In this document: piece after piece, positions 1 through 64,000 of the stretch
Position numbering within the stretch: position 1 is the stretch's first letter
Layout of the letters: every line of letters starts with the position of its first letter
Assembly (NCBI GenBank): GCA_025060615.1
Contig: JANXBS010000003.1
Span: 172,441 to 236,440 of the forward strand
Direction: 5' to 3'
Source of the DNA: Anaerolineae bacterium
Lineage (GTDB): Bacteria > Chloroflexota > Anaerolineae > DUEN01
Length of the DNA: 64,000 bases
Made by a program: the position numbers and the translations under genes
Notes under the pieces: generated by a model
What the model saw: only the letters and a program-made list of their open reading frames with translations
What the model was told of the DNA's origin: nothing
Database searches by the model: none

Positions 1-1609
1 CCTGCATGTAGGCTTTGGCGCTGGCCATCACGATGTCGGTGTCCACGCCGCGACCTGTGAAGATGCGGCGTCCGTGACCACCCTGCGCGCTTTGCTGTGA
101 TCCGATCGGCTCCATGGCCTCGATGCGGATCGTCACATCGCCTACGGCGTCCATTCCCTCCGTAATGGACTGGATGCTGAACTCGTTCAGTTTGTTGGGC
201 ACGCCTACGATGCGATTGATCGCCTGATATACGGCGTCCACCGGTCCCGTGCCACAGCCGACCTCCGTGAACACAGCTCCATCGGTCACACGCCGGAGCT
301 TAACGACCGCAGTCGGGATGAGTGGGTGGCCGCACTGGATCTGCGCCATCTCCAGCACATACGTCTCCGGCGGTTGATACAGCCGATCGGCCACGATCGC
401 CTCCAGGTCGGCATCGGTGATCACCTTCTTCTTGTCCGCCAGCTCTTTGAAGCGCTGGAATACCTGATTGAGCTCATCTTGGCTTAGATGGTAGCCCATT
501 GCCTCCAACTTGGTGCGGAAGGCGTGCCGACCCGAGTGCTTGCCCAGTACCAGGCGGCTCTCGCTCAGCCCGATAGTGGTAGCGTCCATGATCTCGTAGG
601 TGCGCTTGTGCTTGAGGATGCCGTCCTGATGGATGCCAGCCTCATGGGCGAAGGCATTTGCCCCGACGATGGCTTTGTTGGGCTGGATGAGCATGCCTGT
701 ATAGCGGGAGACCATGTCGCTGGTGCGGTGAATCTCGGTGGTGATGATGTTGGTGCGCAGCCGGTAGTAAGGCCGGCGCACATACAACGCCATCACAATC
801 TCCTCCAGGGCGGCGTTGCCAGCCCGCTCGCCGATGCCGTTGATGGTGCACTCCACCTGGCGGGCGCCCGCGCGCACACCGGCCAACGAATTCGCCACTG
901 CTAGCCCCAGGTCATCGTGACAGTGCGTGGAGATAATCACCTTCTCAATGCCGGGCACGTTCCGCCGGATGCCCGCGATCAGCGCGCCGAATTCCTCCGG
1001 CGTGGTGTATCCTACGGTATCGGGGATGTTCAGCGTGGTGGCGCCGGCTTCGATGGCGACGGCCAGCACCTCATATAGGAACTCAGGGTCCGAGCGGCCG
1101 GCGTCCTCCGGGCTGAATTCGATGTCATCGCAATACTGCTTGGCATAGGAGACCATCTCCCGCGTGCGTTCCAGTACTTGCTGGCGAGTCATTCGCAGCT
1201 TGTGCTGCATGTGGATGTCTGACGTCGCAATGAATGTGTGAATGCGGGGAAAAGCCGCCGGCCTGACTGCCGCCCAGGCCTTATCAATGTCGTCTCGGTT
1301 GCAGCGGGCCAGCCCGGCGATCACAGGGGGGCGCCCTTGTAAGCGGTTGTCAGGGTCATTGCCGACCGTCTCGGCGATGCGCCGGACCGCCTCCAGGTCG
1401 CCCGGGGAGGCCGCCGGGAAGCCAGCCTCGATGATATCCACGCCCAAACGGCTGAGCTGACGAGCGATCTCAAGTTTTTCAGTCAGATGCAATGTGGCAC
1501 CCGGCGATTGCTCTCCATCTCGCAGCGTCGTATCGAAGATCAACACCGTATCCAGTACGTCGTCTACACCGTCCTGTCCGTCCGTTCCTACTGAGATCTC
1601 CTGTTCCAT
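1..1609 (-). CDS. leuA: 2-isopropylmalate synthase, C-terminal end cut by window edge
   Basis: Condenses acetyl-CoA with 2-oxoisovalerate, the first committed step of leucine synthesis, in the cytoplasm. The signature [13 protein letters not shown] lies near residue 25, followed by the metal-site motif STHCHDDLG and by [11 protein letters not shown], which is typical of LeuA rather than homocitrate or citramalate synthases. The C-terminal allosteric domain follows and reads to ASAKAYMQ at base 2, so only a few residues are missing. The chosen ATG at 1609 has an AGAGGAGG ribosome site just upstream. It is the last visible gene of the ilvB-ilvN-ilvC-leuA series on this strand, so it probably shares the attenuated ilv promoter near 5.6 kb. 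About 536 codons are visible, normal for the family with a slightly long N-terminus. Confidence 0.96.
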
Positions 1610-1647
1610 TTCGGGGGCCTCCTCTTTGCTGAGATGGTGAGAGGCTC

Positions 1648-1764
1648 TCAGGGCCTCATGGTCTGCTTTGATGGTCGCGACTGTGGGCCGCGTCCATCCG
1701 ATCGAAGTGTACTGAACTCCATTAGGTGCGTAAGGTCAGCAAGGCCATCTTCAGCCACGACCAT
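1648..1764 (-). CDS. small ORF (38 aa) between ilvC and leuA
   Basis: A 38-codon frame starts with ATG directly behind a strong AAAGGGGGTG ribosome site and ends 38 nt before the leuA start. The product begins [17 protein letters not shown], is hydrophilic overall, has only four leucines and shows no domain that I recognise. It fills most of the 227-nt gap in the operon. It could be a translated coupling or leader peptide for leuA, or a chance frame behind a purine-rich stretch. The short palindrome TGAGAGGCTCTCA overlaps its stop codon. Ribosome site and position are the only support. Confidence 0.3.
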
Positions 1765-1836
1765 CACCCCCTTTCAAAGGGATGTCTCGGGCACCGGTTT
1801 CAGATACCGTGCGCCTGTTAAGCTGAGCGCTGACGA

Positions 1837-2838
1837 TCAGATCTCCTTCGGGTTGATCCACGGCATCATCCGGCGCAGCCGCCGGCCCACCTCCTCGATC
1901 GGATGATGGCGTTCCGCCTCGCGCATCTGGTTAAACCAGGGCCGCCCCTTGGCGTTTTCTTCGATCCATTCCTCAGCGTATGCGCCGCTCCGGACATCCT
2001 CCAGGATCTTCTGCATGTTGCGGCGCACCTCCTCGGTGATGATTTTGGGGCCGGCGGTGTAATCGCCATGCTCTGCAGTATCGGATACCGAGTAGCGCAT
2101 ATAGCTGAGGCCGCCCTGGTAGATCAAGTCCACGATGAGCTTCAGCTCGTGCAGACATTCGAAGTAGGCGACCTCGGGCTGATATCCGGCGTTCACTAGC
2201 GTTTCGAAGCCAGCCTTGATCAGCGCGCTTACCCCGCCGCACAGCACTGCCTGCTCACCAAAGAGGTCGGTCTCCGTCTCCTCGGCAAAGGTGGTCTCGA
2301 TCACGCCAGCGCGGGTGCAGCCGATCCCCTTGGCGTACGCCAGCGCGTTCTCCTTAGCCTGGCCGCTTACATCTTGGTAAACTGCCAGCAGGCCCGGCGT
2401 ACCGCCGCCCTCTTTGAAGATCTCGCGCACGCGATGCCCCGGTGCTTTTGGCGCGACCATGCTCACATCCACAAAGGCCGGCGGCTGGATCTGTCCGTAT
2501 CGAATGTTGAAGCCATGAGCGAACATCAACGTCTTGCCCGGCGTTAACGCTGGCTCGATGGATTCTTTGTACACCTTGGGCTGGACCGTATCTGGGATTA
2601 ACAACATGATGAAGTCGGCCTCGGCGGCTGCTTCGGCCACTGGTTTCACCGTGAGGCCGGCCGTCTCAGCCTGCGTCCACGATTTCGATCCCTCATAAAG
2701 GCCTACGCGCACGTCCACGCCGCTGTCTTTCAGATTCAGCGCGTGGGCATGCCCTTGGCTACCATATCCAATGATGGCGATTTTCTTGCCGGCCAGCCGT
2801 CCTAGGTCTGCGTCCGCGTCGTAGTAAAGGTTTGCCAT
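1837..2838 (-). CDS. ilvC: ketol-acid reductoisomerase (NADP+)
   Basis: Isomerises and reduces acetolactate and acetohydroxybutyrate to the dihydroxy acids of the valine and isoleucine pathways. The N-terminal Rossmann motif [17 protein letters not shown] sits around residues 25-40 and the cofactor loop YEGSKSW follows. The C-terminal knotted domain carries the Mg2+ residues ([10 protein letters not shown], then [14 protein letters not shown]). Length 333 aa matches class I enzymes. I prefer the ATG at 2838 ([12 protein letters not shown]) over a GTG six bases upstream, because GAGAGGTG is well spaced from it. It lies 53 nt downstream of ilvN and is presumably co-transcribed with it. Confidence 0.96.
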
Positions 2839-2891
2839 GAGCACACCTCTCTCTTTTGTGCTTGCCAGCGGGCGTAGAAAGCGCGCTGGTC

Positions 2892-3446
2892 CTACGTGTC
2901 TGATTCATCCAAAGAGCCATCGCCGTTGTAGCTCCAGCCAGGCGTGAGCTCGCGGTCTTGGGTCACGCTGCCACTGCCGCGCACCATCGCGATGCGGCCA
3001 GTGCGCACCATCTCCAGGATGCCGAAATGGCTTAGCAAGTTGATGAGGGAGTTCACCCGGCTCTCTGGGCCGCTGATCTCTACCACCAGAGAATCCAGGG
3101 CCACGTCTACAATCCGGGCACGGAAGATGTCCGCTAATTGGACGATCTCCGAGCGCTGCGCGCCGGTGGCTTTGACTCGGATCAGTGCCAGCTCTCGGAT
3201 CACGGCCGGCTTGTTGGTCACATCCTCGACGCGGGTGACGTTGATCAGTTTCTCAAGCTGTTTAATAGACTGATCTACGGTACGCTCGTCGCCATCCACG
3301 ACAAACGTCATGCGGCTAATGCCTGGCGTCTCGCTATGGCCGACGGCCAGGCTGTCAATGTTAAAATTGCGCCGGCGAAACAGCCCCGCCACCCGATTTA
3401 GAACGCCAGGTTTGTCTTCCATCCAGGCGATCACAGTGTGTTTCAT
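2892..3446 (-). CDS. ilvN: acetolactate synthase small (regulatory) subunit
   Basis: Regulatory subunit of acetohydroxyacid synthase, conferring activation and valine feedback inhibition on IlvB. The N-terminal ACT domain begins [23 protein letters not shown] and contains [10 protein letters not shown], both classic IlvN/IlvH signatures. A second ACT-like C-terminal domain covers residues 80-160. Length 184 aa is slightly above the roughly 165 aa typical of the family because of a short acidic tail after about residue 160. It follows ilvB after a 96-nt gap with no obvious terminator, consistent with one ilvBNC transcript. Confidence 0.95.
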
Positions 3447-3542
3447 ATGAGTCTCACCTCATCCTCTCGTGAGTAATAAGTTAATGCAACGAGGTGGTAA
3501 ATGAAATGGCGTGGCCTTAGTATCTTATTACTCCCCATCTCA

Positions 3543-5264
3543 TCACCATGACGGTTCCACGCCGGAATAGCCTTGCACGATCCGCGGCTTGGGGCGGCGG
3601 ATCATCTCGCTGACTGCAGCGCCCGGCGCCACCATTGGGTAGACGTTCACCTCTTCCTTGACCTGGAAGGAGATCAGGAAGGGGCCCTCGGTGGCCTGAG
3701 CTTCCGCGATGGCCTCTGCCACCTGTTCGTTTCTGGTCACATGGCGCGCTGGGATCCCGTAGGCGTCAGCTAGTTTTACATAATCAGGGTTAAAAATGGG
3801 CGTGCCGGCGTAGCGCTTCTCGTAGAAGAACTGCTGCCACTGGCGTACCATGCCCAGGAAGCCGTTTACGATGATGGCGATCTTAATAGGGATCTTCTCC
3901 TGCACGATAGTGCCTAGCTCTTGCATTGTCATCTGGAATCCGCCGTCACCGCAGACAGCCCACACCTCTGCGTCCGGGTTACCTAGCTTGACCCCCATCG
4001 CCGCGGGGACGGCGAACCCCATCGTGCCTAGGCCGCCCGAGGTGATCAGTTGCCGCGGGCGCTCGTGGATGTAGTATTGGGCTTCCCACATCTGGTGCTG
4101 GCCCACATCGGTGACGATGATGCAGTTTTTGCCTTTCGTCGCCTGCCAGAGCTGCCGCATCACGAAGGGAGGGATCAGCTCATCCACCTCGGTGTTGGCG
4201 ATATCGCGTTCCCACGAGTCCTGCCGCCAGACGTTGATCTGGTTCAGCCATTCCTCGTGACGGGCGGGCTGGATCAGGGGCAGCAGGGCGCCTAGGGTGT
4301 CCTTGCAGTTGCCGAGCACCGCGACATCCGGCTTCACATTTTTACCGATCTCGGCCGGGTCAATCTCGAAGTGGATGATCTTAGCTTGTTTAGCGAACTT
4401 GTCTAGCCGCCCAGTGATACGGTCGTCGAACCGCATGCCGATGGCGATCAACACATCGCAAGCCTGGATGGCCTGGTTGGCGTACGCCTCGCCATGCATC
4501 CCTCCCATGCCTAGGCACAGCGGATGAGCCTCCGGGATGTCCCCGATGCCCAGAAGGGTGGTCACCACGGGGATCTCAGCCTTTTCCACCAGTTGGCGGA
4601 GCTCCCAGGTGGCGTCACCGAGCTGGACGCCGTGGCCAGCCAGGATCAGAGGGCGCTGGGCTGAGTTAATGAGGTCGGCGGCGGCTTTGACGGCGTTGGG
4701 ATCAGGGGGTTGAGGCAGACGAAGGCCCGGCAAGTGGACTGAGGTGGGGTAGACGAATTCCGTCTTCGCCTGTTGGGCATCTTTGGCGATGTCCACCAAC
4801 ACGGGGCCTGGCCGGCCCGTGCGGGCGATATAGAAGGCCTCTGCCATGACGCGAGCCAGATCGCGTACATCGGTGACGAGATAGTTGTGTTTCGTGATCG
4901 GGAGCGTAATGCCGGTAACATCTGTCTCCTGGAAAGCATCGCCGCCGATCAGGTAAGAGGCTACTTGGCCCGTAATGGCGATGATGGGCACAGAGTCCAT
5001 CATGGCGTTAGCAATTCCGGTGACTAAGTTGGTCGCCCCCGGTCCGCTAGTAGCCAGACAGACCCCGACCTTGCCTGTAGAGCGGGCGTAGCCATCGGCT
5101 GCGTGGGCGGCGGCTTGTTCGTGCCGCACCAGGATATGGCGGATCGGGTAGTCAATCATGGCATCATAGGTGGGCAGGATTGCCCCACCGGGATGGCCAA
5201 ACACGATATCTACTCCTTCGCGGAGCAGACATTCCCATACGATCTGAGCACCGGTCAGTAACAT
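3543..5264 (-). CDS. ilvB: acetolactate synthase large (catalytic) subunit
   Basis: Thiamine-diphosphate enzyme forming acetolactate or acetohydroxybutyrate, the first common step of Val/Leu/Ile synthesis. The N-terminal pyrimidine-binding domain contains [15 protein letters not shown] and the catalytic glutamate in [15 protein letters not shown]. The FAD/central domain follows. The C-terminal ThDP motif begins [13 protein letters not shown] and continues to the [12 protein letters not shown] loop that places substrate. Length 573 aa is normal. The ATG is preceded by GGGAGGGAGG. It is the first structural gene after the leader peptide and attenuator at 5403-5573, so its transcription should respond to charged Leu/Val/Ile-tRNA. 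Confidence 0.97.
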
Positions 5265-5402
5265 TGCGCCTCCCTCCCTGAGTTTAAGAGCAACGGATAT
5301 CGGCGGAGAACTGCCTCCTTGTAAAACGACATCTCCGGTAGCCCTAAGGCTGAGCGGAGAAGCGGCGTTGCCGGTTACGGCACTATGCCGCGAATTTGGG
5401 AT

Positions 5403-5433
5403 AATAAAAAACCCCTCCTGGTTCAGGAGGGGT
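5403..5433 (-). terminator. intrinsic terminator of the ilv attenuator
   Basis: Read on the minus strand, a perfect 9-bp stem (CCCCTCCTG with CAGGAGGGG, 3-nt loop) is followed at once by a run of six T. It lies between the leader peptide and ilvB, 138 nt before the ilvB start, so it is an attenuator rather than an end-of-operon terminator. A competing pairing partner lies upstream at 5472-5485. Confidence 0.92.
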
Positions 5434-5515
5434 CTTCATTGACAGCTTAGCAGGTACGGCCCTAGCTATAGCCTCCCAAACCAGGATAGCTCCCGGACCT
5501 TAAGGACCAGGAGCT
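5412..5515 (-). promoter_or_regulatory. ilv attenuator RNA: pause hairpin and antiterminator arms
   Basis: Three alternative structures can be drawn on the minus-strand RNA. A 12-bp pause hairpin with one mismatch and a UUAA loop occupies 5488-5515 inside the leader ORF. The arm CCUGGUUUGGGAGG (5485-5472), which overlaps the last leader codons, can pair along all 14 positions (two G-U pairs) with CCUCCUGAACCAGG (5430-5417). That pairing destroys both arms of the terminator. A ribosome stalled on the Leu/Val/Ile codons would leave the 5472-5485 arm free (readthrough). A ribosome reaching the stop codon would cover it (termination). This is inferred by hand folding. Confidence 0.85.
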
Positions 5516-5573
5516 CTACCGCTACGAGGCTAATAAGGGCCAGCGCCTGCATCATGTTCGCTATCTCGTCCAT
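5466..5573 (-). CDS. ilvL: ilv leader peptide (35 aa)
   Basis: Regulatory leader peptide of the ilvBNC-leuA operon. The ORF starts 20-odd nt after the predicted transcription start with an AAGGA site, and encodes 35 residues. Codons 11-29 contain twelve Leu, Val or Ile residues out of nineteen, including the run ELLVLK. The stop codon lies just beyond the antiterminator arm, exactly where a translating ribosome would mask it. The product is not expected to have a function other than control. The symbol follows the enterobacterial naming by analogy, not by homology. Confidence 0.85.
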   Translation of the reverse strand: MDEIANMMQALALISLVAVELLVLKVRELSWFGRL

Positions 5574-5599
5574 ATTCCTTATTAAGGGAAAGCAAAGTT

Positions 5600-5628
5600 A
5601 GTATAGCATTTCTCTCCCATTTTGTCAA
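5600..5628 (-). promoter_or_regulatory. promoter of the ilv operon
   Basis: Perfect -35 TTGACA (5628-5623), 17-nt spacer, and -10 TATACT (5605-5600) preceded by TGC, i.e. also an extended -10. The predicted start near 5593 gives a leader of about 330 nt before ilvB, holding the leader peptide and attenuator. It lies in the gap downstream of asnS. Confidence 0.88.
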
Positions 5629-5733
5629 AACTGACAATTCTACTGAAGCGAATTCTACCACCAGAGCTTTTCATGTGAGATGCTAAAGACTCTCTTCGCT
5701 CATCAACCTGTCCCTTTTTGGGTAGTTGCGCAT

Positions 5734-7077
5734 CTAAGGGTAAATGCGGTTAAGCATGCGAGGATAGGCGATGGTCTCTCGCACGTGATCAATGCCGCAG
5801 ATCCAAGCCACCACGCGCTCAATGCCTAGTCCAAAGCCGGAATGCGGCACCGAGCCATACTTGCGCAGGTCAATATACCACTCGTACGCTTCGCGCGGCA
5901 GATGATGCCTTTCAATGGCCTTCACAAGCAAGTCTGGATCGCTCATGCGTTCCGAGCCGCCGGTGATCTCCCCATATCCCTCCGGTGCCAGCAGATCCAC
6001 GCTGCGACACACCTCCGGCCGGTCAGGCTCCGGTTCCATGTAAAAGGCTTTGACCGCCGTCGGGTAGTGGTGAACGAACACGGGTTTCTCAAACTGGCTT
6101 GCGAGGAACGTCTCGTGAGGTGCGCCGAAATCATCGCCCCACGGCAGCGGCGGCAGCGGCTCGTTGTTGGGCGGGACGAGGCAGCCCTGGGCGGCAGCTT
6201 GGTTGATCAGCTCCACCGCCTCATCGTAGGAGATGCGCGGGAACGGCGGTTCCACCTTTTCCAGCCGAGATAGATCGCGCTCCAGCACCTTGAGCTCGTT
6301 TGGGCGATTGCGCAACACTGTTTGCACTACGTGGCTCACCAGTTGCTCTTCGATCTCCATCAGCTCATCGAGCTGGCAAAAGGCGATCTCCGGCTCTACC
6401 ATCCAAAACTCCTGCAGATGGCGGCGGGTCTTCGACTTCTCGGCCCGAAAGGTCGGCCCGAAACAATACACCTTGCCGAAAGCGAAGATGTTGGCCTCGT
6501 TATAAAGCTGGCCAGATTGGGTTAGATATGCCGGAATGCCATGATAATCGGTGGGAAAGAGGGTGCTCGTCCCCTCGGCAGCCGACGGCGTGAGGATGGG
6601 CGTATCTACCAAGAGGAAACCGTGATCGTCCAGCCAGTTGCGAATGGCCCGGATGATTTCGGCGCGAATGCGCAGGATGGCCCACTGGCGGCTGGAGCGA
6701 ATCCACAGGTGGCGACGGTCCAGCAAAAACTCGACGCCGTGCTCCTTGGGGGTGATCGGGTAGTCCTGCGCGAACTGAAGGACCGTCAGATCCTGAACGT
6801 CCAGCTCATAGCCCCCAGGGATGCCCGGTGCTCGCTGATCCTGGCGTACTGTACCTGTGACGATCAGCGACGACTCCTGCGTCAGCCGACGGGCGCTCTC
6901 GAAGGCCTGTGGGCTCACGTTCTTTTGAAACACCACGGCCTGCATGATGCCTGTGCCATCGCGTACCTGCAAGAACTGCAGCCGGCCTTTGTCGGTTTTG
7001 TGATACAGCCAGCCCCGGATGATCACCTCTTCGCCCACGTGCCGGGCGATGTCCTCGATTCGTACGATCCTGGCCAC
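5734..7077 (-). CDS. asnS: asparaginyl-tRNA synthetase
   Basis: Charges tRNA-Asn with asparagine; cytoplasmic class IIb synthetase. The N-terminal OB-fold anticodon-binding domain ([19 protein letters not shown]) covers about residues 1-110. The catalytic domain carries motif 2 ([21 protein letters not shown]) and motif 3 ([15 protein letters not shown]). The latter pattern and the absence of a GAD domain fit AsnRS rather than bacterial AspRS. The frame is open to a GTG at 7113, but I choose the GTG at 7077 because AGGGGG lies four bases before it and homologues begin there. It is monocistronic in appearance, with a TATAAT-type -10 upstream. Confidence 0.94.
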
Positions 7078-7133
7078 AGTACCCCCTATCTGCTCTGGCA
7101 GATCTGTCCCCACCTAGAAGCCGCTTCTTCCCG

Positions 7134-7142
7134 ATTATATCA
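7134..7142 (-). promoter_or_regulatory. extended -10 promoter of asnS
   Basis: TGATATAAT (7142-7134 on the minus strand) is an extended -10 element. No good -35 hexamer is seen 17 nt upstream. It would give a leader of about 50 nt to the GTG at 7077. Confidence 0.5.
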
Positions 7143-7182
7143 TCTCTGTTGTGTTCGCGGTAGCTTTACATGGAGATTTGTG

Positions 7183-7938
7183 TTAAAATGAGGCTGCGGT
7201 AAGCCAATGGCCAAGCGGACGAAGTACCGCGCACAGGTTGAGGTCATCCTGACCGGCGTAGAATCTCTCAGCCACGCGCAAGCCAGCGGCCTCGGCTAGC
7301 CGATCTAGTGCCGCCGCATCAATGAACGCGCAATACCGCAGTCCGCAACCGTCTCGTTGCCAATCGAGCAGGTAATCGCCTGGCTCCACATCCTCTGGGT
7401 GTAATCCGATCAGATGCCATGGTTGCAGCCGGCGACGTAGCCGTTCGCTATGCAAGAACTGCCAGGTGGAAACGAGCACAACCCCATCAGGCGCCAGGCA
7501 TCTGGCCACCTGATGCAATAGCTCGATGCGGCGGCCCATCCCAGGGATGTGATGCAACAGGGCTAACAGGGCGATGACCTGGTATCGGCGGAGCGGCAGG
7601 TAGCTGGCCCAGTCGGGTTGCGTTACGTCCAGCACCATGAATTGCGCGAGGATAGTGGTGCATTGGAGCTGGGAGAACAGACAGCGGGCGTGCTCGATCA
7701 GCCGTGCGCTGGCATCTACCCCGATATAACGAACGCGGCGCCCCATCCGGTGCAGCGCCATCACCAGTTGGCCGTGGCCGCAACCCACATCGAGCAGCGC
7801 GCTGTCATCGGGCACATAAGCTAATAGCCGCTCTACGCCGGGAAGCGGCGCTGGCCGGCTGGCCGCGAATGCATCGGCGAACTGGTCATAAAATCGTCGG
7901 TTGAGTTGAATCAACTGTTGGGCGATTTCGGGTTTCAC
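7183..7938 (-). CDS. Trm9/ALKBH8-like class I SAM methyltransferase
   Basis: SAM-dependent methyltransferase. Motif I is LLDVGCGHGQ near residue 50, motif II-like VRYIGVDAS follows, and LLHHIP marks motif IV. Beyond the Rossmann core the protein resembles the tRNA methyltransferase Trm9: an N-terminal FYDQFADAFAASRPAPLPGV, a PGDYLLDW segment, then LRYCAFIDAAALDRLAEAAG and a C-terminal ERFYAGQDDLNLCAVL strand. Trm9 methylates the cm5U34 that Elp3 makes, and elp3 is divergent and only two bases away. The Trm9 function is inferred from these similarities and context. A generic small-molecule methyltransferase remains possible. I use the GTG at 7938 as start; the frame is open six codons further. 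No ribosome site is visible and an extended -10 (TGCTATACT) sits seven bases upstream, suggesting leaderless translation. Confidence 0.8.
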   Translation of the reverse strand: MKPEIAQQLIQLNRRFYDQFADAFAASRPAPLPGVERLLAYVPDDSALLDVGCGHGQLVMALHRMGRRVRYIGVDASARLIEHARCLFSQLQCTTILAQFMVLDVTQPDWASYLPLRRYQVIALLALLHHIPGMGRRIELLHQVARCLAPDGVVLVSTWQFLHSERLRRRLQPWHLIGLHPEDVEPGDYLLDWQRDGCGLRYCAFIDAAALDRLAEAAGLRVAERFYAGQDDLNLCAVLRPLGHWLTAASF

Positions 7939-7940
7939 AC

Positions 7941-9608
7941 ATGAAGTATAGCACAAGTGCAGATGAGCGGCTCCAACGTGTAGTGGCAGCTCAACAACGG
8001 TGGCTGAGCCGGCGCGGCCGGCCCTTTGATCTGGCCGTGCATATGGACGCGCTTTGGGCGATTATCGCTGCTATCCGAGAGGCCAACCCGTTTACCGAGC
8101 GAACCCTCTCGCTCTTACTGAATCAGCACCGACCGGCTCCCGGCCAGCACTTCACCAAGGCACAGTTGGTGCAAGCGTATCGTCATTTCGTGGCGCAAGG
8201 GAGGCTTCCATTTGAGCGGGAGATGTTACGCCGGCTCCAGATGAAGCCGGTGCGGACCGCATCAGGGGTGACGCCGGTGGCCGTGCTCACTAAGCCGGCC
8301 CCTTGCCCTGGCCAGTGCATCTTCTGTCCTACCGATGTGCGCATGCCCAAGAGCTACCTCAGCGATGAGCCGGGCGCGATGCGGGCACTCCAGAACGATT
8401 TCGACCCTTACCGCCAGGTGATGAGCCGGATCGAGAGCCTGGAGAGCATCGGCCACAGTGTAGACAAAGTGGAACTGCTCATCCTGGGCGGCACCTGGTC
8501 GGCCTATCCGCGATCGTATCAGGAATGGTTCGTCCGCCGGTGTCTCGACGCGCTCAACGGGCGCGACGCGCCTTCGCTGGAGGAGGCGTTGGCGTGGAAC
8601 GAGCACGCGCCGCGTCGCAACGTGGGGTTGGTTATCGAGACGCGGCCAGATTGGATCACGCCACAAGAAGTGATCCGGCTGCGCCGGCTGGGCGTGACCA
8701 AGGTGCAGGTGGGCGTGCAGAGCCTGGATGATCGCATCTTGGCCCTTAACAAGCGGGGGCATACCGTGGAGGAGGCGCGACGGGCTGTGCGGCTATTGCG
8801 GCTGGGCGGCTTTAAGATCCACCTGCACTGGATGCCTAACTTGCTGGGCGCGACGCCGGAATCAGATCGAGAGGACTTCGCCCGCCTGTGGGCAGATCCA
8901 GCCTTGCGCCCTGACGAGCTGAAAATCTATCCCTGCATGTTGATCGCCGAGACCGAGCTGTTCCACGAGTGGACGCGAGGGGCCTATCGTCCCTATGAGG
9001 AGGAGGAGCTGATCGAGCTGTTGATCGAGTGCAAGACGATGGTGCCGCGCTATTGCCGGCTCAACCGGGTCGTCCGCGATATCCCAGCCCAGGACATCGT
9101 AGCCGGGACCCGCACCTCAAACCTGCGCGAGGTGGTTCAGGCCCGGATGCGAGCGCGCGGTTTACGCTGTCAGTGCATCCGCTGCCGGGAGGTGCGCCAC
9201 CGTCCTGTGGCCGAGGCTGATCTCCATCTGGAAGTCCTCTCCTATGAGACAGATGCCACGGAAGAGCGATTCATCAGCTTTGTCTCGGGCGATGATCACC
9301 TGGCCGGGTTCCTACGCCTCTCGTTACCACGGTCAGAGGTGAGCCCGGAGGAGCAGCCGCAGGAGTTGCGAGGGGCTGCTGTGATCCGTGAGGTCCATGT
9401 CTATGGGCCGGCCTTGGGCATCGGGGATGATAACGCTGGAGAGGCACAACACCGAGGCCTAGGCGCACGTCTGATCGCGGAGGCAGAACGACAAGCTCGC
9501 GCGGCCGGGTATCGCCGGCTGGCCGTGATCGCCGCAGTAGGCACGCGCGGCTACTATCGCCGGTTCGGGTTCGAGTTGGGTGAGCTATATATGGCCAAGG
9601 CGGTGTAA
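7941..9608 (+). CDS. elp3: bacterial Elp3: radical SAM / acetyltransferase tRNA uridine-34 enzyme
   Basis: Elp3 builds the carboxymethyl group at C5 of wobble uridine in tRNA using acetyl-CoA and SAM. The [4Fe-4S] cysteines are C122, C126 and C129 (CPGQCIFC), followed by the Elp3-specific stretch EPGAMRALQNDFDPYRQ. The middle contains VDKVELLILGGTWSAYP, GLVIETRPDWI and VGVQSLDD, all matching eukaryotic Elp3. The C-terminal GNAT domain (about 390-555) has IREVHVYGPAL, the acetyl-CoA loop HRGLGARLIAEAE and RGYYRRFGFELGELYMAKAV. Length 555 aa is normal. The start is uncertain: the ATG at 7941 has no ribosome site. The family is known in Dehalococcoides, also Chloroflexota. The 3' end converges on the uxaA-like gene with a 9-nt gap. 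Confidence 0.93.
   Translation: MKYSTSADERLQRVVAAQQRWLSRRGRPFDLAVHMDALWAIIAAIREANPFTERTLSLLLNQHRPAPGQHFTKAQLVQAYRHFVAQGRLPFEREMLRRLQMKPVRTASGVTPVAVLTKPAPCPGQCIFCPTDVRMPKSYLSDEPGAMRALQNDFDPYRQVMSRIESLESIGHSVDKVELLILGGTWSAYPRSYQEWFVRRCLDALNGRDAPSLEEALAWNEHAPRRNVGLVIETRPDWITPQEVIRLRRLGVTKVQVGVQSLDDRILALNKRGHTVEEARRAVRLLRLGGFKIHLHWMPNLLGATPESDREDFARLWADPALRPDELKIYPCMLIAETELFHEWTRGAYRPYEEEELIELLIECKTMVPRYCRLNRVVRDIPAQDIVAGTRTSNLREVVQARMRARGLRCQCIRCREVRHRPVAEADLHLEVLSYETDATEERFISFVSGDDHLAGFLRLSLPRSEVSPEEQPQELRGAAVIREVHVYGPALGIGDDNAGEAQHRGLGARLIAEAERQARAAGYRRLAVIAAVGTRGYYRRFGFELGELYMAKAV
7945..7953 (-). promoter_or_regulatory. extended -10 promoter for leaderless methyltransferase mRNA
   Basis: TGCTATACT on the minus strand (7953-7945) is an extended -10 whose expected start falls at about 7938, the first base of the GTG codon. 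The same nine bases form the -10 regions of the ilv and gntR promoters in this window. Confidence 0.5.
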
Positions 9609-9617
9609 CTGCTTTGG

Positions 9618-11123
9618 CTACAGGCGTGGCCCGATCACCTCGATGGCGAACTCCCGATGTCCCCATATCTCGGCCGCCGTCTCCTTGCCGTTAGCCACGT
9701 CTATGATCTCGCGGAAGATGCGCAACCCCACCTCGGCCAGTGGTTCCCCCTCCAGCACGGTGCCGGCGTTGATGTCCATGTCCTCTCTCAGCCGCTGATA
9801 CATGGGTGTGTTCGTGGCGACCTTGATCACTGGGGCGATGGGACAGCCGGTGGGTGAGCCGCGCCCGGTGGTGAAGACGACCACCTGGGCCCCACCGGCT
9901 ACCATGCCAGTCACCGACTCCAGGTCATTGCCCGCGGTGTCCATGATGACTAAGCCGCGCTTGGTTGGACGGTGGGCGTAGCGCACGAACTCCTGTACCG
10001 GGGTTGTGCCCCCCTTAGCAATGGCGCCCAGCGACTTCTCCTCAATGGTGGTCAATCCGCCCGCGATGTTGCCGGGCGCCGGCTGCGCGCCGCGTAGGTC
10101 CACGCCCATCCGCATGGCCTCACGCTCGCGCCGCAGCACCGCCGCCACGATCTGCTGTCCGATTTCCGGCGTGGCCGCGCGGGATGCCAGCAGGTGCTCG
10201 GCTCCGATGAACTCGGGCACCTCGGATAGGATCACCGTCCCTCCTGATGCCACCACCAAATCACTGGCGATGCCTACGGCCGGGTTTGCAGTGACGCCCG
10301 ACCAGGCGTCGGATCCTCCACACTCAGTGGCGACGATCAGCTCAGATAGAGGTACCAGCTCGCGTTGAGCGCCCGCCACCTCCTGTAGCAGCTCACGGGC
10401 AATCCCTACGCCGCGTTCGAAGGTGGCTCGGCTGCCACCTTCCTCCTGGATCGTTAGGCGCTGGACAAGCACCCCTTCCGCAGCTAACTGCTCGGCCATC
10501 TCGATAGTAGGCATGGTCTCGCAGCCCAGGCCGATGAGAAGCACTGCGCCCACATTGGGATGACGGGCAAATTCCTCTAGGACTCGCCGTGATTGGGCTA
10601 GGTCATCACCCAGTTGCGAGCAGCCATAGACGTGAGGAATGGCCACTACCTCAGGCAGCAGTTGGCCGATGCGCTCGACCACCGTGTTAGCACAGTGCAC
10701 TGTGGGCAGGACCAGCACGTGGTTGCGCACGCCGACGCGTCCATCGCGGCGACGATAGCCCCAAAAGGTGGTGACGGGCGGTTGCATAATCGCTAGGGAT
10801 TTGATAGCCGTAGACTGAAGGTTGGAAAAGCCAACTTCTACAGGCTCACCCAAATCGCCACGGCCGCGAGTGCTCTCGATGTTGTGCACGTGAGCGTGCT
10901 CTCCTACGGCGATGTCGGCGGTGGCGCGGCCGATGACCTGGCCATACTTGAGCACGAGCTCGCCGCGAGCGATGGGACGATAGGCGAACTTGTGGCCGAA
11001 GGGGATGTTCTGGCGCAAGGGAATGGCGAAACCGTTTACGGAAACCGTTGCGCCAGCGGGCAGGTTTACTGCCGCCAATGCAACGTTATCGTCGGGATGC
11101 ATGAGCAAAGCTTGGGTAGACAT
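9618..11123 (-). CDS. UxaA/GarD-family sugar-acid dehydratase (altronate dehydratase type)
   Basis: Member of the family that dehydrates altronate, galactarate or related sugar acids to 2-keto-3-deoxy acids. The N-terminal SAF domain covers about residues 1-90 (PAGATVSVNGFAIPL, GEHAHVHNIES). The main dehydratase domains follow, with GYRRRDGRVGVRNHVLVLPTVHCAN, ATECGGSDAWSGVTANPAVG and FTTGRGSPTGCPIAPVIKVATN, the conserved cores of UxaA/GarD. A single fused chain of 501 aa is the usual UxaA form. The exact substrate cannot be told. It sits 43 nt downstream of tdk on the same strand, which is not functionally informative. No uronate isomerase or oxidoreductase partner is nearby. Confidence 0.86.
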   Translation of the reverse strand: MSTQALLMHPDDNVALAAVNLPAGATVSVNGFAIPLRQNIPFGHKFAYRPIARGELVLKYGQVIGRATADIAVGEHAHVHNIESTRGRGDLGEPVEVGFSNLQSTAIKSLAIMQPPVTTFWGYRRRDGRVGVRNHVLVLPTVHCANTVVERIGQLLPEVVAIPHVYGCSQLGDDLAQSRRVLEEFARHPNVGAVLLIGLGCETMPTIEMAEQLAAEGVLVQRLTIQEEGGSRATFERGVGIARELLQEVAGAQRELVPLSELIVATECGGSDAWSGVTANPAVGIASDLVVASGGTVILSEVPEFIGAEHLLASRAATPEIGQQIVAAVLRREREAMRMGVDLRGAQPAPGNIAGGLTTIEEKSLGAIAKGGTTPVQEFVRYAHRPTKRGLVIMDTAGNDLESVTGMVAGGAQVVVFTTGRGSPTGCPIAPVIKVATNTPMYQRLREDMDINAGTVLEGEPLAEVGLRIFREIIDVANGKETAAEIWGHREFAIEVIGPRL

Positions 11124-11166
11124 AAGGGGCTCCGGGGGAGGAAATGGTGAAGAATAGGGTTCACTA

Positions 11167-11754
11167 TCAGCTCTCGCGGGGGACTTCGTGACAACGACGA
11201 CAGCGGGCTTCGTAGACCTCGCTGGCTCCTACCAGGATCACCGGGTCGTCATAACGGGCCGGCCGACCATCAATCAGGCGTTGTGTGCGCGAGGCTTCCG
11301 CGCCGCAGCGTACACAAATGGCGTGGAGCTTATCCATGCGCTCGGCCTGAGCCATCAGCAACGGCACCGGGCCAAACGGCTCACCGCGGAAATCCATGTC
11401 TAGGCCAGCGCAGATCACTCGCAGCCCTCGATTGGCCAGCTCGTTGCAGACATCGGCGATTTCCCAGTCGAAAAACTGCACTTCGTCCACGGCGACCACA
11501 GTGGTATCTGGTTCCAGCCGCTCCAGGATCTCTCGCGCGCTGCGCACGACGATCGCGTTGTCGCGGGCGATCCCGTTATGAGAGGCGATGCGCGTCACCC
11601 CGTAGCGGTCGTCGAGACTAGGCTTGAAGAGTTGCACTTTCTGCCGAGCGATCTCAGCTCGTCGCACGCGCCGCAAGAGTTCCTCGGTCTTGCCGCTGAA
11701 CATGCTGCCGCAGATCAGCTCAATCCACCCCGTTTCTGGGTGCGTGGAAGGCAT
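11167..11754 (-). CDS. tdk: thymidine kinase
   Basis: Phosphorylates thymidine to dTMP for salvage. Type II enzyme: P-loop [14 protein letters not shown] near residue 15, Walker [12 protein letters not shown], lasso and substrate segment [17 protein letters not shown], and two zinc-binding CxxC pairs (CVRCGAEAS and CRRCHE). Length 195 aa is typical. The ATG at 11754 follows AGGAGAGGAG. It lies downstream of the rplU-rpmA-rpmE group after a 250-nt gap with a hairpin, so it probably has its own promoter. The uxaA-like gene follows in the same direction. Confidence 0.96.
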
Positions 11755-11936
11755 TAAGCATCTCCTCTCCTTAGAGGTAGTCTGAAAATTCTACTACAAA
11801 GGGAGCGACGGTACCACTGCGTGTAAGCGTGATGGAAGAAACGAATTGCGGAGGGGGATCCCTTCCCGCCTTCCCGGGGATTCGGCACGAAGATGTTTCC
11901 CACGGTTGAGTGAGAGCCACCGGGGTAACAGATAAG

Positions 11937-11963
11937 GGAGGGCAGAATTTAAACCCGCCCTCC
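11937..11963 (-). terminator. probable terminator after rpmE
   Basis: GGAGGGC (minus strand) pairs with GCCCTCC across a 13-nt AT-rich loop, 46 nt beyond the rpmE stop, followed by CTTATCTG rather than a clean T run. It plausibly ends or attenuates the ribosomal operon before tdk. The rest of the 11755-12008 gap shows nothing further that I can name. Confidence 0.5.
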
Positions 11964-12008
11964 TGGTTTGTCTTCCTAATCCAGGGCAGCCCTCACCCTA
12001 AAGAGAAG

Positions 12009-12362
12009 CTATTCCGCCCTGGAGCGAGCTGATTCTGCTACTTGGCGCGCGAGCTCGGCAGCCTTTTCGGGGCTCTCGCCACGGCGTCGAGCCCGACGCT
12101 CAGCTTCTGCGGCGGCTGCCTGAGCCTCAGCTTGCGCGCGCTGAGCGGCCACCAACGTATCGCGAGCCTCTAGGCGCCGCATGAAGCGCTCAACCTGGCC
12201 GGCGGTGTCCACAATGCGCTGCTCGCCCGTGAAGAACGGATGGCATTGGGAGCAGACGTCCGTGTGGATCTCAGGCACCGTAGCTCCTACTGTCCAAGTG
12301 TTACCGCACGCGCAGACCACGCGCGCGTTGGGATACCATCGAGGATGAATTTTCTCACGCAT
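12009..12362 (-). CDS. rpmE: ribosomal protein L31 with C-terminal extension
   Basis: Large-subunit protein bL31. The core MREKIHPRWYP...VCACGNTW...HTDVCSQCHPFFTGEQRIVDTAG has the four zinc cysteines C17, C19, C37 and C40, so it is the zinc-binding form. Residues 1-70 match ordinary L31. The remaining 47 residues are an Ala/Glu/Arg-rich helix (AAAAEAERRARRRGESPEKA) not present in standard L31. The ATG at 12362 follows GGAGGTTGGGTGAC. It is the third gene of rplU-rpmA-rpmE. Confidence 0.93.
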   Translation of the reverse strand: MREKIHPRWYPNARVVCACGNTWTVGATVPEIHTDVCSQCHPFFTGEQRIVDTAGQVERFMRRLEARDTLVAAQRAQAEAQAAAAEAERRARRRGESPEKAAELARQVAESARSRAE

Positions 12363-12414
12363 GTCACCCAACCTCCGCTTCGGCAGGCCTGACGTTTAGG
12401 AGCCGTCAGGTCCC

Positions 12415-12678
12415 CTACGCCACACGCTGCGGGTAGACGCTGACGCGCTTTTGATCACGCGTATGCGGCTCAAACTTCACATATCCGTCGATCAAAGCGA
12501 ATAGGGTATCATCGCCCCCTACGCCCACATTTTTTCCAGGCTTGATCTTCGTGCCGCGCTGTCGGACCAGGATGCTGCCCGCTGTCACCCATTGCCCATC
12601 GAAGCGCTTTACACCCAGGCGCTGAGAGCGGCTGTCACGACCGTTGCGGCTAGAGCCGCCACCCTTTTTGTGTGCCAT
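12415..12678 (-). CDS. rpmA: ribosomal protein L27
   Basis: Large-subunit protein bL27, whose N-terminus reaches the peptidyl transferase centre. It begins [16 protein letters not shown], giving the mature-type N-terminus with no cleavable extension of the Firmicutes kind. [29 protein letters not shown] and DDTLFAL are conserved. Length 87 aa is normal. It lies 29 nt after rplU and 52 nt before rpmE, the usual L21-L27 pairing. Confidence 0.97.
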
Positions 12679-12707
12679 TTCCTACCCCTCCGTCCGTCGA
12701 ACCGTGT

Positions 12708-13019
12708 TTACACCTCGATCGCTTCAATCCGCAGAAGCGTGTACGGTTGACGATGTCCCTTCTTCCGCCGATATCGCTGTTTTGGCTTGTAACGGAACAC
12801 GATCACCTTGCGGGATTTACCTTGGCCTAACACGTGAGCCCGGATCATCGCTCCTTCAACTACCGGCTGGCCAACGCGAACGTTTTCGCCATCAGCTACC
12901 AGAAGCACGCGATCAAATGTGATCGTTTCACCAACGGGGACGTCCAATTTCTCCACTTGGATCGTCTCCCCAGGGCTCACGCGGTACTGCTTGCCACCGG
13001 TCTCGAAAATCGCATACAT
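12708..13019 (-). CDS. rplU: ribosomal protein L21
   Basis: Large-subunit protein bL21. [18 protein letters not shown] is the classic N-terminus and [24 protein letters not shown] the conserved basic C-terminus. Length 103 aa is standard. The frame stays open 38 codons upstream, but the ATG at 13019 with a GGAGG ribosome site is the family start. It is transcribed from the consensus promoter at 13140-13168, leaving a 5' leader of about 110 nt in which an autoregulatory L21 leader could sit. I could not fold one convincingly. Confidence 0.96.
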
Positions 13020-13139
13020 GAACGTTGAACCTCCTGTACCGCGTCCGGCAGGCCGGAACTTCGCACTGGCGGTACTCACTGGAATGACCTGTAACGCGAC
13101 GAGCAGGCGGCCATCGGGCCAGCCTGCCCGCAAGGGGTC

Positions 13140-13168
13140 ATTATACCCCTGCTTGCGCCCCCTGTCAA
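13140..13168 (-). promoter_or_regulatory. consensus promoter of rplU-rpmA-rpmE
   Basis: TTGACA (13168-13163), 17-nt spacer, TATAAT (13145-13140): identical to the sigma-70 consensus. It is back to back with a second promoter on the plus strand at 13194-13222. Confidence 0.92.
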
Positions 13169-13193
13169 ACTGAAACGTCTAGTTGCCAAGCAG

Positions 13194-13222
13194 TTGACAG
13201 CAGCTAAGCATTGGTGTACAAT
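13194..13222 (+). promoter_or_regulatory. promoter of the peptide ABC transporter operon
   Basis: TTGACA (13194-13199), 17-nt spacer, TACAAT (13217-13222). It drives the rightward operon beginning at 13404 with a leader of roughly 175 nt, in which I recognise no riboswitch. Confidence 0.85.
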
Positions 13223-13403
13223 CACATTGCTAGAAGATCATGCCCCGTGGGTCCTTGCTTTAGTCCCGAAGCGGTCTCAGAGAATGTCGCGAAGCCCGTT
13301 CCCCCTGTTCTGAGGCTCTAAATCCCGTTGATCGGCTTTTGGAAGAGGATTGGGCTGCCAGGAAGCAGCGAACACACCAGAAGTGGAAAAGGAGGCTCCT
13401 GCT

Positions 13404-14483
13404 TTGACCACCTCTGCTCCTGCGATTCCTATGGGCGTTGCCCCGCCTCGGCCAAGCCTCTGGGCCCGGATCGTTCGCAACTTCTGGGTGCGTCGAAGTT
13501 CCAAGGCGATTTTCACCATCTTCGTTGTGGTCAGCCTGACGTTCTTCTTGGTGCGGCTAATGCCGGCTAATCCGATTGAGGTGTACATCAACAGCCTGAT
13601 CGAGCAGTTCGGCCTCCCCTATGATCAGGCCAGGAACCAGGCGGCTGCCCTCTTCGCCATTGATCTCGATGCCCCCCTCTTTCTGCAGTATCTGAGCTAT
13701 GTCCGCAGCCTTCTTCGCGGCGATTTGGGAACCTCGCTCCTATCGGCCGGCACGCCGGTATCCAGCATCATCCTGCGCTTTCTGCCTTGGACGCTCTTCA
13801 GCGTGGGCACTGGCCTCTTAGTGAGCTTCACGTTGGGCATCGTCTTAGGCATGATCATGGCTTACCGTCGCGAATCGGTGGCTGATCACGTGCTCTCGGC
13901 GCTGGCCTCGGTCCTCAGCTCCGTGCCCAATTACCTCATCGCCATGATGCTGGTGGTGTTCCTAGGCGTGCAGTGGAAGCTGGTGGACATCGCCGCCATG
14001 CGTGGCTCGATGTCTCCTGGGATGCAGCCTGGCTTCCACCTGGCCTTTATCAAGGATGTGCTCTATCATGCCTCGCTGCCCATCCTGACTTATGTGATCA
14101 CCACCATCGGCACGTGGATGCTGACGATGAAGAGCAGCACCATCAGCACCCTGGGCGAGGACTACGTGACCGTCGCCAAGGCGCGAGGGCTGCCGGAGCG
14201 ACGGATCACAACGGCGTATGTAGGGCGTAATGCGGCGTTGCCTCTTTTCACCCAGCTCACCATCGCAATCGGCTTCATCGTAGGCGGCTCTTTGCTGATC
14301 GAGTCCATCTTCGTGTATCAGGGGATCGGCCTGGTCTTGCTGCGTAGCATCACCCAGCGCGATTACCCGGTGATGCAAGGCGTGTTTCTGATTATCACGA
14401 TCTCTGTGATCGTCGCCAACCTGTTAGCTGATGTACTGTACAGCCGGTTGGACCCTCGGATCAAACTGGGCAGAGGCGAATGA
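13404..14483 (+). CDS. peptide/oligosaccharide ABC transporter permease, DppB/OppB type
   Basis: First inner-membrane permease of a dipeptide/oligopeptide-family importer. One N-terminal helix (AIFTIFVVVSLTFFLVRLMPANP), a periplasmic loop with GDLGTSLLSAGTPVSSII, then five helices with the EAA-type loop VAKARGLPERRITTAYVGRNAALPL contacting the ATPases. The frame is open to a TTG at 13350, but the TTG at 13404 has a perfect AAAAGGAGG eight bases before it, so I use it (359 aa). The stop overlaps the next gene as ATGA, indicating translational coupling. Members of this family also carry beta-glucan or mannan oligosaccharides in thermophiles, so the cargo is open. Confidence 0.9.
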   Translation: MTTSAPAIPMGVAPPRPSLWARIVRNFWVRRSSKAIFTIFVVVSLTFFLVRLMPANPIEVYINSLIEQFGLPYDQARNQAAALFAIDLDAPLFLQYLSYVRSLLRGDLGTSLLSAGTPVSSIILRFLPWTLFSVGTGLLVSFTLGIVLGMIMAYRRESVADHVLSALASVLSSVPNYLIAMMLVVFLGVQWKLVDIAAMRGSMSPGMQPGFHLAFIKDVLYHASLPILTYVITTIGTWMLTMKSSTISTLGEDYVTVAKARGLPERRITTAYVGRNAALPLFTQLTIAIGFIVGGSLLIESIFVYQGIGLVLLRSITQRDYPVMQGVFLIITISVIVANLLADVLYSRLDPRIKLGRGE

Positions 14484-15397
14484 AAATGACCCAAGCGGCT
14501 TTGGTGAGAGAACCCACCCTGCGCGATGCGCTGGAGAATTTCGCCCACAGCATCATTACCTTCTTACGGCTGATGGCTCGCAACCCGGTGGGATTCGTCG
14601 GCTTTCTGGTGGTGGTAGGATTCGTGCTGCTGTCATTGGTAGGACCATACTTTGTGGAATTGGACCTTAAGACGAATGTGTCGAAGATTTACCAGCCTCC
14701 ATCGTGGGAACATCCACTGGGCACTGACCACCAAGGGCGTGACATCTGGGCGCAGATTGTGCACGGCGGCAGGGACATTCTGTACGTCGCGTTTCTGGCC
14801 GGCCTTATCTCCACTCTGATCGCGGTCCTTTTTGGCTCCTTATCGGCTCTGGCGGGCGGCACGGTAGACTCGGTCATTATGACCATCACCGACATTGTCT
14901 TAACGATCCCGCAGTTTCCGCTGTTGGCGGTGCTGGCGGGGTTTGTCCGCCTGAATAGCCTGACGCTGCTGGCCTTGCTGCTGGCGATCTTAGGATGGCC
15001 TACGTTGCTGCGCGCGGTGAGATCACAGGTGCTTTCCCTCAAGGAGCGCGACTACGTAGAAGCAGCCGTGGCCCTGGACATGGGACTGCGCCATATCATT
15101 TTCTCCGAGATCCTGCCCAACATGATGAGCTATATTATCATCAGCTTCACCCTGGCGATGACCGGGGCGATCTACGCCCAGGTCGGGCTGATCTTCCTGG
15201 GGCTGGTGCCCATGTCAGGGCAGAACTGGGCTGTGATGATCCAGTTGGCCTGGGTGCGCGGCGCCATCTTCTTCAAGGACAGCATCTATTACATCATGTC
15301 ACCGGTCCTGGCTATCGCCCTTTTCCAGCTTGCCTTGGTCTCCATGACCCGCAGCCTGGAAGAGGTGTTCAACCCACGGCTGCGCGCTGGAGTATGA
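14480..15397 (+). CDS. peptide/oligosaccharide ABC transporter permease, DppC/OppC type
   Basis: Second permease of the same importer. The N-terminal cytoplasmic segment is followed by a first helix (VGFVGFLVVVGFVLLSLVGPY), the family motif HPLGTDHQGRDIWAQIVHGGR after it, then five more helices. The coupling loop is VRSQVLSLKERDYVEAAVALDMG. Length 305 aa is typical. Start and stop overlap both neighbours by four bases (ATGA), so the genes are translationally coupled. Confidence 0.92.
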   Translation: MKMTQAALVREPTLRDALENFAHSIITFLRLMARNPVGFVGFLVVVGFVLLSLVGPYFVELDLKTNVSKIYQPPSWEHPLGTDHQGRDIWAQIVHGGRDILYVAFLAGLISTLIAVLFGSLSALAGGTVDSVIMTITDIVLTIPQFPLLAVLAGFVRLNSLTLLALLLAILGWPTLLRAVRSQVLSLKERDYVEAAVALDMGLRHIIFSEILPNMMSYIIISFTLAMTGAIYAQVGLIFLGLVPMSGQNWAVMIQLAWVRGAIFFKDSIYYIMSPVLAIALFQLALVSMTRSLEEVFNPRLRAGV

Positions 15398-16476
15398 GGA
15401 TGCGCGAGTTAGCTGCAACCAGCCTTTCGTGGAGCGTTGAATCTAATGGAGAGGCGCCCCTATCAGTGCGCGATCTTTGGGTTGAATATCAGGCGCGACG
15501 TGGCGCTGTGCAGGCGGTGCGCGGCGTCAGCTTCGATGTGCGCCCCGGGGAGAGCCTCTCGCTGATCGGGGAGAGCGGGTCGGGGAAGACCACGCTGGGA
15601 TTGGCGCTGATCCGGCTGTTAGCGCCCACGGCGAGAATCCGCCATGGCCAGATCGTCTACCGACGCAATGGCCAGGTATACGATATCCTCTCGCTCAGCC
15701 CTGAGGAGATGCGTCAGTTTCGCTGGCGCGAGTGCGCCATGGTTTTTCAATCCGCGCTCAACGCGTTCAATCCGGTGTTGCGCATCTGGGATCAGATCAA
15801 CGACACGGCCCGCGCTCACGGCCAGGCGGATCGCAAAGAAATCTGGAAGCGAGCTATCGATCTGCTGCGATTTGTTCAGCTCGATCCGGAGCGGGTGATC
15901 CTCTCGTATCCGCACGAGCTGAGCGGCGGGATGCGGCAGCGCGTGCTGTTGGCACTGGCTTTGCTGCTCAACCCGCAGATTCTAATCCTGGATGAGCCGA
16001 CGACGGCTCTGGACATTTTGACTCAGCGTTCTATCATTGACTTGCTGCGCCGGCTGAAGGAGGAATTGCGCTTCGCCATGATCTTCATCTCGCATGACCT
16101 CTCGCTGGCGGCGGAGCTGGCCGACCGGGTGGCGACCATGTATGCCGGCGCCATCGTGGAGCTGGGCGAGGTGCACGACATCTTCTATCAGCCGCGCCAT
16201 CCGTATACGCTAGGGCTGATCCGGGCTGTGCCGACGGTGACTGGAGGGTTTGAGGAGCTGAGCTCCATCCCAGGTTCGCCGCCCGATTTGATTGACCTGC
16301 CGCCCGGCTGCAAGTTCCACCCACGTTGTCCCTTCGCCACGGAGCGGTGCACGGAGGAAGAGCCCGCGCTGATGCCTGTAGGGCCAGATCATTACGCAGC
16401 CTGCTTCCACTGGGAGAGGGTAGCTCAGGAGCTAGAGCATAATCCCGTCCGTCGGGTTGTTCATACGGGGGAATGA
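15394..16476 (+). CDS. peptide/oligosaccharide ABC transporter ATPase, DppD/OppD type
   Basis: Nucleotide-binding subunit. Walker A GESGSGKTTLGL, Q-loop MVFQSALNAFNPVL, signature LSGGMRQRVLLA, Walker B ILILDEPTTALD and H-loop ISHDLSLAAE are all intact. The C-terminal oligopeptide-transporter domain ends with the cysteine cluster CKFHPRCPFATERC and a final AACFHW, which in the family can bind an iron-sulfur centre. I set the start at the ATG overlapping the oppC-type stop (360 aa). The frame is open far upstream but that part only shadows the permease gene. Confidence 0.92.
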   Translation: MRMRELAATSLSWSVESNGEAPLSVRDLWVEYQARRGAVQAVRGVSFDVRPGESLSLIGESGSGKTTLGLALIRLLAPTARIRHGQIVYRRNGQVYDILSLSPEEMRQFRWRECAMVFQSALNAFNPVLRIWDQINDTARAHGQADRKEIWKRAIDLLRFVQLDPERVILSYPHELSGGMRQRVLLALALLLNPQILILDEPTTALDILTQRSIIDLLRRLKEELRFAMIFISHDLSLAAELADRVATMYAGAIVELGEVHDIFYQPRHPYTLGLIRAVPTVTGGFEELSSIPGSPPDLIDLPPGCKFHPRCPFATERCTEEEPALMPVGPDHYAACFHWERVAQELEHNPVRRVVHTGE

Positions 16477-16477
16477 G

Positions 16478-17464
16478 ATGGCAGAACCCCTGATCGCGTT
16501 GGAACATCTCAGCCGGACCTTCGGCCACGGCCGGCAGCGAGTGACGGCGGTGGATGATATCTCGCTGACCATCGGAGAGGGCGAGATCGTCTGTCTGGTG
16601 GGTGAAAGTGGCTGCGGCAAGACGACGACGGGCCGTATGGTGGCCGGCCTGCTCCGACCGAGCAGCGGCCGCATCCTCTTCAAAGGGCGGGACATCTGGC
16701 AGCTGGGCCGGCGCGAGTTCCGAGATTACCGACGCGGCGTACAGATCATCCATCAGGATCCCTACGCCTCGCTCAATCCGACCCACACCGTCTACAAGAT
16801 CCTGAGCGCGCCTTTGTTCCGCCATCGTCTGGCCTCCAACCATCGGCAGGCGAGGGCGAGGGCACGTGAGCTGTTGGAGATCGTAGACCTGACCCCACCT
16901 GATGATTTTCTGGACAAGTATCCGCACCAGTTGAGCGGGGGACAGCGGCAGCGCGTCTCGGTAGCCCGTTCGCTGACGGTCAACCCGACCTTCATCGTGG
17001 CTGATGAAGCGGTCTCCATGGTGGATGTGTCTATCCGAGTCTCCCTGCTCAACATGCTCTACCGGCTGCGTGAGCGCTTGGGTGTGACCTTTTTGTTCAT
17101 TACGCATGACCTGGCGCTGGCCAAGTACTTCGCCTGGGAAGGGCGGATCGCCGTTATGTACTTAGGCCGCATCGTCGAAGTGGGGCCGACGCCCGAGGTG
17201 ATCAACCACCCGTTGCACCCGTATACCCAGGCGCTGTTAGCCGCCGTGCCAGAGGCGGATCCGGAGGTCACACGCCGGAAAAAACGGGTGCAACTGCGGA
17301 GTCTGGATATCCCAAGCCTACTGGCCTTGCCGCCGGGCTGTACGTTTCATCCACGCTGCCCGCTGTACCAGGAGGGGCTTTGTGACGCAAAGCGCCCGGC
17401 GCTGGAGATGTTCACCGATAGCCATGCGGCCGCGTGTTACTTGGCTGGTCAGAAGGCGGCATAG
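16478..17464 (+). CDS. peptide/oligosaccharide ABC transporter ATPase, DppF/OppF type
   Basis: Second nucleotide-binding subunit pairing with the preceding ATPase. Walker A GESGCGKTTTGRM, Q-loop IIHQDPYASLNP, signature LSGGQRQRVSVARSL, Walker B FIVADEAVSMVD (Val-Ala-Asp-Glu as usual for DppF) and H-loop ITHDLALAKYF are present. The C-terminal oligo domain includes CTFHPRCPLYQEGLC. Starts with ATG one base after the previous stop, behind GGGGGAATGAG. 328 aa, standard length. Confidence 0.92.
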   Translation: MAEPLIALEHLSRTFGHGRQRVTAVDDISLTIGEGEIVCLVGESGCGKTTTGRMVAGLLRPSSGRILFKGRDIWQLGRREFRDYRRGVQIIHQDPYASLNPTHTVYKILSAPLFRHRLASNHRQARARARELLEIVDLTPPDDFLDKYPHQLSGGQRQRVSVARSLTVNPTFIVADEAVSMVDVSIRVSLLNMLYRLRERLGVTFLFITHDLALAKYFAWEGRIAVMYLGRIVEVGPTPEVINHPLHPYTQALLAAVPEADPEVTRRKKRVQLRSLDIPSLLALPPGCTFHPRCPLYQEGLCDAKRPALEMFTDSHAAACYLAGQKAA

Positions 17465-17472
17465 CGGGAACT

Positions 17473-17491
17473 CATCCTCTGTGCGAGGATG
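17473..17491 (+). repeat. intercistronic stem-loop after the ATPase genes
   Basis: CATCCTC pairs with GAGGATG over a 5-nt loop; outer bases CTCATCC and GGATGAG offer an alternative pairing. There is no U run, so it looks like an mRNA-processing or stabilising hairpin, not a terminator. It stands between the ATPase and small membrane protein genes. Confidence 0.45.
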
Positions 17492-17547
17492 GATGAGCCT
17501 AGGGTGAGAGGAGCCGGTCAGGTTTTATCTTGTGAGGATGGAGTCCT

Positions 17548-17775
17548 GTGGATCCACAAATCGGGCGAGCTGGCTTCCGGATCGCGTTTTATGTGACAAT
17601 GGTCTCCGCTGCGCTGTTGTTCTTCCTTCGGCCGGGGACCGCTGAGTTCGTCGTGACAGCACTATCCCTACTGGTAGGCCTGCTCTTTGGAGCTGTGATC
17701 GTTGGGATTGTGTGGATTACCGCACGCACGGGTCGCGCAGGCGGTGATTCCCACCTTCCACCGGAACGGCGATGA
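17548..17775 (+). CDS. small two-helix membrane protein of unknown function
   Basis: 75 aa, GTG start behind GAGGATGGAG. Two hydrophobic segments: residues about 12-27 (IAFYVTMVSAALLFFL) and 34-57 (FVVTALSLLVGLLFGAVIVGIVWI), then a polar tail. I do not recognise a family. It lies between the transporter ATPases and the binding lipoprotein on the same strand, so it is likely transcribed with them. It may be an accessory of the transporter or just a passenger. Confidence 0.5.
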   Translation: MDPQIGRAGFRIAFYVTMVSAALLFFLRPGTAEFVVTALSLLVGLLFGAVIVGIVWITARTGRAGGDSHLPPERR

Positions 17776-17812
17776 GAAGCAGGCTGCCCAATCCGGATAT
17801 GAGACCGGATAT

Positions 17813-17825
17813 GAAAGGAGGTGAG
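17813..17825 (+). promoter_or_regulatory. isolated Shine-Dalgarno box (STAB-SD-like) in binding-protein leader
   Basis: GAAAGGAGGTGAG is fully complementary to the 16S rRNA tail yet lies 95 nt upstream of the binding-protein ATG, which has its own AAGGAGGG site. An identical 13-mer occurs 70 nt before the other family-1 binding protein (60632-60644). Such boxes act as 5' mRNA stabilisers (STAB-SD) in Bacillus. Each also opens a mini-ORF starting with M-K-G-G-E. Confidence 0.5.
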
Positions 17826-17919
17826 GGTAGGGTCTAAAAGAGCGCTGCACGTCGGGTTGGAGAGAGGGCTATGATGCCTACGCACACAGCTAAAGACAGC
17901 TAAGAAGGAGGGTGACACT

Positions 17920-19731
17920 ATGAAGTCGCAAGCGTTCTTATCGATGGGGCTGCTAGTCATCGTCTCGCTGTTGGCAGCGGCCTGTGCACCTGTTGCGCCG
18001 GCGCCGGCCGCTCCTGCGCCTGCGGAGACACCGACTGCGCCGGCAACGCCTACGGCAGCTCCTGCAGCCGTTGCGGAGTTTCATGGCGCGTGGCCATATC
18101 AGGTGCCGCCGGTAGGACACTTCAACCGCTGGGTAACCAACGCCTTAACTTTGGGCATCTACGACTCATTGATGGAGCAGCCGTTGGCGATGTACATCTG
18201 GGCTGACGGCTCTTGGATGCCTCTGCTGGGCGTTGAGTGGGAGGTGCAGCCCCCAGATGCCATTGTGGTGAAGTTGCGCCAGGGGGTGAAGTGGAGCGAT
18301 GGCTCGGATTTCACCTCGGAGGACGTGCTGGTCACTTACAGCATCGCCCGCCTGATGAACAACGTGGTATGGCGGTATCTAGGCTCGGTGGAGGCCGTGG
18401 ATACTCATACCGTGAAGTTCGTCATGGCCCGCCCGTCGAGCGCTGTGTTGCGTTACGTGCTGCGGGAGATTCCCATCGTCTCTCGCAACAATTACGGCGA
18501 GTGGGCCAAGAAGGTGGATGAGCTGGTGGCAGCCGGCAAGGATCCCGAGTCTGAGGAATGGCAGGCGCTGCTTCAGGAGTTCAACAACTACCGCCCTGAG
18601 AAGCAGATCGTCTCCGGGCCATATATGATTGACCCCGCCAGCATCACCGAGGCCCAGTTGACGTTGGTGAAGGTCCCCACCGCCTGGGGCGCCGACCAGG
18701 TCAAATTCGACAAGATCGTCCTGTACAACGGTGAGACGCCTGACGTGACGCCGGTGGTCATGGCCAAGGAAGTAGATTATGCCACGCATGGCTTCCCGCC
18801 TGCGACCGAGAAAGCGTTCATAGAGCAGGGCATCCGCATCATCCGTCCGCCAATCTACTCTGGCCCGGCTATCTACTTCAACCACGATATTTATCCGCTC
18901 AACCGGGTCGAAGTGCGCCAGGCTATCGCCTACGCTGTCAACCGGGATGACAACGCGGTGATCTCTCTTGGTGAGTCGGCCAAGCCACCTGTATACATGG
19001 CCGGCTTTAGCGACAACCTGGTGCCGCTCTGGATCTCCGAGGCTGACCTGGCTAAGTTCGAGCGATACCAATACGACACGGCCAAGGCCGAGCAGATCTT
19101 GACTGGCATCGGCTTTAAGCGCGACAGCGATGGCGTCTGGGTGGATGACCAGGGCAAGCGCATGGAGTACGAGCTGACGGTGCCGGCGGAGTTTGCGGAC
19201 TGGTCGGCCGCGGCGGAGAACCTGGCCGAACAGTTGACCGCCTTTGGCATCAAGACCACCGTTCGCGGCGTGACGTTCACGCAGCATCCCATCGAGGTCA
19301 ATCAGGGCAAGTTCCAGCTCGCCATTCGCGCTTGGGGGGCCGGCAATCCGCATCCACACTTCTCCTTCGTCCAGGATCTCTTCACCCATAACTACGTCCA
19401 GGCGGCTGAGGGGAAGGGCATGAACTACCCGCTCAAGCAGAGTGTGCCCGACCTGGGCGAGCTGGATCTAGAGGAGATGGTGGTGGCCTCGGCTGAGGGG
19501 CTGGATGAGGCAGCCCAGAAGGAGACTGTGACCAAGCTGGCGCTGGCCTTCAACAAGTTGTTGCCCATCGTCCCGCTGTGGGAGCGCTACGGTAACAATC
19601 CGGCTCTGGATGGCGTGCGCGTCACTGGCTGGCCACCTGAGGGTGATCCGATTTATAAAAACAGCCCTTACAGTGACAGCTTTGTTATCATCATGATCCT
19701 GGACGGGCGTCTCCGCCCGGTGGCCAAATAA
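17920..19731 (+). CDS. family 5 extracellular solute-binding lipoprotein (peptide/oligosaccharide)
   Basis: Binding component of the upstream importer, anchored outside the membrane. Lipoprotein signal with the lipobox LAAAC (Cys22) and then a Pro/Ala/Thr linker of about 35 residues. The SBP family 5 core includes WEVQPPDAIVVKLRQGVKWSDG, FTSEDVLVTYSIARLM and VRQAIAYAVNRDD. Length 603 aa is typical. The ATG follows AAGGAGGGTGACACT. Stem-loops and an isolated SD box flank it, consistent with higher mRNA stability than the permease part. Substrate not determinable: peptides or plant-type oligosaccharides are both possible. Confidence 0.9.
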   Translation: MKSQAFLSMGLLVIVSLLAAACAPVAPAPAAPAPAETPTAPATPTAAPAAVAEFHGAWPYQVPPVGHFNRWVTNALTLGIYDSLMEQPLAMYIWADGSWMPLLGVEWEVQPPDAIVVKLRQGVKWSDGSDFTSEDVLVTYSIARLMNNVVWRYLGSVEAVDTHTVKFVMARPSSAVLRYVLREIPIVSRNNYGEWAKKVDELVAAGKDPESEEWQALLQEFNNYRPEKQIVSGPYMIDPASITEAQLTLVKVPTAWGADQVKFDKIVLYNGETPDVTPVVMAKEVDYATHGFPPATEKAFIEQGIRIIRPPIYSGPAIYFNHDIYPLNRVEVRQAIAYAVNRDDNAVISLGESAKPPVYMAGFSDNLVPLWISEADLAKFERYQYDTAKAEQILTGIGFKRDSDGVWVDDQGKRMEYELTVPAEFADWSAAAENLAEQLTAFGIKTTVRGVTFTQHPIEVNQGKFQLAIRAWGAGNPHPHFSFVQDLFTHNYVQAAEGKGMNYPLKQSVPDLGELDLEEMVVASAEGLDEAAQKETVTKLALAFNKLLPIVPLWERYGNNPALDGVRVTGWPPEGDPIYKNSPYSDSFVIIMILDGRLRPVAK

Positions 19732-19746
19732 GCGTTCGATTGGCTG

Positions 19747-19776
19747 CAGAGTCCCCTACAGGGCTGGGGGACTCTG
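19747..19776 (+). terminator. stem-loop at the end of the transporter operon
   Basis: CAGAGTCCCC pairs perfectly with GGGGACTCTG (10 bp) over a 10-nt loop, 16 nt after the binding-protein stop. No T run follows, so it may be a processing or 3'-protecting hairpin as much as a terminator. Confidence 0.6.
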
Positions 19777-19950
19777 CGCGCCATGAGATGTCCATGTTTG
19801 GCCTTTTCCCTGCTCCTATAGGGGCATCATTGTACTTGAGCGTGGTTAAAGGAGCCGGGAGCTCCGGAGAGGTACTCCCCTGGAAAAGCTTTTAACACTC
19901 TTTGACTTGCCTTTCCTGGCCACTGGGGGGGTGACTAGGCCAGGAGAGAA

Positions 19951-19985
19951 CAGGTAGGGGCGAAGCGTCGCTTCGCCCCTACCTG
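19951..19985. repeat. perfect 16-bp hairpin, REP-like intergenic repeat
   Basis: CAGGTAGGGGCGAAGC and its exact complement are separated by three bases (GTC). It lies in the gap between the transporter operon and the membrane glycosyltransferase. Hairpins of the form GTAGGGGCGA...TCGCCCCTAC are, to my knowledge, scattered through Chloroflexota genomes. Only this copy is in the window, though 62107-62134 is similar in design. Confidence 0.7.
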
Positions 19986-20025
19986 CTACAATAAGGAGCC
20001 CCCCTGCCTTCTGGGACAAATTGAA

Positions 20026-21756
20026 ATGTCCACGCCAGCGGCTTTGAAGACATTGTTTTTGGCTTTCGTGCTTCTGGCCATCGGCTTCAACCTGGCCAAC
20101 GCGCTGGGAGAGGCGCCCGATGAGGATTCCCATTTCGGCGTCATCCGAAATTACATTCGCCGGGGCTTGCTGCAAGGTGGTCATCAGCATGAGGCCTTTC
20201 AGCCTCCCCTATACTACGTTCTCGGTTCCTTGCTTGCGCGGCCCTTCGATCTGAGTGAGGCCCGGCTCTGGCGCAATCCTGACTTCGTCATCGGCGACCC
20301 GAATTCGCCGCCCAATCTGCTGATCCACACGGCCGCCGAGGATTGGCCGTTCGCCCCTTGGGTGTGGGCCTGGCGCATTCTGCGCTTTTACTCTACGCTC
20401 TGCGTTCTGATCGGCCTCCTGGCGACCTGGAAGCTAGCCCGACTTGTGGCCCCCGAGGAGCCTTTGGCCGGGTTTTTGGCTGTGGGGTTGATCGGGCTAT
20501 CGCCGGGCGTCCTCTTCGTCGCCGCCGCGGTCAACAACGATAATCTGGCGTTCGCCCTGGCCGCACTGACCCTATGGCAGATCGCGCGGATCGTTCATGG
20601 TTCTGATGCCCGTCGTGACTGGATGTTGCTGGGCGCGCTGCTAGGAGCTGGGTACGCCACGAAGCTCAGCCTGCTGACATTGGCAGCTCCCACGCTGATA
20701 GCGTGGTGCCTTCGCGCGTACAAGTCTGCATGGGCTCGCCCCCTGCTAAGCCGGGCCGGCTATCTAGCTATGGGGATCGCCATTACCGGCGGGTGGTGGG
20801 CTCTCTACTTGTGGGTGAATCATCAGGAGGTGATAGGCCTGAATCGCACCTGGGGATTCAACCCACCTCGGAACGATCCAATCCTTCCTTCGGGATGGGT
20901 GGCCATCCTTCTCCACACCTGGCGAAGCTACTGGCTCAGCTACCTTCAACTCAGGCAGCCGGCCTGGGTTTATTATGGTGCATGGCTACTTCCCATCCTC
21001 GCTGTGGTCGGATGGATTCGGCGATGGCGACGCCGTGAGACGAGCCTGGATTCGCGCGTGCTGGTGGTGCTTGCCGCTCAAATCCTTGCCATGGGCGCGG
21101 CCTGGCTCTTCTGGACGACTCGGGTGCCCGGCACCGATCAGGCACGTCTACTCGCTCCTGCGTACCCGGCTATCGCTGTTCTGGCCTCGATGGGCATGGT
21201 CTATCTTTGGCCGCGGCCATGGATGCGTAAGCTCGGCGTTGTCCTCATCTGCTTCGGTCTGGCAGGGATCAGCCTATGGACGATCTTTGGCGTGCTGCGC
21301 CCTCATTTCGCCCCACCCCCCACCGAGTTGGCCCCCTCTGCACCACCTCAGATCGCCTTCGGTGGTGAGCTGGGGCTGGACTACCGGATCACCATGGAGG
21401 CGATTCCGCTTCAGATCGGACAGCGAATTGAGATCGAAGCCCGCTGGCGGGCGTTAGCTCCGATCCATCGCGACCTGTGGGTTCAGTGGAAACTGCAGCC
21501 CTTGCAAGGAGACCCTCTAGTGGTCGCTTTCAAGTCTCCTTCTCGTGGCCTCTACAGCACGGACCGCTGGCCGCTAGGGCGAGTTATTCGTGCTCATCAT
21601 ACGATCGTAATACCGGAAGGGGCTAGGCCCGGGGTCTATCGCCTGATCGCCAGTGTGCGCCCGCCGGACAAAGCTGTTTGGCTGCCCGTCTTAGTCGAAG
21701 GCCAGGTCATCGGTGAGGAAATCGTCCTCGCAGAAGTGATGGTAGTAACACCCTAA
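20026..21756 (+). CDS. GT-C type polytopic membrane glycosyltransferase (GT39/ArnT-like)
   Basis: Predicted integral membrane protein with about ten helices. The first extracytoplasmic loop holds APDEDSHFG, matching the catalytic acidic motif of GT-C enzymes that use polyprenyl-phosphate sugars, and then AFQPPLYYVLGSLLARP, a pattern of GT39/DUF2142-like proteins. The C-terminal 150 residues form a soluble beta-rich domain outside the membrane. Likely transfers a sugar to a protein, lipid or polysaccharide at the cell surface; donor and acceptor unknown. 576 aa. The ATG has only a weak ribosome site. It appears monocistronic and converges with the ABC-2 genes. Confidence 0.75.
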   Translation: MSTPAALKTLFLAFVLLAIGFNLANALGEAPDEDSHFGVIRNYIRRGLLQGGHQHEAFQPPLYYVLGSLLARPFDLSEARLWRNPDFVIGDPNSPPNLLIHTAAEDWPFAPWVWAWRILRFYSTLCVLIGLLATWKLARLVAPEEPLAGFLAVGLIGLSPGVLFVAAAVNNDNLAFALAALTLWQIARIVHGSDARRDWMLLGALLGAGYATKLSLLTLAAPTLIAWCLRAYKSAWARPLLSRAGYLAMGIAITGGWWALYLWVNHQEVIGLNRTWGFNPPRNDPILPSGWVAILLHTWRSYWLSYLQLRQPAWVYYGAWLLPILAVVGWIRRWRRRETSLDSRVLVVLAAQILAMGAAWLFWTTRVPGTDQARLLAPAYPAIAVLASMGMVYLWPRPWMRKLGVVLICFGLAGISLWTIFGVLRPHFAPPPTELAPSAPPQIAFGGELGLDYRITMEAIPLQIGQRIEIEARWRALAPIHRDLWVQWKLQPLQGDPLVVAFKSPSRGLYSTDRWPLGRVIRAHHTIVIPEGARPGVYRLIASVRPPDKAVWLPVLVEGQVIGEEIVLAEVMVVTP

Positions 21757-21784
21757 AAGGGTGTCTGAAAAGCCTTGCCCAAGG

Positions 21785-22900
21785 TCAGTCCCATCGGCTG
21801 CGGGCCAACGCCAACGAGGCCATCCCTGCGGCTACTGCCAGTCCAGCCAGTGCCATCACCTCTGGCCAGATCGCGCTCAATCCTGCGCCCTTCAAGGCGA
21901 TCGCGCGCAGGGCTGCCAGATAGTGGCGAAGAGCGGAGAGGATAGAAATGGCCTGTAGGAACGCCGGCATGTTCTTCACCGGCACCATGTAGCCCGATAG
22001 GCTGACATCGGTCATGGCGACAATGAACACCAACAGGATCGCCTGCTGCTGCGTACGCGAGATAGCCGAGATCAACATGCCCCAGCCGATCTCCACCGCG
22101 ATGAAGAGGAGGGTGACGCCGAACAGCAGCAACAGGGAACCTCGCATGGGCACGTGAAAGCCGTAGACCATCACGCCCAGCATAAACGCGAAGTTCAGAA
22201 GCCCCAGCACGGCTGCCGGGATAGCCTTGCCCGTGATCAGCTCGAAGCGGCTCAGCGGCGTCACGGCTAGTTGCTCCAGCGTGCCCAGCTCCCGCTCGCG
22301 GGCCAGCATCGTAGCGGCCACCACCAATACAACCTCATAGATAATGAAGCCCATCTGGGCTGGGATCGCCTGATACTGGACATTCATCGCCGGGTTGAAT
22401 CGCACAGCAGCGCGCAGCTCGATGGGCATTTCGACAAATTGAGGAGAGGCTCTCGTCAACCGGCGTACAAATTCAGTGATCGCTCCTTCGGCTGTGCCTA
22501 GCGCGGTGCTAGCCAGGATGTTGTTAGTCCCATCCACGATGATCTGAACCTGAGGGGGACGGGTCGGCCGTGTCAAATCGCGTGAGAAGCCGGCGGGGAT
22601 CACCACCACCATGGTCGCCTTTCCCTCGGTCAGCAAGACGTTTGCTTCAGCCAGGCTTCGGGGGTGATAGCGGACGTCCAATTCTTCCGTTACGTCCAAG
22701 GCTGTAATAAGTTGGCGGCTTGCTGTGGAGTGATCCTGATCCCAAATGGCTATAGGCAGGTGATTCCACCCGCGACTGGTGGACTGGGCGATCAAGCTGA
22801 GCTGGACAGCGGGGAACAGCAAGATGAACGTGATGAAGATGCGATCACGGCGAAGCTGGATGAACTCTTTGATGACCAGGTTTTTGATCCGAAGCAGCAT
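21785..22900 (-). CDS. ABC-2 type export permease (YbhR/YhhJ-like), second copy
   Basis: Inner-membrane permease of an ABC-2 exporter. The N-terminal helix (FITFILLFPAVQLSLIAQ) is followed by a large extracytoplasmic domain (about 45-180) containing IAIWDQDHSTASR, VVVIPAGFSRDL and QIIVDGTNNILA. Five helices then follow, with REREL-GTLEQLAVTPL in the first cytoplasmic loop, a hallmark of this family. 371 aa. It lies 70 nt downstream of a paralogue, so the two probably form the heterodimeric channel as in YbhS-YbhR. No ATPase gene is next to them. Confidence 0.87.
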   Translation of the reverse strand: MLLRIKNLVIKEFIQLRRDRIFITFILLFPAVQLSLIAQSTSRGWNHLPIAIWDQDHSTASRQLITALDVTEELDVRYHPRSLAEANVLLTEGKATMVVVIPAGFSRDLTRPTRPPQVQIIVDGTNNILASTALGTAEGAITEFVRRLTRASPQFVEMPIELRAAVRFNPAMNVQYQAIPAQMGFIIYEVVLVVAATMLARERELGTLEQLAVTPLSRFELITGKAIPAAVLGLLNFAFMLGVMVYGFHVPMRGSLLLLFGVTLLFIAVEIGWGMLISAISRTQQQAILLVFIVAMTDVSLSGYMVPVKNMPAFLQAISILSALRHYLAALRAIALKGAGLSAIWPEVMALAGLAVAAGMASLALARSRWD

Positions 22901-22970
22901 GGATATATGCCTCTTGAGTGGCCCAGGAAAATATCACAAAGGCCTTTTCAAAGCGATGACGCCAACCCTT

Positions 22971-24083
22971 CTAGTCCACTTGCTTCCGAAATAGCGAGAC
23001 GCCGAGCACCAAAGCAATCAACCCCATCGCCAAGAGTGCCAGGACAGGATGGATGAGCTGAGGGATAGACAACCCCTTCAGGAACACCCCGCGGCCGATG
23101 GCGATGAAATGCGTCGTTGGCAGGCTGTTGGAGATAAGCACAGACCTCATGGATGAGGTGTCAATAGGATGGATCAACCCGGACAGAAAGAAGCTGGGCA
23201 CAAAGGAGACCAATAGCATGACCAGCATCGCCGTCTGCTGGTTCCGAATGAAGTTGGCCAGCACCAGGCTGAGCCCCATGCTGGCGCCGAAGAAGATGAT
23301 CGTCACCGCAAGGAACACGGCGATCTCGCCTTGAAACGGCACATGGAACCAGAAGATGGCAACCGCCTGGGCGATCAGGGCGCTGATCAGGCCAGTCCCC
23401 AGGTACGCGGTCAACTTACCTAGCAGGTACTCTAACCCACGGACGGGCGTGGCGATCAACGTCTCGAAGGTCCCCATCTCCTTTTCTCGGGTGAGCGCCA
23501 ACATGAGCGCCAACGCCGGCATGGTCAAAAAAATCCCCAACAGGCCTGGCACCATGCTCACCAGTGATTCCAAGCTGGGGTTATACAGCACCCGGCTGCG
23601 GACCTCCAGCGATAGAGATGCTGCCGGGTTGGTCCCTGAGAGTGTCCATGCGAATGCATTGGTGCGCGCGGTGAGCTCATGAATCGCTTGCCGGGCCATG
23701 GTGGCCTCGGCCCCATCCACTAGCACTTGCACCGGCGCGCCGCTCTTCTCCTGCGCGTCTCGTTCGAAGCCAGGAGGGATCACCAATACCGCGTCCGCCA
23801 GGCCGATCGTCAGCAGCCAATCCGCCTGTCGGTAGCTTTCGACGTCCGCCACTACGCGTACATCCCCATCTGCCGTCAACGCGGCCAGATACTCTCGGGA
23901 AAGCCGGCTGCGGTCCTGGTCCATTACTGCAATCGTTACCTGCTGTAAATCAAGGGCGAATACGTAGGAAAACATAAACAGCAGGAAAGCTGGCGAGAGC
24001 GTCACCAGGAACAACAGGCGTAGATCACGAAAGATGTGGCGCATCTCCTTGCGGAGAATCGCAATAGTGCGATGGAGCGACAT
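22971..24083 (-). CDS. ABC-2 type export permease (YbhS-like), first copy
   Basis: Paralogue of the downstream gene with the same plan: N-terminal helix (RLLFLVTLSPAFLLFMFSYVFAL), extracytoplasmic domain with VTIAVMDQDRSRLSREYL, VLVIPPGFERDAQ and QVLVDGAEATMA, then helices with REKEMGTFETLIATPVRGLEYLLGK in the cytoplasmic loop. 370 aa. Typically two such permeases work with one two-domain ATPase and a membrane-fusion protein to export drugs or other hydrophobic substrates. In this window the ATPase is missing upstream, where only a non-coding gap and a CDGSH gene occur. Confidence 0.87.
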   Translation of the reverse strand: MSLHRTIAILRKEMRHIFRDLRLLFLVTLSPAFLLFMFSYVFALDLQQVTIAVMDQDRSRLSREYLAALTADGDVRVVADVESYRQADWLLTIGLADAVLVIPPGFERDAQEKSGAPVQVLVDGAEATMARQAIHELTARTNAFAWTLSGTNPAASLSLEVRSRVLYNPSLESLVSMVPGLLGIFLTMPALALMLALTREKEMGTFETLIATPVRGLEYLLGKLTAYLGTGLISALIAQAVAIFWFHVPFQGEIAVFLAVTIIFFGASMGLSLVLANFIRNQQTAMLVMLLVSFVPSFFLSGLIHPIDTSSMRSVLISNSLPTTHFIAIGRGVFLKGLSIPQLIHPVLALLAMGLIALVLGVSLFRKQVD

Positions 24084-24413
24084 TCGGACCCTTGTGCGCG
24101 AAGCATTAACCTTGACTAAGGAAAGCGGCGGAGAGTGAAGCCATACGTTCTTCTCCTCTCCGCCTCAGAGATATCTGTGATCTCTGTCCATTCTTGCCTT
24201 TTGCTGCCCAAGGAGGGGCAAATGCCTCATTGAGGGGTACGGGGGAACACATCCTCCCGCAGGAATAGCCCTTTTAGGCCTCTTCCTTACCATCCTAAGG
24301 TCTCTGAGTACGTCCTGAAGCCCTGTTCGTTATAAGAAGAGCTCACAAGGGCTTTTCCACGAGGGGAACTTGCCCTCTTCGGAACTTCTCGCTAGAAGAG
24401 GCTTTAGAGGCCC
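24084..24413. other. intergenic region, no gene seen
   Basis: 330 bp between the first ABC-2 gene and the CDGSH gene. No credible coding frame. A broken inverted repeat (AAGCCCTGT at 24318 with ACAAGGGCTTTT at 24345) could be a weak terminator. No confident promoter for the ABC-2 pair was found. Confidence 0.5.
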
Positions 24414-24608
24414 TTAGGCGGTGGTTCCAGCGGCTGTCGGGGCTTCCACGATCACAGGCCCCCTGCCAGGATGCTCTCGGTGGGTGCCGTCGCAGAATGG
24501 GAACTGCTTGGAGCCAAAACAGCGACATAAAGCCACCCGTTCCCCCGGCTGCAATCGTACGGTCGTGCGCGGATGCCCGTTGCGTTCCTCAGTGCTATGT
24601 TCGGCCAT
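24414..24608 (-). CDS. CDGSH iron-sulfur domain protein
   Basis: Small [2Fe-2S] protein. The ligand motif is complete: C28, C30, C39 and H43 in CRCFGSKQFPFCDGTH. It starts MAEHSTEERN and is 64 aa, the size of bacterial single-domain CDGSH (mitoNEET-like) proteins, which act in electron transfer or redox sensing. The exact role is unknown. It lies 41 nt downstream of the radical SAM gene on the same strand and is likely co-transcribed, which hints at an accessory redox role. Confidence 0.9.
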   Translation of the reverse strand: MAEHSTEERNGHPRTTVRLQPGERVALCRCFGSKQFPFCDGTHREHPGRGPVIVEAPTAAGTTA

Positions 24609-24649
24609 GGGAAAAAACCTCCTTCGCTATGATGGAAATCGAATCTAGT

Positions 24650-26197
24650 CTATAACCTATCCTGGGTTCTGTCCATGTAATGTCGCTTCCACAACGGCTC
24701 TAGCAAGGCCTCCAAGGCCTCGTCATACGCTTGCATGCCTTGAGCATAGCTTGCATCTAACAGAGCCTGATGCGCGTTCTCGTCGGTCGGTTCAGGTTCG
24801 TGCCGCGCCAGCAACTGCCGAAATTCTTTATGGTGATCACGGATGGGGCAGGGCATCAGCCAGTTGCCGTGGTTTCCCTCGCGCGGCTGCTCAAAACCGT
24901 AGGCGCGCTGCCAGGCCCGGATATCCGCGAAAAACGGATTAGCCCATACCTCGTTCAGCGTCTTGCCCTGCGCATACACATCATGTATGTTGACCGGCGA
25001 ATAAGGCACGAACACACATGGGCTGACTGCGCCATTCCAGTCTACGCAGAGGTATCCGCCGTCACGTCCGGCCGAGATACAGCCGTCAGACAACGTGCCG
25101 CTGTTCCAGAAGTCAGCGATGAACAGCCTCCTTGTCCGGATAAGCTGCCAAGTGCGCTGCCACAGGCGCAACCGTTGCTCTGGCGTCGGCATCAGGTCCA
25201 GGGTGAACGAGCGGCCGATGGGCATGTAGTGAAAAATCCAGGCGTAGAGAGCTCCCTGGCGTTCGAAGAAGAAATCCACGAACTCGTCTGAGAGGATCTC
25301 ATCGGCGTTGTGGCGAGTGGCCGTGAGCGAGACGCCGAAGAACACCTTTTCACGCCGGAGCCGGCCCATAGCAGCCACGATCTGGTCAAATACCCCGGCT
25401 CCGCGACGCTCGTCGGTGCGCTCACGCATCCCCTCCAATGAGATCGCTGGCGTGAGGTTGCCCAGGTAGGCCATCCGCCGCGCCACGGCATTGTCAATCA
25501 GAGTACCATTGGTATACATTAAGAAGAAGCAGTCCCGATGTCGCTCGGCAAGATCCAACACCCCTTTACCGTTCGAACGGTAAGCTAGAGGCTCTCCACC
25601 GCTGAGTACGAAGAAGCGAGCGCCCCATAGCTCGTATGCCTCAGTCACCAGCCGATCCAAGATGGCCCAATCCAGCTTCTCGCGCGTCGGGCCGGCATCG
25701 GCATAGCAGCCCACGCAGCGAAGATTGCACGCCTTGCCTGGGCTGATCAATAGAAAATCGGGCGGGTTACAGCCATACTTGGCCCGGAAACGCGCTTTGG
25801 CCGACCAGTCTCCCTGTCCGATCAGGACGTCCTTGATCAGGGTCCCCAACATGCCGCGCAGCGTGGCCTCGGACAGCTGACCTCGGGCCAATGCCCGCTC
25901 GACGGTGTGAAGGATCGCTATGCCCATGTCCAGGCGATCACGCTCCACGCCCGGGGGGCGATGTGATCGCTTCAATGCCTGCCGGTGGCCTGCGCGCAGA
26001 CGTGATTCAGCCAGCCGGATAGCAACGTGTCGCACCGGCCCAGCGCGCGCCAGCATCGGGCCTGCCCAGATGAGAATACGGGTGCCGATGTTGAGGAAAG
26101 CCCGGCGCGTTCGGCTGCGGTAGACGCGCAGCCCGCTGGGCTCCATCCCGTTGGAACTCCGCTGGGACAGCTCCTGACGGTAAAATTGCATTGTCAT
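24650..26197 (-). CDS. radical SAM/SPASM-type protein of unknown substrate
   Basis: Radical SAM enzyme. The cluster cysteines C157, C161 and C164 are in ACNLRCVGCYADAG; VLSGGEPLAYR is the SAM-binding GGE motif. C-terminal cysteines in DGCISAGRDGGYLCVDWNGAVSPC resemble a SPASM auxiliary-cluster region, and a later MPCPIRDHH may add a ligand. About 150 residues precede the core, with a hydrophobic helix around residues 37-52 that may bind the membrane. 515 aa. The ATG follows GGGGGAGGAGG. The promoter at 26288-26316 is divergent from a TetR regulator. I do not recognise the subfamily; the long N-terminus and TetR context recall enzymes with hydrophobic or peptide substrates. Confidence 0.82.
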   Translation of the reverse strand: MTMQFYRQELSQRSSNGMEPSGLRVYRSRTRRAFLNIGTRILIWAGPMLARAGPVRHVAIRLAESRLRAGHRQALKRSHRPPGVERDRLDMGIAILHTVERALARGQLSEATLRGMLGTLIKDVLIGQGDWSAKARFRAKYGCNPPDFLLISPGKACNLRCVGCYADAGPTREKLDWAILDRLVTEAYELWGARFFVLSGGEPLAYRSNGKGVLDLAERHRDCFFLMYTNGTLIDNAVARRMAYLGNLTPAISLEGMRERTDERRGAGVFDQIVAAMGRLRREKVFFGVSLTATRHNADEILSDEFVDFFFERQGALYAWIFHYMPIGRSFTLDLMPTPEQRLRLWQRTWQLIRTRRLFIADFWNSGTLSDGCISAGRDGGYLCVDWNGAVSPCVFVPYSPVNIHDVYAQGKTLNEVWANPFFADIRAWQRAYGFEQPREGNHGNWLMPCPIRDHHKEFRQLLARHEPEPTDENAHQALLDASYAQGMQAYDEALEALLEPLWKRHYMDRTQDRL

Positions 26198-26287
26198 TTG
26201 GATCCCTCCTCCCCCTTGAGAAAGGCCATAGACCTGTCCCTGGCAGGTTTCAGGCTCCCCACAGCCCTGGCGATCGGTCCCATTTCA

Positions 26288-26316
26288 GGTATAACTCAAG
26301 CAACAAAGGTTGTCAA
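26288..26316 (-). promoter_or_regulatory. promoter of the radical SAM-CDGSH unit
   Basis: TTGACA (26316-26311), 17-nt spacer, TATACC (26293-26288). It gives a leader of about 85 nt that includes the inverted repeat ACCTG/CAGGT. It is divergent from the tetR start. Confidence 0.75.
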
Positions 26317-26383
26317 GCCCAGAGGAGATGCGGAACTATGTGATTTGCCTTCCAAGCTAAAATCGTTTAAAATATGGATATTT

Positions 26384-26397
26384 ACCGAACGTTCAGT
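26384..26397. promoter_or_regulatory. probable TetR operator
   Basis: ACCGAACGTTCAGT is a 14-bp palindrome with one mismatched pair around the core GAACGTTC. It lies 40 nt before the tetR start and 68 nt from the radical SAM promoter. Position and form fit an autoregulatory TetR site. It could also influence the divergent gene. Confidence 0.6.
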
Positions 26398-26436
26398 TAC
26401 TACCCCGTGCAGGGCGATATCCCTTAGGAGGAATAT

Positions 26437-27045
26437 TTGGCATCTCTAACCTCTGAGCTGGTAGAAGGCAAAGAGCTGATCCTGCGAGAGGCGGAACGGC
26501 TTTTCAGCCAGCGCGGCTACCAGGGCGTATCCATTCGCGAGCTGGCGCAAGCCTGCGGCATGACCAACGCCGCGCTGTACTACCACTTCAAGGACAAGGA
26601 AGATCTCTTCTGCCAGATGGCGATGCGCCAGGTAGAGCGCTTGGCGCAAACATTGCGAGAGCGAGCAGCTGCTGTTGGAAAGACGCCACAGGCCCAACTG
26701 GTTGCCCTAGCTCACGCTTACGCCGAACACCTAAGACAACGCCAGGATACCGCCCATGTGTATGCCGAGGCCTTTCACAAGTTAGGCCCCCAGCGGGCGC
26801 GTGCCCTGCATGAGCACTTCCATCGGCATATGTTGGGCGCTATAGCGGAGGTAATTCGCGCTGGACAAGAGACCGGTGCCCTCCGCGCTGTGGATCCCCA
26901 TATGGCAGCTCGGGCTTTTCTGGGGATGATGGGCATGCTCCGTTTTCAGCTCCTTAACGGGGAAGTCACCCCTCAGCAGGTGGAGCAATTGGTGGATATC
27001 TTCCTCCACGGCGTGGTGGCGACGTCTCAGGGGTGGAAGCCATGA
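26437..27045 (+). CDS. TetR family transcriptional repressor
   Basis: N-terminal helix-turn-helix: ILREAERLFSQRGYQGVSIRELAQACGM then TNAALYYHFKDKEDLF, a textbook TetR DNA-binding domain. The C-terminal ligand domain (about 85-195) has no recognisable signature. The TTG start at 26437 is supported by AGGAGG six bases upstream. The stop overlaps the ABC exporter gene (ATGA), so it likely represses its own exporter operon through the palindrome at 26384-26397. 202 aa. Confidence 0.92.
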   Translation: MASLTSELVEGKELILREAERLFSQRGYQGVSIRELAQACGMTNAALYYHFKDKEDLFCQMAMRQVERLAQTLRERAAAVGKTPQAQLVALAHAYAEHLRQRQDTAHVYAEAFHKLGPQRARALHEHFHRHMLGAIAEVIRAGQETGALRAVDPHMAARAFLGMMGMLRFQLLNGEVTPQQVEQLVDIFLHGVVATSQGWKP

Positions 27046-28901
27046 ATCACAGGACGGGCCGGCCCTCTCTCGGCCGTGACCTTGGCCGCGCTTTAAGTTA
27101 TCTGCGTCGCTATTGGCTAACCACCCTAGGGGCGTGGCTCAGCTTGCTGCTGATGACCGCGGGGAATCTGGCCGCCCCGCGATTGTTGCAGGTGCTGATT
27201 GACCAGGGAATCAAGGCGGGCGACCTGCGGCTCATCTACACTTTAGCAGCCGGGCTGGTGGGGTTGGCGGCCGCCCGTGGTCTCTTCACATTCTTGCAGG
27301 GATATCTCTCCGAGAAGGCCTCACAAGGGGTAGCCTTCGACCTGCGCCAAGAGCTGTATGCCAAGCTACAGTCTCTCTCGTTCAGCTACCACGATCAGGC
27401 GCAGACGGGTCAGTTGATGACGCGCGCCACCAACGACGTAGAGATCCTGCGCATGTTCACCGGCATGGGATTCCTGCAGCTTCTCAGCACGGCCCTGATG
27501 TTCCTAGGCACGGCTTTCCTGCTGATCTCCCTCGATTGGCAATTAGCTCTGCTATCGCTCACCATCGTTCCCATCGCCCTGGTGGTCATCACGACGTTGA
27601 CACGCCGGATCATGCCGCGTTTCCTGATCATCCAACAGAAGCTAGGCTACCTCAACACTCTGCTGCAGGAAAACCTGGCCGGTGCGCGCGTGGTGAAGGC
27701 GTTCGCCCGAGAGCCGTACGAGATCGAGCGGTTTCAGGCGGCCAATGTCAGCCTGCTGGAGGAAAATCTGCGCGTGGCCCGCGTCTTCTCGTTCAGCATT
27801 CCTCTCATCTTCGGCTTAGGGAACCTCGGCTCCCTGATCGTGATTTGGGTAGGCGGGCTACAGGTGATCAATAGCCGGCTTACCCTGGGCGAGCTAGTGG
27901 CATTTAACACCTACGTGACCATGCTCACCCTGCCCCTTTTCTTCCTGGGCATGATCATGGGGTTGATGACACAGGCTGGCGCATCGGCTCGCCGCATCTT
28001 CGAGATCTTGGACGCCGACGTCGAGGTGCGTGAGAAGCCGAATACGATCTCGTTACCGCCCATGCGCGGGCGCGTCGAGTTCGATCACGTCACCTTTCGT
28101 TATGTCGGCGCCAACGAAGACACGCTGCAGGACGTCTCATTCGTGGTCGAGCCGGGTGAAACGGTGGCTTTGCTGGGGGCGACCGGCTCAGGCAAGACCA
28201 CGATCACCCATCTCATCCCTCGCTTTTACGATGTGACTTCCGGTGCAGTGCGCGTGGATGGCTACGACGTGCGCGATGTCACGCTGCACAGCCTGCGCTC
28301 GCAGATCGGCATCGTCTTGCAGGAGACGAACCTATTCACAGGCACGATCCGGGAGAATATCGCCTATGGTCGGCCAGACGCCACCATGGAGGAGGTCATC
28401 GAGGCCGCCAAAGCCGCCGAGGCGCACGATTTCATCATGAGCTTTCCGGACGGCTACGAGACGCGCATAGGCGAGCGTGGCGTAGGGCTATCCGGCGGGC
28501 AGAAGCAACGGATTGCCATTGCTCGCGCCCTGTTGCTCAACCCACGCATCCTCATCCTAGACGACTCCACCTCGAATGTGGACTTGGAGACGGAGGCGCG
28601 CATCCGGCGGGCGCTGGAACGGCTGATGAAGGGACGGACCTCGTTTGTAATCGCTCAACGCATCAGCACGGTGCAGAAGGCGGATCGGATTCTGGTGCTC
28701 GATCGAGGCCGGTTAGTGGCTCAGGGTCGCCACGAGGAGCTGTTGGAGAGCAGCCCTATCTATGCCGAGATCTACCACCTGCAATTGAATGGCCGCCGGC
28801 CTGTGGGGATCGAGGCGGTGGCAGTATCTGGCGATAGCCGCCGCGATGGTGCATTGGGCCAGGCCCAGCCGGCTAATAGTCTGAAGTTCACGCACACATG
28901 A
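27042..28901 (+). CDS. heterodimeric ABC exporter half with degenerate catalytic site
   Basis: Membrane-spanning ABC exporter half: six helices in residues 15-320, then a nucleotide-binding domain. Walker A GATGSGKTT and signature LSGGQKQR are intact, but the residue after Walker B is Asp (ILILDDSTS) instead of the catalytic Glu, and the switch His is Gln (IAQRIS). It should therefore pair with the next gene, which has the opposite defects. ATG at 27042 overlaps the tetR stop. About 619 aa. Substrate unknown; such pairs (BmrCD, TM287/288, TmrAB) usually export drugs, lipids or peptides. Confidence 0.92.
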   Translation: MNHRTGRPSLGRDLGRALSYLRRYWLTTLGAWLSLLLMTAGNLAAPRLLQVLIDQGIKAGDLRLIYTLAAGLVGLAAARGLFTFLQGYLSEKASQGVAFDLRQELYAKLQSLSFSYHDQAQTGQLMTRATNDVEILRMFTGMGFLQLLSTALMFLGTAFLLISLDWQLALLSLTIVPIALVVITTLTRRIMPRFLIIQQKLGYLNTLLQENLAGARVVKAFAREPYEIERFQAANVSLLEENLRVARVFSFSIPLIFGLGNLGSLIVIWVGGLQVINSRLTLGELVAFNTYVTMLTLPLFFLGMIMGLMTQAGASARRIFEILDADVEVREKPNTISLPPMRGRVEFDHVTFRYVGANEDTLQDVSFVVEPGETVALLGATGSGKTTITHLIPRFYDVTSGAVRVDGYDVRDVTLHSLRSQIGIVLQETNLFTGTIRENIAYGRPDATMEEVIEAAKAAEAHDFIMSFPDGYETRIGERGVGLSGGQKQRIAIARALLLNPRILILDDSTSNVDLETEARIRRALERLMKGRTSFVIAQRISTVQKADRILVLDRGRLVAQGRHEELLESSPIYAEIYHLQLNGRRPVGIEAVAVSGDSRRDGALGQAQPANSLKFTHT

Positions 28902-28947
28902 TGCGATATCTTGCATCCGACATCGGTAATACTGGCGAGGTGTGATC

Positions 28948-30765
28948 ATGTTTGGGGCACACGCTTTACAGGCGTTGGCACGTCAGCCTGAGCGCGCGCA
29001 TGATCGCCGGCGGGCCGCGCGGCGTCTCGTCACCTATCTGTGGCCTTATCGCTGGATGTGGCTTCTAGTCCTCATCGCCACCGGAGGCGCCTCCCTCACC
29101 GCGTTGGCCGGCCCATACCTCATCGGCCGGGCCATTGACCAGGCCATCGCCCAGCGCGACCGACACCGGCTGGCCATGACGATGCTTGCCTTTGCCGGCG
29201 CCATCGTCGGCGGCTATCTCTTCAACGCCGTGAGCAATTACTGTATGTCGGTCATCGGACAGCGCACCCTGAAATCGCTGCGTAACGACATCTTCAGCCA
29301 GGTACAGCGGCTGTCATTGCGCTTCTTCGACACCCATGAGCCTGGCGATCTGATGAGCCGCCTGGTCAACGATACCGACACCATCAACCAATTCCTAAGC
29401 AATGGGTTGAACCGCATCCTAATTGATACGCTATCGCTGTTCGGGATCATCGTCGTCATGCTGCGATTACAGGTGGACCTAGCGCTGGTCTCCTTCACGG
29501 TGATCCCGCTCATGGTGGGAGCCACGCTATACTTCGCCCGGCGAGCGCGGGTGGCCTACCGTCGCACGCGCGAGCGAATCGGCGCAGTGTCGGCGGAGCT
29601 GGAGGAGAACATCGCTGGCGTTCGGGAAGTGCAAGCCTTCGCCCGTGAGCGGGAAAATCAACAGCGCTTTCTGGAGCTGAACGCAGCCAATCGCGATGCC
29701 GCTGTCAGCGCGCAGGCGATCACCGCAGCGTTCATGCCCACGGTGGACATCCTGAGCGCCTTGGCAATGGCGATCGTCGCTGGGTATGGCGGCCATCTGG
29801 CCGTGCAAGGGCAGGCCTCTGTGGGATTGATTGCCGCCTTCCTGGGATACGTGCAGCGCTTCTTCATGCCGATCCGGGCCATTTCACAGCTTTATACATC
29901 GGCGCAGTCGGCCCTAGCTGGCGCTGAACGCATCTTCGACTTGTTGGATGAGCAGCCCGAAATCCGGGACGCGCCCGATGCCTTCGAGATGCCCCCTATT
30001 CAGGGACATGTGGTCTTTGATCATGTCCGTTTCGGGTACAAGCCGGGCGAGGAGGTGTTACACGACGTCACCCTGGAGGCGCTGCCGGGACAGACAATCG
30101 CCCTAGTAGGGCCGACAGGCGCGGGCAAATCCAGCATCGTGAACCTGCTGATGCGGTTCTACGACGTGTGGGATGGTGCGGTGCGGATTGACGGCATAGA
30201 CGTGCGTCAGGTGACTCAATCCAGCCTGCGACGGCAGATGGGGATCGTCCTGCAGGACACGTTCCTCTTCTCTGGGACGGTGGCCGACAACATCCGCTAT
30301 GGCCGGCTGGACGCCACCGACGAGGAGGTCGAGGCAGCCGCCCGCCTGGTCAATGCTCACGAGTTCATTTCTCGTCTGCCCGACGGCTATCAGACGCGCG
30401 TACTGGAGCGGGGAAACAACTTTTCGCAGGGGCAAAGGCAACTCATTGCCTTTGCCCGGGCTGTGCTGGCCGACCCGCGCATCCTCATCCTGGACGAGGC
30501 GACATCAAGCGTGGATACCCGGACGGAAGCGCTGATTCAAGAGGCGCTGGGCCGCTTGCTGAAGGGGCGGACTAGCTTCGTTATCGCGCACAGGCTGAGC
30601 ACCATCCGCAACGCCGATCAGGTGCTCATGATCGTAGATGGGCGCATTGTGGAGCGTGGCACGCATGAGGAGCTGCTCGCCCACCGCGGCGCCTACTATG
30701 CGCTGTATAGTCAACAGTTCGCGGACGATGAGCGGGCTCGAGTGGAACCAATGGAGGTGGCCTGA
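28948..30765 (+). CDS. heterodimeric ABC exporter half with canonical Walker B and degenerate signature
   Basis: Partner of the preceding half exporter: six helices then a nucleotide-binding domain. Walker A GPTGAGKSS, Walker B ILILDEATS with its catalytic Glu, and H-loop IAHRLS are canonical, but the signature is FSQGQRQ in place of LSGGQ. Combined with the first subunit, one ATP site has LSGGQ plus Glu and His (active) and the other has FSQGQ plus Asp and Gln (degenerate). The ATG at 28948 follows GAGGTG. About 605 aa. Third gene of the tetR operon. Confidence 0.92.
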   Translation: MFGAHALQALARQPERAHDRRRAARRLVTYLWPYRWMWLLVLIATGGASLTALAGPYLIGRAIDQAIAQRDRHRLAMTMLAFAGAIVGGYLFNAVSNYCMSVIGQRTLKSLRNDIFSQVQRLSLRFFDTHEPGDLMSRLVNDTDTINQFLSNGLNRILIDTLSLFGIIVVMLRLQVDLALVSFTVIPLMVGATLYFARRARVAYRRTRERIGAVSAELEENIAGVREVQAFARERENQQRFLELNAANRDAAVSAQAITAAFMPTVDILSALAMAIVAGYGGHLAVQGQASVGLIAAFLGYVQRFFMPIRAISQLYTSAQSALAGAERIFDLLDEQPEIRDAPDAFEMPPIQGHVVFDHVRFGYKPGEEVLHDVTLEALPGQTIALVGPTGAGKSSIVNLLMRFYDVWDGAVRIDGIDVRQVTQSSLRRQMGIVLQDTFLFSGTVADNIRYGRLDATDEEVEAAARLVNAHEFISRLPDGYQTRVLERGNNFSQGQRQLIAFARAVLADPRILILDEATSSVDTRTEALIQEALGRLLKGRTSFVIAHRLSTIRNADQVLMIVDGRIVERGTHEELLAHRGAYYALYSQQFADDERARVEPMEVA

Positions 30766-30784
30766 AAGGCGTATACAGCCAGCA

Positions 30785-31246
30785 TCACCGCACCCGCTTC
30801 CAGTCTTTCATCTCCCTTTGCACCTCGCGTTCGGCCTCTCGTTTGGCGATGGCCTCGCGCTTATCGTATTCGCGTTTGCCGCGCACCAAGCCTAGCTCGA
30901 TCTTAGCCTTGTTATCCTTGAGATACAGCCGTAGCGGCACCAAGGTCCACCCCTTCTCCTGGACGCGGCCGGCTAGCCGGTTGATCTCCCGCCGGTGTAA
31001 CAACAACTTGCGCTCCCGGCGCGGCTCATGGTTTTGCCGATTACCCCCTGGATAGGGCGCAATGTGCACGTTGAGCAGCCACACCTCTCCCCCACGGATG
31101 ATGGCAAAGCCATCGCGCAGGTTCACTCGTCCCTCGCGGATGGATTTGATCTCCGTGCCAGTGAGCACAATGCCGGCTTCTAGGGTGTCCACGACTTCAT
31201 AGTCGTGATAAGCTTTGCGGTTGGTAGCGATGGTTTTGATGGCCAT
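30785..31246 (-). CDS. smpB: SsrA-binding protein
   Basis: Binds tmRNA and takes part in trans-translation rescue of stalled ribosomes. The start [37 protein letters not shown] and the basic C-terminal tail ([23 protein letters not shown]) match SmpB throughout. 153 aa, standard. It lies 37 nt downstream of two S41 protease genes on the same strand; the pairing of ribosome rescue and a tail-specific protease may be functional or just positional. The ssrA gene itself is not in the window. Confidence 0.96.
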
Positions 31247-31283
31247 TAAAGCTCTCAGTCGGCTGCAGCAGAAGACTGGAGGT

Positions 31284-32624
31284 TTACTCGCTGGTGAGCA
31301 GATACTCTACCGCGCGATCTAGTTGTGGATCGCGTCCAGCGGCACGATCTTCCGGGGTGCGCTCGACCACGATGTCTGGCTCTAGGCCGATGCCGTCAAT
31401 GCCTCGGCCTTTAGGGGTGAACCAGCGAGCGATGGTCACGCGCAGCATGGACCCATCGCTCAGGCGATGGGGCACTTGGACAGACCCCTTGCCGAACGTG
31501 GTAACGCCGATGAGCGGGCCACGCCCGGCATCCTGGATGGCGCCAGCGACGATCTCGGAAGCGCTCGCACTGCTATCGTTAACCAATACCACCAGCGGAA
31601 TGTTCGTGGCGAGGCCTCCAGGACGTGCCGGATATGCCTGCTCTTTTCCATCCTTGAAACGCTCAATCAGGATGTTGCCCTTACCCACAAACTGGCTGCC
31701 GATCTCGACAGCGGCGTCCAGCAAGCCGCCCGGATTGCCGCGCAGGTCTAGGATCAGCCCTTTTGGCTTCTGGCGCAGTAGCTCGCGCAGCGCACGCCGC
31801 ACCAGCTCGGGAGAACGGCCGTTGAATTCGCCGAGCTTAAGGTAGGCGATCCCGTGGTCCAGCATCTTGCTCTCGACGATGGGGATCTCGATGCGAGCCC
31901 GCACGACTTCAACCTCGATCGGGTCAGGCTCGCCCTCGCGCTTGATGAGGAGGCGTACCTTAGTGCCCTTAGGCCCGCGGATGAGCTGGATGGCATCGCC
32001 CAGAGGCATGTCCGTCACATCTTGTCCATCCACCTCGATGATGATGTCGCCGCGCCGGATGCCGGCTTCGTACGCAGGCTGGCCTTCGAACGGCTCGACG
32101 ATCAGCACGCCACCTCCTGGCGCGGTGTCCACACGGGCACCGATACCCTCGAAGGTGCCAGAGAGGTCTGTGTTGAAGAATTCAGCCGATTGCGGATCAA
32201 GGAAGGTGGTATTCTCGTCGTCCAGCAGCTCGAGGACGCCGCGAATGGCCCCGTAGGTCATCTCCTGATTGCTCGGCAACTCGCCGTAGAAATCTCGCTG
32301 AAGGGCATGCCAAGCTTCCCAGAATACCCGGAATTCCTCCGGCTGCTTCAACAGAGGGTCTTCTTCATCACCTGAGGTCAGCCCCGTTGTAGATGCCTCG
32401 GTGGTGGGAGTTGCATTGGGACGCGGGGTCGCAGTCGGCTGTGGTTTCGCGGCCTCGAGTGGTAGAGCTATTCCAGCCGAGGTGCGTGGGCTAGAGGGCG
32501 CGGTCCATCGGCCCACACTGAAGCCGGTTCCGAATCCTAGGAGAAAGGCCGATCCCGTTATACTAATCAGCAAAACAGAGGCTATCAACCATTGAAGCAT
32601 GCGACTCGATCCACGGGAACTCAT
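31284..32624 (-). CDS. S41 family C-terminal processing peptidase with PDZ domain (copy A)
   Basis: Serine/lysine-dyad protease anchored by an N-terminal helix ([19 protein letters not shown]) and acting outside the membrane on protein C-termini. A Pro/Thr linker (about 45-75) precedes a helical segment, the PDZ domain ([30 protein letters not shown]) and the S41 core with [14 protein letters not shown] (catalytic Ser) and TFGKGSVQ (Lys). ATG at 32624 is supported by GGGGGTG; the frame is open further. 446 aa. It starts 24 nt after a paralogue ends. Confidence 0.92.
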
Positions 32625-32647
32625 TCTACACCCCCACCAGGCCAAAT

Positions 32648-33853
32648 CTATGGCATTGCTGCCAATTGCTCAAGCGCTCGTTCCAATACCGGGTCTCGTC
32701 CGGACTGGCGATCCTGCTCTGATACCGCTACCGGGACGTCCGGCTCCAGACCTTGTTGGTCAATCTGGCGATGATTCGGGGTGAGCCAGCGGGCGGAAGT
32801 GACATGTAGGGACGAGCCGTCAGACAGGTCATGTACCAGTTGGACAGAGCCCTTGCCAAATGTCTTCTCGCCGAACAGCAGCGCTCGCCGGTGATCCTGT
32901 AGGGCACCCGCTACGATTTCTGCCGCGCTGGCCGTTGCCCCGTCCACAAGGACCACCAGGCTGCCATCGAACACCAACGGACGGCGTCGCACGAAGTAAA
33001 CCTTCTCTCGATCCCCAGCCCTTTTTTCGTATAGCACTACGCCGTTACGCAAAAAAGTGCTACTCACATCCACAGCGGCTTCCAATAGGCCGCCGTTGTT
33101 ATGGCGCAGATCCAGGACGAGCCGGTTCACCCCCTGCTTAGTCAGGTCATCCAATGCCTTGGTCAACTCATCAGCAGTACGCTCAGTAAAGATGGCAAGC
33201 CGGATGTATCCCGTGCGAGGCGGGGTATCTAGGATGCGCCACTCGACGCTGGGCGTCTCGATGCGCTGACGCTGGATTTCAAATGTAAGCAGCTCGGCCA
33301 CATTAGTCCGTCGCACCCGAATGCGTACGATCGTCCCAACGGGCCCACGGATCAGGCTCACTACTTCGTCTTGTGACATGGTGGGTGTGATCTCTTGCCC
33401 GTCCACAGCCACAAGGATGTCCCCCTCTCGGATGCCGGCTCGTGCTGCAGGCATATCCGGCATCGGCCGCAGGCTGTAGGAGCCATCTTCTTCCCGGATA
33501 ATCCAAGCGCCGATGCCGCCGAACTCTCCCCTTAAATCTTCCCGCTCTCGCTGGCGAGGCTGTGGCTCCACGAAGACAGTATAAGGGTCACCATAAGACT
33601 GGGCAAGGCCGCGGATGGCGCCGTAAATCCGCTGTACTATGGGAGGATCTTCTCCTAGGAAGGACTTGTCTAGGATATGCCATGCCTCCCAGAAGATGCG
33701 AAATTCCTCTGCTTCAGCGGGGATTTGATCTCGCGTTAGGTACCAGTGAAAGGCAAAGCCGGCTATGAACGCCAACAGCGGGATCAGCGCAGCGGCGCCA
33801 ATACCGATAGCATATCTGAGCGCTCGCATACGAGAAGCGGTTAAAATCCTCAT
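32648..33853 (-). CDS. S41 family C-terminal processing peptidase with PDZ domain (copy B)
   Basis: Same architecture as the next gene: N-terminal helix (AIGIGAAALIPLLAFIAGFAF), PDZ domain with MPAARAGIREGDILVAVDGQ, and S41 core with DGATASAAEIVAGALQDH (catalytic Ser) and KTFGKGSVQ (Lys). 401 aa. The predicted transcription start is only about eight bases before this ATG, and no ribosome site is seen, so the message may be nearly leaderless. It heads a three-gene unit S41-S41-smpB. Confidence 0.92.
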   Translation of the reverse strand: MRILTASRMRALRYAIGIGAAALIPLLAFIAGFAFHWYLTRDQIPAEAEEFRIFWEAWHILDKSFLGEDPPIVQRIYGAIRGLAQSYGDPYTVFVEPQPRQREREDLRGEFGGIGAWIIREEDGSYSLRPMPDMPAARAGIREGDILVAVDGQEITPTMSQDEVVSLIRGPVGTIVRIRVRRTNVAELLTFEIQRQRIETPSVEWRILDTPPRTGYIRLAIFTERTADELTKALDDLTKQGVNRLVLDLRHNNGGLLEAAVDVSSTFLRNGVVLYEKRAGDREKVYFVRRRPLVFDGSLVVLVDGATASAAEIVAGALQDHRRALLFGEKTFGKGSVQLVHDLSDGSSLHVTSARWLTPNHRQIDQQGLEPDVPVAVSEQDRQSGRDPVLERALEQLAAMP

Positions 33854-33867
33854 CGGCTAGTTTTAGC

Positions 33868-33896
33868 ATTTTATCATAGCGATTTAGGGCTGACAA
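33868..33896 (-). promoter_or_regulatory. promoter of the S41-S41-smpB unit
   Basis: TTGTCA (33896-33891), 17-nt spacer ending in TGA, TAAAAT (33873-33868): good -35 and extended -10. The expected start is at about 33861, very close to the ATG at 33853. Confidence 0.75.
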
Positions 33897-34135
33897 GCTT
33901 AGCCCGCGCTGTTCCGACCATCATTTGATGCTTACCCGGATACTTACCCGTCGAGGCAAGCTGGCCAGGACGAGCGGTCGGAAGGACTTACCAGCCGGCC
34001 CGGTCGACGAAAAGAGAGGGATCGACAACAGCGGGATGCTGGTCTCGACGGAATAGTATTGAAAATCAAAAGCCTTTAGAAAGTGGCGACCTTTCCTTTC
34101 TGAAGAGAAATCTCCTTTCATGTAATTCAGCCTAC
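33897..34135. other. intergenic region, no gene seen
   Basis: AT-richer gap between divergent units. A 106-codon frame crosses it on the minus strand, but it overlaps the opposite promoter and hairpin and has no ribosome site or recognisable sequence, so I do not call it. The adjacent parts hold the two divergent promoters. Confidence 0.5.
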
Positions 34136-34163
34136 TTGTCCCCTTCCGCTTCCACGCTATAAT
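34136..34163 (+). promoter_or_regulatory. promoter of the acyltransferase-glycosyltransferase unit
   Basis: TTGTCC (34136-34141), 16-nt spacer, TATAAT (34158-34163). A terminator-like hairpin lies between it and the gene start. Confidence 0.7.
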
Positions 34164-34187
34164 GTCTGTAGCAAAGTAGCTAAAATT

Positions 34188-34218
34188 ACCACAGGCGGTT
34201 AGGCCTGTGGTTTTGTTT
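34188..34218 (+). terminator. terminator-like hairpin in a 5' leader
   Basis: ACCACAGGC pairs perfectly with GCCTGTGGT (9 bp, 6-nt loop), followed by TTTGTTT. It begins about 18 nt after the predicted transcription start and ends 16 nt before the TTG start, so readthrough must occur for expression. This could be an attenuator, or a terminator for the upstream strand with the promoter call wrong. Confidence 0.6.
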
Positions 34219-34233
34219 ACAAGGGGGAATCCA

Positions 34234-35292
34234 TTGTCCACGCCATGCTGTGTTAGAGAAAACGCACTTCAACTAGTTGTTTACCAAGGAAATGAAGGCT
34301 TTGATGCCCTGCGTAGCGAGTGGAATGCGCTCTTACATCGCTCCATTGTCGATCAATTGTTCCTCACATGGGAATTTCAGCATACCTGGTGGCAACATTG
34401 GGGCGAAGGGACGCTCTATATCCTGGCCTGGCGCGATCAGGGCGAGCTGGTAGGAATTGTCCCCCTCTACGTGACCAAGGTGGATGGTATACGACATGTC
34501 CGTTTAAACGGAGGGACGGAGGTCGCTGATTATTTGGACCTAATCGTTGCGCCGGGCTACGAGCAGCGGGTAGTCCGATGTCTATTGGACTGGCTGTGTA
34601 GGGCAGACGCTCCTGTTTGGGATGTGCTGGAGCTGGTGAACGTGCCGGAAGATGGAGTGGCGCATCGATGTGTGCCGGCCGATGCCGTTTCACGAGGTTG
34701 GGAGGTAGATATTAAGGTGGAGGATGTCTGCCCAATCATCTCATTGCCAGAGACATGGGAAGCATACCTCGCCATGCTCAGCAAGCATCAACGCCACGAG
34801 ATCCGACGTAAAATGCGCCGAATCGAGCTGGAAACCACAGTCCGTTGGTACATTGTGAACCAAAGCCATGACTTGGATATCGAGGTAGATCGTTTTATCT
34901 ATCTGCATGAGTTAAGCAGCCCAGCCAAAGATGCGTTCATGACGGATGAGATGAAGCGGTTCTTCCGAGCATTGGCGAAGGTGATGTGGGAGGCCGGTTG
35001 GCTGCAATTATCGTTTATTGAGGTGTTCGGAAAGGCTGCAGCTTCTTTGTTTTGCTTCGATTACCGTGATAGCATTTTGGTCTATAACTCCGGCTACGAC
35101 CCTGACAGATACTTCGAGTTCAGCCCTGGCATTGTCCTGTTGAGCTACTGTATCCGTCACGCTATTGAGCTCGGCAAGCGCAAATTCGATTTCATGCAAG
35201 GGGATGAGGAATACAAGTATCGGTTTGGAGGCCGAGACACGCGGGTTTACCGGATTACCACTACTCGACCGTTGACCATTGCCCGTTTATGA
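34234..35292 (+). CDS. GNAT-family acyltransferase, CelD/BioF2-like
   Basis: Cytoplasmic enzyme of the Acetyltransf_6 (CelD/FemAB-like) group. The N-terminal half has EWNALLHRSIVDQLFLTWEFQHTWWQHW, and the C-terminal half has SFIEVFGKAAASLFCFDY, LVYNSGYDPDRYFEFSPG and FDFMQGDEEYKYRFGG, all family hallmarks. These proteins are linked to exopolysaccharide or cell-surface glycan synthesis. The TTG at 34234 follows AAGGGGG; the frame is open to a GTG lying inside the upstream hairpin. 352 aa. It is followed by a glycosyltransferase gene on the same strand 19 nt later, supporting a surface-glycan role. The acyl donor and acceptor are unknown. Confidence 0.85.
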   Translation: MSTPCCVRENALQLVVYQGNEGFDALRSEWNALLHRSIVDQLFLTWEFQHTWWQHWGEGTLYILAWRDQGELVGIVPLYVTKVDGIRHVRLNGGTEVADYLDLIVAPGYEQRVVRCLLDWLCRADAPVWDVLELVNVPEDGVAHRCVPADAVSRGWEVDIKVEDVCPIISLPETWEAYLAMLSKHQRHEIRRKMRRIELETTVRWYIVNQSHDLDIEVDRFIYLHELSSPAKDAFMTDEMKRFFRALAKVMWEAGWLQLSFIEVFGKAAASLFCFDYRDSILVYNSGYDPDRYFEFSPGIVLLSYCIRHAIELGKRKFDFMQGDEEYKYRFGGRDTRVYRITTTRPLTIARL

Positions 35293-35311
35293 CGATCAGC
35301 AGAGGTGTCTG

Positions 35312-36634
35312 ATGGAATTCAGCGTGCGATGGCATGAAAGGCAGGAGCTGCGTTGGCGCGTGTGTATGCTTAGTGTCCATACTTGCCCACTGGCTATGCT
35401 AGGGGGCAAGGAGACAGGGGGGATGAACGTCTACGTGCGCGATCTGTCGCGCGCGTTGGGCGAGCGGGGCATCGCAGTGGATGTATTCACACGTTCCCAG
35501 AACCCTTGTGTTGTACGGGTAAGTCACGAATTGGGGCCGCGTTGCCAGGTGATTCATGTGCCGGCCGGCCCTGAGCAGCCATATGACAAGAACAAAGTCT
35601 ATGATCACCTGCCGCAGTTTATCGCCGGCGTGAAGGCCTACGCTGCGTTCAAAGGGCATCGCTATGACCTGATCCATAGCCACTATTGGCTTTCTGGTGC
35701 TGTCGCACAGGTCCTCGCCCATGAGTGGCAAGTCCCAGTCATCCACATGTTTCATACTTTAGGTGAGCTTAAGAATCTGGTGGCACAACGGCCAGAGGAG
35801 CGCGAGAGTGAAGTGCGTCTGCGTGTGGAGCATGAGATTGCCGCCACAGCGGATCGGCTGGTGGCGGCGAGCCCTTTGGAGAAGCAACAGCTAATCGAGC
35901 TATACGGTGCCGATCCCGATCGTATCGCTGTAGTACCATGTGGGGTAGATCTGCGCCGATTCCATCCGATCCCTCAAGAGGTAGCTCGAGCGAAGCTGGG
36001 ACTGCCACGGGAGCAACGGCTTGTTCTATTTGTGGGGCGGATCGAGCCCCTGAAGGGGATTGACACCTTGATCCGAGCGATGCCGCGTGTGGTGGAGAAG
36101 CTACCACGGGGTCAACATGATGTAAGCGTTGCCATTATCGGTGGCGACGCAAGCGACGATCCAGCCCGTCTCACTGCGGAGATGGCCCGGTTGCGCGCCC
36201 TGCGCAACGAACTGGGCCTAGAGGACCTTGTGACTTTTCTAGGTGCTCGCTCTCAAGAGATGTTGCCATTGTATTACTCGGCGGCTGACGTAGTGGTGAT
36301 GCCATCCCACTACGAGTCATTTGGAATGGTAGCGTTAGAGGCAATGGCCTGTGGCACGCCGGTGATTGCCTCTCGCGTAGGGGGGCTCAAGTACACGGTA
36401 CTGCACGAGGTCACTGGTCTTCATGTGCCGGTGCGGGATCCGAATGCGCTGGCCGAAGAGCTGGTGCGCCTGTTAACCGATCGTGCTCTGCGTGAACGGT
36501 TGGGAAGTCAGGCTGCTCGTCTTGTCCAGCGGTATAGCTGGGACGTGGTGGTTCAGGAGATCTGCCGGATATATGAAGAACTGGTACCTCAGTCGGCACA
36601 GATCCCAAGCGAGTCCTCATGTGGATATTATTAG
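35312..36634 (+). CDS. family 4 glycosyltransferase (MshA/sucrose-phosphate-synthase-like)
   Basis: Retaining GT-B enzyme. The donor-acceptor loop GGKETGGMNVYVRDLSRALGERG near the N-terminus, IHSHYWLSG, VPCGVDLRRFHP, LFVGRIEPLKGIDTLI and the nucleotide-sugar motif MPSHYESFGMVALEAMACGTPVIAS (EX7E) are all present. These match GT4 enzymes such as MshA and sucrose-phosphate synthase; the true acceptor is not determinable. ATG at 35312 follows GAGGTG. About 440 aa. It lies 19 nt downstream of the CelD-like gene, so the two are likely co-transcribed. Confidence 0.88.
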   Translation: MEFSVRWHERQELRWRVCMLSVHTCPLAMLGGKETGGMNVYVRDLSRALGERGIAVDVFTRSQNPCVVRVSHELGPRCQVIHVPAGPEQPYDKNKVYDHLPQFIAGVKAYAAFKGHRYDLIHSHYWLSGAVAQVLAHEWQVPVIHMFHTLGELKNLVAQRPEERESEVRLRVEHEIAATADRLVAASPLEKQQLIELYGADPDRIAVVPCGVDLRRFHPIPQEVARAKLGLPREQRLVLFVGRIEPLKGIDTLIRAMPRVVEKLPRGQHDVSVAIIGGDASDDPARLTAEMARLRALRNELGLEDLVTFLGARSQEMLPLYYSAADVVVMPSHYESFGMVALEAMACGTPVIASRVGGLKYTVLHEVTGLHVPVRDPNALAEELVRLLTDRALRERLGSQAARLVQRYSWDVVVQEICRIYEELVPQSAQIPSESSCGYY

Positions 36635-36692
36635 AGGCGGATTGCAGCCACCTATAAAACCCCAGTAAAAATAAAAATTGAAGCCCGAGCCT

Positions 36693-37619
36693 TTACAAGG
36701 GCTCGACTACGGCTGGCCGGCATTCCGGCTTTTCCATCCCGTCCATCCAAATCCAAAAGCAGACTTCATCTGCATCTCCGGTAGTCACCACGTATGGATT
36801 TCCGTGCGCGTCTATGGCATGAATGGTCACCTGGCCGCGATGAGCTTGCGCCAGAGCGCGAAGATCTTGAACGGCCTTATGACAGGCCTCCACCACACTC
36901 AGGCCCATTTTCATATAAAACACCACGGCATGCGCGGTGCCTGCCCGGATCGTCATCTCGCCCATACCGGTGCAGGCCGCCGCGCCGTAGCGATTATCCG
37001 CGTAGTTGCCCGCGCCGATCACGGGTGAATCGCCCAAGCGGCCCGGGTACTTGAATGCCCATCCCGACGTGCTCACGCCCGCCGCAATATTCCCGTCGTC
37101 ATCTCGTGCTAGGAAGACGGTAGTGCCTCTGATCTTCTCCGGATCTGTTGTGAGCTGAACCCAAGGCGTGAGGGGTATGTTTGGCCATTGAGACCACACC
37201 TCAGACGGGATATGCTGGCGCAGCCAGGCTTCCCACTTCGTACGCGCCTCTTCCGTCAGTGTTTCTCCGGTCTCTGCCCCACATTCTGCCGCAAATCTCG
37301 CGGCCCCCTCGCCTACTAGGAACACATGAGGGAGGCGTTCCATCACCTGACGGGCGACAGAAATAGGGTGGAGAAAGCCACGTAAGGCTCCTACCGCGCC
37401 AGCTCGCAGGGTACGGCCATCCATAATGCTGGCATCCAGCTCAACTTGGCCAAGCAGATTGGGCCATCCTCCTACACCTACGCTATGCACGCGCGGGTCT
37501 ATCTCCACAGGACGGATGCCGAGCTCGACTACATCCAACGCCGGGCGGCCCTGTTGCATCGCTTCGACCGCTGCGGCCATCCCTACGCCCCCTTCTGAGT
37601 TAGCCACGATGACGCGCAT
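36693..37619 (-). CDS. N4-(beta-N-acetylglucosaminyl)-L-asparaginase (glycosylasparaginase)
   Basis: Ntn hydrolase cleaving the GlcNAc-Asn linkage of N-glycoproteins. After autocleavage the nucleophile would be Thr166 (G-T-T-V-F-L-A). Downstream are IAAGVSTSGWAFKYPGRLGD, SPVIGAGNYADN and AAACTGMGE, which match lysosomal aspartylglucosaminidase closely. The residues before the Thr are Arg-Gly rather than His-Asp. The N-terminal precursor half has DVVELGIRPVE and HSVGVGGWPN. 308 aa, no clear signal peptide. It is the last gene of the leftward carbohydrate cluster, 149 nt after araB. Alternatives in the family (isoaspartyl peptidase) fit less well. Confidence 0.85.
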   Translation of the reverse strand: MRVIVANSEGGVGMAAAVEAMQQGRPALDVVELGIRPVEIDPRVHSVGVGGWPNLLGQVELDASIMDGRTLRAGAVGALRGFLHPISVARQVMERLPHVFLVGEGAARFAAECGAETGETLTEEARTKWEAWLRQHIPSEVWSQWPNIPLTPWVQLTTDPEKIRGTTVFLARDDDGNIAAGVSTSGWAFKYPGRLGDSPVIGAGNYADNRYGAAACTGMGEMTIRAGTAHAVVFYMKMGLSVVEACHKAVQDLRALAQAHRGQVTIHAIDAHGNPYVVTTGDADEVCFWIWMDGMEKPECRPAVVEPL

Positions 37620-37768
37620 GAATCACTCCCCGTCCTAAATTTAGTCGCATCGGAAGCTCACGTGATGGCGTCGCTGGCTTGTGGTAGGATGCATCCCAGT
37701 ATAAGCTTACCTCCTTCTGACGAGATCAGGACTAGCCTCACTTGATCTCTGATCCCTGCCTTTCAAGC

Positions 37769-39451
37769 TTAATGTCCTGCCAGGATCTCCGCCCTCAGCG
37801 CTTTCAAACGCTTCATGACGTCATTGGCACCGCGCCCGAAGTAGTCATGTAGGGTCAGATACTCTGCATAGAGCCGATCATAGATCTTTTGATGTTCCAG
37901 GATGGGGCGATAGGACTCATCCCGCAGACGCGCCATGTGCTTGGCTGCCTCAACGATGGATTCATAACCGCCTAGTTCCTTGCCCGCGGCTACTGCAGCG
38001 TGCATGGCCGACCCCAGCGCGCCGGCCTGGCTGGTGCCCGCGATGTTGATGGGTCGCCCAGTGACGTCGGCGTAGATTTGCATCAGCAGCTTGTTGCGGT
38101 CCGGCAGCCCACCTGTTGCCACGATCTCGTTCACCGGAACACCATGGGTCTCGAACGTCTCGATGATTACACGCGTGCCATAGGCGGTGGCCTCGATCAG
38201 CGCCCGGTAGATCTCCTCCGGCTTGGTGGCCAGCGTTGCGCCCACTAGGACGCCTGTCAGGTCCACGTCCACCAGCACACTGCGGTTGCCGTTCCACCAG
38301 TCTAGCGCTACCAAGCCGCTCTCACCGGGTTGCAATCGGGCTGCCTTCTCCTCTAAAAGCTGATGTAAGTTCAGGCCGCGCGCCCTCGCCTCGGCTTCAT
38401 ACGCTGCAGGCACACAGTTCTCCACAAACCAGGCGAAGTGATCACCCACGCAGGACTGCCCCGCCTCATAACCGAAATAGCCGGGGATGATACCATCTTC
38501 CACATAGCCACACATGCCAGGGACGATATGCTCCTCAGTGCCTAACACCATGTGACAGTTGGACGTGCCCATGATGATGACCATGCGCCCCGGCTCCACC
38601 ACTGTCGCTGCGGGGACGGAGACGTGGGCATCCACGTTGGCGATGGCTACTGCCGTGCCCGGCTTTAGCCCAGTCCACTCCGCGGCCTGTGGCGTCAGCC
38701 CCCCCGCCCTGGCGCCCAGCGGATAGATGGTGCGCGACATCTTCTCGTCCACGATGTGCTCCATCCGAGGGTCTAGGGCCTTGAAGAATTCATTGGGCGG
38801 GAACCCCTCTCGTTTGGACCAGATGGCCTTGTAGCCTGCGGTGCAGAGATTGCGCTTTTCGACGCCGGTGAGCTGCCAAACCACCCAATCGGCTGCCTCG
38901 ATTAGCCGATCCGCGGCCTCGTAGATCTCTGGGTCCTCGTTGAGGATCTGCCAGGCCTTGGGGAAGAACCACTCAGAGCTGATCTTGCCGCCATAGCGGT
39001 CTAGAAACTTGTACCCAAGCTCGCGAGCGATCTCGTTGAGCTTGTTGGCCTCGGGCTGGGCCGCGTGATGTTTCCATAGCTTTACCCAGGCATGGGGACG
39101 GTTGCGGTATTCTGGTAGGAAGCAAAGGGGAGTCCCGTCGGCCTTGGTTGGCAGCATGGTACAGGCTGTGAAGTCAATGCCCAGCCCGATGACGTCCTCT
39201 GGATCAACGCCGCTCTCCTTCAACACGGCCGGCACCGCTCGCTTGAACACCTCCAGGTAATCGTTGGGGTCCTGGAGGGCCCAGTCGGGCTCCAAGCGGA
39301 TATCGGTCCCCGGGAGCTTCTCGTCAATCACACCGTTAGCATAAGGGTGGACATGCGACGCGATCTCGCGGCCGTCGGCAACGTCCACCAAAAGCGCCCG
39401 CCCCGACTCAGTGCCGAAGTCAATGCCGATGACATATTTGCGTGTGCTCAT
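37769..39451 (-). CDS. araB: ribulokinase
   Basis: FGGY-family kinase phosphorylating L- or D-ribulose and related 2-ketopentoses at O5. The N-terminal domain has [17 protein letters not shown] and [12 protein letters not shown]. The second domain has [25 protein letters not shown] and [14 protein letters not shown], hallmark AraB stretches, and [20 protein letters not shown] then [15 protein letters not shown] near the C-terminus. 560 aa as expected. It starts 23 nt after the MDR dehydrogenase. No arabinose isomerase or ribulose-5-phosphate epimerase occurs in the window, so its substrate may come from another ketopentose route. Confidence 0.95.
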
Positions 39452-39474
39452 GGAATCCTCCCCAAGCGAATCGG

Positions 39475-40584
39475 TTAGCTGATCTCGATGACCACCTTGA
39501 CCACTTGATCGCGGTATTCGGCGTTGAGCGCAAAGCCCTCCGGCGCTTGCCTTAACGGAAAGCGATGGGTGACCATTCCCATTAGATTGACGCGGCCCTG
39601 CTCAGCCAGCCGGATTGCCCGTGGATAGACATGCTTCATGCGGCGAGACATCTTGATGGTCAGACCTTTGCGTCGCGCGGCCGAGGCGCGCATGACAAGT
39701 TCGTCCTTGCTGGGGATGCCCACCAAGATCACGCGCCCGCCCAGGCAGGCCATCTCCGCCGACTGCGCCACCGTCTCCGCAGCCCAAGCCGCCTCGAAGA
39801 CCACATCTACCCCGCGTCCCTGGGTCAGGTTCAAAATCGTCTGAACCGGATCCACCTGGGCCGGGTTGATTACCTCGGTAGCCCCATAACGGCGAGCTAG
39901 CTCCGCTCGCCACGGCAACGGCTCCGTCACAAAGATAGGGTCTGCGCCGGAAAGCCGCGCTATCTCCAGGATCATCAGGCCGATGGGGCCAGCTCCCAGG
40001 ATCGCCACGCTCTCGCCTACGCGCAGCTTGGCCAGGTCCACTGCATGCATGCTAACACCTAACGGCTCCAGCAGAGCTGCCTCAATGTCACTGATACGAT
40101 CGGGGACCGGGAAACAAGAGCGGCTAGGCATGATCATGTATTCACACAGCGATCCGTCGTCCGGCCACAGCCCGCAGAAATGCATACGCCGACATAGATT
40201 GGGATGTCCTTTCTCGCAAAACTCGCATCGCCTGCATGGCATAGCTGGGTCCACAGCTACTCGCTGACCAGGCCACAAGGGCTCGTCAAAGCCATCACGG
40301 GCGTCTGGACCTACCGCTGTGATCACGCCGGCGAACTCATGTCCCAAGATGAGTGGAGACTGCACAAGGGTATCCCCGATGCGGCCGTCGATATAGGTGT
40401 GTAAGTCCGAGCCGCAGATGGTGGTCACCGTGACCCGCAGCAGCACTTCTCCTGGCCCCGGTTCCCGTGGCAACGGCACGCGCTCGACCCGCATGTCGCG
40501 AGCGCCGTAAAGACGGGCTGCCCACATCTGGCCGTCATCCCCGAGTTTGTCTGGAGCTATCTCGACAGCCTCTTGGATCGCCAT
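39475..40584 (-). CDS. zinc-dependent alcohol/polyol dehydrogenase (MDR family)
   Basis: Medium-chain NAD(P)-dependent dehydrogenase. Catalytic zinc region ICGSDLHTY and LGHEFAGVI, structural zinc cluster [15 protein letters not shown], nucleotide fold [18 protein letters not shown]. It resembles sorbitol, xylitol and threonine dehydrogenases. 369 aa. A 69-nt gap follows the GH42 gene and 23 nt precede araB, so it is inside the cluster. Oxidation of a pentitol or sugar to a ketose feeding the ribulokinase is a reasonable inference, not shown by the sequence. Confidence 0.9.
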
Positions 40585-40653
40585 AGGAACTCCTTATATC
40601 CTCGAATGCGAATAGGGCTATCTTCGCTATCCACAGCAGAAATGGTGCCAATT

Positions 40654-42654
40654 TTATGCCTCTGTCAGGATCATAACTCCCTTGGCTGCCAGAATGGCCT
40701 GTCCTTGCACGGTTTGGCCGCTCAACAGATCCCGCATCGGTCGCGGTAGCGAGACCTCACGGCTCTGATCGCCATGGTTGAGCAGGAATAGCAGGCGCTT
40801 GCCATCCTTCCACCGCTCTGCGGCTTCAACGCCTTCAGCCGTGCTGAGCACCGGGGAAATGCCCGCCATCTGTACCAGCCATCCCACCAGCGCATCGTGC
40901 AGGGCTGCATTGCCCATGGTACCTACGTACACAGCCTGCCCTCGGCCGAAGCGGTTCAGCGTGATCGCAGCGCGACCAGCGTAGTACTGATCGCCGTAGC
41001 GCGCCACTGCCCGCGCTGTGTTGGGGGCCAACACATCGCACCATAGGCGTGCGTGGGCCTCCAGTGCACTGGACGCGAGGTCGGGCAGTTCCCAGGTCAA
41101 AGGAACGCTCACGTCGCCCGGCAGCGTATCATATTCGTCCACCTCCACGCCGCAGACCTCAGCCAGCAGGCCGGGTAATGGCATGTTCACCACTGCGTTC
41201 GCCTCGTCTTTGACGCCGGTGCGAGCGGTGGTGAGCAGAAGGCCACCGTTCTCCACGTAGCGGCGCAGGTTGGTAGCCGTGTCCTCGCTTAGCACGTATA
41301 GCGCAGGTGCAATCACCAACCGATAGCGGCTGAAGTCGGCTGTGGGGGGCACGATATCCACGCCGATATTTCGACGATGTAGGGCCGAATAGTAACTGGT
41401 GAAGAGCGCCGGATAGCTGAACTCGGCATGGTTGGGCTGAATCTCGAAGGCCCAGCGCGTATCGTAGGAGAGCACCATTGCCACCTGTGATCGGCAGTCC
41501 GCCCCTAAGAGCTCATCGCCGATCCGCTTCAGCTCTGCGCCGATGCTTTGGATCTCCCGATAACGGCGGCGCGGGCGGGCGTCATGATCGAGCACGCCGT
41601 GCCAGTATTGCTCAGTACCGTAGCGGGCCGTCCGCCAGCGGAAGTAGATGATAGCATCCGCGCCATGCGCGATGGCCTGATAGGTCCATAGGCGGATCTC
41701 GCCAGGCCGCGGCGTCATCGCCACCAGTTGCCAACCGCCAGACCCTGACTCCTCCTCCATCATCCAGAAGTTCTTGCCCTTCAAACCGCGCATGGTGTCA
41801 TGGCTAAGGGCTAAGGGAGCCGGATCCACTTTCATGGCCATGTTCCATTGCATACGGGGATAGTTGTCCCAGGACACGAAATCCAGCGCGCGGGCCAGGT
41901 CGAAATAATTGAGGCGGTCGTAGCCGAAACCCATGAAGTTGTGGGTGATAAAGTGAGTGGGACATGTCCGGCGCAGGATGTCCACCTGCTCTTGTTGAAA
42001 ACGGACATAGGCGTCGGACATGAACCGGGCATAATCGAGGGCCAAGCCGGGATTGGGAACGCCCCCAGTAGTAAGCGGCACGGGGATTTGCGACCATTCG
42101 GTGTAAACGTGACTCCAGAAGATAGTGCCCCAGGCCGCGTTCAGGGCATCCAGGCTGCCGTACTTTCGCTGCAGCCAGCTCTGGAAGCTCACACGGCAGA
42201 TAGGGCAATAGCAGCGGTCGCCGAACTCGTTGTCAATCTGCCAGCCGATGACCGCTGGATGATCGGCGTAATGCTCAGCCATCGCTTGAGTGATGATGCG
42301 GCCGCGCTCCCGATAGCCCGGATGGGTAGGGCAGTACTCCCGGCGGTTGCCATACGTCTGGCGTTGTCCCGATTCCAAGACGCGATAGGCGTCCGGATAC
42401 ATCGCCATCACCCAGGGGGGCGGTGAGGCAGTGGGCGTGCCCAGTACAGCCTGGATGCCGTGGCGATATAGGATCTCGAGGACTTCATCCAGCCAGCCAA
42501 AGTCGAAATGATCCGGCCGCGGCTCCAGGTAAGCCCAGGCAAACTCCGCCAGACGCACGGTGTTGATGCCAGCGTCCTGCATCAGCTTTGCGTCTATCGG
42601 CCAGCGCTCGCGCGGCCATTGCTCAGGATAATAATCCACGCCGAAGCGAAACAT
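40654..42654 (-). CDS. GH42 beta-galactosidase
   Basis: Hydrolyses terminal beta-galactosides. FRFGVDYYPEQWP opens the TIM barrel; the acid/base is Glu143 in IGWQIDNEFGDR, and the nucleophile region is WMMEEESGSGGW near residue 310. Cys108, Cys148, Cys150 and Cys153 form the zinc site typical of thermophile GH42. A trimerisation domain (IAPALYVLSEDTATNLRRYVE) and a small C-terminal beta domain follow. No signal peptide, so it acts on imported oligosaccharides. ATG at 42654 follows GAAGGGGG; the frame is open 25 codons further. 666 aa. Inside the catabolic cluster. Confidence 0.94.
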   Translation of the reverse strand: MFRFGVDYYPEQWPRERWPIDAKLMQDAGINTVRLAEFAWAYLEPRPDHFDFGWLDEVLEILYRHGIQAVLGTPTASPPPWVMAMYPDAYRVLESGQRQTYGNRREYCPTHPGYRERGRIITQAMAEHYADHPAVIGWQIDNEFGDRCYCPICRVSFQSWLQRKYGSLDALNAAWGTIFWSHVYTEWSQIPVPLTTGGVPNPGLALDYARFMSDAYVRFQQEQVDILRRTCPTHFITHNFMGFGYDRLNYFDLARALDFVSWDNYPRMQWNMAMKVDPAPLALSHDTMRGLKGKNFWMMEEESGSGGWQLVAMTPRPGEIRLWTYQAIAHGADAIIYFRWRTARYGTEQYWHGVLDHDARPRRRYREIQSIGAELKRIGDELLGADCRSQVAMVLSYDTRWAFEIQPNHAEFSYPALFTSYYSALHRRNIGVDIVPPTADFSRYRLVIAPALYVLSEDTATNLRRYVENGGLLLTTARTGVKDEANAVVNMPLPGLLAEVCGVEVDEYDTLPGDVSVPLTWELPDLASSALEAHARLWCDVLAPNTARAVARYGDQYYAGRAAITLNRFGRGQAVYVGTMGNAALHDALVGWLVQMAGISPVLSTAEGVEAAERWKDGKRLLFLLNHGDQSREVSLPRPMRDLLSGQTVQGQAILAAKGVMILTEA

Positions 42655-42821
42655 GAAAGCCCCCTTCAAGACGTAGTAATGGATAGACGAAGGCTCGCTC
42701 AGTATAAGATGGGTGCTAGAGAATGTCAACCGTAGAAATCAGAAGACATCCGGTAGCCTTAGACAGGTTGCGTCAGGGAGGATTCTGGGGGCAGACGGCG
42801 CACTCGTCCGCCCCCTTGGAT

Positions 42822-43592
42822 TCAACTGTACATCTTGCGAAAGCTTCGCAGGCTCTCTATTACGTCGCCTGTGGGCCAATACTCTAAGCCGACAAACAGC
42901 TCGTACCCGGCGCGGTCAATCGCCCGGAAGACAGCGTGATAGTTGATCTCCTGGGTATCGTCCATATCATGCCGTCCCGGTACTCCCGCTGCATGAAAAT
43001 GGCCAATATGGGCGATATTTTGCGTGATCGTCGCGATCAGGTTGCCTTCCATGATCTGCATGTGATAGATGTCATACAGCAGCTTCACCCGCGGTGATCC
43101 CACCCGCCGCACGATCTCCAGGCCAATGCGCGAGGTGTCGTTAAAGTAGCCAGCATGGTCCACTTTGCTGTTCAGCAGCTCGAGGTTCAGATTAACGCCG
43201 GCGTCTTCAGCCATGGGCGCCACCAAGCGCAGGCCGGCGACGATGGTCTCGATCTGCTGCTCCTCTGACACCCCCGCCAGGGTGTTCCCGGAGAAACAGA
43301 TCAGCCCCGGACAGCCCAGCGCCTTGGCAGCCCGGATCGTCTGCGTCAGCTCCTCAGCGATGCGCTTATGGTTCTCAGCCTTATTCAGTCCATCTGATAG
43401 GGAGGTATGCCCTACGAACTGGGCTAGGGTCAGCCCCAGCTTCTCGTTGAGTTTTCGAATCGCCTCGACCTGTTGGAGGTCCAGCCCCCACGTCTCCCAG
43501 GCATCAAAGCCTAGCTCCTTGATCGTGTGCAGGCTCTCCTCCAGCGGGACCCGCGGAAACAGCGCCGGCATGCAGACGGAAAACCGTGGCAT
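42822..43592 (-). CDS. hydroxypyruvate isomerase-like sugar isomerase (AP-endonuclease-2 fold)
   Basis: TIM-barrel isomerase or epimerase. Metal-binding residues are suggested by LNLELLNSKVDHAGYF, LLYDIYHMQIMEGN and GHFHAAGVPGRHD, which match the Hyi family, and by FVGLEYWPTGD near the C-terminus. 256 aa, as expected. The real substrate is not clear; Hyi-like enzymes isomerise hydroxypyruvate or epimerise keto-sugars. Its start is 19 nt after the Gfo/Idh/MocA gene; the 167 nt to GH42 downstream hold nothing obvious. Confidence 0.86.
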   Translation of the reverse strand: MPRFSVCMPALFPRVPLEESLHTIKELGFDAWETWGLDLQQVEAIRKLNEKLGLTLAQFVGHTSLSDGLNKAENHKRIAEELTQTIRAAKALGCPGLICFSGNTLAGVSEEQQIETIVAGLRLVAPMAEDAGVNLNLELLNSKVDHAGYFNDTSRIGLEIVRRVGSPRVKLLYDIYHMQIMEGNLIATITQNIAHIGHFHAAGVPGRHDMDDTQEINYHAVFRAIDRAGYELFVGLEYWPTGDVIESLRSFRKMYS

Positions 43593-43611
43593 CGGGATAA
43601 CTCCTTTCCCG

Positions 43612-44607
43612 CTAGCGGCTCAGCCGAACGGGCATCCCTGTCTTCATGCTGTTGGATGCCTCTACGGACAATCGCAGCGTCTCCACGCCATCGGCATAAC
43701 TAGACAGGATCAAGTCCTGCTGATGCTCGGCGACGGCGCGAATGAAGGCGCGATCCTCGATCTCGAAGATGTTCGGCTCCCCCTCAATGTGCTCTACCTT
43801 GCCTGTGCCTTTTTTGCCCGTATAGATGTCTACGCTCATATCCCACCCGTTGAAGTGGGCGACGAACTTGTTGGTGTATACCGAGAGATGAATGCCTCCG
43901 CCGTCGGTGGTAAGGACGCAGCAGCTCATAATGTTGCCAATCGCGCCATTTTTAAACCACAGGTTGACGCTGGAAGCGTCCTCGATAGTATACCCCTCGG
44001 CCTTTATCGCCCCTTTAGAGAAACTGGCGTAAAGGGTGTCTACCTCGCCGAAAAGGTAGCGGGCGATGTCGAAGGTGTGGGTGGTCTGTTCCAAATGCTG
44101 TCCGCCGCTCATCTCCTTGTTGATCCACCAGGGTACGAAATAGGCGCTGCCGAACCAGCCCCCAGTCAGCAGCGTGGGCTGCTCCACCTCGGCCAGCAGC
44201 TCCCGCACTCGTTGCACGCTCCGGCGGTAGCGCGTCATATAGGCGGCACAACTGATCAATCCCTTGCGGGCGATTGCGTCGCGGATCGCCTCCGCCTCGG
44301 CCAAATGCAAATGGACAGGCTTCTCCACGAAGAGGGCGCAACCGGCCTCGATGACGTCCCACTCCGGCCCGTGCGCGTACGGAGGTAGCATTATGAACAC
44401 AGCGTCCAGCTTCTCTCGGGCGAGCATTTCCCGGTGATCCTGATAACACGCGACGCCGTTTAACCCCACCTCGGCCAACGCTTCCTCAGCTTTGCCGGGG
44501 ACCACATCGCACACAGCGACCACCTTAGCCTCCTCGATGGCCTTGAGCGCCTTTAGGTGGGTTCGCCCGATCACACCAGCTCCGATCATGCCTACATGGA
44601 TGGTCAT
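43612..44607 (-). CDS. Gfo/Idh/MocA family oxidoreductase
   Basis: NAD(P)-dependent sugar dehydrogenase. Rossmann start VGMIGAGVIGRTHLKAL, the sugar-binding EKPVHLHLAEAEAI (with the conserved Lys-Pro), and GGQHLEQTTHTFDIARYLFGEVD in the C-terminal domain, with the conserved His. 331 aa with the ATG at 44607, supported by AGGAG. Likely acts on a sugar or inositol in the cluster; substrate unknown. Confidence 0.9.
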   Translation of the reverse strand: MTIHVGMIGAGVIGRTHLKALKAIEEAKVVAVCDVVPGKAEEALAEVGLNGVACYQDHREMLAREKLDAVFIMLPPYAHGPEWDVIEAGCALFVEKPVHLHLAEAEAIRDAIARKGLISCAAYMTRYRRSVQRVRELLAEVEQPTLLTGGWFGSAYFVPWWINKEMSGGQHLEQTTHTFDIARYLFGEVDTLYASFSKGAIKAEGYTIEDASSVNLWFKNGAIGNIMSCCVLTTDGGGIHLSVYTNKFVAHFNGWDMSVDIYTGKKGTGKVEHIEGEPNIFEIEDRAFIRAVAEHQQDLILSSYADGVETLRLSVEASNSMKTGMPVRLSR

Positions 44608-44936
44608 ACGGTTTTCTCCTATGGCGGTGTACAGATGATTTGTCATGCAAAGGTCCTCTTGCGAAGTTGGGGGCACCGAGAGGCGAATATCCCTCCGGAA
44701 AGCCCTTGCATCAGGCCCTTAGCTTACCCCCTCTCGGCTTTCACCCTTGCTTCTAACGCTAAGCCAGGCAGGTGAAAAAGCTGGAAAAGAGTTTTACAGA
44801 ATTTACAGAAGGCCTTCCCTCCGCACCTCCCCTATCAGCATCAGCCAGAGGCGTTCCGAGAACTCATTGACACGTCGCGCGTGTACCCTCTCATGAGAAG
44901 GGTTTGCCCTATGTAAGACGAGCCTCGCGACCGGCT
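44608..44936. other. intergenic region within the carbohydrate cluster
   Basis: 329 bp. I see no credible gene. A small hairpin (ACCCT with AGGGT around CTCATGAG near 44885-44903) is present without a T run. No strong minus-strand promoter is visible, so downstream genes may depend on readthrough. Confidence 0.45.
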
Positions 44937-46151
44937 TTATCGTTGAGGAGCTTCAGGGTTAGGTCCGAAATGCTTGAGCATGACGATCGGGTCGGTCTTG
45001 CTGGGGTTATGGATCGTCACCCCCTCACGAGCAGCCGTATACGAGATGAAGTACTCGTCATGGGTCAACTGCCCGAAGCGGATAAGCGTCGGCGTCTCAA
45101 TCGGCCACACGCCCATGGTGCCGTGCCCTTGCAACATGATCATGCCGTACGGCCCTGCATCGCGGATAGTAACGGTACGTCTGGGCAACACTGTCAACTC
45201 CTTGGCCGCGAAGTATTCGTTTCCATAAGTGACCCACTTCTCGATGTATCCCTCGCCCTTCATCTCCTCGATGGGCTTCACAGGCACCGGTGGCCGGAAA
45301 TATTTCTCCTTGAAACTCGGATCGGTGTTCGCCTCCCAGTCAATCAGGGAGACCAAAAAGTCCAGATCGTGATGTTTATCCTCGGGGACATTTTTGACCA
45401 AGAGCGACCAGTCAATGGGCACTTCGCTCACCAACGACTGGAACATAGCGAAGATATCGCTGGCCCATTGCGGCTCATAGGTGCAGAGGCTGCCTGGCGC
45501 ATGCAACACGCCCGCCGGAACGTACCATCCGGTTCCCGGCTGCAGGCGATAAGCCTTGGACAGGTCTGTGATGTGGTTATCCCCCTGGTTCCAGATCTCC
45601 AAGCAATGGCGCACCTGCTCCCGAGTGGTCCCCGGCTCCAGCCCGAAGAAGGTGTACGGGAAATCGCCCCCGTAGTTGTTCAACTGTAGAGGAAAGTAAT
45701 ATGCTTCGGGCTTATGCTCCATGCCGACCAGCGCCGCATGTTCCTGCCTTTGGTGCAGGTGGTGCGGTAGTGGGCCTTTGTTGTCGAAGAATTTGGAGTA
45801 GACGGGCCATCGGTGGTATCGGTTCCACAACTCCTCGCCCAGCAACTTGGGGCCCAGCTCCTCCACCACGTCCTTTAGCAGGACCTTTTGGGGCTTGTCC
45901 TCGTCGCCATAGATTACATAGCTCAGCCCCTCATCTGGCGTGGTCAGAGGGCCATTGTCGGCCTTGGTGGTCGAGGCGAGCCAACGCTCATCGATCCCTC
46001 CCCGATGAGCGCCGAACGCGTAGAGGTCGTCCGGGTGCAACTTAATACGCTTCCCGGGGATGCAGAAAGCCCGAGGCACCCATGTGGGCGCTAGCCTCAG
46101 GATGCCCTCACCTTGCTCGAATGCCTGATGAATCACTGCTGTCTCCTTCAT
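44937..46151 (-). CDS. phosphomannose isomerase-like cupin protein
   Basis: Large cupin related to type I phosphomannose isomerases. The metal motif GPLPHHLHQRQEHAALVG is near residue 115, and GWYVPAGVLHAPGSLCTYEPQW the second metal region. A C-terminal cupin half contains GMIMLQGHGTMGVW. 404 aa. ATG at 46151 follows GGAGGAAAGG; 30 codons upstream are open but overlap the preceding gene. Probably an aldose-ketose isomerase for a free or phosphorylated sugar; the substrate cannot be stated. It overlaps nothing and lies 55 nt after the epimerase gene. Confidence 0.78.
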   Translation of the reverse strand: MKETAVIHQAFEQGEGILRLAPTWVPRAFCIPGKRIKLHPDDLYAFGAHRGGIDERWLASTTKADNGPLTTPDEGLSYVIYGDEDKPQKVLLKDVVEELGPKLLGEELWNRYHRWPVYSKFFDNKGPLPHHLHQRQEHAALVGMEHKPEAYYFPLQLNNYGGDFPYTFFGLEPGTTREQVRHCLEIWNQGDNHITDLSKAYRLQPGTGWYVPAGVLHAPGSLCTYEPQWASDIFAMFQSLVSEVPIDWSLLVKNVPEDKHHDLDFLVSLIDWEANTDPSFKEKYFRPPVPVKPIEEMKGEGYIEKWVTYGNEYFAAKELTVLPRRTVTIRDAGPYGMIMLQGHGTMGVWPIETPTLIRFGQLTHDEYFISYTAAREGVTIHNPSKTDPIVMLKHFGPNPEAPQR

Positions 46152-46206
46152 CGCTTTACCTTTCCTCCTTTGCACTTCCGAGTTAAGCCGCCCTCGTGCG
46201 AAACGG

Positions 46207-47079
46207 CTATACATACATCCGAACGATCCGCTGCATTTCACGCAGGTGGTTTAGCCCGAAGCGCAGCTCCGCGTCGAGCTTTTCAGATGGGATGTTGCCG
46301 CTGAGGACGTCATAGGGCGATGCCCCCTTGGGCAGCGGCTCTAGCGATATGCCGCCCTCGAATTCGATGTCGTGCAGCGCTCGCAGGATCTCCCGCCACG
46401 GCAGAGTGCCCATCCCGGGCGCCTCACGGGTGTTGTCTGCCGCGTGGAGATGCTGAAGCCAGTAATGGCCTGCGCGACGGATCGCGTTGGGAATGCCATC
46501 TCCCTCCTCGATCTGCATGTGGAATGTATCTCCCATCACCCGACATGCTGGGTGATCAATGCGCCGAGCGAGGGCGATGGCCTCGGCGATGCTATTCACC
46601 AAGCAGACCTCATAGCGGTTAATCGGCTCAATGGTGAGCAGGATATCCATCGAGCCGGCATACTCGGCCGCCTTGCGCATAGGCTCGACTGCCGCATCCA
46701 GGTCCGCCTCACGCGAGACGAACGGCCTCGTCCGCCCCACCATGTTGGGAGTGACCAACACGCTGCGGGCGCCTACCTCTTTGGCTAGGTCCACGCACGC
46801 CTTGACGTAATCGAGCGCTTTCTGCCGCTCCTGCGCGTCCGGGTGCGAGAACAGGCGCAGGTCATCCGGGCCTGGGCCTGGGAACATGCCGCAGATAGAG
46901 AGCACTTCCAGGCCGGCATCTTTGATCATGTGGGCGACTTCAGTGGCGTTAAATTCTCTCGGCTCGCCCTTCAGCTCAACGCCATCAAAGCCGATCGCTG
47001 CAGTACGGTGGATTGCTTCGGCCAAGGGGACGCGGCCGAAGATCCACGAGTTGACATAGAACTTAATATCGCGCTGCAT
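46207..47079 (-). CDS. sugar 3-epimerase-like protein (D-tagatose 3-epimerase family)
   Basis: TIM-barrel isomerase with metal ligands suggested by TIEPINRYE, MGDTFHMQIEEGD and ISLEPLPKG, the order Glu-Asp-His-Glu found in ketose 3-epimerases. It starts MQRDIKFYVNSW at an ATG that begins 47 nt after the hairpin at 47103-47136 in reading direction. 290 aa. Ketose 3-epimerases interconvert D-tagatose/D-sorbose, D-fructose/D-psicose or ribulose/xylulose, which would match the neighbouring ribulokinase. The assignment to a specific sugar is an inference. Confidence 0.82.
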   Translation of the reverse strand: MQRDIKFYVNSWIFGRVPLAEAIHRTAAIGFDGVELKGEPREFNATEVAHMIKDAGLEVLSICGMFPGPGPDDLRLFSHPDAQERQKALDYVKACVDLAKEVGARSVLVTPNMVGRTRPFVSREADLDAAVEPMRKAAEYAGSMDILLTIEPINRYEVCLVNSIAEAIALARRIDHPACRVMGDTFHMQIEEGDGIPNAIRRAGHYWLQHLHAADNTREAPGMGTLPWREILRALHDIEFEGGISLEPLPKGASPYDVLSGNIPSEKLDAELRFGLNHLREMQRIVRMYV

Positions 47080-47102
47080 GAGACCCTCTCTCGGAGACTC
47101 GT

Positions 47103-47136
47103 AACGAAGGCGTGGCAAAACTGCCACGCCTTCGTT
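47103..47136 (-). repeat. 15-bp intercistronic hairpin downstream of the sugar-binding protein
   Basis: AACGAAGGCGTGGCA and its exact complement around a four-base loop, between the binding-protein stop and the epimerase start. No T run. A smaller hairpin CCCCC-CAT-GGGGG lies directly after the binding-protein stop at 47214-47226. Likely 3' protection of the binding-protein message. Confidence 0.7.
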
Positions 47137-47226
47137 GATCCTGAGTCAGCCTCCTCTTGTCCTATCTGTGGCCGTAGACGACTTTCGGAACGGCGGACCG
47201 GGGCTTTAGCTTCCCCCATGGGGGGG

Positions 47227-48246
47227 TTACTGGCTGATCTCCGCAATGCGTTCAGCCTCGTTCAGGTTGTCCTTGGTGATGAGCTTGGGCGTGATGAAGA
47301 TGTCGTGCTTCTCCGGCTTGGTTCCCTTACGCAGGAAGTCCACCAGTGTGCGCAGGGCCGTCCGCGATTGCTCGCCAGGGAACTGATCAATCGTACCGTA
47401 GAGTTGGCCATCGCGAACCATGACCAGGGCCTCAGGCAGCGCGTCATAGCCGATGACGATCACCTTGCCGACCAGGTTGCGCGCCTTTAGCGCCTCGATC
47501 GCGCCGAAGGCCATCTCATCGTTAGCCGTGACGATCGCGTCCGGATTGGGCGTGGCCCCTAGACAGCTCTCGGTCACGCTCAGCCCCAGCTCACGGCGGA
47601 AGCGAGCGGTCTGTTGACAGGCTACCTTGATCTCGGGGTGTTTGTCAATGATGTTGTGCAGTCCCTTGGACCGGTCAATCGCCGGCGAGCTGCCTGGCTC
47701 CCCCGTCAGCTCGAAGATGGTCGCCCCGTTTGGGAAGAGCCGGAGTAACGCTTTGCCCTGTTCCTCGCCGCCCAAGACGTTGTCCGCGCCGACATGGGCC
47801 AGCGTGTTTACGTTGTAGACGGTGCGGTCAATGGTGACGACTGGGATGCCGGCGTCCACCACCGCTTGTACGGCAGGAGCCATCCCCTCTGCCGTGATTG
47901 GGCTGATCAGCACACCATCATACTTCTTGGCGATCACGGCCTCCATGTCTGCTGTCTGCTTGGGAACCTGGTTCTGCCCATCCAGGGTGACGATCTCAAT
48001 GTTGCCCAACCTGGCCGCCTCATCCTTCACCTGGGCCTCCATGAAGACGAAGAACGGGAAGGCCATATCCGGCAGCGACAGGGCGATGGTCAACTTTTTC
48101 TCGGCGGGCGCAGCTTCCTCTTTGGCTGGTGTCGGCTGCTCGGGGGCGGGCGCGGCTGGTTGCGGAGTGACCGGCACCGCACAGGCGCTCAGGACCAGAG
48201 CCAACAGGGCTACCAAGTGGAACATTCCAAAGTGTTTGCGCAACAT
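47227..48246 (-). CDS. sugar-binding lipoprotein, RbsB-like (Peripla_BP_4)
   Basis: Binding component of the ribose-type (CUT2) importer. Lipobox LSAC (Cys22), a Pro/Ala/Glu linker of about 25 residues, then LTIALSLPDMAFPFFVFMEAQVKDEA, GVLISPITAEGMAPAVQAVVDAGIPVVTIDR and VTANDEMAFGAIEALK. 339 aa. ATG behind AAGGAGGAAGAGGT. It follows the permease after a 298-nt gap. Ligand: pentose, galactose or another monosaccharide; the operon's araB and GH42 fit arabinose or galactose, but this is inference. Confidence 0.92.
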   Translation of the reverse strand: MLRKHFGMFHLVALLALVLSACAVPVTPQPAAPAPEQPTPAKEEAAPAEKKLTIALSLPDMAFPFFVFMEAQVKDEAARLGNIEIVTLDGQNQVPKQTADMEAVIAKKYDGVLISPITAEGMAPAVQAVVDAGIPVVTIDRTVYNVNTLAHVGADNVLGGEEQGKALLRLFPNGATIFELTGEPGSSPAIDRSKGLHNIIDKHPEIKVACQQTARFRRELGLSVTESCLGATPNPDAIVTANDEMAFGAIEALKARNLVGKVIVIGYDALPEALVMVRDGQLYGTIDQFPGEQSRTALRTLVDFLRKGTKPEKHDIFITPKLITKDNLNEAERIAEISQ

Positions 48247-48544
48247 ACCTCTTCCTCCTTAACTTTGCTTTCTTAGGTTTAGACAAGATAGGGGGATTCC
48301 CCATATATACCGGCCTTTAAGCGTATAAGTGGGACTAGCTCACATGTTCCATGGCCCAAGAGCATACGAGCCTTATCCAAGACGCCTCGAGGAATTTGTA
48401 AGACTCGAATATGTCATAAGGACGGTTACTCCATATATAGAAGGCATTATCTAATTGATCTAATGTAGGACTTCGGCGATGGCCATTGGCCTGACCGACC
48501 ATAGTTAGAGGAGACAGCCTCGCGATCTAATACAAGGCCACCTC
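48247..48544. other. intergenic region between permease and binding-protein genes
   Basis: 298 bp, AT-richer than its surroundings. Two copies of CCATATATA are present (near 48300 and 48431). I see no gene and no confident promoter, but the size and base composition suggest a separate promoter or mRNA-processing region for the binding protein. Confidence 0.4.
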
Positions 48545-49573
48545 TCAGCGGCGACGCTTCACAAGTTGATCAAAGAACACTGCGAGCACGATGATTAGGC
48601 CGATAATGATCTGTTGGTAATACGAGGAGACATTCAGCAACGTCAGCCCGTTGGCCAGCACGCCGATCAGCAGAATGCCCACCACCGTCCCGAAGATACT
48701 TCCCTCACCCCCGAAGAGGCTGGTACCTCCGATAACCACTCCTGCGATCACTGTCAGCTCATATCCTACGCCTGCCACCTGTTCCGCCGAGTTCAGCCGA
48801 GCTGAGAGCAGGAATCCAGATAGCCCTGCGAAAAACCCTGTGATCACGTACACGCTCATGATGATGCGGTCCACGTTCAGCCCGGACAGACGTGCTGCCT
48901 CTTTGTTGCCCCCCACTGCGTAGATATACCGACCGTACTTAGTATAGCGCAGGATAATGTGGGCGATGATCGCGAAGAACAGAAAGATGATCACGGGCAC
49001 CGGCACCGGTCCGATCATCCCCTGTCCCCAAAAGCGATAAGCCTCTCGAAACGCGCTGATGGGCTGGCCATGCGAAAAGACCAGCGCTGCCCCACGAAAG
49101 GCGGATAGCCCCCCTAGCGTCACGATGAAGGGAGGGACTTTCAGCTTGCTGATCGCTAACCCCTGTAACAGGCCGCTCAACAGCCCTACGGCGATGGCAG
49201 ACGCGATGGCAGCGGGCAACCCATAGCCTCCTGCCTCTCCTGCGGCTGCGCCGGTGAGCAGGCCGGTGCTGCCCTTCTCCACTGCCGCTGCGACCAGACC
49301 CGCCAGCGCCAGTACGGAGCCAACAGAGAGATCAATGCCTGCCGTGAGGATCACAAAGGTCATGCCGATAGCCAGCAGGCCATAGATCGAGACCTGACGC
49401 AACACGTTGAAGATGTTGAGCGGGGTTAAAAAGGCCGGCTCCAACACCGCGAAGACGATACATAACACGATCAAGAAGATGAAGGCGCCAAACCGGCTGA
49501 CCACCGTCAGCACATCCACCCTGCCAGCCTGTCGAAGGCCTTTTGCCGCAGGGCGTGAAACCTCTGTCGTCAT
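48545..49573 (-). CDS. sugar ABC transporter permease, RbsC-like
   Basis: Inner-membrane permease of the ribose/galactose family. About nine helices, with the characteristic GMTFVILTAGIDLSVGSVLALAGLVAA, VPPFIVTLGGLSAFRGAALVFSHGQPI and GVVIGGTSLFGGEGSIFGTVVGILLIG. 342 aa from the ATG at 49573 (GAGGTGACGTTAGC upstream). The start overlaps the ATPase stop (ATGA). Confidence 0.94.
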   Translation of the reverse strand: MTTEVSRPAAKGLRQAGRVDVLTVVSRFGAFIFLIVLCIVFAVLEPAFLTPLNIFNVLRQVSIYGLLAIGMTFVILTAGIDLSVGSVLALAGLVAAAVEKGSTGLLTGAAAGEAGGYGLPAAIASAIAVGLLSGLLQGLAISKLKVPPFIVTLGGLSAFRGAALVFSHGQPISAFREAYRFWGQGMIGPVPVPVIIFLFFAIIAHIILRYTKYGRYIYAVGGNKEAARLSGLNVDRIIMSVYVITGFFAGLSGFLLSARLNSAEQVAGVGYELTVIAGVVIGGTSLFGGEGSIFGTVVGILLIGVLANGLTLLNVSSYYQQIIIGLIIVLAVFFDQLVKRRR

Positions 49574-51147
49574 GCTAACGTCACCTCTTCCACCATCTGC
49601 CTGCGCATAGTACAATAACGCATCACCCGTTCCGGTGTCGCCTCATTCCGGTTCAGTACACCGGTCACACGGCCTTCACACATGCAAACTATACGATCGC
49701 TCATCGCAAGCAGCTCGGGGAGCTCTGAGGAGATCATGATGATGCCGATGCCAGCACGAGCCAATTGGTGCATTAGCCCGTAGATCTCTGCCTTGGTCCC
49801 TACATCTATGCCACGGGTCGGCTCGTCCATAATCAGGATCTTGGGCTGTAACAGCATCCACTTGGAGATGACCACTTTCTGCTGATTGCCGCCGCTCAAA
49901 TTGCGGACCCGCTGCTCCAGGCTAGGGGTGCGGATCTGCAAGCGGGTCACGTATTCCCGAACGCGTCGCTCCTCTTCTGGCAGTTTTATGAAGCCAGAGC
50001 GGGTAAAGTGATGGAGGCTGGGCAAGGTGATGTTCTCACGCACGGCCATGCTAAGGATCAGCCCCTGCTCCTTGCGATCCTCCGGCACGAAGCCGATGCC
50101 GTGGCGGATAGCATCTACTGGTGAGCGGATATCCACCCGCTTGCCTTCCACGTAGATCTCGCCAGCATCGCGCGCGTCGGCGCCAAAGATGGCGCGCGCC
50201 AGCTCGGTGCGCCCAGCCCCTACCAGGCCAGCCAGGCCTAGGATCTCCCCCCGCCGCAGTTGAAAGCTGACGTTATCTAGCACAATGGCACTGGGGTCTA
50301 GCTTGCTACCCTTGCGCGTGATCCCGCGCACCTCTAGCACTACGTCCTCCTGATCTTTTACCTGCGATGACGTCTGAACCCTTGCCTGAGCACCGTCCTC
50401 CTTATGAAAGAACTCCTGGAGCGAACGGCCGACCATCATGCGGATCAAGACCTCCTCGCTGGCCTCCGCCGCGTCCAGGGTGCCTACATTCTTGCCGTCT
50501 CGAAGCACGGTGATGCGATCGCAGATCGCCAGCACCTCTTCCAACCGGTGAGAGATGAAAATGATGCTGATACCGTTGCGCCGTAGCTCCCGCATGATGC
50601 CGAAGAGCGTCTGCACCTCGGCATCGCTCAGGGCCGAGGTGGGCTCGTCCATGATGATTACCTGCACTTCCATGGAAAGCGCCTTGGCGATCTCCACCAT
50701 CTGCTGCTCGGCCACGGAGAGATCCCGCACGACGGCCGTAGGTGAAAGGTGCACCCCGAGCCGGTCCAGCAGCTCTCGGGTGCGTCGTTGGAGCTGACGA
50801 CGATCTACAAAAAGAAAGCGCGTGGGCTCTCGGCCGATGAACACGTTCTCCATGACCGTCAAATTCGGCATCAGGTTGAACTCTTGGTAAATGACCGAGA
50901 TGCCAAGCTGCTGCGCGTGGTGAGGATTCTGGATTTGTATCGGCCGGCCGCGCAGATAAAGCCGACCACTGTCCATCGGATAGACGCCGGAGAGGATTTT
51001 CATCAGCGTAGACTTGCCAGCTCCATTCTCACCGATCAGCCCCAGGATCTCCCCGACGCGGACGTCTAAGTTCACGTTGTCCAGCGCCTGGACCCCAGGG
51101 AACGCCTTGCTGATGTTCTCCATGCGCAGCAGCTCGCGACTATCCAT
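49570..51147 (-). CDS. sugar ABC transporter ATPase, RbsA/MglA-like, two-domain
   Basis: Cytoplasmic ATPase with two nucleotide-binding domains. Domain 1: Walker A GENGAGKSTLMK, signature LSVAEQQMVEIAKAL, Walker B VIIMDEPTSALS. Domain 2: GLAGLVGAGRTELARAIFG as usual degenerate Walker A, signature LSGGNQQKVVISKW, Walker B ILIMDEPTRGID. 525 aa with the ATG at 51147 (MDSRELLRMENISKAFPG). The ribosome site is weak; an alternative is the ATG eight codons later. First gene of the leftward carbohydrate cluster, driven by 51200-51228. Confidence 0.94.
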   Translation of the reverse strand: MDSRELLRMENISKAFPGVQALDNVNLDVRVGEILGLIGENGAGKSTLMKILSGVYPMDSGRLYLRGRPIQIQNPHHAQQLGISVIYQEFNLMPNLTVMENVFIGREPTRFLFVDRRQLQRRTRELLDRLGVHLSPTAVVRDLSVAEQQMVEIAKALSMEVQVIIMDEPTSALSDAEVQTLFGIMRELRRNGISIIFISHRLEEVLAICDRITVLRDGKNVGTLDAAEASEEVLIRMMVGRSLQEFFHKEDGAQARVQTSSQVKDQEDVVLEVRGITRKGSKLDPSAIVLDNVSFQLRRGEILGLAGLVGAGRTELARAIFGADARDAGEIYVEGKRVDIRSPVDAIRHGIGFVPEDRKEQGLILSMAVRENITLPSLHHFTRSGFIKLPEEERRVREYVTRLQIRTPSLEQRVRNLSGGNQQKVVISKWMLLQPKILIMDEPTRGIDVGTKAEIYGLMHQLARAGIGIIMISSELPELLAMSDRIVCMCEGRVTGVLNRNEATPERVMRYCTMRRQMVEEVTLA

Positions 51148-51199
51148 GCTGAAGAGAGTCCTCAGGAGATGCTGAACGGGTCTCTGTTGCCTTATCTTG

Positions 51200-51228
51200 A
51201 TAATACCGCGGGCTTTGGCTTCTGTCAA
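51200..51228 (-). promoter_or_regulatory. promoter of the carbohydrate catabolic cluster
   Basis: TTGACA (51228-51223), 17-nt spacer, TATTAT (51205-51200). It lies 53 nt before the ATPase start and is divergent from the mnmA promoter. No operator palindrome is evident. Confidence 0.85.
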
Positions 51229-51383
51229 TACAATATTCGCCTGCAAGGGATGCATACACGATTTGGCGTGAGTCTTCAAAGCGCCCTTCGCCCGTGCTAG
51301 CAGGGAAGCTCGGAGGGAATACCCCTGCAAAACCCTAGCTCTCGGCAACTTAAGTGGAGGCTACGCAGGAAGACGGCGATGCC

Positions 51384-51411
51384 TTGACGCTTTCTTATGG
51401 CATGTTACAAT
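51384..51411 (+). promoter_or_regulatory. promoter of mnmA
   Basis: TTGACG (51384-51389), 16-nt spacer, TACAAT (51406-51411), giving a leader of about 27 nt to the ATG at 51445. Confidence 0.75.
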
Positions 51412-51444
51412 GGATTTAAAAGACTGGATCAGGTGAGCACAGCT

Positions 51445-52554
51445 ATGGCTGAGCGGATCGTGGTAGCAATGAGCGGCGGAGTGGATAGCTCGGTAGCCGC
51501 CGCGCTGTTGGTGGAACAGGGATACCAAGTCGTGGGCGTGATGTTACGCCTGTGGGCTGAGCTGCGTCCGGGGTTGTCTAGCCTCAACCGCTGCTGCTCA
51601 GACGAGGCGGTGGAGGACGCCCGTCGCGTCGCGAGCATGCTAGGCATCCCCTTCTATCTCTTGAACGTCGAACGCCTATTTAAGGAACAGGTGGTGGATC
51701 GCTTCATCGCCGGCTACACGAGCGGCGTGACCCCCAACCCTTGCTTGTACTGCAACCGTTATATCCGGTTCGATCGGCTGCTGAATTATGCGCTCAGCGT
51801 GGGAGCTGTCGCCTTGGCGACGGGGCATTACGCCCGTGTCCGGCCGGCCCCTGACGGCCATGGCTATCAACTGCTGCGGGGCGTAGACCGGGCAAAGGAT
51901 CAATCGTATGTGTTGCATGTCGTCGGCCAGAGGGAATTGGCACACCTACGCTTCCCGATCGGCCACCTGACCAAGCAGGAGGTGCGAGAGCTGGCGCGCC
52001 GATGGGGGCTGCCGATAGCTGAGAAGGCGGAATCGCAAGAGTTATGTTTTATCGCCGATGGCGATTACCGCCGCTTCCTGCAGGACTGGGCACCGGACGC
52101 GGTGCACCCAGGGCCGATCGTGGATCGCGCGGGCAATGTGTTGGGCCAGCATAAGGGGTTGCCCTTTTACACCATCGGGCAGCGAAGTGGCTTGGGCATC
52201 GCTGCCCGCGAGCCGCTATATGTGTTGGCTCTAGACCCCGAGCGCAACGCGGTCGTTGTGGGCACGCGGGACGAGCTGGGAAATGATGAGCTGACGGCCG
52301 CGCGTGTGAACTGGGTGGCAGGCGCACCGCCAGATGGCGAGATCACCGTCACCGCCCGCATCCGATATAAGGGAAGCGAAGTAGAAGCTCGAGTCCGTCC
52401 ATTGCCCGGGGAGCGGGCTCATGTTCACCTTGCTCAACCCCTACGCGACATCACACCAGGGCAGGCGGTGGTCTTTTACGAAGGAGAGGTCTGTCTGGGA
52501 GGTGGCCTTATCGAGCCGCCCAATCGCCCGCTGCCGGCATCGCTGGTGGGATAG
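51445..52554 (+). CDS. mnmA: tRNA-specific 2-thiouridylase
   Basis: Makes 2-thiouridine at U34 of Lys, Glu and Gln tRNAs. PP-loop [12 protein letters not shown] near residue 10; catalytic Cys100 in [12 protein letters not shown] and Cys201 in [24 protein letters not shown] in the central domain. C-terminal beta-barrel with ARIRYKG. 369 aa. The ATG at 51445 gives the family N-terminus [12 protein letters not shown]; a GTG four codons earlier is possible. It acts on the same base as Elp3 (7941), so the genome carries both 2-thio and carboxymethyl-type modification of U34. The next small gene starts two bases after the stop. Confidence 0.96.
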
Positions 52555-52556
52555 AC

Positions 52557-52817
52557 ATGGCCGTCCTCATCCCGCCGGCATGGGCATTGGGAGCCGTGCT
52601 GTCCAGCCTTTATGCAACCCTTTTTCATCTCTGGCGGGGCGAGTCGATGAGTGATCTTTTGCGTTTCTGGATTGCCGCCTGGATCGGGTTCGCTGCTGGT
52701 CAGCTTACCAGCCAATGGATAGGGTTCACATGGCTGCAAATTGGTTCACTTCACGTGGTTGGCGCTTCGTTAGGCGCCTGGCTGGCCTTGCTGATTGCCC
52801 ACCGGCTTCGGCTGTGA
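52557..52817 (+). CDS. small membrane protein behind mnmA
   Basis: 86 aa, ATG two bases after the mnmA stop, so probably translationally coupled. Hydrophobic segments: about 4-22 (LIPPAWALGAVLSSLYATL), 36-52 and 64-83 (LHVVGASLGAWLALLIAHRL). No recognised family. It may be a member of one of the small proteins of unknown function found with cell-envelope genes. Its last bases contain the promoter for the next gene. Confidence 0.6.
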   Translation: MAVLIPPAWALGAVLSSLYATLFHLWRGESMSDLLRFWIAAWIGFAAGQLTSQWIGFTWLQIGSLHVVGASLGAWLALLIAHRLRL

Positions 52818-52823
52818 TACAAT
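52795..52823 (+). promoter_or_regulatory. promoter inside the end of the preceding gene
   Basis: TTGCCC (52795-52800), 17-nt spacer, TACAAT (52818-52823). It would start transcription near 52830, 22 nt before the next ATG. Confidence 0.65.
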
Positions 52824-52851
52824 CAAGCAGGAGAGGAGGCGGTACACCCCG

Positions 52852-53259
52852 ATGAATGGCGAGCGGAAGCGAGGCTTGCAGAAGTGGCAGCTCGGATTGG
52901 GCGTAGCGATCGCCCTAGCGATGGTGGGCGTAGGGATCTACTTCCTGGCTGCCAACCCCGTGCGCGCTCAGGTAGTGCGTGACTTATTAATCATCCTGCT
53001 CGCGCTGGAGGTGTTGGCTGTTGGGATGCTGCTAGGCGTCCTCGCATGGCAGATTTACTGCCTGGTTCGCACATTACAGGAGGAAGTCTTGCCTATCTTA
53101 AAGTCCTCCCAAGAAGCGGCTAATACGGTGAAGGGCACAGCTGCTTTTGTAGGCGATCATGTGATACGTCCGATTGCGAAAGCATCGGGGTACTTGGCCG
53201 GATTGCGCGAAGCGGCGATGGTGTTAACAGGCCGCTCGCGTAATGGGAGGTCTTCCTAA
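52852..53259 (+). CDS. two-helix membrane protein with cytoplasmic tail
   Basis: 135 aa, ATG at 52852 behind GGAGAGGAGG. Helix one around 16-33 (LGVAIALAMVGVGIYFLA), helix two around 42-68 (LLIILLALEVLAVGMLLGVLAWQIYCL), then an amphipathic tail with EEVLPILKSSQEAANTVKGT. The tail resembles parts of DUF948-like or YtxH-associated proteins, and a YtxH gene follows 68 nt later. The function is unknown; a role in envelope organisation would be a guess. Confidence 0.65.
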   Translation: MNGERKRGLQKWQLGLGVAIALAMVGVGIYFLAANPVRAQVVRDLLIILLALEVLAVGMLLGVLAWQIYCLVRTLQEEVLPILKSSQEAANTVKGTAAFVGDHVIRPIAKASGYLAGLREAAMVLTGRSRNGRSS

Positions 53260-53326
53260 GCCAAGATAAGGTAGTAATAGTGGGCCAGGCCTGCCGAATC
53301 CCTTGCGAAAACCGGAGGGGTTAAAG

Positions 53327-53776
53327 ATGAGCGAGCAGAAAAGTCGCACTCGAGCCTTTTTTTGGGGGTTGATCCTGGGGGCGCTGGGAGGCTTTATCGC
53401 CGCGCTGCTGTGGGCACCGCGCTCGGGACGAGAGTTACGCCGTGAGATTGTAGAGCGGGGACACGATCTCAAGGAGCGCGCCGACGAGCTGACGAGGGAA
53501 GCCCGTCAGCGAGCCGAAGAGATCATCGCCGAGGCGCGCGAGCGCAGCGAGAAGATCATTGGAGAGGCCCGTCAACGGGCGGACGAGATCATCGCCGAGG
53601 CTCAGAAACGGGCCGAGCCCATCCTCGCGGAGGCCCGCGAGAAGGCTGAGCCGATCATTAAAGAAGCTCAGCAACGGGCGGATGAGATCATTGCCGAGGC
53701 GCGCAAGAAGGCCGAGGAGCTTCTAGCCGAAGCACGTCAGGCACAGTCGGAACAAGGCAGCGAAAAGGCCTCATAG
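53327..53776 (+). CDS. YtxH-domain protein with tandem 11-residue repeats
   Basis: 149 aa; ATG at 53327 with GGAGGGG upstream. A single N-terminal helix (AFFWGLILGALGGFIAALLW) followed by APRSGRELR defines the YtxH (gas-vesicle GvpP-like) domain. From about residue 55 to 140 the chain is a nearly perfect series of 11-residue repeats of the form EARQRAEEIIA. This predicts a long charged helix, probably a right-handed hendecad coiled coil. YtxH proteins are linked to general stress in Bacillus; function here unknown. Its 3' end overlaps the convergent nnr gene by six bases. Confidence 0.82.
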   Translation: MSEQKSRTRAFFWGLILGALGGFIAALLWAPRSGRELRREIVERGHDLKERADELTREARQRAEEIIAEARERSEKIIGEARQRADEIIAEAQKRAEPILAEAREKAEPIIKEAQQRADEIIAEARKKAEELLAEARQAQSEQGSEKAS

Positions 53777-55492
53777 TCCCTTAAGCCAGCGAATCGCCTC
53801 TGGCAGATGGGGCAACAGGTCTCCCGCTACCATTCCAGCCTCGCCGATCGCCCGGCGCGTTAACTCACCTGCTAAGCCATGTAAATACCCGCCGAGCGCG
53901 GCCGCCTCGAAAGGAGCCAGCCCTTGCGCTAGCAAGCCGACGATGGCGCCGGCTAGCACATCGCCGGTGCCACCGCTGGCCAGCCCCGGATTGGCAAACG
54001 GCAGGATGATTGCGCGCCCATCCGGCGCCGCCACGATGGTATACGCCCCCTTCAACAGGACCACCTGCTCCCATTCTATCGCTCGTTTACGGGCGATCCC
54101 CAGCCGGTCACTGTTCACCTCTTGAGTGCTCATCCGACAGAGCCGGGCCATCTCGCCAGGATGCGGCGTCAAGATACAGCCGCGCGGCAGGCTCCCCGAC
54201 CAGTCATCCAACCGGGCCAAGGCGTTCAGCCCGTCCGCGTCGATGACGGTCGGCGGCAGCGGAGGGCGCTCTTCTGGAGAGCCTTCGGTGACTGCAGCCT
54301 GTGGGAGAAAGCCGATACGCCCGCGGCGTTTCGCCCGTCCTCCTAGCAAGAAATCCTGGACGAATGCTACCGCCTCCTTCTCTTGGCTCAGCCCGGGGCC
54401 GATCAGCAGGGCCTGATGATCAGCCAGCCGCTGATCAAGGATCTGGCGGGCGTCGGAGACAACCACGCCCATATCATGCGGCAACGCGAGCCAGATGGTC
54501 TCATGCAGCGCCGCGGCTAGGATGGGATGGAGCGCACTGGGCACAGCCATCGTGACCAACCCAGCGCCGACCCGGGTCGCCGCCGCGCCGGCCAGATAGG
54601 CTGCGCCAGTGTAGTTAATGGAACCGGCCACGATCAGGGCCCGCCCGAATGTGCCTTTGTGAGCGTTGAGAGGGCGCTTGGGCAGCCATGTACGTGCCAT
54701 TTCCGGCGTCGCCAGCTCTACAGAGATGTCGGCGGTCAGCCGGGGGGGGATTGCGATATCAGCTACTAGCAATCGTCCCGTGGCACCAGCCCCCGGAAAG
54801 AGGAAATGGCCCACCTTTGGGCACGCGAAAGTGACGGTGAGATCGGCAGCGAGGGCGACGGGGTCAAGCTCGCCGGTATCACAGTGGAGGCCGCTGGGGC
54901 AGTCCACAGCGACGATAGCCGGTTTCGAGGCAACCGTCTTGTGCTCTATATCGAGGATAGGAGAGACAGGGACGATCGGTGCTGAGTACGGGCCGTTCTC
55001 GCCGAGAAGCTGCGCGCACCGCGCGCGGCGCTCGCGCACGATCTCCTGGGTCAGCGCTAACACCGATCGGATCGGGTCGCGCACAGGCAAGGCAGCTCCC
55101 GTGCCCAGGAGAGCGTCCACGATGACATCGGCTTCCGTCAGCCAGGCGCGCAGTTGGACATGATCGGCATCATCTACCTCGTCAAGCAAGGCGACGCGTG
55201 CCTGGATCGCTCGCTCCCGGTTTTCGTCTCCCTCAGCCGCCCGCTTGACGCAATAGGCTCGCACGAGGTATCCCCATTCGGACAATCTTCGGGCCGCGAC
55301 CAACCCATCCCCTCCGTTATTGCCTGGGCCGCATAGGACCAGGATTGGGCCAGACGGGGATGGGCTTACCTCATACCGGATCACCTCGGCCACAGCCCGG
55401 CCAGCATTTTCCATCATCTCAGCATAAGAGAGCCCGCTGGCGTCAGCCGCTTGCTCGATCCGTCGCATCTCCTCGGTGGTTACCACCTTCAT
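53771..55492 (-). CDS. nnr: bifunctional NAD(P)HX epimerase / dehydratase
   Basis: Repairs hydrated NADH/NADPH. The N-terminal YjeF epimerase domain has LCGPGNNGGDGLVAARRL and VAVDCPSGLHCDTGE. The C-terminal ribokinase-like dehydratase domain has KGTFGRALIVAGS, ILTPHPGEMARL and NPGLASGGTGDVLAGAI. 573 aa is longer than the usual 500-520: extra stretches sit around 155-185 (between strands of the epimerase domain) and 400-425 of the dehydratase domain. A promoter lies at 55531-55560. The stop TGA interlocks with the convergent YtxH stop. Confidence 0.95.
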   Translation of the reverse strand: MKVVTTEEMRRIEQAADASGLSYAEMMENAGRAVAEVIRYEVSPSPSGPILVLCGPGNNGGDGLVAARRLSEWGYLVRAYCVKRAAEGDENRERAIQARVALLDEVDDADHVQLRAWLTEADVIVDALLGTGAALPVRDPIRSVLALTQEIVRERRARCAQLLGENGPYSAPIVPVSPILDIEHKTVASKPAIVAVDCPSGLHCDTGELDPVALAADLTVTFACPKVGHFLFPGAGATGRLLVADIAIPPRLTADISVELATPEMARTWLPKRPLNAHKGTFGRALIVAGSINYTGAAYLAGAAATRVGAGLVTMAVPSALHPILAAALHETIWLALPHDMGVVVSDARQILDQRLADHQALLIGPGLSQEKEAVAFVQDFLLGGRAKRRGRIGFLPQAAVTEGSPEERPPLPPTVIDADGLNALARLDDWSGSLPRGCILTPHPGEMARLCRMSTQEVNSDRLGIARKRAIEWEQVVLLKGAYTIVAAPDGRAIILPFANPGLASGGTGDVLAGAIVGLLAQGLAPFEAAALGGYLHGLAGELTRRAIGEAGMVAGDLLPHLPEAIRWLKGL

Positions 55493-55530
55493 AGCGAATT
55501 CACTCCCCTGCTTTTTGAACGAGCTGGCTC

Positions 55531-55560
55531 ATTATACCTGGTGCTTCGTCCAAGTTCCAA
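55531..55560 (-). promoter_or_regulatory. promoter of nnr
   Basis: TTGGAA (55560-55555), 18-nt spacer, TATAAT (55536-55531), about 40 nt before the ATG. Confidence 0.65.
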
Positions 55561-55643
55561 TTCAGACATCTCTCACTATTGAAGAAATTCCAGCCTTTTG
55601 CCGATAAGTATATGGAGAGCCAAAATTATGGAGGGAAACACGG

Positions 55644-56153
55644 ATGGAATCGCTCACCACTCTGTACCGACCGGCCCAGGCTGCTACGTTGGCTGGCATC
55701 ACTTTGGCCCACTTGCGTGAGTATACCCTCACCTATGCGCCGTTCTTCAGCGAGCATGCTACGCCGCCGCCTGGTGAGCCTCGTTTGTTTACGCCAGAGG
55801 ATGTGCGGTTGCTGGCGTTTATTGCAGAGAACACACGCCGGGGTGCTGACCATGAGGAAGTGATTCAACGCCTGGCTAGCGGCGCGTTGGAGGATTTCGA
55901 TTGGTGGTTGCCGGAGCAAGAACGAAACGGAAGCCCGATGATCACAGCGCTGGTGTCAGTGTCCCAGCTTCAAGGGATCGCTGAGGCCTTTTTCCAGCAG
56001 GCTGAGGAGACACGAGCACGTGAGGAAGAGCTGCGAGCCAGGCTTACCATCGCTGAGTATCGGATCAGCCAGTTGGAAAGCGAGCTTGCAACCCTGCGCC
56101 AGCAGGTGGAAGCTCGGAACGCCTGTGTGTGGAGACGATGGCTGGGTCGGTAG
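55644..56153 (+). CDS. MerR-like DNA-binding protein with C-terminal coiled coil
   Basis: 169 aa. N-terminal helix-turn-helix of MerR type: YRPAQAATLAGITLAHLREYTLTYAPFFS then EPRLFTPEDVRLLAFIAENTRRG. The middle contains a tryptophan-rich loop, and the C-terminus (about 105-155) is a coiled coil (EETRAREEELRARLTIAEYRISQLESELATL). No ligand-binding domain, so the protein may be a nucleoid or local regulator, or a partitioning-like protein, rather than a classical metal sensor. ATG behind GGAGGG. The HDOD gene converges 20 nt after it. Confidence 0.72.
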   Translation: MESLTTLYRPAQAATLAGITLAHLREYTLTYAPFFSEHATPPPGEPRLFTPEDVRLLAFIAENTRRGADHEEVIQRLASGALEDFDWWLPEQERNGSPMITALVSVSQLQGIAEAFFQQAEETRAREEELRARLTIAEYRISQLESELATLRQQVEARNACVWRRWLGR

Positions 56154-56173
56154 CAGGAACGCGCACGTTGCTG

Positions 56174-57085
56174 CTACCGGTTTTGCATACTGGTCATGGC
56201 AATAGGGATCGCAGATCTTTGCCGGGCCGGCAAATGAAAGAGGCTCTCGGCTTCACTAACTGCCGCGGCTTCGTAACGCATCAGCTCTTCCAGATCTAAC
56301 CCATCCAAGCCGGCGGCTAGTAGGCTCTCTTCGCTCATGATATAACTGAGGCCATCATATCCCAACCCGATGCCCAGCATGAGCGCAGCTGCGTCAGCCA
56401 CATGGACCCAATGCACTACTCGAGGTTCCACAACAGCGCGCCCCGGATCATGGTGAAAGGCAATCGCCTCGTACAAAACCTCGGGGAGATTCCAGTGTTC
56501 GGCGATACGTCCCCCTAGTTGCGCGTGATCTAACCCCGTGACTAGCCGTTCTAGCTCCAGGAACGAAACCCCTTGCTCGCGCAGCTGATTCCATTCAGCC
56601 AGCCATCCCCTGTCCAGACGTAACAGCTCGTCAATCACCAGCTTCCCGATGTCATGTGTCAATCCAGCTACCATGACCTGATCTGGACGCTCATATCGGT
56701 GCATGATCGCGAGCTGCTGCGCCCCGGCCGCCACAGCTACCGAATGACGCCATAGGTCGCCGCGTTCAAGCCCATATCCCACCATCTTTCGGTTGATCAT
56801 CTCGCTCACGGAGGCAGCCAAGAGCAAATCGCGGACCGCCACGGTGCCCACCACCATAATCGCCTGTTCGAGGGTGGAGACCTTGTAACGTAGGCCATAG
56901 AAGGGGCTGTTGGCCCATTGGAGGAGCCGCGTGGCTAATGATTCATCTAGTCCGATCACCCGCGCTAGCTCGCGGATGTTGCACATGGGATCGTTGATGA
57001 TCTCGAGCGCGCGCAAAGTCGGCTGAGGCAGGCTAGGCAGCTTCTCCGTGATCTGGAGCACGGTATTCAAGTCTAGTCTTGGCAT
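56174..57085 (-). CDS. HDOD domain signalling protein
   Basis: 303 aa. HDOD domain over residues 5-210: KLPSLPQPTLRALEIINDP, ANSPFYGLRYKVSTLEQAIMVVG and THDIGKLVIDELL. The HD pair (H-D in LTHDIGK) is retained, but other HD-GYP ligands are not seen, so catalytic activity is unlikely. These proteins act in signal transduction or cell-cycle control. A short C-terminal part (250-303) ends near a Pro-Ala-Arg linker. The promoter is at 57133-57161. Confidence 0.88.
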   Translation of the reverse strand: MPRLDLNTVLQITEKLPSLPQPTLRALEIINDPMCNIRELARVIGLDESLATRLLQWANSPFYGLRYKVSTLEQAIMVVGTVAVRDLLLAASVSEMINRKMVGYGLERGDLWRHSVAVAAGAQQLAIMHRYERPDQVMVAGLTHDIGKLVIDELLRLDRGWLAEWNQLREQGVSFLELERLVTGLDHAQLGGRIAEHWNLPEVLYEAIAFHHDPGRAVVEPRVVHWVHVADAAALMLGIGLGYDGLSYIMSEESLLAAGLDGLDLEELMRYEAAAVSEAESLFHLPARQRSAIPIAMTSMQNR

Positions 57086-57132
57086 AAATCACCTTTGGAA
57101 TCGTTAGAGAAAAAGCCGGTCATCTCCCACTA

Positions 57133-57161
57133 ACTATATGCCACCTTCGGCGTGGTGTAAA
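57133..57161 (-). promoter_or_regulatory. promoter of the HDOD gene
   Basis: TTTACA (57161-57156), 17-nt spacer, TATAGT (57138-57133). The spacer contains the inverted repeat CCACGCCGAAGGTGG. Confidence 0.65.
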
Positions 57162-57181
57162 CGGCTCGTTGTTCCTATTTA

Positions 57182-57856
57182 TCACGCCGGAAGGATACAT
57201 GCCGGTAAGTCGTTTTTTGGGTTGTTCACCAAGGTGGAGACCGGATAGGCCTCCATTTCAGAGGCGGGATAGGGCTTTAGAAGCTCACTGAGCGTCTCGG
57301 GTGTTTGGATCATCGGGTCTAGCCACATCGTATACGCTTCGGGCCTGAGCACTGCAGGCATGCGGTCGTGGATTTCCTCGATCAACTCATTCGGCGGGGT
57401 GGTGATAATCGCGCAGGAGAAAAGGGACGCTCCATCCGCTGAGCGCCAGATCTCCCACAGGCCGGCAAACGCGAAGGGCTTTCCCGATTTGAGCCGGATA
57501 TATATCGGCGTACTGGCTCGGCTGCCTGGTCTCGGCTCTCGGCGCCACTCATAAAAACCATCGGCCAGGATAAGGCAGCGCCGACGTCGGAAGGCATTGC
57601 GAAAAGCCGGCTTCTCAGCTAGAGACTCGGCCCGCGCGTTGATTAATCGATTGCCGACCTGCGGATCCTTTGCCCAAGGCGGGACTAGCCCCCACTGGAA
57701 GAACTCCAGTCGGTTGCGCCCATTATTGGGGATAACGGCAATCGGCTGCATGGGGGCGATGTTATACCGCGGCGTCATCTGCTTTGGTATCTCGATCCAA
57801 GGGAAGCTTGTCTCGATCTCAGACGGCCCCGCTACTAACGTAAATCGTCCGCACAT
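57182..57856 (-). CDS. SRAP domain protein (YedK/HMCES-like abasic-site shield)
   Basis: Forms a thiazolidine DNA-protein crosslink with abasic sites in single-stranded DNA. Catalytic residues all present: Cys2 (MCGRF), Asn73 (NARAE), Glu103 (DGFYEW) and His163 (EIHDRMP), matching C2, N75, E105 and H160 of E. coli YedK. 224 aa, standard. An AACA-N4-TGTT inverted repeat (57914-57925 on the plus strand) overlaps its promoter spacer and might be a damage-response operator, but is not a match to a known LexA box. Confidence 0.94.
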   Translation of the reverse strand: MCGRFTLVAGPSEIETSFPWIEIPKQMTPRYNIAPMQPIAVIPNNGRNRLEFFQWGLVPPWAKDPQVGNRLINARAESLAEKPAFRNAFRRRRCLILADGFYEWRREPRPGSRASTPIYIRLKSGKPFAFAGLWEIWRSADGASLFSCAIITTPPNELIEEIHDRMPAVLRPEAYTMWLDPMIQTPETLSELLKPYPASEMEAYPVSTLVNNPKNDLPACILPA

Positions 57857-57972
57857 AACGTCTCACCTCCTCAAACTTACCTTTACCTTATCACAATCGT
57901 CGAAAATGGTCTAACACAAATGTTCTAAACTGTCAATTCTGGATAACTAGCAGCAGGCCTTGGCAGCTCCTA

Positions 57973-58001
57973 TTGACAGGATTTGCGCTTTCTGCTATAC
58001 T
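57973..58001 (+). promoter_or_regulatory. promoter of the GntR sugar operon
   Basis: TTGACA (57973-57978), 17-nt spacer, extended -10 TGCTATACT with TATACT at 57996-58001. An operator overlaps the start region. Confidence 0.88.
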
Positions 58002-58008
58002 GGGAATG

Positions 58009-58023
58009 GTCTAGACATCTAGA
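58009..58023 (+). promoter_or_regulatory. probable GntR/HutC-type operator
   Basis: GTCTAGAC (58009-58016) is palindromic, and TCTAGA recurs at 58018-58023, giving TCTAGA-CA-TCTAGA. The core TGGTCTAGAC resembles NagR/DasR sites (TGGTCTAGACCA). It covers the transcription start, so repression would be direct and probably autoregulatory. Confidence 0.65.
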
Positions 58024-58036
58024 GGTATAGCCAGCA

Positions 58037-58777
58037 ATGAGCATCAGCAAAAATCATCCGGTCCCCATTTACTATCAGCTTGAGCAGGAGATCCGCCATC
58101 GCATCGAGATGGGCGAGTGGAAGCCGGGAGATCTGCTCCCTTCGGAGCGCGAGCTGGCCGAGAGGTATCAGATCAGCCGGATGACCGTCCGCCAGGCCCT
58201 GGCCAACCTGGTCAATGACGGATTGTTGTATCGGGAACGAGGGCGCGGGACGTTTGTAGCCAGGCCGAAGATCCACAAGCGGCTCTCCTCACTCACCAGC
58301 TTCACGGAGGATATGCGGGCGCGCGGGAAGTTGGCTGGCGCTGAGGTATTGCAATTGAAACTAGAGCCGGCCTCCCCAGCGGTGGCGAGGGACCTGGCGG
58401 TGCCTGCTGGGCAGCCTATCGTCCTGGTGGAGCGTTTGCGCCTAGCTGACCGTGAGCCCGTGGGGATTGAGAGGTCTCACCTCTCGTTTGCCGGCTGTGA
58501 GGCGATTATGAGGGAGGATTTGACCGGCTCACTATATCGCCTGCTGAAGGAGAAATACGGGATCATCCCCACCCACGCAGAGGAGCGGATCGAGGCTGGC
58601 CTCTGCCCGGCTCGAGAAGCGCAGTGGCTGGGAATTCATCGCTCGGCGCCCGTGCTGTTGATCACCCGGGTCACCTATTCGCAAGAGGGGCTCCCGTTCG
58701 AGTATGTCGAATCGGTCTATCGTGCTGATCGATACACCCTGCACGTCAGCCTGACCACTGCGCCTGGCATCTCATAG
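58037..58777 (+). CDS. GntR family regulator with UTRA domain
   Basis: 246 aa. N-terminal winged helix: PVPIYYQLEQEIRHRIEMGEWKPGDLLPSERELAERYQIS and MTVRQALANLVNDGLLYRERGRGTFVA. The C-terminal UTRA ligand domain (about 95-240) has the HutC pattern VLVERLRLADREPVGIERSHL and VLLITRVTYSQEGLPFEYVESVYRADRY. Members sense phosphorylated sugars such as GlcNAc-6-phosphate. First gene of the operon, so likely self-repressing through 58009-58023. Confidence 0.92.
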   Translation: MSISKNHPVPIYYQLEQEIRHRIEMGEWKPGDLLPSERELAERYQISRMTVRQALANLVNDGLLYRERGRGTFVARPKIHKRLSSLTSFTEDMRARGKLAGAEVLQLKLEPASPAVARDLAVPAGQPIVLVERLRLADREPVGIERSHLSFAGCEAIMREDLTGSLYRLLKEKYGIIPTHAEERIEAGLCPAREAQWLGIHRSAPVLLITRVTYSQEGLPFEYVESVYRADRYTLHVSLTTAPGIS

Positions 58778-58790
58778 TGAGGAGGCGTTC

Positions 58791-59564
58791 ATGTCTGCTG
58801 AGCTGTTCCTGGAAAAAGCCCAGGAGATCTTTAACCGTATCCAGGCCACCCAGCTCCCGCAGATCCGACGGGCGGCGGAGCTGATGACTGAATCCATCGC
58901 CTGTGGCCGCTGGGTTCACCTATTCGGTGCCGGTCATGCCAAGATCCCCGTGGAGGAGGTGTACCCGCGCACGGGAGGGTTTGTCGGCTTTCATCCCATC
59001 ATTGAGCTAGCCCTGTCCTGGTTTACCCCCGTGGTAGGCTCCAGTGGGGTGCCCCAATTCCTCTTTCTGGAGCGGGTCGAGGGCTTCGGGGAGGCCATCC
59101 TGCAGAGTCACGACCTAGACCCGCGCGATACGATGGTCTGCTTCTCACACTCCGGCATCAACTCGGTGGTGATTGACGTCGCCCTGGGAGCCAAGCGCCG
59201 AGGACTGTCAGTGGTGGCGATTACGTCGCTGGACCATTCAACGCGGACCTCCTCGCGCCATTCGTCCGGGAAGCGGCTGTTCGAGATCGCCGACGTAGTG
59301 GTGGACACCTGTGTGCCGTTCGGCGATGCCATGGTAGAGCTGCCCGGATTGGAGTTCAAGGTAGGGCCTGGGTCTACGATCGGCTTCTGCTTGGTCATTG
59401 ACGCCATCGTCACTCAGGTGGCGGCAAACCTGCTGGCTCGAGGGATCAAGCCCATTGTGAACGCCACGTTGAACATCCAGGGCGACACAGTGGCTGAAGA
59501 TCAGATCAGGGTGGCTCTGCGGGCATACGCCGATCGTCTCAAGGGGCTTTCGGATGGCAGGTGA
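58791..59564 (+). CDS. SIS domain sugar isomerase-like protein (UPF0309 type)
   Basis: 257 aa. One SIS domain with sugar-phosphate loops GRWVHLFGAGHAKIPVEEVYPRTGG and MVCFSHSGINSVVIDVALGAKRRG, then VVAITSLDHSTRTSSRHSSGKRLFEIADVVVD. This resembles UPF0309 proteins that accompany GntR regulators and amino-sugar genes. The exact reaction (isomerisation, deamination or ether cleavage) is unproven. It starts 13 nt after gntR (GAGGAGG), and its end overlaps the ROK kinase by 11 nt. Confidence 0.85.
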   Translation: MSAELFLEKAQEIFNRIQATQLPQIRRAAELMTESIACGRWVHLFGAGHAKIPVEEVYPRTGGFVGFHPIIELALSWFTPVVGSSGVPQFLFLERVEGFGEAILQSHDLDPRDTMVCFSHSGINSVVIDVALGAKRRGLSVVAITSLDHSTRTSSRHSSGKRLFEIADVVVDTCVPFGDAMVELPGLEFKVGPGSTIGFCLVIDAIVTQVAANLLARGIKPIVNATLNIQGDTVAEDQIRVALRAYADRLKGLSDGR

Positions 59565-60537
59565 TGGGCGCCGAGCAGAGTTGGCAGTCGCTGTAGACGT
59601 GGGGGGGACGAAGATCGCGGCGGCCGTGGCTGACCGCCAGGGTCGGCTCGCTTACAAGGTGCGGGTCGCCACCCCCCGTACCGACGCGCAAGCCGTCGTG
59701 GATCAGATCCTAACGCTCGTCCGTGAGCAGTTGGAACGGGCAGCGCATCCAGTAGCGGGGATCGGCGTAGCTGTACCAGCCGTTGTGGATCCAGCCTCCG
59801 GCCACGTGTATTGGGCGCCCAACTTGCCCGGCTGGCACGAGATCCCACTCGGCGCCATCCTTCAAGAGGTGACGGGGCTACCAGCCTTCGTGGACTACGA
59901 TGGCCATCTGGCCGTCCTAGGCGAGCACTGGCGCGGCGCGGGCCGGGGCGCCCGCCATGTAGTTTTCGTCATCGTCGGCACAGGGGTGGGAGGAGGGCTA
60001 ATCCTGGATGGCCGCGTCCACCGCGCCCGCGACAACATCGCTGGCGCAATAGGTTGGATGGTGGTAGATCCCAGCGCAGCGGAGACACCCATGGCTCTAT
60101 CCCTGGGATGCCTGGAAAGCCTGGCTTCGGGCCCGGCCCTCGTAGCGGCAGCCGAACAGCGGTTAGCCCGGGGTGAGCCCTCCGTATTGCGGGGACAGCC
60201 GGTGACGCCGGCAACCGTGTTTGCCGCGGCGGAGGCGGGGGACCCGTTGGCCAAAGAGGTGGTGGAGAGAGCTGCGCGAGCGTTGGGATTCGCCGTAGCA
60301 GGCCTGGTGAGTGTGCTTAACCTCGAGGTGGTGATCCTAGGAGGGGGTGTGAGCCTGGCTGCCCCAGCCTTTCTGGAAGCTGTTCGTTCAGCGGTGGCGC
60401 AATATGCTCAGCCCATTAGCGCCCGCTCGGTCCGGGTAGTGGCGGCGGCCTTAGGGGAGGAGGCTGTTTTGATCGGGGCGGCCAGGCTGGTGTTTCAGCG
60501 ATTACGTAAGTTCCGTCTTAGTCCCCCCCAGAGGTAG
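59554..60537 (+). CDS. ROK family sugar kinase lacking the zinc motif
   Basis: 327 aa. N-terminal ATP loop AVDVGGTKIAAAVAD, IGVAVPAVVDPASGHVYWAPNLPGWHE and GTGVGGGLILDG are ROK hallmarks. However, the usual ExGH and CxCGxxGCxE zinc site is altered: GAIGWMVVDP replaces EIGH, and SLGCLESLASG retains only the last Cys. The general base Asp in VDYDGHLAVLGE is present. Likely phosphorylates a hexose or N-acetyl-hexosamine. ATG at 59554 lies inside the SIS gene's end, behind AAGGGGC. The substrate is not determinable. Confidence 0.88.
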   Translation: MAGDGRRAELAVAVDVGGTKIAAAVADRQGRLAYKVRVATPRTDAQAVVDQILTLVREQLERAAHPVAGIGVAVPAVVDPASGHVYWAPNLPGWHEIPLGAILQEVTGLPAFVDYDGHLAVLGEHWRGAGRGARHVVFVIVGTGVGGGLILDGRVHRARDNIAGAIGWMVVDPSAAETPMALSLGCLESLASGPALVAAAEQRLARGEPSVLRGQPVTPATVFAAAEAGDPLAKEVVERAARALGFAVAGLVSVLNLEVVILGGGVSLAAPAFLEAVRSAVAQYAQPISARSVRVVAAALGEEAVLIGAARLVFQRLRKFRLSPPQR

Positions 60538-60578
60538 GTCTTCGTGGCTATGGTTTCCCGCCCGAACAAGGTGGCATG

Positions 60579-60597
60579 GAGGGATGCTTTGTCCCTC
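60579..60597 (+). repeat. stem-loop upstream of the binding-protein gene
   Basis: GAGGGA pairs with TCCCTC over a 7-nt loop, followed by CTCTCC-T-GGAGAG at 60603-60615. No T run. It divides regulatory and kinase genes from the binding-protein gene. Confidence 0.45.
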
Positions 60598-60631
60598 TAG
60601 ATCTCTCCTGGAGAGGCGGAGAGCGATTTGT

Positions 60632-60644
60632 GAAAGGAGGTGAG
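60632..60644 (+). promoter_or_regulatory. isolated Shine-Dalgarno box (STAB-SD-like), second copy
   Basis: GAAAGGAGGTGAG, identical to 17813-17825, 70 nt before the binding-protein ATG, which has its own AGGAGGG. It follows the stem-loop at 60579-60597. A role in 5' mRNA stability is inferred by analogy to Bacillus STAB-SD. Confidence 0.5.
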
Positions 60645-60713
60645 AAGGGACAAAAGCTCTAGGCTTGGGCGAGAGTTGATGGCCATTTACTAGGCGGAAT
60701 TAGGAGGGAACAT

Positions 60714-62042
60714 ATGAACGGGCACGTTTCCTGGAGTTTTCGGTTTCTCTTGATTGCGGCGATCGCAGCCGTGCTCGCAGGCTGCGCTGTTGCCCCCACG
60801 CCCCAAGTAGTAGAGAAGGTCATCGAGATCACGCCGACACCTCAACCCGTCAAGTTGGTCGTGTTGACGCACTGGGGCGAGGAATCGCTGCTTAAACCGA
60901 TGCAGGCCAAGCTTGACGAGTATATGAAGCTAAATCCTCATGTCACCATCGAGTATCAGACCGTCACCTTCGATCAGCTCCTGACCAAGATCACCACTGC
61001 CCGCGCGGCGGGGATCAGCCCTGACGTCTATCACTTTTACAACCTCTGGCTGCCCGAGTTCGTGAAGGGTGGTATGCTGGCCGTCCCGCCCGATGAGATC
61101 ATCGCCGACATCAAGGCTAATTACAGCCTTGGCTCCGTCGAGGCGGTGACCTACGCTGGGCAAATCTGGGGGTATCCGACCGAGATCAACACCTACCAAC
61201 TGATCTATAACAAGAAACTGTTCAAGGAAGCCGGCTTTGAGAATCCCCCAGAGACGCTGGATGAGCTACGGGAGATGGCGTGCCGAATGAAGAAAGTGGA
61301 TGAGGCCGGCAAGGTGACGCAGGCCGGCTTCATTGTCATTCCGGGCTGGGATTCGGGCGTAGTGCACCCCTTCGTGTCGCTCCTCTGGTCCAACGGCGGC
61401 GAGTACCTGAGTGCCGACGGGACGAAGGCCCTTTTCAACAGCCCTGAAGGTCTGGCTGTCCTCCAGTTGTATATGGACATGATCCGTGACCAGTGCATTG
61501 ACCTGGGGCTGAGCATGGGCGACTTCACTAGTGGCAAGGGTGCAATGATTATCATGGCGAACTGGTGGCGTGCCACCCTACAGAGCACCTTCGCTGATGG
61601 GTATGAGAATGTGGGAGTCGCGCCCATCCCACACGGGCCCAACGCCCAATCGGTAACGCTTCAGTATAACTGGCTCTACGGCGTGGACAACGGCAGTAAG
61701 CACCGAGATGAAGCCTGGAAGTTGGTGCGTTGGCTGAACACGCCGGCCCAAAAGGGCGCGGCCTCGCCCGTCGGCGACTTCCTGACCAGCGCGTTGGGCG
61801 CCATCCCCAGCCGTCTCTCGGATCAGCAAGCGCTGGCTGATCGTTTGGCCGATCCCTTCCTGAAGGCCTTTTTGGACTCCACGGCGGTCGCCAGGCCGGA
61901 GCCGGTGGTGCCCGGCGGCCAGGAGGTGAAGACAACCTTGCAGACCGAGATCGAGGCCGCCTGGTATGGGAAGAAACCACCTGAACAGGCGCTCGCTGAC
62001 GCAGCCGAGGAGGCCAATCGCATTCTAGCCGAGAAACAATAG
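60714..62042 (+). CDS. family 1 extracellular solute-binding lipoprotein (CUT1 sugar importer)
   Basis: 442 aa. Lipobox LAGC (Cys24). VEKVIEITPTPQPVKLVVLTHWGEE leads into the SBP family 1 fold, with GISPDVYHFYNLWLPEFVKGGML, TYQLIYNKKLFKEAGFENPPETLDEL and GAMIIMANWWRATLQSTF. These match binding proteins of carbohydrate uptake transporter family 1. It is the fourth gene of the GntR operon and is bracketed by hairpins. Ligand unknown; an oligosaccharide or amino sugar is plausible. Confidence 0.9.
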   Translation: MNGHVSWSFRFLLIAAIAAVLAGCAVAPTPQVVEKVIEITPTPQPVKLVVLTHWGEESLLKPMQAKLDEYMKLNPHVTIEYQTVTFDQLLTKITTARAAGISPDVYHFYNLWLPEFVKGGMLAVPPDEIIADIKANYSLGSVEAVTYAGQIWGYPTEINTYQLIYNKKLFKEAGFENPPETLDELREMACRMKKVDEAGKVTQAGFIVIPGWDSGVVHPFVSLLWSNGGEYLSADGTKALFNSPEGLAVLQLYMDMIRDQCIDLGLSMGDFTSGKGAMIIMANWWRATLQSTFADGYENVGVAPIPHGPNAQSVTLQYNWLYGVDNGSKHRDEAWKLVRWLNTPAQKGAASPVGDFLTSALGAIPSRLSDQQALADRLADPFLKAFLDSTAVARPEPVVPGGQEVKTTLQTEIEAAWYGKKPPEQALADAAEEANRILAEKQ

Positions 62043-62106
62043 CCGGAAGCAGCCTTCGTTATGGGGTATGAGCCCCTACAGTGTCAAAAAATATCGTTCA
62101 TCAGGG

Positions 62107-62134
62107 GGTAGCGGAAGGCCTGCCTTCCGCTACC
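62107..62134. repeat. perfect 13-bp hairpin after the binding-protein gene
   Basis: GGTAGCGGAAGGC and its exact complement with a two-base loop, 65 nt past the stop and 33 nt before the permease. No T run. Similar in construction to the 19951-19985 repeat. Confidence 0.7.
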
Positions 62135-62166
62135 TATGAAGTCTGTGGGACTGAGCGTGAGAGGCT

Positions 62167-63114
62167 ATGAAGATTGCGTCTGAGGTGGCTGTTCGCAGCG
62201 TGGCGCGCCCGAGGCCTCGATGGCTGTCTTCACGGGTGCTCTGGGCGTATGTCTTCATCAGCCCAGCGATCTTCGCGTTGCTGATCTTCGCGCTTGGGCC
62301 CATCTTGTTCACCTTTTGGGTGAGCCTACACGAGTGGAACCTGATCACCCCCGTCGCCCAAATGCCCTTTCTAGGGCTGGAAAACTATCGCTATCTGCTC
62401 ATCAAAGATATGGTCTTCCGACAAGCCCTACGCAACACGGTCGTGTTCACAGTGTGTGGCGTAGGCATCAACACGGTGCTGGGGCTGCTAGGCGCGCTAC
62501 TGTTGAATACCCCACTGCGCGCTCGCGTCCTTTGGCGCACTCTCTTCTTTCTCCCCATCGTCACAGCGCCTCTAGCCTTGGGTATGATGTGGGCGGCTTT
62601 GCTGAACAAGAACTACGGTCTGGTCAACACCATCCTAGGCCTCTTCCGCATCCCACCACAACCTTTCCTCTCCAGCCCAGATCAGGCGCTGGCCAGCGTC
62701 ATCGGCATCGCTGTGTACCAATACGTGGGGTACTATATCATCGTCTATTTAGCTGGGCTGCAGGGCGTTCCGCAGGAGTATTATGATGCAGCGGCGGTGG
62801 ATGGCGCCAACCGCTGGCAGAGTTTTTGGCATATCACGCTGCCCCTGCTGCGGCCTGTGCTGTTGTTCATCATCGTCACCAACACCATCGGCGCGCTACA
62901 GGTGTTCGACATCGTCTTCGCCGCCACGACGGGAGGCGCCGAGACTAGCGGGGGAGGACCGGCAGGCAGCACGATGGTGGTGGTATTGCACATGTACAAC
63001 ACCGCTTTCAAGTTCTTTCGCATGGGGCGCGCTACGGCCATGGCAACGATCCTGTTCGCTATCATCTTCGTGATCACCCTAGCCCAGTTGCGGCTGCTGC
63101 GGGAGCGAACATGA
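62167..63114 (+). CDS. sugar ABC transporter permease, MalF/UgpA-like
   Basis: 315 aa with six helices. The EAA coupling loop is YYDAAAVDGANRWQSFWHITLPLL in the C-terminal half; the first helix region is LWAYVFISPAIFALLIFALGPILFTFWVS. First permease of a CUT1 importer. A second permease and an ATPase are not in the window. Its stop overlaps a short ATG frame (ATGA), the form expected for a coupled second permease. Confidence 0.92.
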   Translation: MKIASEVAVRSVARPRPRWLSSRVLWAYVFISPAIFALLIFALGPILFTFWVSLHEWNLITPVAQMPFLGLENYRYLLIKDMVFRQALRNTVVFTVCGVGINTVLGLLGALLLNTPLRARVLWRTLFFLPIVTAPLALGMMWAALLNKNYGLVNTILGLFRIPPQPFLSSPDQALASVIGIAVYQYVGYYIIVYLAGLQGVPQEYYDAAAVDGANRWQSFWHITLPLLRPVLLFIIVTNTIGALQVFDIVFAATTGGAETSGGGPAGSTMVVVLHMYNTAFKFFRMGRATAMATILFAIIFVITLAQLRLLRERT

Positions 63115-63197
63115 GAGGGAAAATGAGCCAAAGGGGGGATTGCTCTCACCGATCGTTACCCCTGCCAGGTTATGCTAGAATAGATGCATCCCTGTAA
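63111..63197 (+). CDS. short ORF (28 aa) overlapping the permease stop, possible relic of a second permease
   Basis: ATG overlapping the permease stop as ATGA, 28 codons, starting MRGKMSQRGD. The basic N-terminus and coupling recall the beginnings of MalG-type permeases, but no helix follows. It could be a truncated gene end left by an insertion or recombination, or a chance frame. Confidence 0.25.
   Translation: MRGKMSQRGDCSHRSLPLPGYARIDASL
63173..63181 (+). promoter_or_regulatory. extended -10 promoter of the MNT/HEPN pair
   Basis: TGCTAGAAT (TG at 63173, TAGAAT at 63176-63181), 31 nt before the MNT start. No clear -35. Confidence 0.4.
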
Positions 63198-63211
63198 TAC
63201 AAGCTGGTCTC

Positions 63212-63646
63212 ATGTTCTCGGTACTCGGTTCGGAGGGGGAGTTGGAAGCCCTAGACCGCCTGTGCGAACAATTCGAGGTGGAAACCCTGTACGTTTTTGG
63301 CAGCAGGGCCCAGGAGGCGTTCCGTTTTGTGTCAGAGGGCCAGGCGATCCCACCGGACGCTCGTGACCTGGACATTGGCGTCTTGCCGCGTCGTCCACTG
63401 TCGGTACGTCAAAAGATCACCCTAACGCTGGCGTTGGAGGACATTCTCGATGTCCCCCGAGTAGATCTGGTGGTCCTGCCTGAGGACGATTCCTTCCTGG
63501 CGGCTAACATCATCCGCGGTGAGCGAATTTATGCTCGGTATCCCCACCAGGCTGATGAATATGAACTATACATCTTGCGCCGTGCTGGAGATTTGATCCC
63601 CCTCGAGCGGGAGCGTTTGGCACTATTGGCGGAGAGACGGTCATGA
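63212..63646 (+). CDS. MNT-type nucleotidyltransferase, antitoxin of a HEPN/MNT pair
   Basis: 144 aa. Minimal nucleotidyltransferase with GS at 30-31 (YVFGSRAQEAF), the acid pair D52 and D54 (DLDIGVL), and VDLVVLPED as third acid strand. In HEPN/MNT systems the MNT neutralises the HEPN RNase, often by AMPylation or oligo-AMPylation. It is followed by the HEPN gene with an ATGA overlap. Confidence 0.87.
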   Translation: MFSVLGSEGELEALDRLCEQFEVETLYVFGSRAQEAFRFVSEGQAIPPDARDLDIGVLPRRPLSVRQKITLTLALEDILDVPRVDLVVLPEDDSFLAANIIRGERIYARYPHQADEYELYILRRAGDLIPLERERLALLAERRS

Positions 63647-64000
63647 TGCCGGGGAAGATATCGCGTCGGATCGCATATGACCGCCTAGCCTGGGTCGAGC
63701 GGATGCTCTCCGAGATCCGCGCGCTGCCCTTAGATAGCCGAGAGGCATTTTTAGCTGATCGTCGGAATATATGGGCGGCTGAGTCCTGTCTGCGTCGGGC
63801 GTTAGAAGCCTTACTGGACATCGGACGCCATATACTAGCCAGGGGATTTGGCGTCGGGGTGACCGAATACGGAAATTGCCCGCGAGTTAGCTTGTGTTGG
63901 AGTGCTATACCAATCCGGGGCTGAGATTTTGCAGATGCTGGCCGGCTATCGCAACCATTTGGTGCATTTCTATCACGAGAGCGAAATCGAACAGATCACC
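63643..64000 (+). pseudogene. HEPN (DUF86/HepT-like) toxin gene, frameshifted and cut by window edge
   Basis: The N-terminal part (IAYDRLAWVERMLSEIRAL, WAAESCLRRALEALLDIGRHILA) is a HEPN helix pair. After GFGVGVTEYG near 63871 the reading frame fails and stops at 63924. A different frame continues from base 63872 as EIARELACVGVLYQ and then AGYRNHLVHFYHE to the end of the window, containing the catalytic Arg-X4-His motif. A 2-nt deletion (or 1-nt insertion) therefore separates the halves. Either the toxin is inactivated, or the sequence contains an error. Confidence 0.8.

What the first reader, a model, noticed from the sequence alone, without database searches (positions are those of the whole stretch)
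5403..5628. Complete leader-peptide attenuator before ilvB in a Chloroflexota-like genome
Seen: consensus promoter, 35-codon leader with twelve Leu/Val/Ile among codons 11-29, an antiterminator arm (5472-5485) covering the last leader codons that pairs at all 14 positions with the terminator region, a pause hairpin, and a U-tailed terminator, then ilvBNC-leuA. Known: ilv attenuation is described in enterobacteria and in Corynebacterium; T-boxes are common elsewhere. Inference: control by charged Leu/Val/Ile tRNA here, apparently an independently evolved or retained attenuator in this phylum. All elements are in the order the model requires, which makes chance unlikely.
Basis: partly seen in the sequence, partly recalled or inferred. 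Interest (0 to 1): 0.78.

Follow-up and report, generated by a model that had tools for sequence, protein, structure and literature searches.

The report
Leader-peptide switch controlling branched-chain amino-acid genes
Upstream of the leucine/valine/isoleucine synthesis operon of this Chloroflexota bacterium lies an RNA switch that uses the speed of a ribosome translating a tiny Leu/Val/Ile-rich peptide to decide whether transcription continues, and the same switch is conserved across much of the phylum, where no public RNA-family library lists it.

Summary
On the minus strand, a strong promoter (5628-5600), a short ORF with 12 Leu/Val/Ile codons, a hairpin (5515-5488), a 14-bp antiterminator arm (5485-5472) and a U-tailed terminator (5432-5406) precede ilvB-ilvN-ilvC-leuA. 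The mechanism is classic ribosome-mediated attenuation. In folding simulations the antiterminator never forms without a ribosome, forms with probability about 0.95 when a ribosome stalls at codons 11-26, and is masked beyond them.

Comparative data decide it. 55 Chloroflexota loci with different upstream genes share the layout. The antiterminator covaries over 51 distinct sequences (84% paired, 9 of 12 pairs with two-sided changes), and the leader hairpin covaries too. A covariance model finds 48 of 75 held-out loci at E<1e-4, none of 13 non-Chloroflexota. In 251 genomes of the phylum, 27 of its 30 fetched top matches precede ilvB or ilvD. Leu/Ile/Val codons in leaders are strongly biased to CUU, AUU and GUA/GUC, also outside the hairpin. 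Five relatives carry two such attenuators in series.

Rfam has no match; I found no description for this phylum, but a 2010 comparative survey could not be read. New member of a known kind; function is inferred, not measured.

The parts
5600..5628 (-). sigma-70-type promoter TTGACA-N17-TATACT
   Evidence: 11 of 12 consensus matches; a score of at least 10/12 upstream of the leader in 26 of 52 loci against 0.9 expected
5466..5573 (-). leader peptide ORF MDEIANMMQALALISLVAVELLVLKVRELSWFGRL (35 codons; start may be codon 7 or 8 at 5555/5552)
   Evidence: ORF list; BCAA-rich homologous leaders in 55 Chloroflexota loci
5496..5543 (-). control-codon window, codons 11-26 (11 of 16 are Leu/Val/Ile): ribosome stall here permits the antiterminator
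   Evidence: stall simulation, P(antiterminator) 0.94-0.95; 56% LVI inside against 26% outside the permissive window over 54 loci
5488..5515 (-). leader hairpin P1 AGCUCCUGGUCC-UUAA-GGUCCGGGAGCU (probable RNA-polymerase pause hairpin)
   Evidence: positionally conserved: in most relatives it ends 4-6 nt before the antiterminator arm (exceptions mainly among Caldilineaceae), with arms of covarying sequence
5472..5485 (-). antiterminator 5' arm (region 2), inside leader codons 30-34
   Evidence: 14 of 14 pairs with 5430-5417; covariation over 51 sequences
5417..5430 (-). antiterminator 3' arm (region 3), overlapping terminator 5' arm and loop
5406..5432 (-). intrinsic terminator CCCCUCCUG-AAC-CAGGAGGGG-UUUUUU
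   Evidence: folds with probability 1.00 in the untranslated leader; conserved with covariation
3543..5264 (-). ilvB, acetolactate synthase large subunit
   Evidence: NCBIfam TIGR00118 above cut-off
2892..3446 (-). ilvN, acetolactate synthase small subunit
   Evidence: NCBIfam TIGR00119
1837..2844 (-). ilvC, ketol-acid reductoisomerase
   Evidence: NCBIfam TIGR00465
2..1609 (-). LeuA-like 2-isopropylmalate synthase ORF, runs off the window
   Evidence: open ORF, identified by eye from its sequence

Best explanation
A ribosome-mediated transcription attenuator controlling ilvBNC-leuA by the supply of charged Leu, Val and Ile tRNA. Transcription starts near 5593 and a ribosome translates the leader. 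With enough Leu/Val/Ile-tRNA the ribosome reaches the stop codon and covers the arm 5485-5472, so the terminator forms and transcription stops before ilvB. If a Leu/Val/Ile-tRNA is short, the ribosome stalls at codons 11-26, which opens the pairing that otherwise sequesters the arm but leaves the arm free; it then pairs with 5430-5417, which blocks the terminator, and the operon is transcribed. The hairpin 5515-5488 probably pauses RNA polymerase until the ribosome arrives. Shown: the elements, their pairing, conservation and covariation. Inferred: translation, stalling, pausing and the physiological response.
For: Anatomy at the stated coordinates. Simulated switching: P(antiterminator) 0.00 with no ribosome, 0.94-0.95 for stalls at codons 11-26; at codon 29 and beyond the arm is covered by the modelled ribosome. 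Same layout in 55 Chloroflexota loci, terminator about 20-55 nt after the leader stop. Antiterminator covariation: 84.3% of cells paired against 73.9% in shuffles (0/500), covariation score 0.379 against 0.202, partners slid by one column drop to 53-54%. P1 and terminator covary. A model trained on 24 loci finds 48 of 75 others at E<1e-4, none of 13 non-Chloroflexota, and in 251 genomes its 30 fetched top matches lie before ilvB (10), ilvD (17) or other genes (3). LVI codons concentrate in the permissive window, 680/1204 against 147/569, with a synonymous bias opposite to ilvB itself. The upstream gene is asnS only in the window, so the terminator is not that of the upstream gene.
Against: No expression, ribosome-profiling or tRNA-charging data. 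The sequence in front of the first ATG is a poor Shine-Dalgarno site (AAGGA only 2 nt away) and the start is uncertain. A pairing that sequesters the arm without a ribosome is present in the window but not in about half of the relatives. The register of the antiterminator alignment was chosen by pairing and relatives are not independent, so shuffle counts overstate significance. The simulation assumes a fixed ribosome footprint and stops when region 3 is complete.
Confidence: 0.93

Rival explanations
1. The terminator only ends the upstream gene's transcript (asnS), and the Leu/Val/Ile-rich ORF is chance.
For: asnS lies upstream on the same strand, ending at 5734.
Against: Promoter and leader lie between asnS and the terminator. 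In relatives the upstream gene differs, is often on the other strand, and is asnS only in the window, while leader, arm and terminator stay with ilvB or ilvD.
Confidence: 0.02
2. The short ORF encodes a functional small membrane protein with its own terminator.
For: Hydrophobic run of about 20 residues with a recurring C-terminal motif (P-V-G-R/E).
Against: The recurring motif is the codons that form the antiterminator arm. In L015, L018, L019 and L023 the stop lies before the arm, yet the RNA arm is kept. In the window two compensating one-base indels relative to L083-L085 change the residues but keep the frame and give a perfect helix. LVI make up 58% of the run while Phe, Ala and Met are scarce.
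Confidence: 0.03
3. A metabolite riboswitch, T-box or protein-bound antiterminator operates here and the ORF is incidental.
For: Other bacteria control ilv genes by T-boxes or ppGpp riboswitches (PMC2494555, PMC10272879).
Against: No Rfam match in the window, in a permissive scan of the region, or in 20 related loci. What is conserved is coding frame, control codons and a helix that overlaps codons.
Confidence: 0.02

Closest known systems
E. coli and Salmonella leader-peptide attenuators (ilvB, leu, trp)
   Same: Short leader ORF rich in codons for the product amino acids, antiterminator and terminator that share sequence, ribosome position as sensor, biased synonymous control codons (PMC1183508).
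   Different: No sequence relation seen and no Rfam match. The control codons are CUU/AUU/GUA, not CUA for Leu. The leader hairpin P1 and the antiterminator arm are adjacent rather than sharing an arm; a 1:2-type sequestering pairing is present in the window but not in about half of the relatives.
Corynebacterium ilvB-II motif / ilvBNC leader (PMC10272879; PMC11857589)
   Same: BCAA-rich leader ORF before ilvBNC with hairpins and a U-tailed terminator.
   Different: 15-17-codon leader described only from one genus of another phylum; here 28-35 codons with a different RNA layout.
ilvB-OMG and Leptospira ilvB motifs (described in PMC10272879)
   Same: RNA motifs before ilvB with predicted BCAA-rich leader ORFs.
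   Different: Separate families in other groups; our region matches no Rfam family.
Salmonella mgtCBR tandem attenuators (PMC3641672)
   Same: Two leader ORFs in series before one operon, as in five relatives of the window.
   Different: mgtCBR responds to other signals with two unlike leaders; the Chloroflexota tandems repeat the same BCAA design. The window itself has a single copy.
T-box of Dehalococcoides ileS and trp genes (PMC2494555)
   Same: RNA control of amino-acid genes in Chloroflexota.
   Different: Senses tRNA directly, with no leader peptide; absent here.

Membership tests
Ribosome-mediated (leader-peptide) transcription attenuator | Short ORF between promoter and first structural gene | tested here: met
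Ribosome-mediated (leader-peptide) transcription attenuator | Run of codons for the pathway's amino acids at the place where a stall matters | tested here: met
   11 of 16 codons in window codons 11-26; 680/1204 against 147/569 over 54 loci
Ribosome-mediated (leader-peptide) transcription attenuator | Intrinsic terminator before the structural gene | tested here: met
Ribosome-mediated (leader-peptide) transcription attenuator | Mutually exclusive antiterminator using part of the terminator | tested here: met
   14-bp helix, covariation over 51 sequences
Ribosome-mediated (leader-peptide) transcription attenuator | Arm masked by a ribosome at the stop codon and sequestered (1:2) without translation | tested here: inconclusive
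   Masking follows from its position; the 1:2-type pairing is present in the window, but P(antiterminator) without ribosome exceeds 0.5 in about half of the relatives
Ribosome-mediated (leader-peptide) transcription attenuator | Readthrough rises when the cognate charged tRNA falls | not testable with these tools
   needs an experiment
Leader families, T-box and ppGpp/ykkC RNAs held in Rfam 15 | Covariance-model score at or above the gathering cut-off | tested here: not met
   no match in the window or in 20 related loci; best permissive matches far below cut-off
Chloroflexota BCAA attenuator defined here (model R1) | P1 hairpin, antiterminator arm in the last leader codons, complementary terminator, BCAA-rich leader, BCAA gene downstream | tested here: met
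   window scores 77 bits, E = 1.3e-22, but it is one of the 24 training sequences; held-out loci

The most novel reading that the evidence does not exclude
The window holds one member of an undescribed, phylum-wide family of leader-peptide attenuators. In much of this family the arm is not sequestered by a 1:2 hairpin and is switched off only by direct occlusion under the translating ribosome. Its control codons are synonymous codons avoided in ordinary genes (CUU, AUU, GUA), as selective-charging theory would predict. In some lineages the whole attenuator is duplicated, so that two ribosome-controlled terminators sit in series before ilvD or ilvB.
Probability: 0.45. Interest if true: 0.65.

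Novelty: new member of a known kind. Interest (0 to 1): 0.52.

Why it matters
Leader-peptide attenuation was first known from Proteobacteria and Actinobacteria; a 2010 survey stated that no such system had been shown elsewhere and reported Firmicutes as an addition (PMC2965389). A family conserved over much of Chloroflexota, before ilvB, ilvD and once an ilvE-like gene, suggests that ribosome-coupled transcription control operates in this poorly cultivated phylum, and it supplies many natural variants of one switch. The codon bias offers a test, outside the enterobacteria, of the theory that control codons are those whose tRNA loses its charge first. The tandem copies allow a test of how two ribosome-controlled terminators in series combine.

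Tried and rejected
Rfam scans, strict and permissive, of the window region and of 20 related loci: no family at the cut-off. Searching the window's genome for a second copy: only the one match by DNA and by the model; a short peptide query was uninformative. A second conserved element between the terminator and ilvB in relatives was modelled separately (R2); its strong matches were essentially its own training loci, and the short pattern is too common in the genome to inform. The idea that it is an ANTAR-type hexaloop was dropped because no paired upstream hairpin was seen. The loosest leader-plus-terminator filter also passed five Acidobacteria loci; they were left out of the counts and do not reach E<1e-4 with model R1. 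The swap test by duplex energy alone separates own from swapped partners only moderately (own partner matched or beaten by about 31% of swapped leaders), because all members share the GUUGG core; the column-wise count is the better test.

Full report
OBSERVATION. The finding lies on the minus strand between asnS (ends at 5734) and ilvB (starts at 5264). The sequence contains a TTGACA-17-TATACT promoter at 5628-5600 and an ORF of 35 codons from 5573 to 5466 with Leu/Val/Ile at twelve of codons 11-29. It also contains a strong hairpin at 5515-5488, an arm at 5485-5472 that pairs at all 14 positions (two G.U) with 5430-5417, and a nine-pair G+C-rich terminator stem with six U at 5432-5406. The leader folds with z = -5.97 against 200 dinucleotide shuffles. 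Downstream genes are ilvB, ilvN and ilvC, followed by a LeuA-like ORF that runs off the window (identified by eye). Two points differ from the first description. The start codon is uncertain: in relatives L084 and L085 the start falls at codons 7-8 of the window's ORF, so the peptide may be 28-29 residues. And the individual motif scans are not significant alone; the proof is comparative.

CONSERVATION. IlvB relatives were fetched from 84,980 species genomes and from the window's own relatives. Of 108 loci, 66 pass a simple filter for a BCAA-rich ORF followed by a U-tailed terminator. After removing duplicates and five non-Chloroflexota loci, 55 distinct Chloroflexota loci, the window included, remain. 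The terminator begins about 20 to 55 nt after the leader stop. The upstream gene changes in identity and strand, and is asnS only in the window, so the terminator belongs to the leader and not to the gene before it. A promoter of at least 10/12 is found before the leader in 26 of 52 loci, against 0.9 expected.

ANTITERMINATOR. In nearly all of these loci the last leader codons contain a segment around GUUGG that is complementary to the terminator's loop and 5' arm. Twelve columns on each side could be aligned for 54 loci, 51 of them distinct. On that alignment 84.3% of cells form standard pairs against 73.9% after shuffling (0 of 500 as high), nine of twelve pairs show changes on both sides, the covariation score is 0.379 against 0.202, and sliding the partners by one column drops pairing to 53-54%. 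Shuffles do not remove relatedness, and the register was chosen by pairing, so the numbers overstate significance; the diversity of pair types (for example G-C, U-A and C-G at one position) carries the argument. A striking case is nearest home. Relative L083 has a 13-nt arm and a 13-nt partner, the window has 14 and 14, and L084 and L085 have 13 and 14 with one bulge. In the window the added base is compensated by a lost base just upstream, so the reading frame is kept.

LEADER HAIRPIN. A hairpin lies just upstream of the arm and in most loci ends 4-6 nt before it (exceptions mainly Caldilineaceae), with arms as different as GCUCCCGG/CCGGGAGC and CAUCCUUAUU/GAUAAGGAUG. RNAalifold on 24 loci finds it and the terminator, with two-sided changes in 13 of 18 pairs. 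The recurring peptide motif (Q/K-E/D-P-x-P-V-G) is thus explained by two RNA helices that overlap codons. Four loci place the stop codon before the arm and still keep the arm.

SWITCHING. I folded the window's transcript up to the end of region 3, with RNA hidden up to 12 nt beyond the first base of the A-site codon. Without a ribosome the antiterminator has probability 0.00, because the arm is sequestered by upstream leader sequence, and the terminator has 1.00. With stalls at any tested Leu/Val/Ile codon from 11 to 26 the probability is 0.94-0.95. From codon 29 on, the arm itself is under the ribosome. Over 54 loci, codons inside the permissive window are 56% Leu/Val/Ile (680/1204) against 26% outside (147/569). 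The sequestering pairing is not universal: the median probability without ribosome is 0.62, so in many relatives the translating ribosome may be the only thing that hides the arm.

CODON CHOICE. In the leader runs Leu is CUU in 51% (5% in ilvB), Ile is AUU in 75% (27%), Val is GUA in 35% (9%), while CUG and GUG are avoided. Ala and Gly codons keep their GC-rich usage. The bias is the same upstream of the hairpin, where no pairing constrains it. This agrees with the theory that control codons are those most sensitive to loss of charging (PMC1183508), but tRNA levels are unknown here.

DISTRIBUTION. A covariance model from 24 loci finds 48 of 75 held-out loci at E<1e-4 and none of 13 from Acidobacteria or Myxococcales. 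In 251 genomes of the phylum, 30 top matches were fetched: ten lie before ilvB, seventeen before ilvD, three before other genes; three of the thirty are training loci. Many loci first scored as negative carry the attenuator about 2 kb upstream, before ilvD of an ilvD-ilvB operon; in L105 it precedes an IlvE-like ORF (identified by eye).

TANDEM COPIES. In L064 (Thermoflexus), L075 and L078 (Anaerolineales), one promoter is followed by two complete leader-terminator units about 190 bp apart and then ilvD. L033 has two units before ilvB, and L073 two before ilvD. In the four loci tested, each arm pairs best with its own terminator (scores 23-36 own, 16-19 crossed). Tandem leader-ORF attenuators are known for Salmonella mgtCBR (PMC3641672), with other signals. 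The window has a single unit.

COMPARISON. It works like the enterobacterial amino-acid attenuators and meets the sequence-level features that could be tested, except that a 1:2-type protector is not a general feature of the family. It matches no Rfam family. Similar designs are described before ilvB in Corynebacterium and predicted elsewhere (PMC10272879, PMC1262725). Chloroflexota are so far noted for T-boxes (PMC2494555, PMC3766115). I found no report of leader-peptide attenuators in this phylum in eight library searches, but the most relevant survey (Lopatovskaya et al. 2010) is not held.

VERDICT. A real, conserved ribosome-mediated attenuator; a new member of a known kind, with unusual breadth, codon bias and tandem relatives that make it more than routine. 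The physiological response is inferred, not shown.

Noticed in passing
L064:521-1000, L075:705-1185, L078:742-1231, L033:2480-3005, L073:560-1150: Two complete BCAA leader-peptide attenuators in series, before ilvD or ilvB; in the four loci tested each antiterminator arm matches its own terminator far better than the other one.
   Followed up: partly
window 5400-5300 (-); L002, L004, L005, L007, L009, L011, L014, L027, L050, L059, L061, L069, L100 about 90-220 nt before ilvB: Between the attenuator and ilvB many relatives carry a small hairpin with a covarying stem (GAGGC/GCCTC, GGGC/GCCC, GCGGC/GCCGC) and a 5-6-nt loop (AACGTA, AATGTG, ATAGAC), whose 3' arm overlaps a second, leaderless U-tailed terminator. 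What it senses is unknown; the window's version is weak.
   Followed up: partly
L035-L045, between first terminator and ilvB: Ardenticatenia-type loci have a different second terminator (GCAGAAAAC...GTTTTCTGC-T6), often with an ACGGCCGT palindrome upstream.
   Followed up: no
L051, L053, L062, L065, L074 (Acidobacteria/Terriglobia), 70-260 nt before ilvB: Leu/Val/Ile-rich short ORFs followed by terminators also occur here (for example ...LSVLLRVLVLRSIRPPGGSGI in L051 and L053), not matched by the Chloroflexota model at E<1e-4; possibly a separate attenuator family.
   Followed up: no
L129 and L133: Strong matches to the attenuator model lie before an ORF with a PucR-type helix-turn-helix domain (Pfam for L129; L133 is similar by eye) rather than a BCAA enzyme gene.
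   Followed up: no
all leader runs, e.g. window 5543-5496 (-): Synonymous bias to CUU, AUU and GUA/GUC in leaders, opposite to ilvB codon usage and independent of hairpin pairing.
   Followed up: partly

Follow-up and report, generated by a model that had tools for sequence, protein, structure and literature searches.

The window, by which we mean the whole stretch of 64,000 nucleotides from an Anaerolineae genome that was analyzed here, contains elp3 and a gene for a Trm9-like methyltransferase in divergent orientation (Table 1). Both open reading frames were confirmed, as was the spacing of two bases between their predicted start codons noted in the preliminary description of this DNA. An alternative TTG start of the methyltransferase gene at position 7956 would overlap elp3; gaps of 2–3 bases are also present in two relatives from the same family (L004 and L002). 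A scan of the gap region for sigma-70 promoters gave no match. The mnmA gene lies in the same window and is not linked to the pair.

Table 1 Features of the elp3 locus and mnmA in the window
Feature	Position	Strand	Details
Methyltransferase gene, Trm9-like, class I SAM-dependent	7183-7938	-	251 aa; GTG start at 7938, stop ends at 7183
Spacer separating the two predicted starts	7939-7940	.	2 bases, read from the sequence
elp3, radical SAM and acetyltransferase enzyme	7941-9608	+	555 aa; ATG start at 7941, stop ends at 9608
mnmA, tRNA 2-thiouridine(34) synthase	51397-52554	+	NF001138, E 5e-129; TIGR00420, 355 bits; both above cut-off

The Elp3 protein matches the NCBIfam model ELP3 (TIGR01211) with an E-value of 2e-159 and 531 bits (cut-off 350), and contains the radical SAM, radical SAM C-terminal and GNAT domains (PF04055, PF16199 and PF00583) above cut-off. 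Solved bacterial and archaeal Elp3 chains also matched it in sequence comparisons. The motif of the cluster cysteines, CPGQCIFC, is found at residue 122. The glutamate of IETRPDW (motif start 232; residue 233 if the isoleucine is counted) corresponds to E207 of Elp3 from M. infernus (MinElp3), and the lysine and tyrosine of LKIYPC (motif start 327) correspond to K302 and Y304; passages of a 2026 paper describe these three MinElp3 residues as essential or important (PMC13315578). Judged from its sequence, the window Elp3 has intact catalytic residues. Its N-terminus is extended by about 100 residues, a feature that is present in archaeal and eukaryotic Elp3 and absent from Dehalococcoides Elp3 according to our alignment and to parts of PMC6367351. 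We predict this protein to be a tRNA U34 carboxymethylase that forms cm5U34.

Kinship of the methyltransferase to Trm9

The methyltransferase passed several generic Pfam methyltransferase cut-offs, and a search of NCBIfam gave no specific equivalog above cut-off. In a single-protein search against 177,635 PDB sequences, the best match was Trm9 from Yarrowia (5cm2_Z, E 3.4e-7; next match 1e-4). A profile built from 29 homologues of the class again found 5cm2_Z first, by a small margin (7e-14 compared to 2.4e-13 for the second match). The alignment to Trm9 covers residues 25–223 including the lid, whereas the other nine of the best ten profile matches end by residue 157. The Trm9-like N- and C-terminal segments mentioned in the preliminary description are therefore borne out by an alignment that runs through the lid. 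5cm2_Z also ranked first for two related families, the Patescibacteria type (B; 3.5e-29, next 1.2e-23) and the Dehalococcoidia type (D; 1.3e-21, next 6.5e-20). In profile-profile comparisons, the window family, referred to here as type C, matched the Patescibacteria type with an E-value of 3e-56, three archaeal homologues with 8e-31, and Trm9 with 2e-18 in an alignment of 175 columns that takes in the lid; the values were 1.6e-13 for UbiG and 6e-9 for CmoM, both confined to the core, and 1.4e-7 for UbiE. Trm9 is thus the nearest relative in sequence among solved structures.

According to passages of PMC5372719, yeast Trm9 requires R29, H115, R241, Y243 and N271. We mapped these residues onto the window protein by motif order, using the yeast numbering of the same source. 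The equivalents of R29, H115, R241 and N271 are R28, the pair H129/H130, R201 in the lid and N234, and W159 also aligns with a residue of Trm9 and the archaeal proteins. Across the 29-member family, R28, H130, W159 and R201 are invariant, position 129 is histidine in 27 members, and position 234 is asparagine in 22 and serine in seven. The putative counterpart of Y243 is Cys203 in the window protein. All 29 family members carry C, V or A at this position, compared to tyrosine in six of seven D-type rows, the three archaeal rows and the Yarrowia Trm9 row. Y243 is a functional residue and not a family-defining one. In the AlphaFold model of the methyltransferase (pLDDT 95), a two-strand hairpin (188–193 and 199–204) occupies the place expected for the Trm9 lid. 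We predict the enzyme to be a tRNA cm5U34 carboxyl methyltransferase.

Phylogenies of the methyltransferase were calculated from hand-picked rows (77 and 41 of 117 sequences, then 44 of 124). In the 41-row tree, which was built more carefully than the quick 77-row tree, the branches stood apart, and a single clade was not rejected (p 0.53). After the Dehalococcoidia branch had been added to the rows, a branch of the 44-row tree separated all Elp3-linked methyltransferases, the archaeal homologues and yeast Trm9 from ten other methyltransferases; its support of 93/79 is below the starred level. Within this tree, the C type of the window and the Patescibacteria B type formed one group (95/94, starred), and archaeal and yeast Trm9 joined the Dehalococcoidia D type (90/76). 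We regard the placement with archaeal and yeast Trm9 as tentative.

Distribution of the gene pair and mutual exclusion with MnmE and MnmG

We analyzed the co-occurrence of both genes in a sample of 120 genomes of the class. Orthologues of the methyltransferase were defined by an E-value of at most 1e-30, a threshold set after a gap between 1.2e-30 and 2e-13 had been seen; at an E-value of 0.001, 102 of the 120 genomes have a match, mostly to generic methyltransferases. A strong orthologue is present in 48 genomes and full Elp3 in 55. All 48 genomes with the methyltransferase also encode Elp3, and seven of the 55 Elp3 genomes have no methyltransferase partner. The two genes are divergent neighbours in 39 of the 48 genomes, neighbours in another orientation in none and apart in nine. 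Because of the 39 divergent pairs, the pairing of elp3 and the methyltransferase gene is far beyond chance.

In a sample of 201 genomes of the phylum, the window-type methyltransferase was found in 19, all of them with Elp3, which is present in 38. Among the remaining 19 Elp3 genomes, 18 belong to other classes, and in each of these (18/18) a different Trm9-like methyltransferase, here called Dehalococcoidia-type, is encoded divergently beside elp3. Genome G009 is the only one of the 19 with no methyltransferase beside elp3. The window-type profile misses the D-type enzymes at an E-value of 1e-20, and they were found from the flanks of elp3.

Outside these samples, we inspected 80 loci from named genomes, whose sources include Anaerolineae, Deltaproteobacteria, many Patescibacteria, Fermentibacteria, Ignavibacteriales and an Acidobacteriota bin; one locus (L033) is apparently the same contig as G032:C425, giving a slight overlap between the sets. 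Elp3 is encoded divergently upstream at 52 loci (within 720 bases at 49 and at 2.3–3.5 kb at three) and in another orientation at none. At the other 28 loci, Elp3 was not found in the fetched stretch, which was truncated at three of them. When 50 of the 80 genomes, bacterial and archaeal, were searched as a whole, Elp3 was present somewhere in 48, and the other two have a related methyltransferase without Elp3 above cut-off, one of them together with MnmG. Conservation of the gene pair across Chloroflexota, proposed in the preliminary description as a check, was found there and beyond, and the pair is much more widespread than its source genome.

In the Elp3 phylogeny, a group with support of 100 comprises all 28 sampled Elp3 proteins with a window-type partner and spans Chloroflexota, Deltaproteobacteria, Pacebacteria and Dojkabacteria. 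Seven Elp3 proteins without a partner are nested inside the same group, so that loss of the partner is likely there. The matching C-type group of the methyltransferase had a support of 96 in the 77-row tree and of 100/100 in the 44-row tree; the two phylogenies thus agree on a C-type group that spans phyla. Dehalococcoidia Elp3 forms a separate group, also with support of 100.

The canonical bacterial xm5U34 pathway, MnmE-MnmG-MnmC, likewise modifies C5 of U34, but with unrelated enzymes and chemistry. In the class sample, MnmG is above cut-off in 40 genomes, MnmE in 43 and either of them in 45, and none of the 120 genomes combines Elp3 with MnmE or MnmG; 20 have neither system. MnmA is above cut-off in 117 genomes. 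Counted by family, 18 of 47 have Elp3 with its partner, three Elp3 only, 21 MnmE/MnmG, five neither and none both. Fisher p-values for the main contrasts are 1e-17 and smaller and make the contrasts look stronger than they are, since related genomes are treated as independent. Beyond the class, MnmG is above cut-off in two of the 50 genomes: an Ignavibacteriales genome (L063) contains Elp3, the partner and MnmG together, and an Omnitrophota genome (L062) a related methyltransferase and MnmG with no Elp3 above cut-off. Elp3 and MnmE/MnmG are hence mutually exclusive in the class sample, but not absolutely so outside the class.

A predicted route to mcm5U34 in bacteria

In human and other eukaryotic cells, Elp3 and then a Trm9-type enzyme build and cap a tRNA wobble-uridine mark. 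We consider it highly probable that the pair described here acts in a comparable manner. Elp3 would use acetyl-CoA in a radical SAM reaction to attach a carboxymethyl group to tRNA U34 (cm5U34), a step suggested by the chemistry established for archaeal Elp3 and by the intact residues. The divergent partner, as a bacterial branch of the Trm9 family, would then methylate the carboxylate with SAM as the methyl donor; its kinship to Trm9, its residues and the gene linkage point to cm5U34 as the substrate and mcm5U34 as the product. MnmA, encoded in the same window, would add sulfur to give mcm5s2U34, and in this class Elp3 and its partner would take the place of the usual bacterial MnmE-MnmG route. 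The preliminary description had already suggested that this bacterium may make mcm5U and, with MnmA, mcm5s2U, an interpretation that the present data support.

One variant, compatible with this pathway, is that the methyltransferase works as an obligate heterodimer with Trm112, as in eukaryotes and archaea. In agreement with the preliminary description, the window contains no Trm112-like partner: neither of the two Trm112 matches of the genome falls there, and one of them is encoded by itself at another place on the contig that carries the pair. The search of the genome for such a protein, suggested in the preliminary description, gave a stand-alone Trm112-like protein of 80 amino acids above the Pfam cut-off (L031:1489-1731), which would be the partner in question. 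A Trm112 match is present in 42 of the 48 class genomes with the methyltransferase; however, it is equally found in 61 of the 72 without it (p 0.79), and six genomes with the methyltransferase have none. Among the 50 other genomes, Trm112 is above cut-off in only eight, compared to 48 with Elp3. We therefore rejected Trm112 as a diagnostic partner of the pair, and the missing association implies that it may not be a partner at all. Either the bacterial enzymes are independent of Trm112, or a diverged Trm112 escapes the Pfam model, which is short with its 40 positions. The methyltransferase may thus act without Trm112, and we regard an obligate heterodimer as possible but rather doubtful.

It is also conceivable that the methyltransferase acts on the product of Elp3 or on the same tRNAs at another position or atom, with cm5U or another derivative as the end product. 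Linkage and co-occurrence show a shared process and not the exact atom that is methylated, and the cysteine at the Y243-like position of the window enzyme fits such a role. So does the fold comparison with VIA-align, in which METTL6, an enzyme that methylates tRNA at another position, was the top match among those listed. Many other proteins reached Z 19–22 in this comparison, and the best 50 matches listed contained no Trm9 row, an absence that does not rule Trm9 out as the family. With Foldseek, Trm9 was sixth by E-value and had the top target-normalised TM-score in the list (0.80). In the fold comparisons taken together, METTL6 and many small-molecule methyltransferases were level with or above Trm9. 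The structural comparison with Trm9 proposed in the preliminary description thus placed it among the Foldseek matches but did not single it out, and we dropped fold similarity as an arbiter. Against methylation of another atom, the sequence is closest to Trm9 through the lid with its substrate-binding arginine, and the yeast-like RYYH motif is present in Dehalococcoidia-type and many Patescibacteria-type partners. We consider this alternative improbable.

A small-molecule or quinone methyltransferase, placed beside elp3 by coincidence or because the two genes are regulated together, would be in line with the match to generic families alone and with the 77-row tree, in which UbiG and other long outgroup branches fell beside the group of the window, but is very improbable given that the divergent pair recurs across phyla, that Elp3 accompanies the methyltransferase in the class even where the genes lie apart, and that a constrained tree joining the window branch with UbiG and UbiE was rejected (p-AU 0.021). 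Placement among quinone methyltransferases, named in the preliminary description as evidence against its reading, was thus not found.

As the divergent pair recurs in many bacterial phyla, apparently in place of the usual bacterial enzymes, a tRNA mark that bacteria were thought to lack may be common among them. In the open-access literature, covered by titles and the openings of abstracts, neither a bacterial Trm9 nor bacterial mcm5U was found to be reported. Passages of earlier work state that no such Trm9 genes are detectable in bacteria (PMC5372719), that Elp3 occurs in one bacterial clade with no direct evidence of the nucleosides (PMC7663514), and that mcm5s2U is unassigned to bacteria and an archaeal Trm9-Trm112 is known (PMC7694415). 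A broader hypothesis, for which we see the arguments as evenly balanced, is that mcm5U or mcm5s2U is widespread in bacteria. A divergent elp3-trm9 cassette, found in Chloroflexota including Dehalococcoides, in Patescibacteria and in scattered phyla, would replace MnmE-MnmG wholesale, usually without Trm112, and the Dehalococcoidia branch would be sister to archaeal and eukaryotic Trm9; the ‘eukaryotic’ wobble pathway would then have a bacterial counterpart that is ancient or was shared repeatedly. The data predict which bacteria make mcm5U and offer single-subunit Elp3 with Trm9 as a model system that may be simpler to work with than Elongator. They also make it testable whether the U34 pathway has been exchanged completely, MnmE/MnmG for Elp3/Trm9.

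Compared to eukaryotic Trm9-Trm112 of yeast and the methyltransferase domain of animal ALKBH8, the window enzyme shares the class I fold, the TR motif, the HH pair, the lid arginine and the C-terminal asparagine, as well as the proposed step after Elp3. It differs in being bacterial, in its gene being divergent to elp3, in the cysteine in place of tyrosine and in the missing association with Trm112. E. coli CmoM is a class I enzyme that makes a methyl ester on the U34 side chain of cmo5U34; its fold matches with Z 19.5 in VIA-align, but its profile match is much weaker than that of Trm9, and it was placed among the outgroups of the 44-row tree. As in archaea such as Haloferax and Sulfolobus, Elp3 stands alone without Elongator partners. 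Clustering of elp3 and trm9 is reported for S. solfataricus in passages of PMC2584109 and PMC5372719. The window enzymes, in contrast to the archaeal ones, are bacterial, the methyltransferase belongs to a separate branch, and thiolation is likely due to MnmA rather than to an enzyme of the Tuc1/NcsA type. Elp3 of Dehalococcoides mccartyi (DmcElp3) is, like the window protein, a bacterial Elp3 with a divergent Trm9-like neighbour, which we found here, but it belongs to a different Elp3 lineage, has a short N-terminus and is associated with the D-type methyltransferase branch. The short N-terminus was seen in all four Dehalococcoidia-type Elp3 proteins examined closely, and one protein of this type is almost the same in sequence as the D. 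mccartyi Elp3 that has been crystallised.

Exceptions to the exclusion between Elp3 and MnmE/MnmG

We found a full MnmG together with Elp3 and its Trm9-like partner in an Ignavibacteriales genome (G133, locus L063), which is an exception to the exclusion between Elp3 and MnmG. Additionally, an Omnitrophota genome (G132, locus L062) encodes MnmG and a Trm9-like methyltransferase of the Patescibacteria type (B type), with no Elp3 over the cut-off. Neither Elp3 nor MnmE/MnmG exceeded the cut-off in 20 of the 120 genomes sampled from the class (e.g. G003, G010, G041 and G099); in contrast, the U34 2-thiolase MnmA is nearly universal in this sample.

Pairs in other Chloroflexota classes

A Trm9-like methyltransferase gene lies divergent to elp3 in Dehalococcoides and 17 further genomes from other Chloroflexota classes, each of these elp3 genes having its own methyltransferase partner. 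Most of the methyltransferases at these loci (L137-L140 and L150-L163) carry the yeast-like RYYH motif. The Dehalococcoides Elp3 is nearly identical to the protein of crystal structure 5l7j.

Surroundings of the methyltransferase and elp3 genes

Six bases separate a TATACT hexamer, which falls within the elp3 coding sequence, from the downstream GTG start codon of the methyltransferase gene; this placement would suit a leaderless transcript. A scan of the region of the gap between both genes for consensus sigma-70 promoters found none. In family f10, where elp3 is without a methyltransferase neighbour, the next gene upstream has the same orientation and belongs to the histidine phosphatase superfamily. 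In genome G134, an intact elp3 is accompanied nearby by a broken second copy of the Elp3 C-terminal part, which is interrupted by two TGA and one TAA stops.

Coordinates of the described features
Feature	Position	Strand	Remark
Class II (Asp/Asn/Lys-type) tRNA synthetase with OB-fold anticodon-binding domain	window 5734-7113	-	next gene beyond methyltransferase
TATACT hexamer	window 7945-7950	-	
Family f10 locus	L130:846-2600		elp3 without methyltransferase neighbour
Family f10 locus	L131:2332-2967		elp3 without methyltransferase neighbour
Trm9-like methyltransferase ORF	L137:1894-2565		divergent to elp3; matching ORFs in L138-L140, L150-L163
Broken elp3 copy	G134:C4:67395-67769
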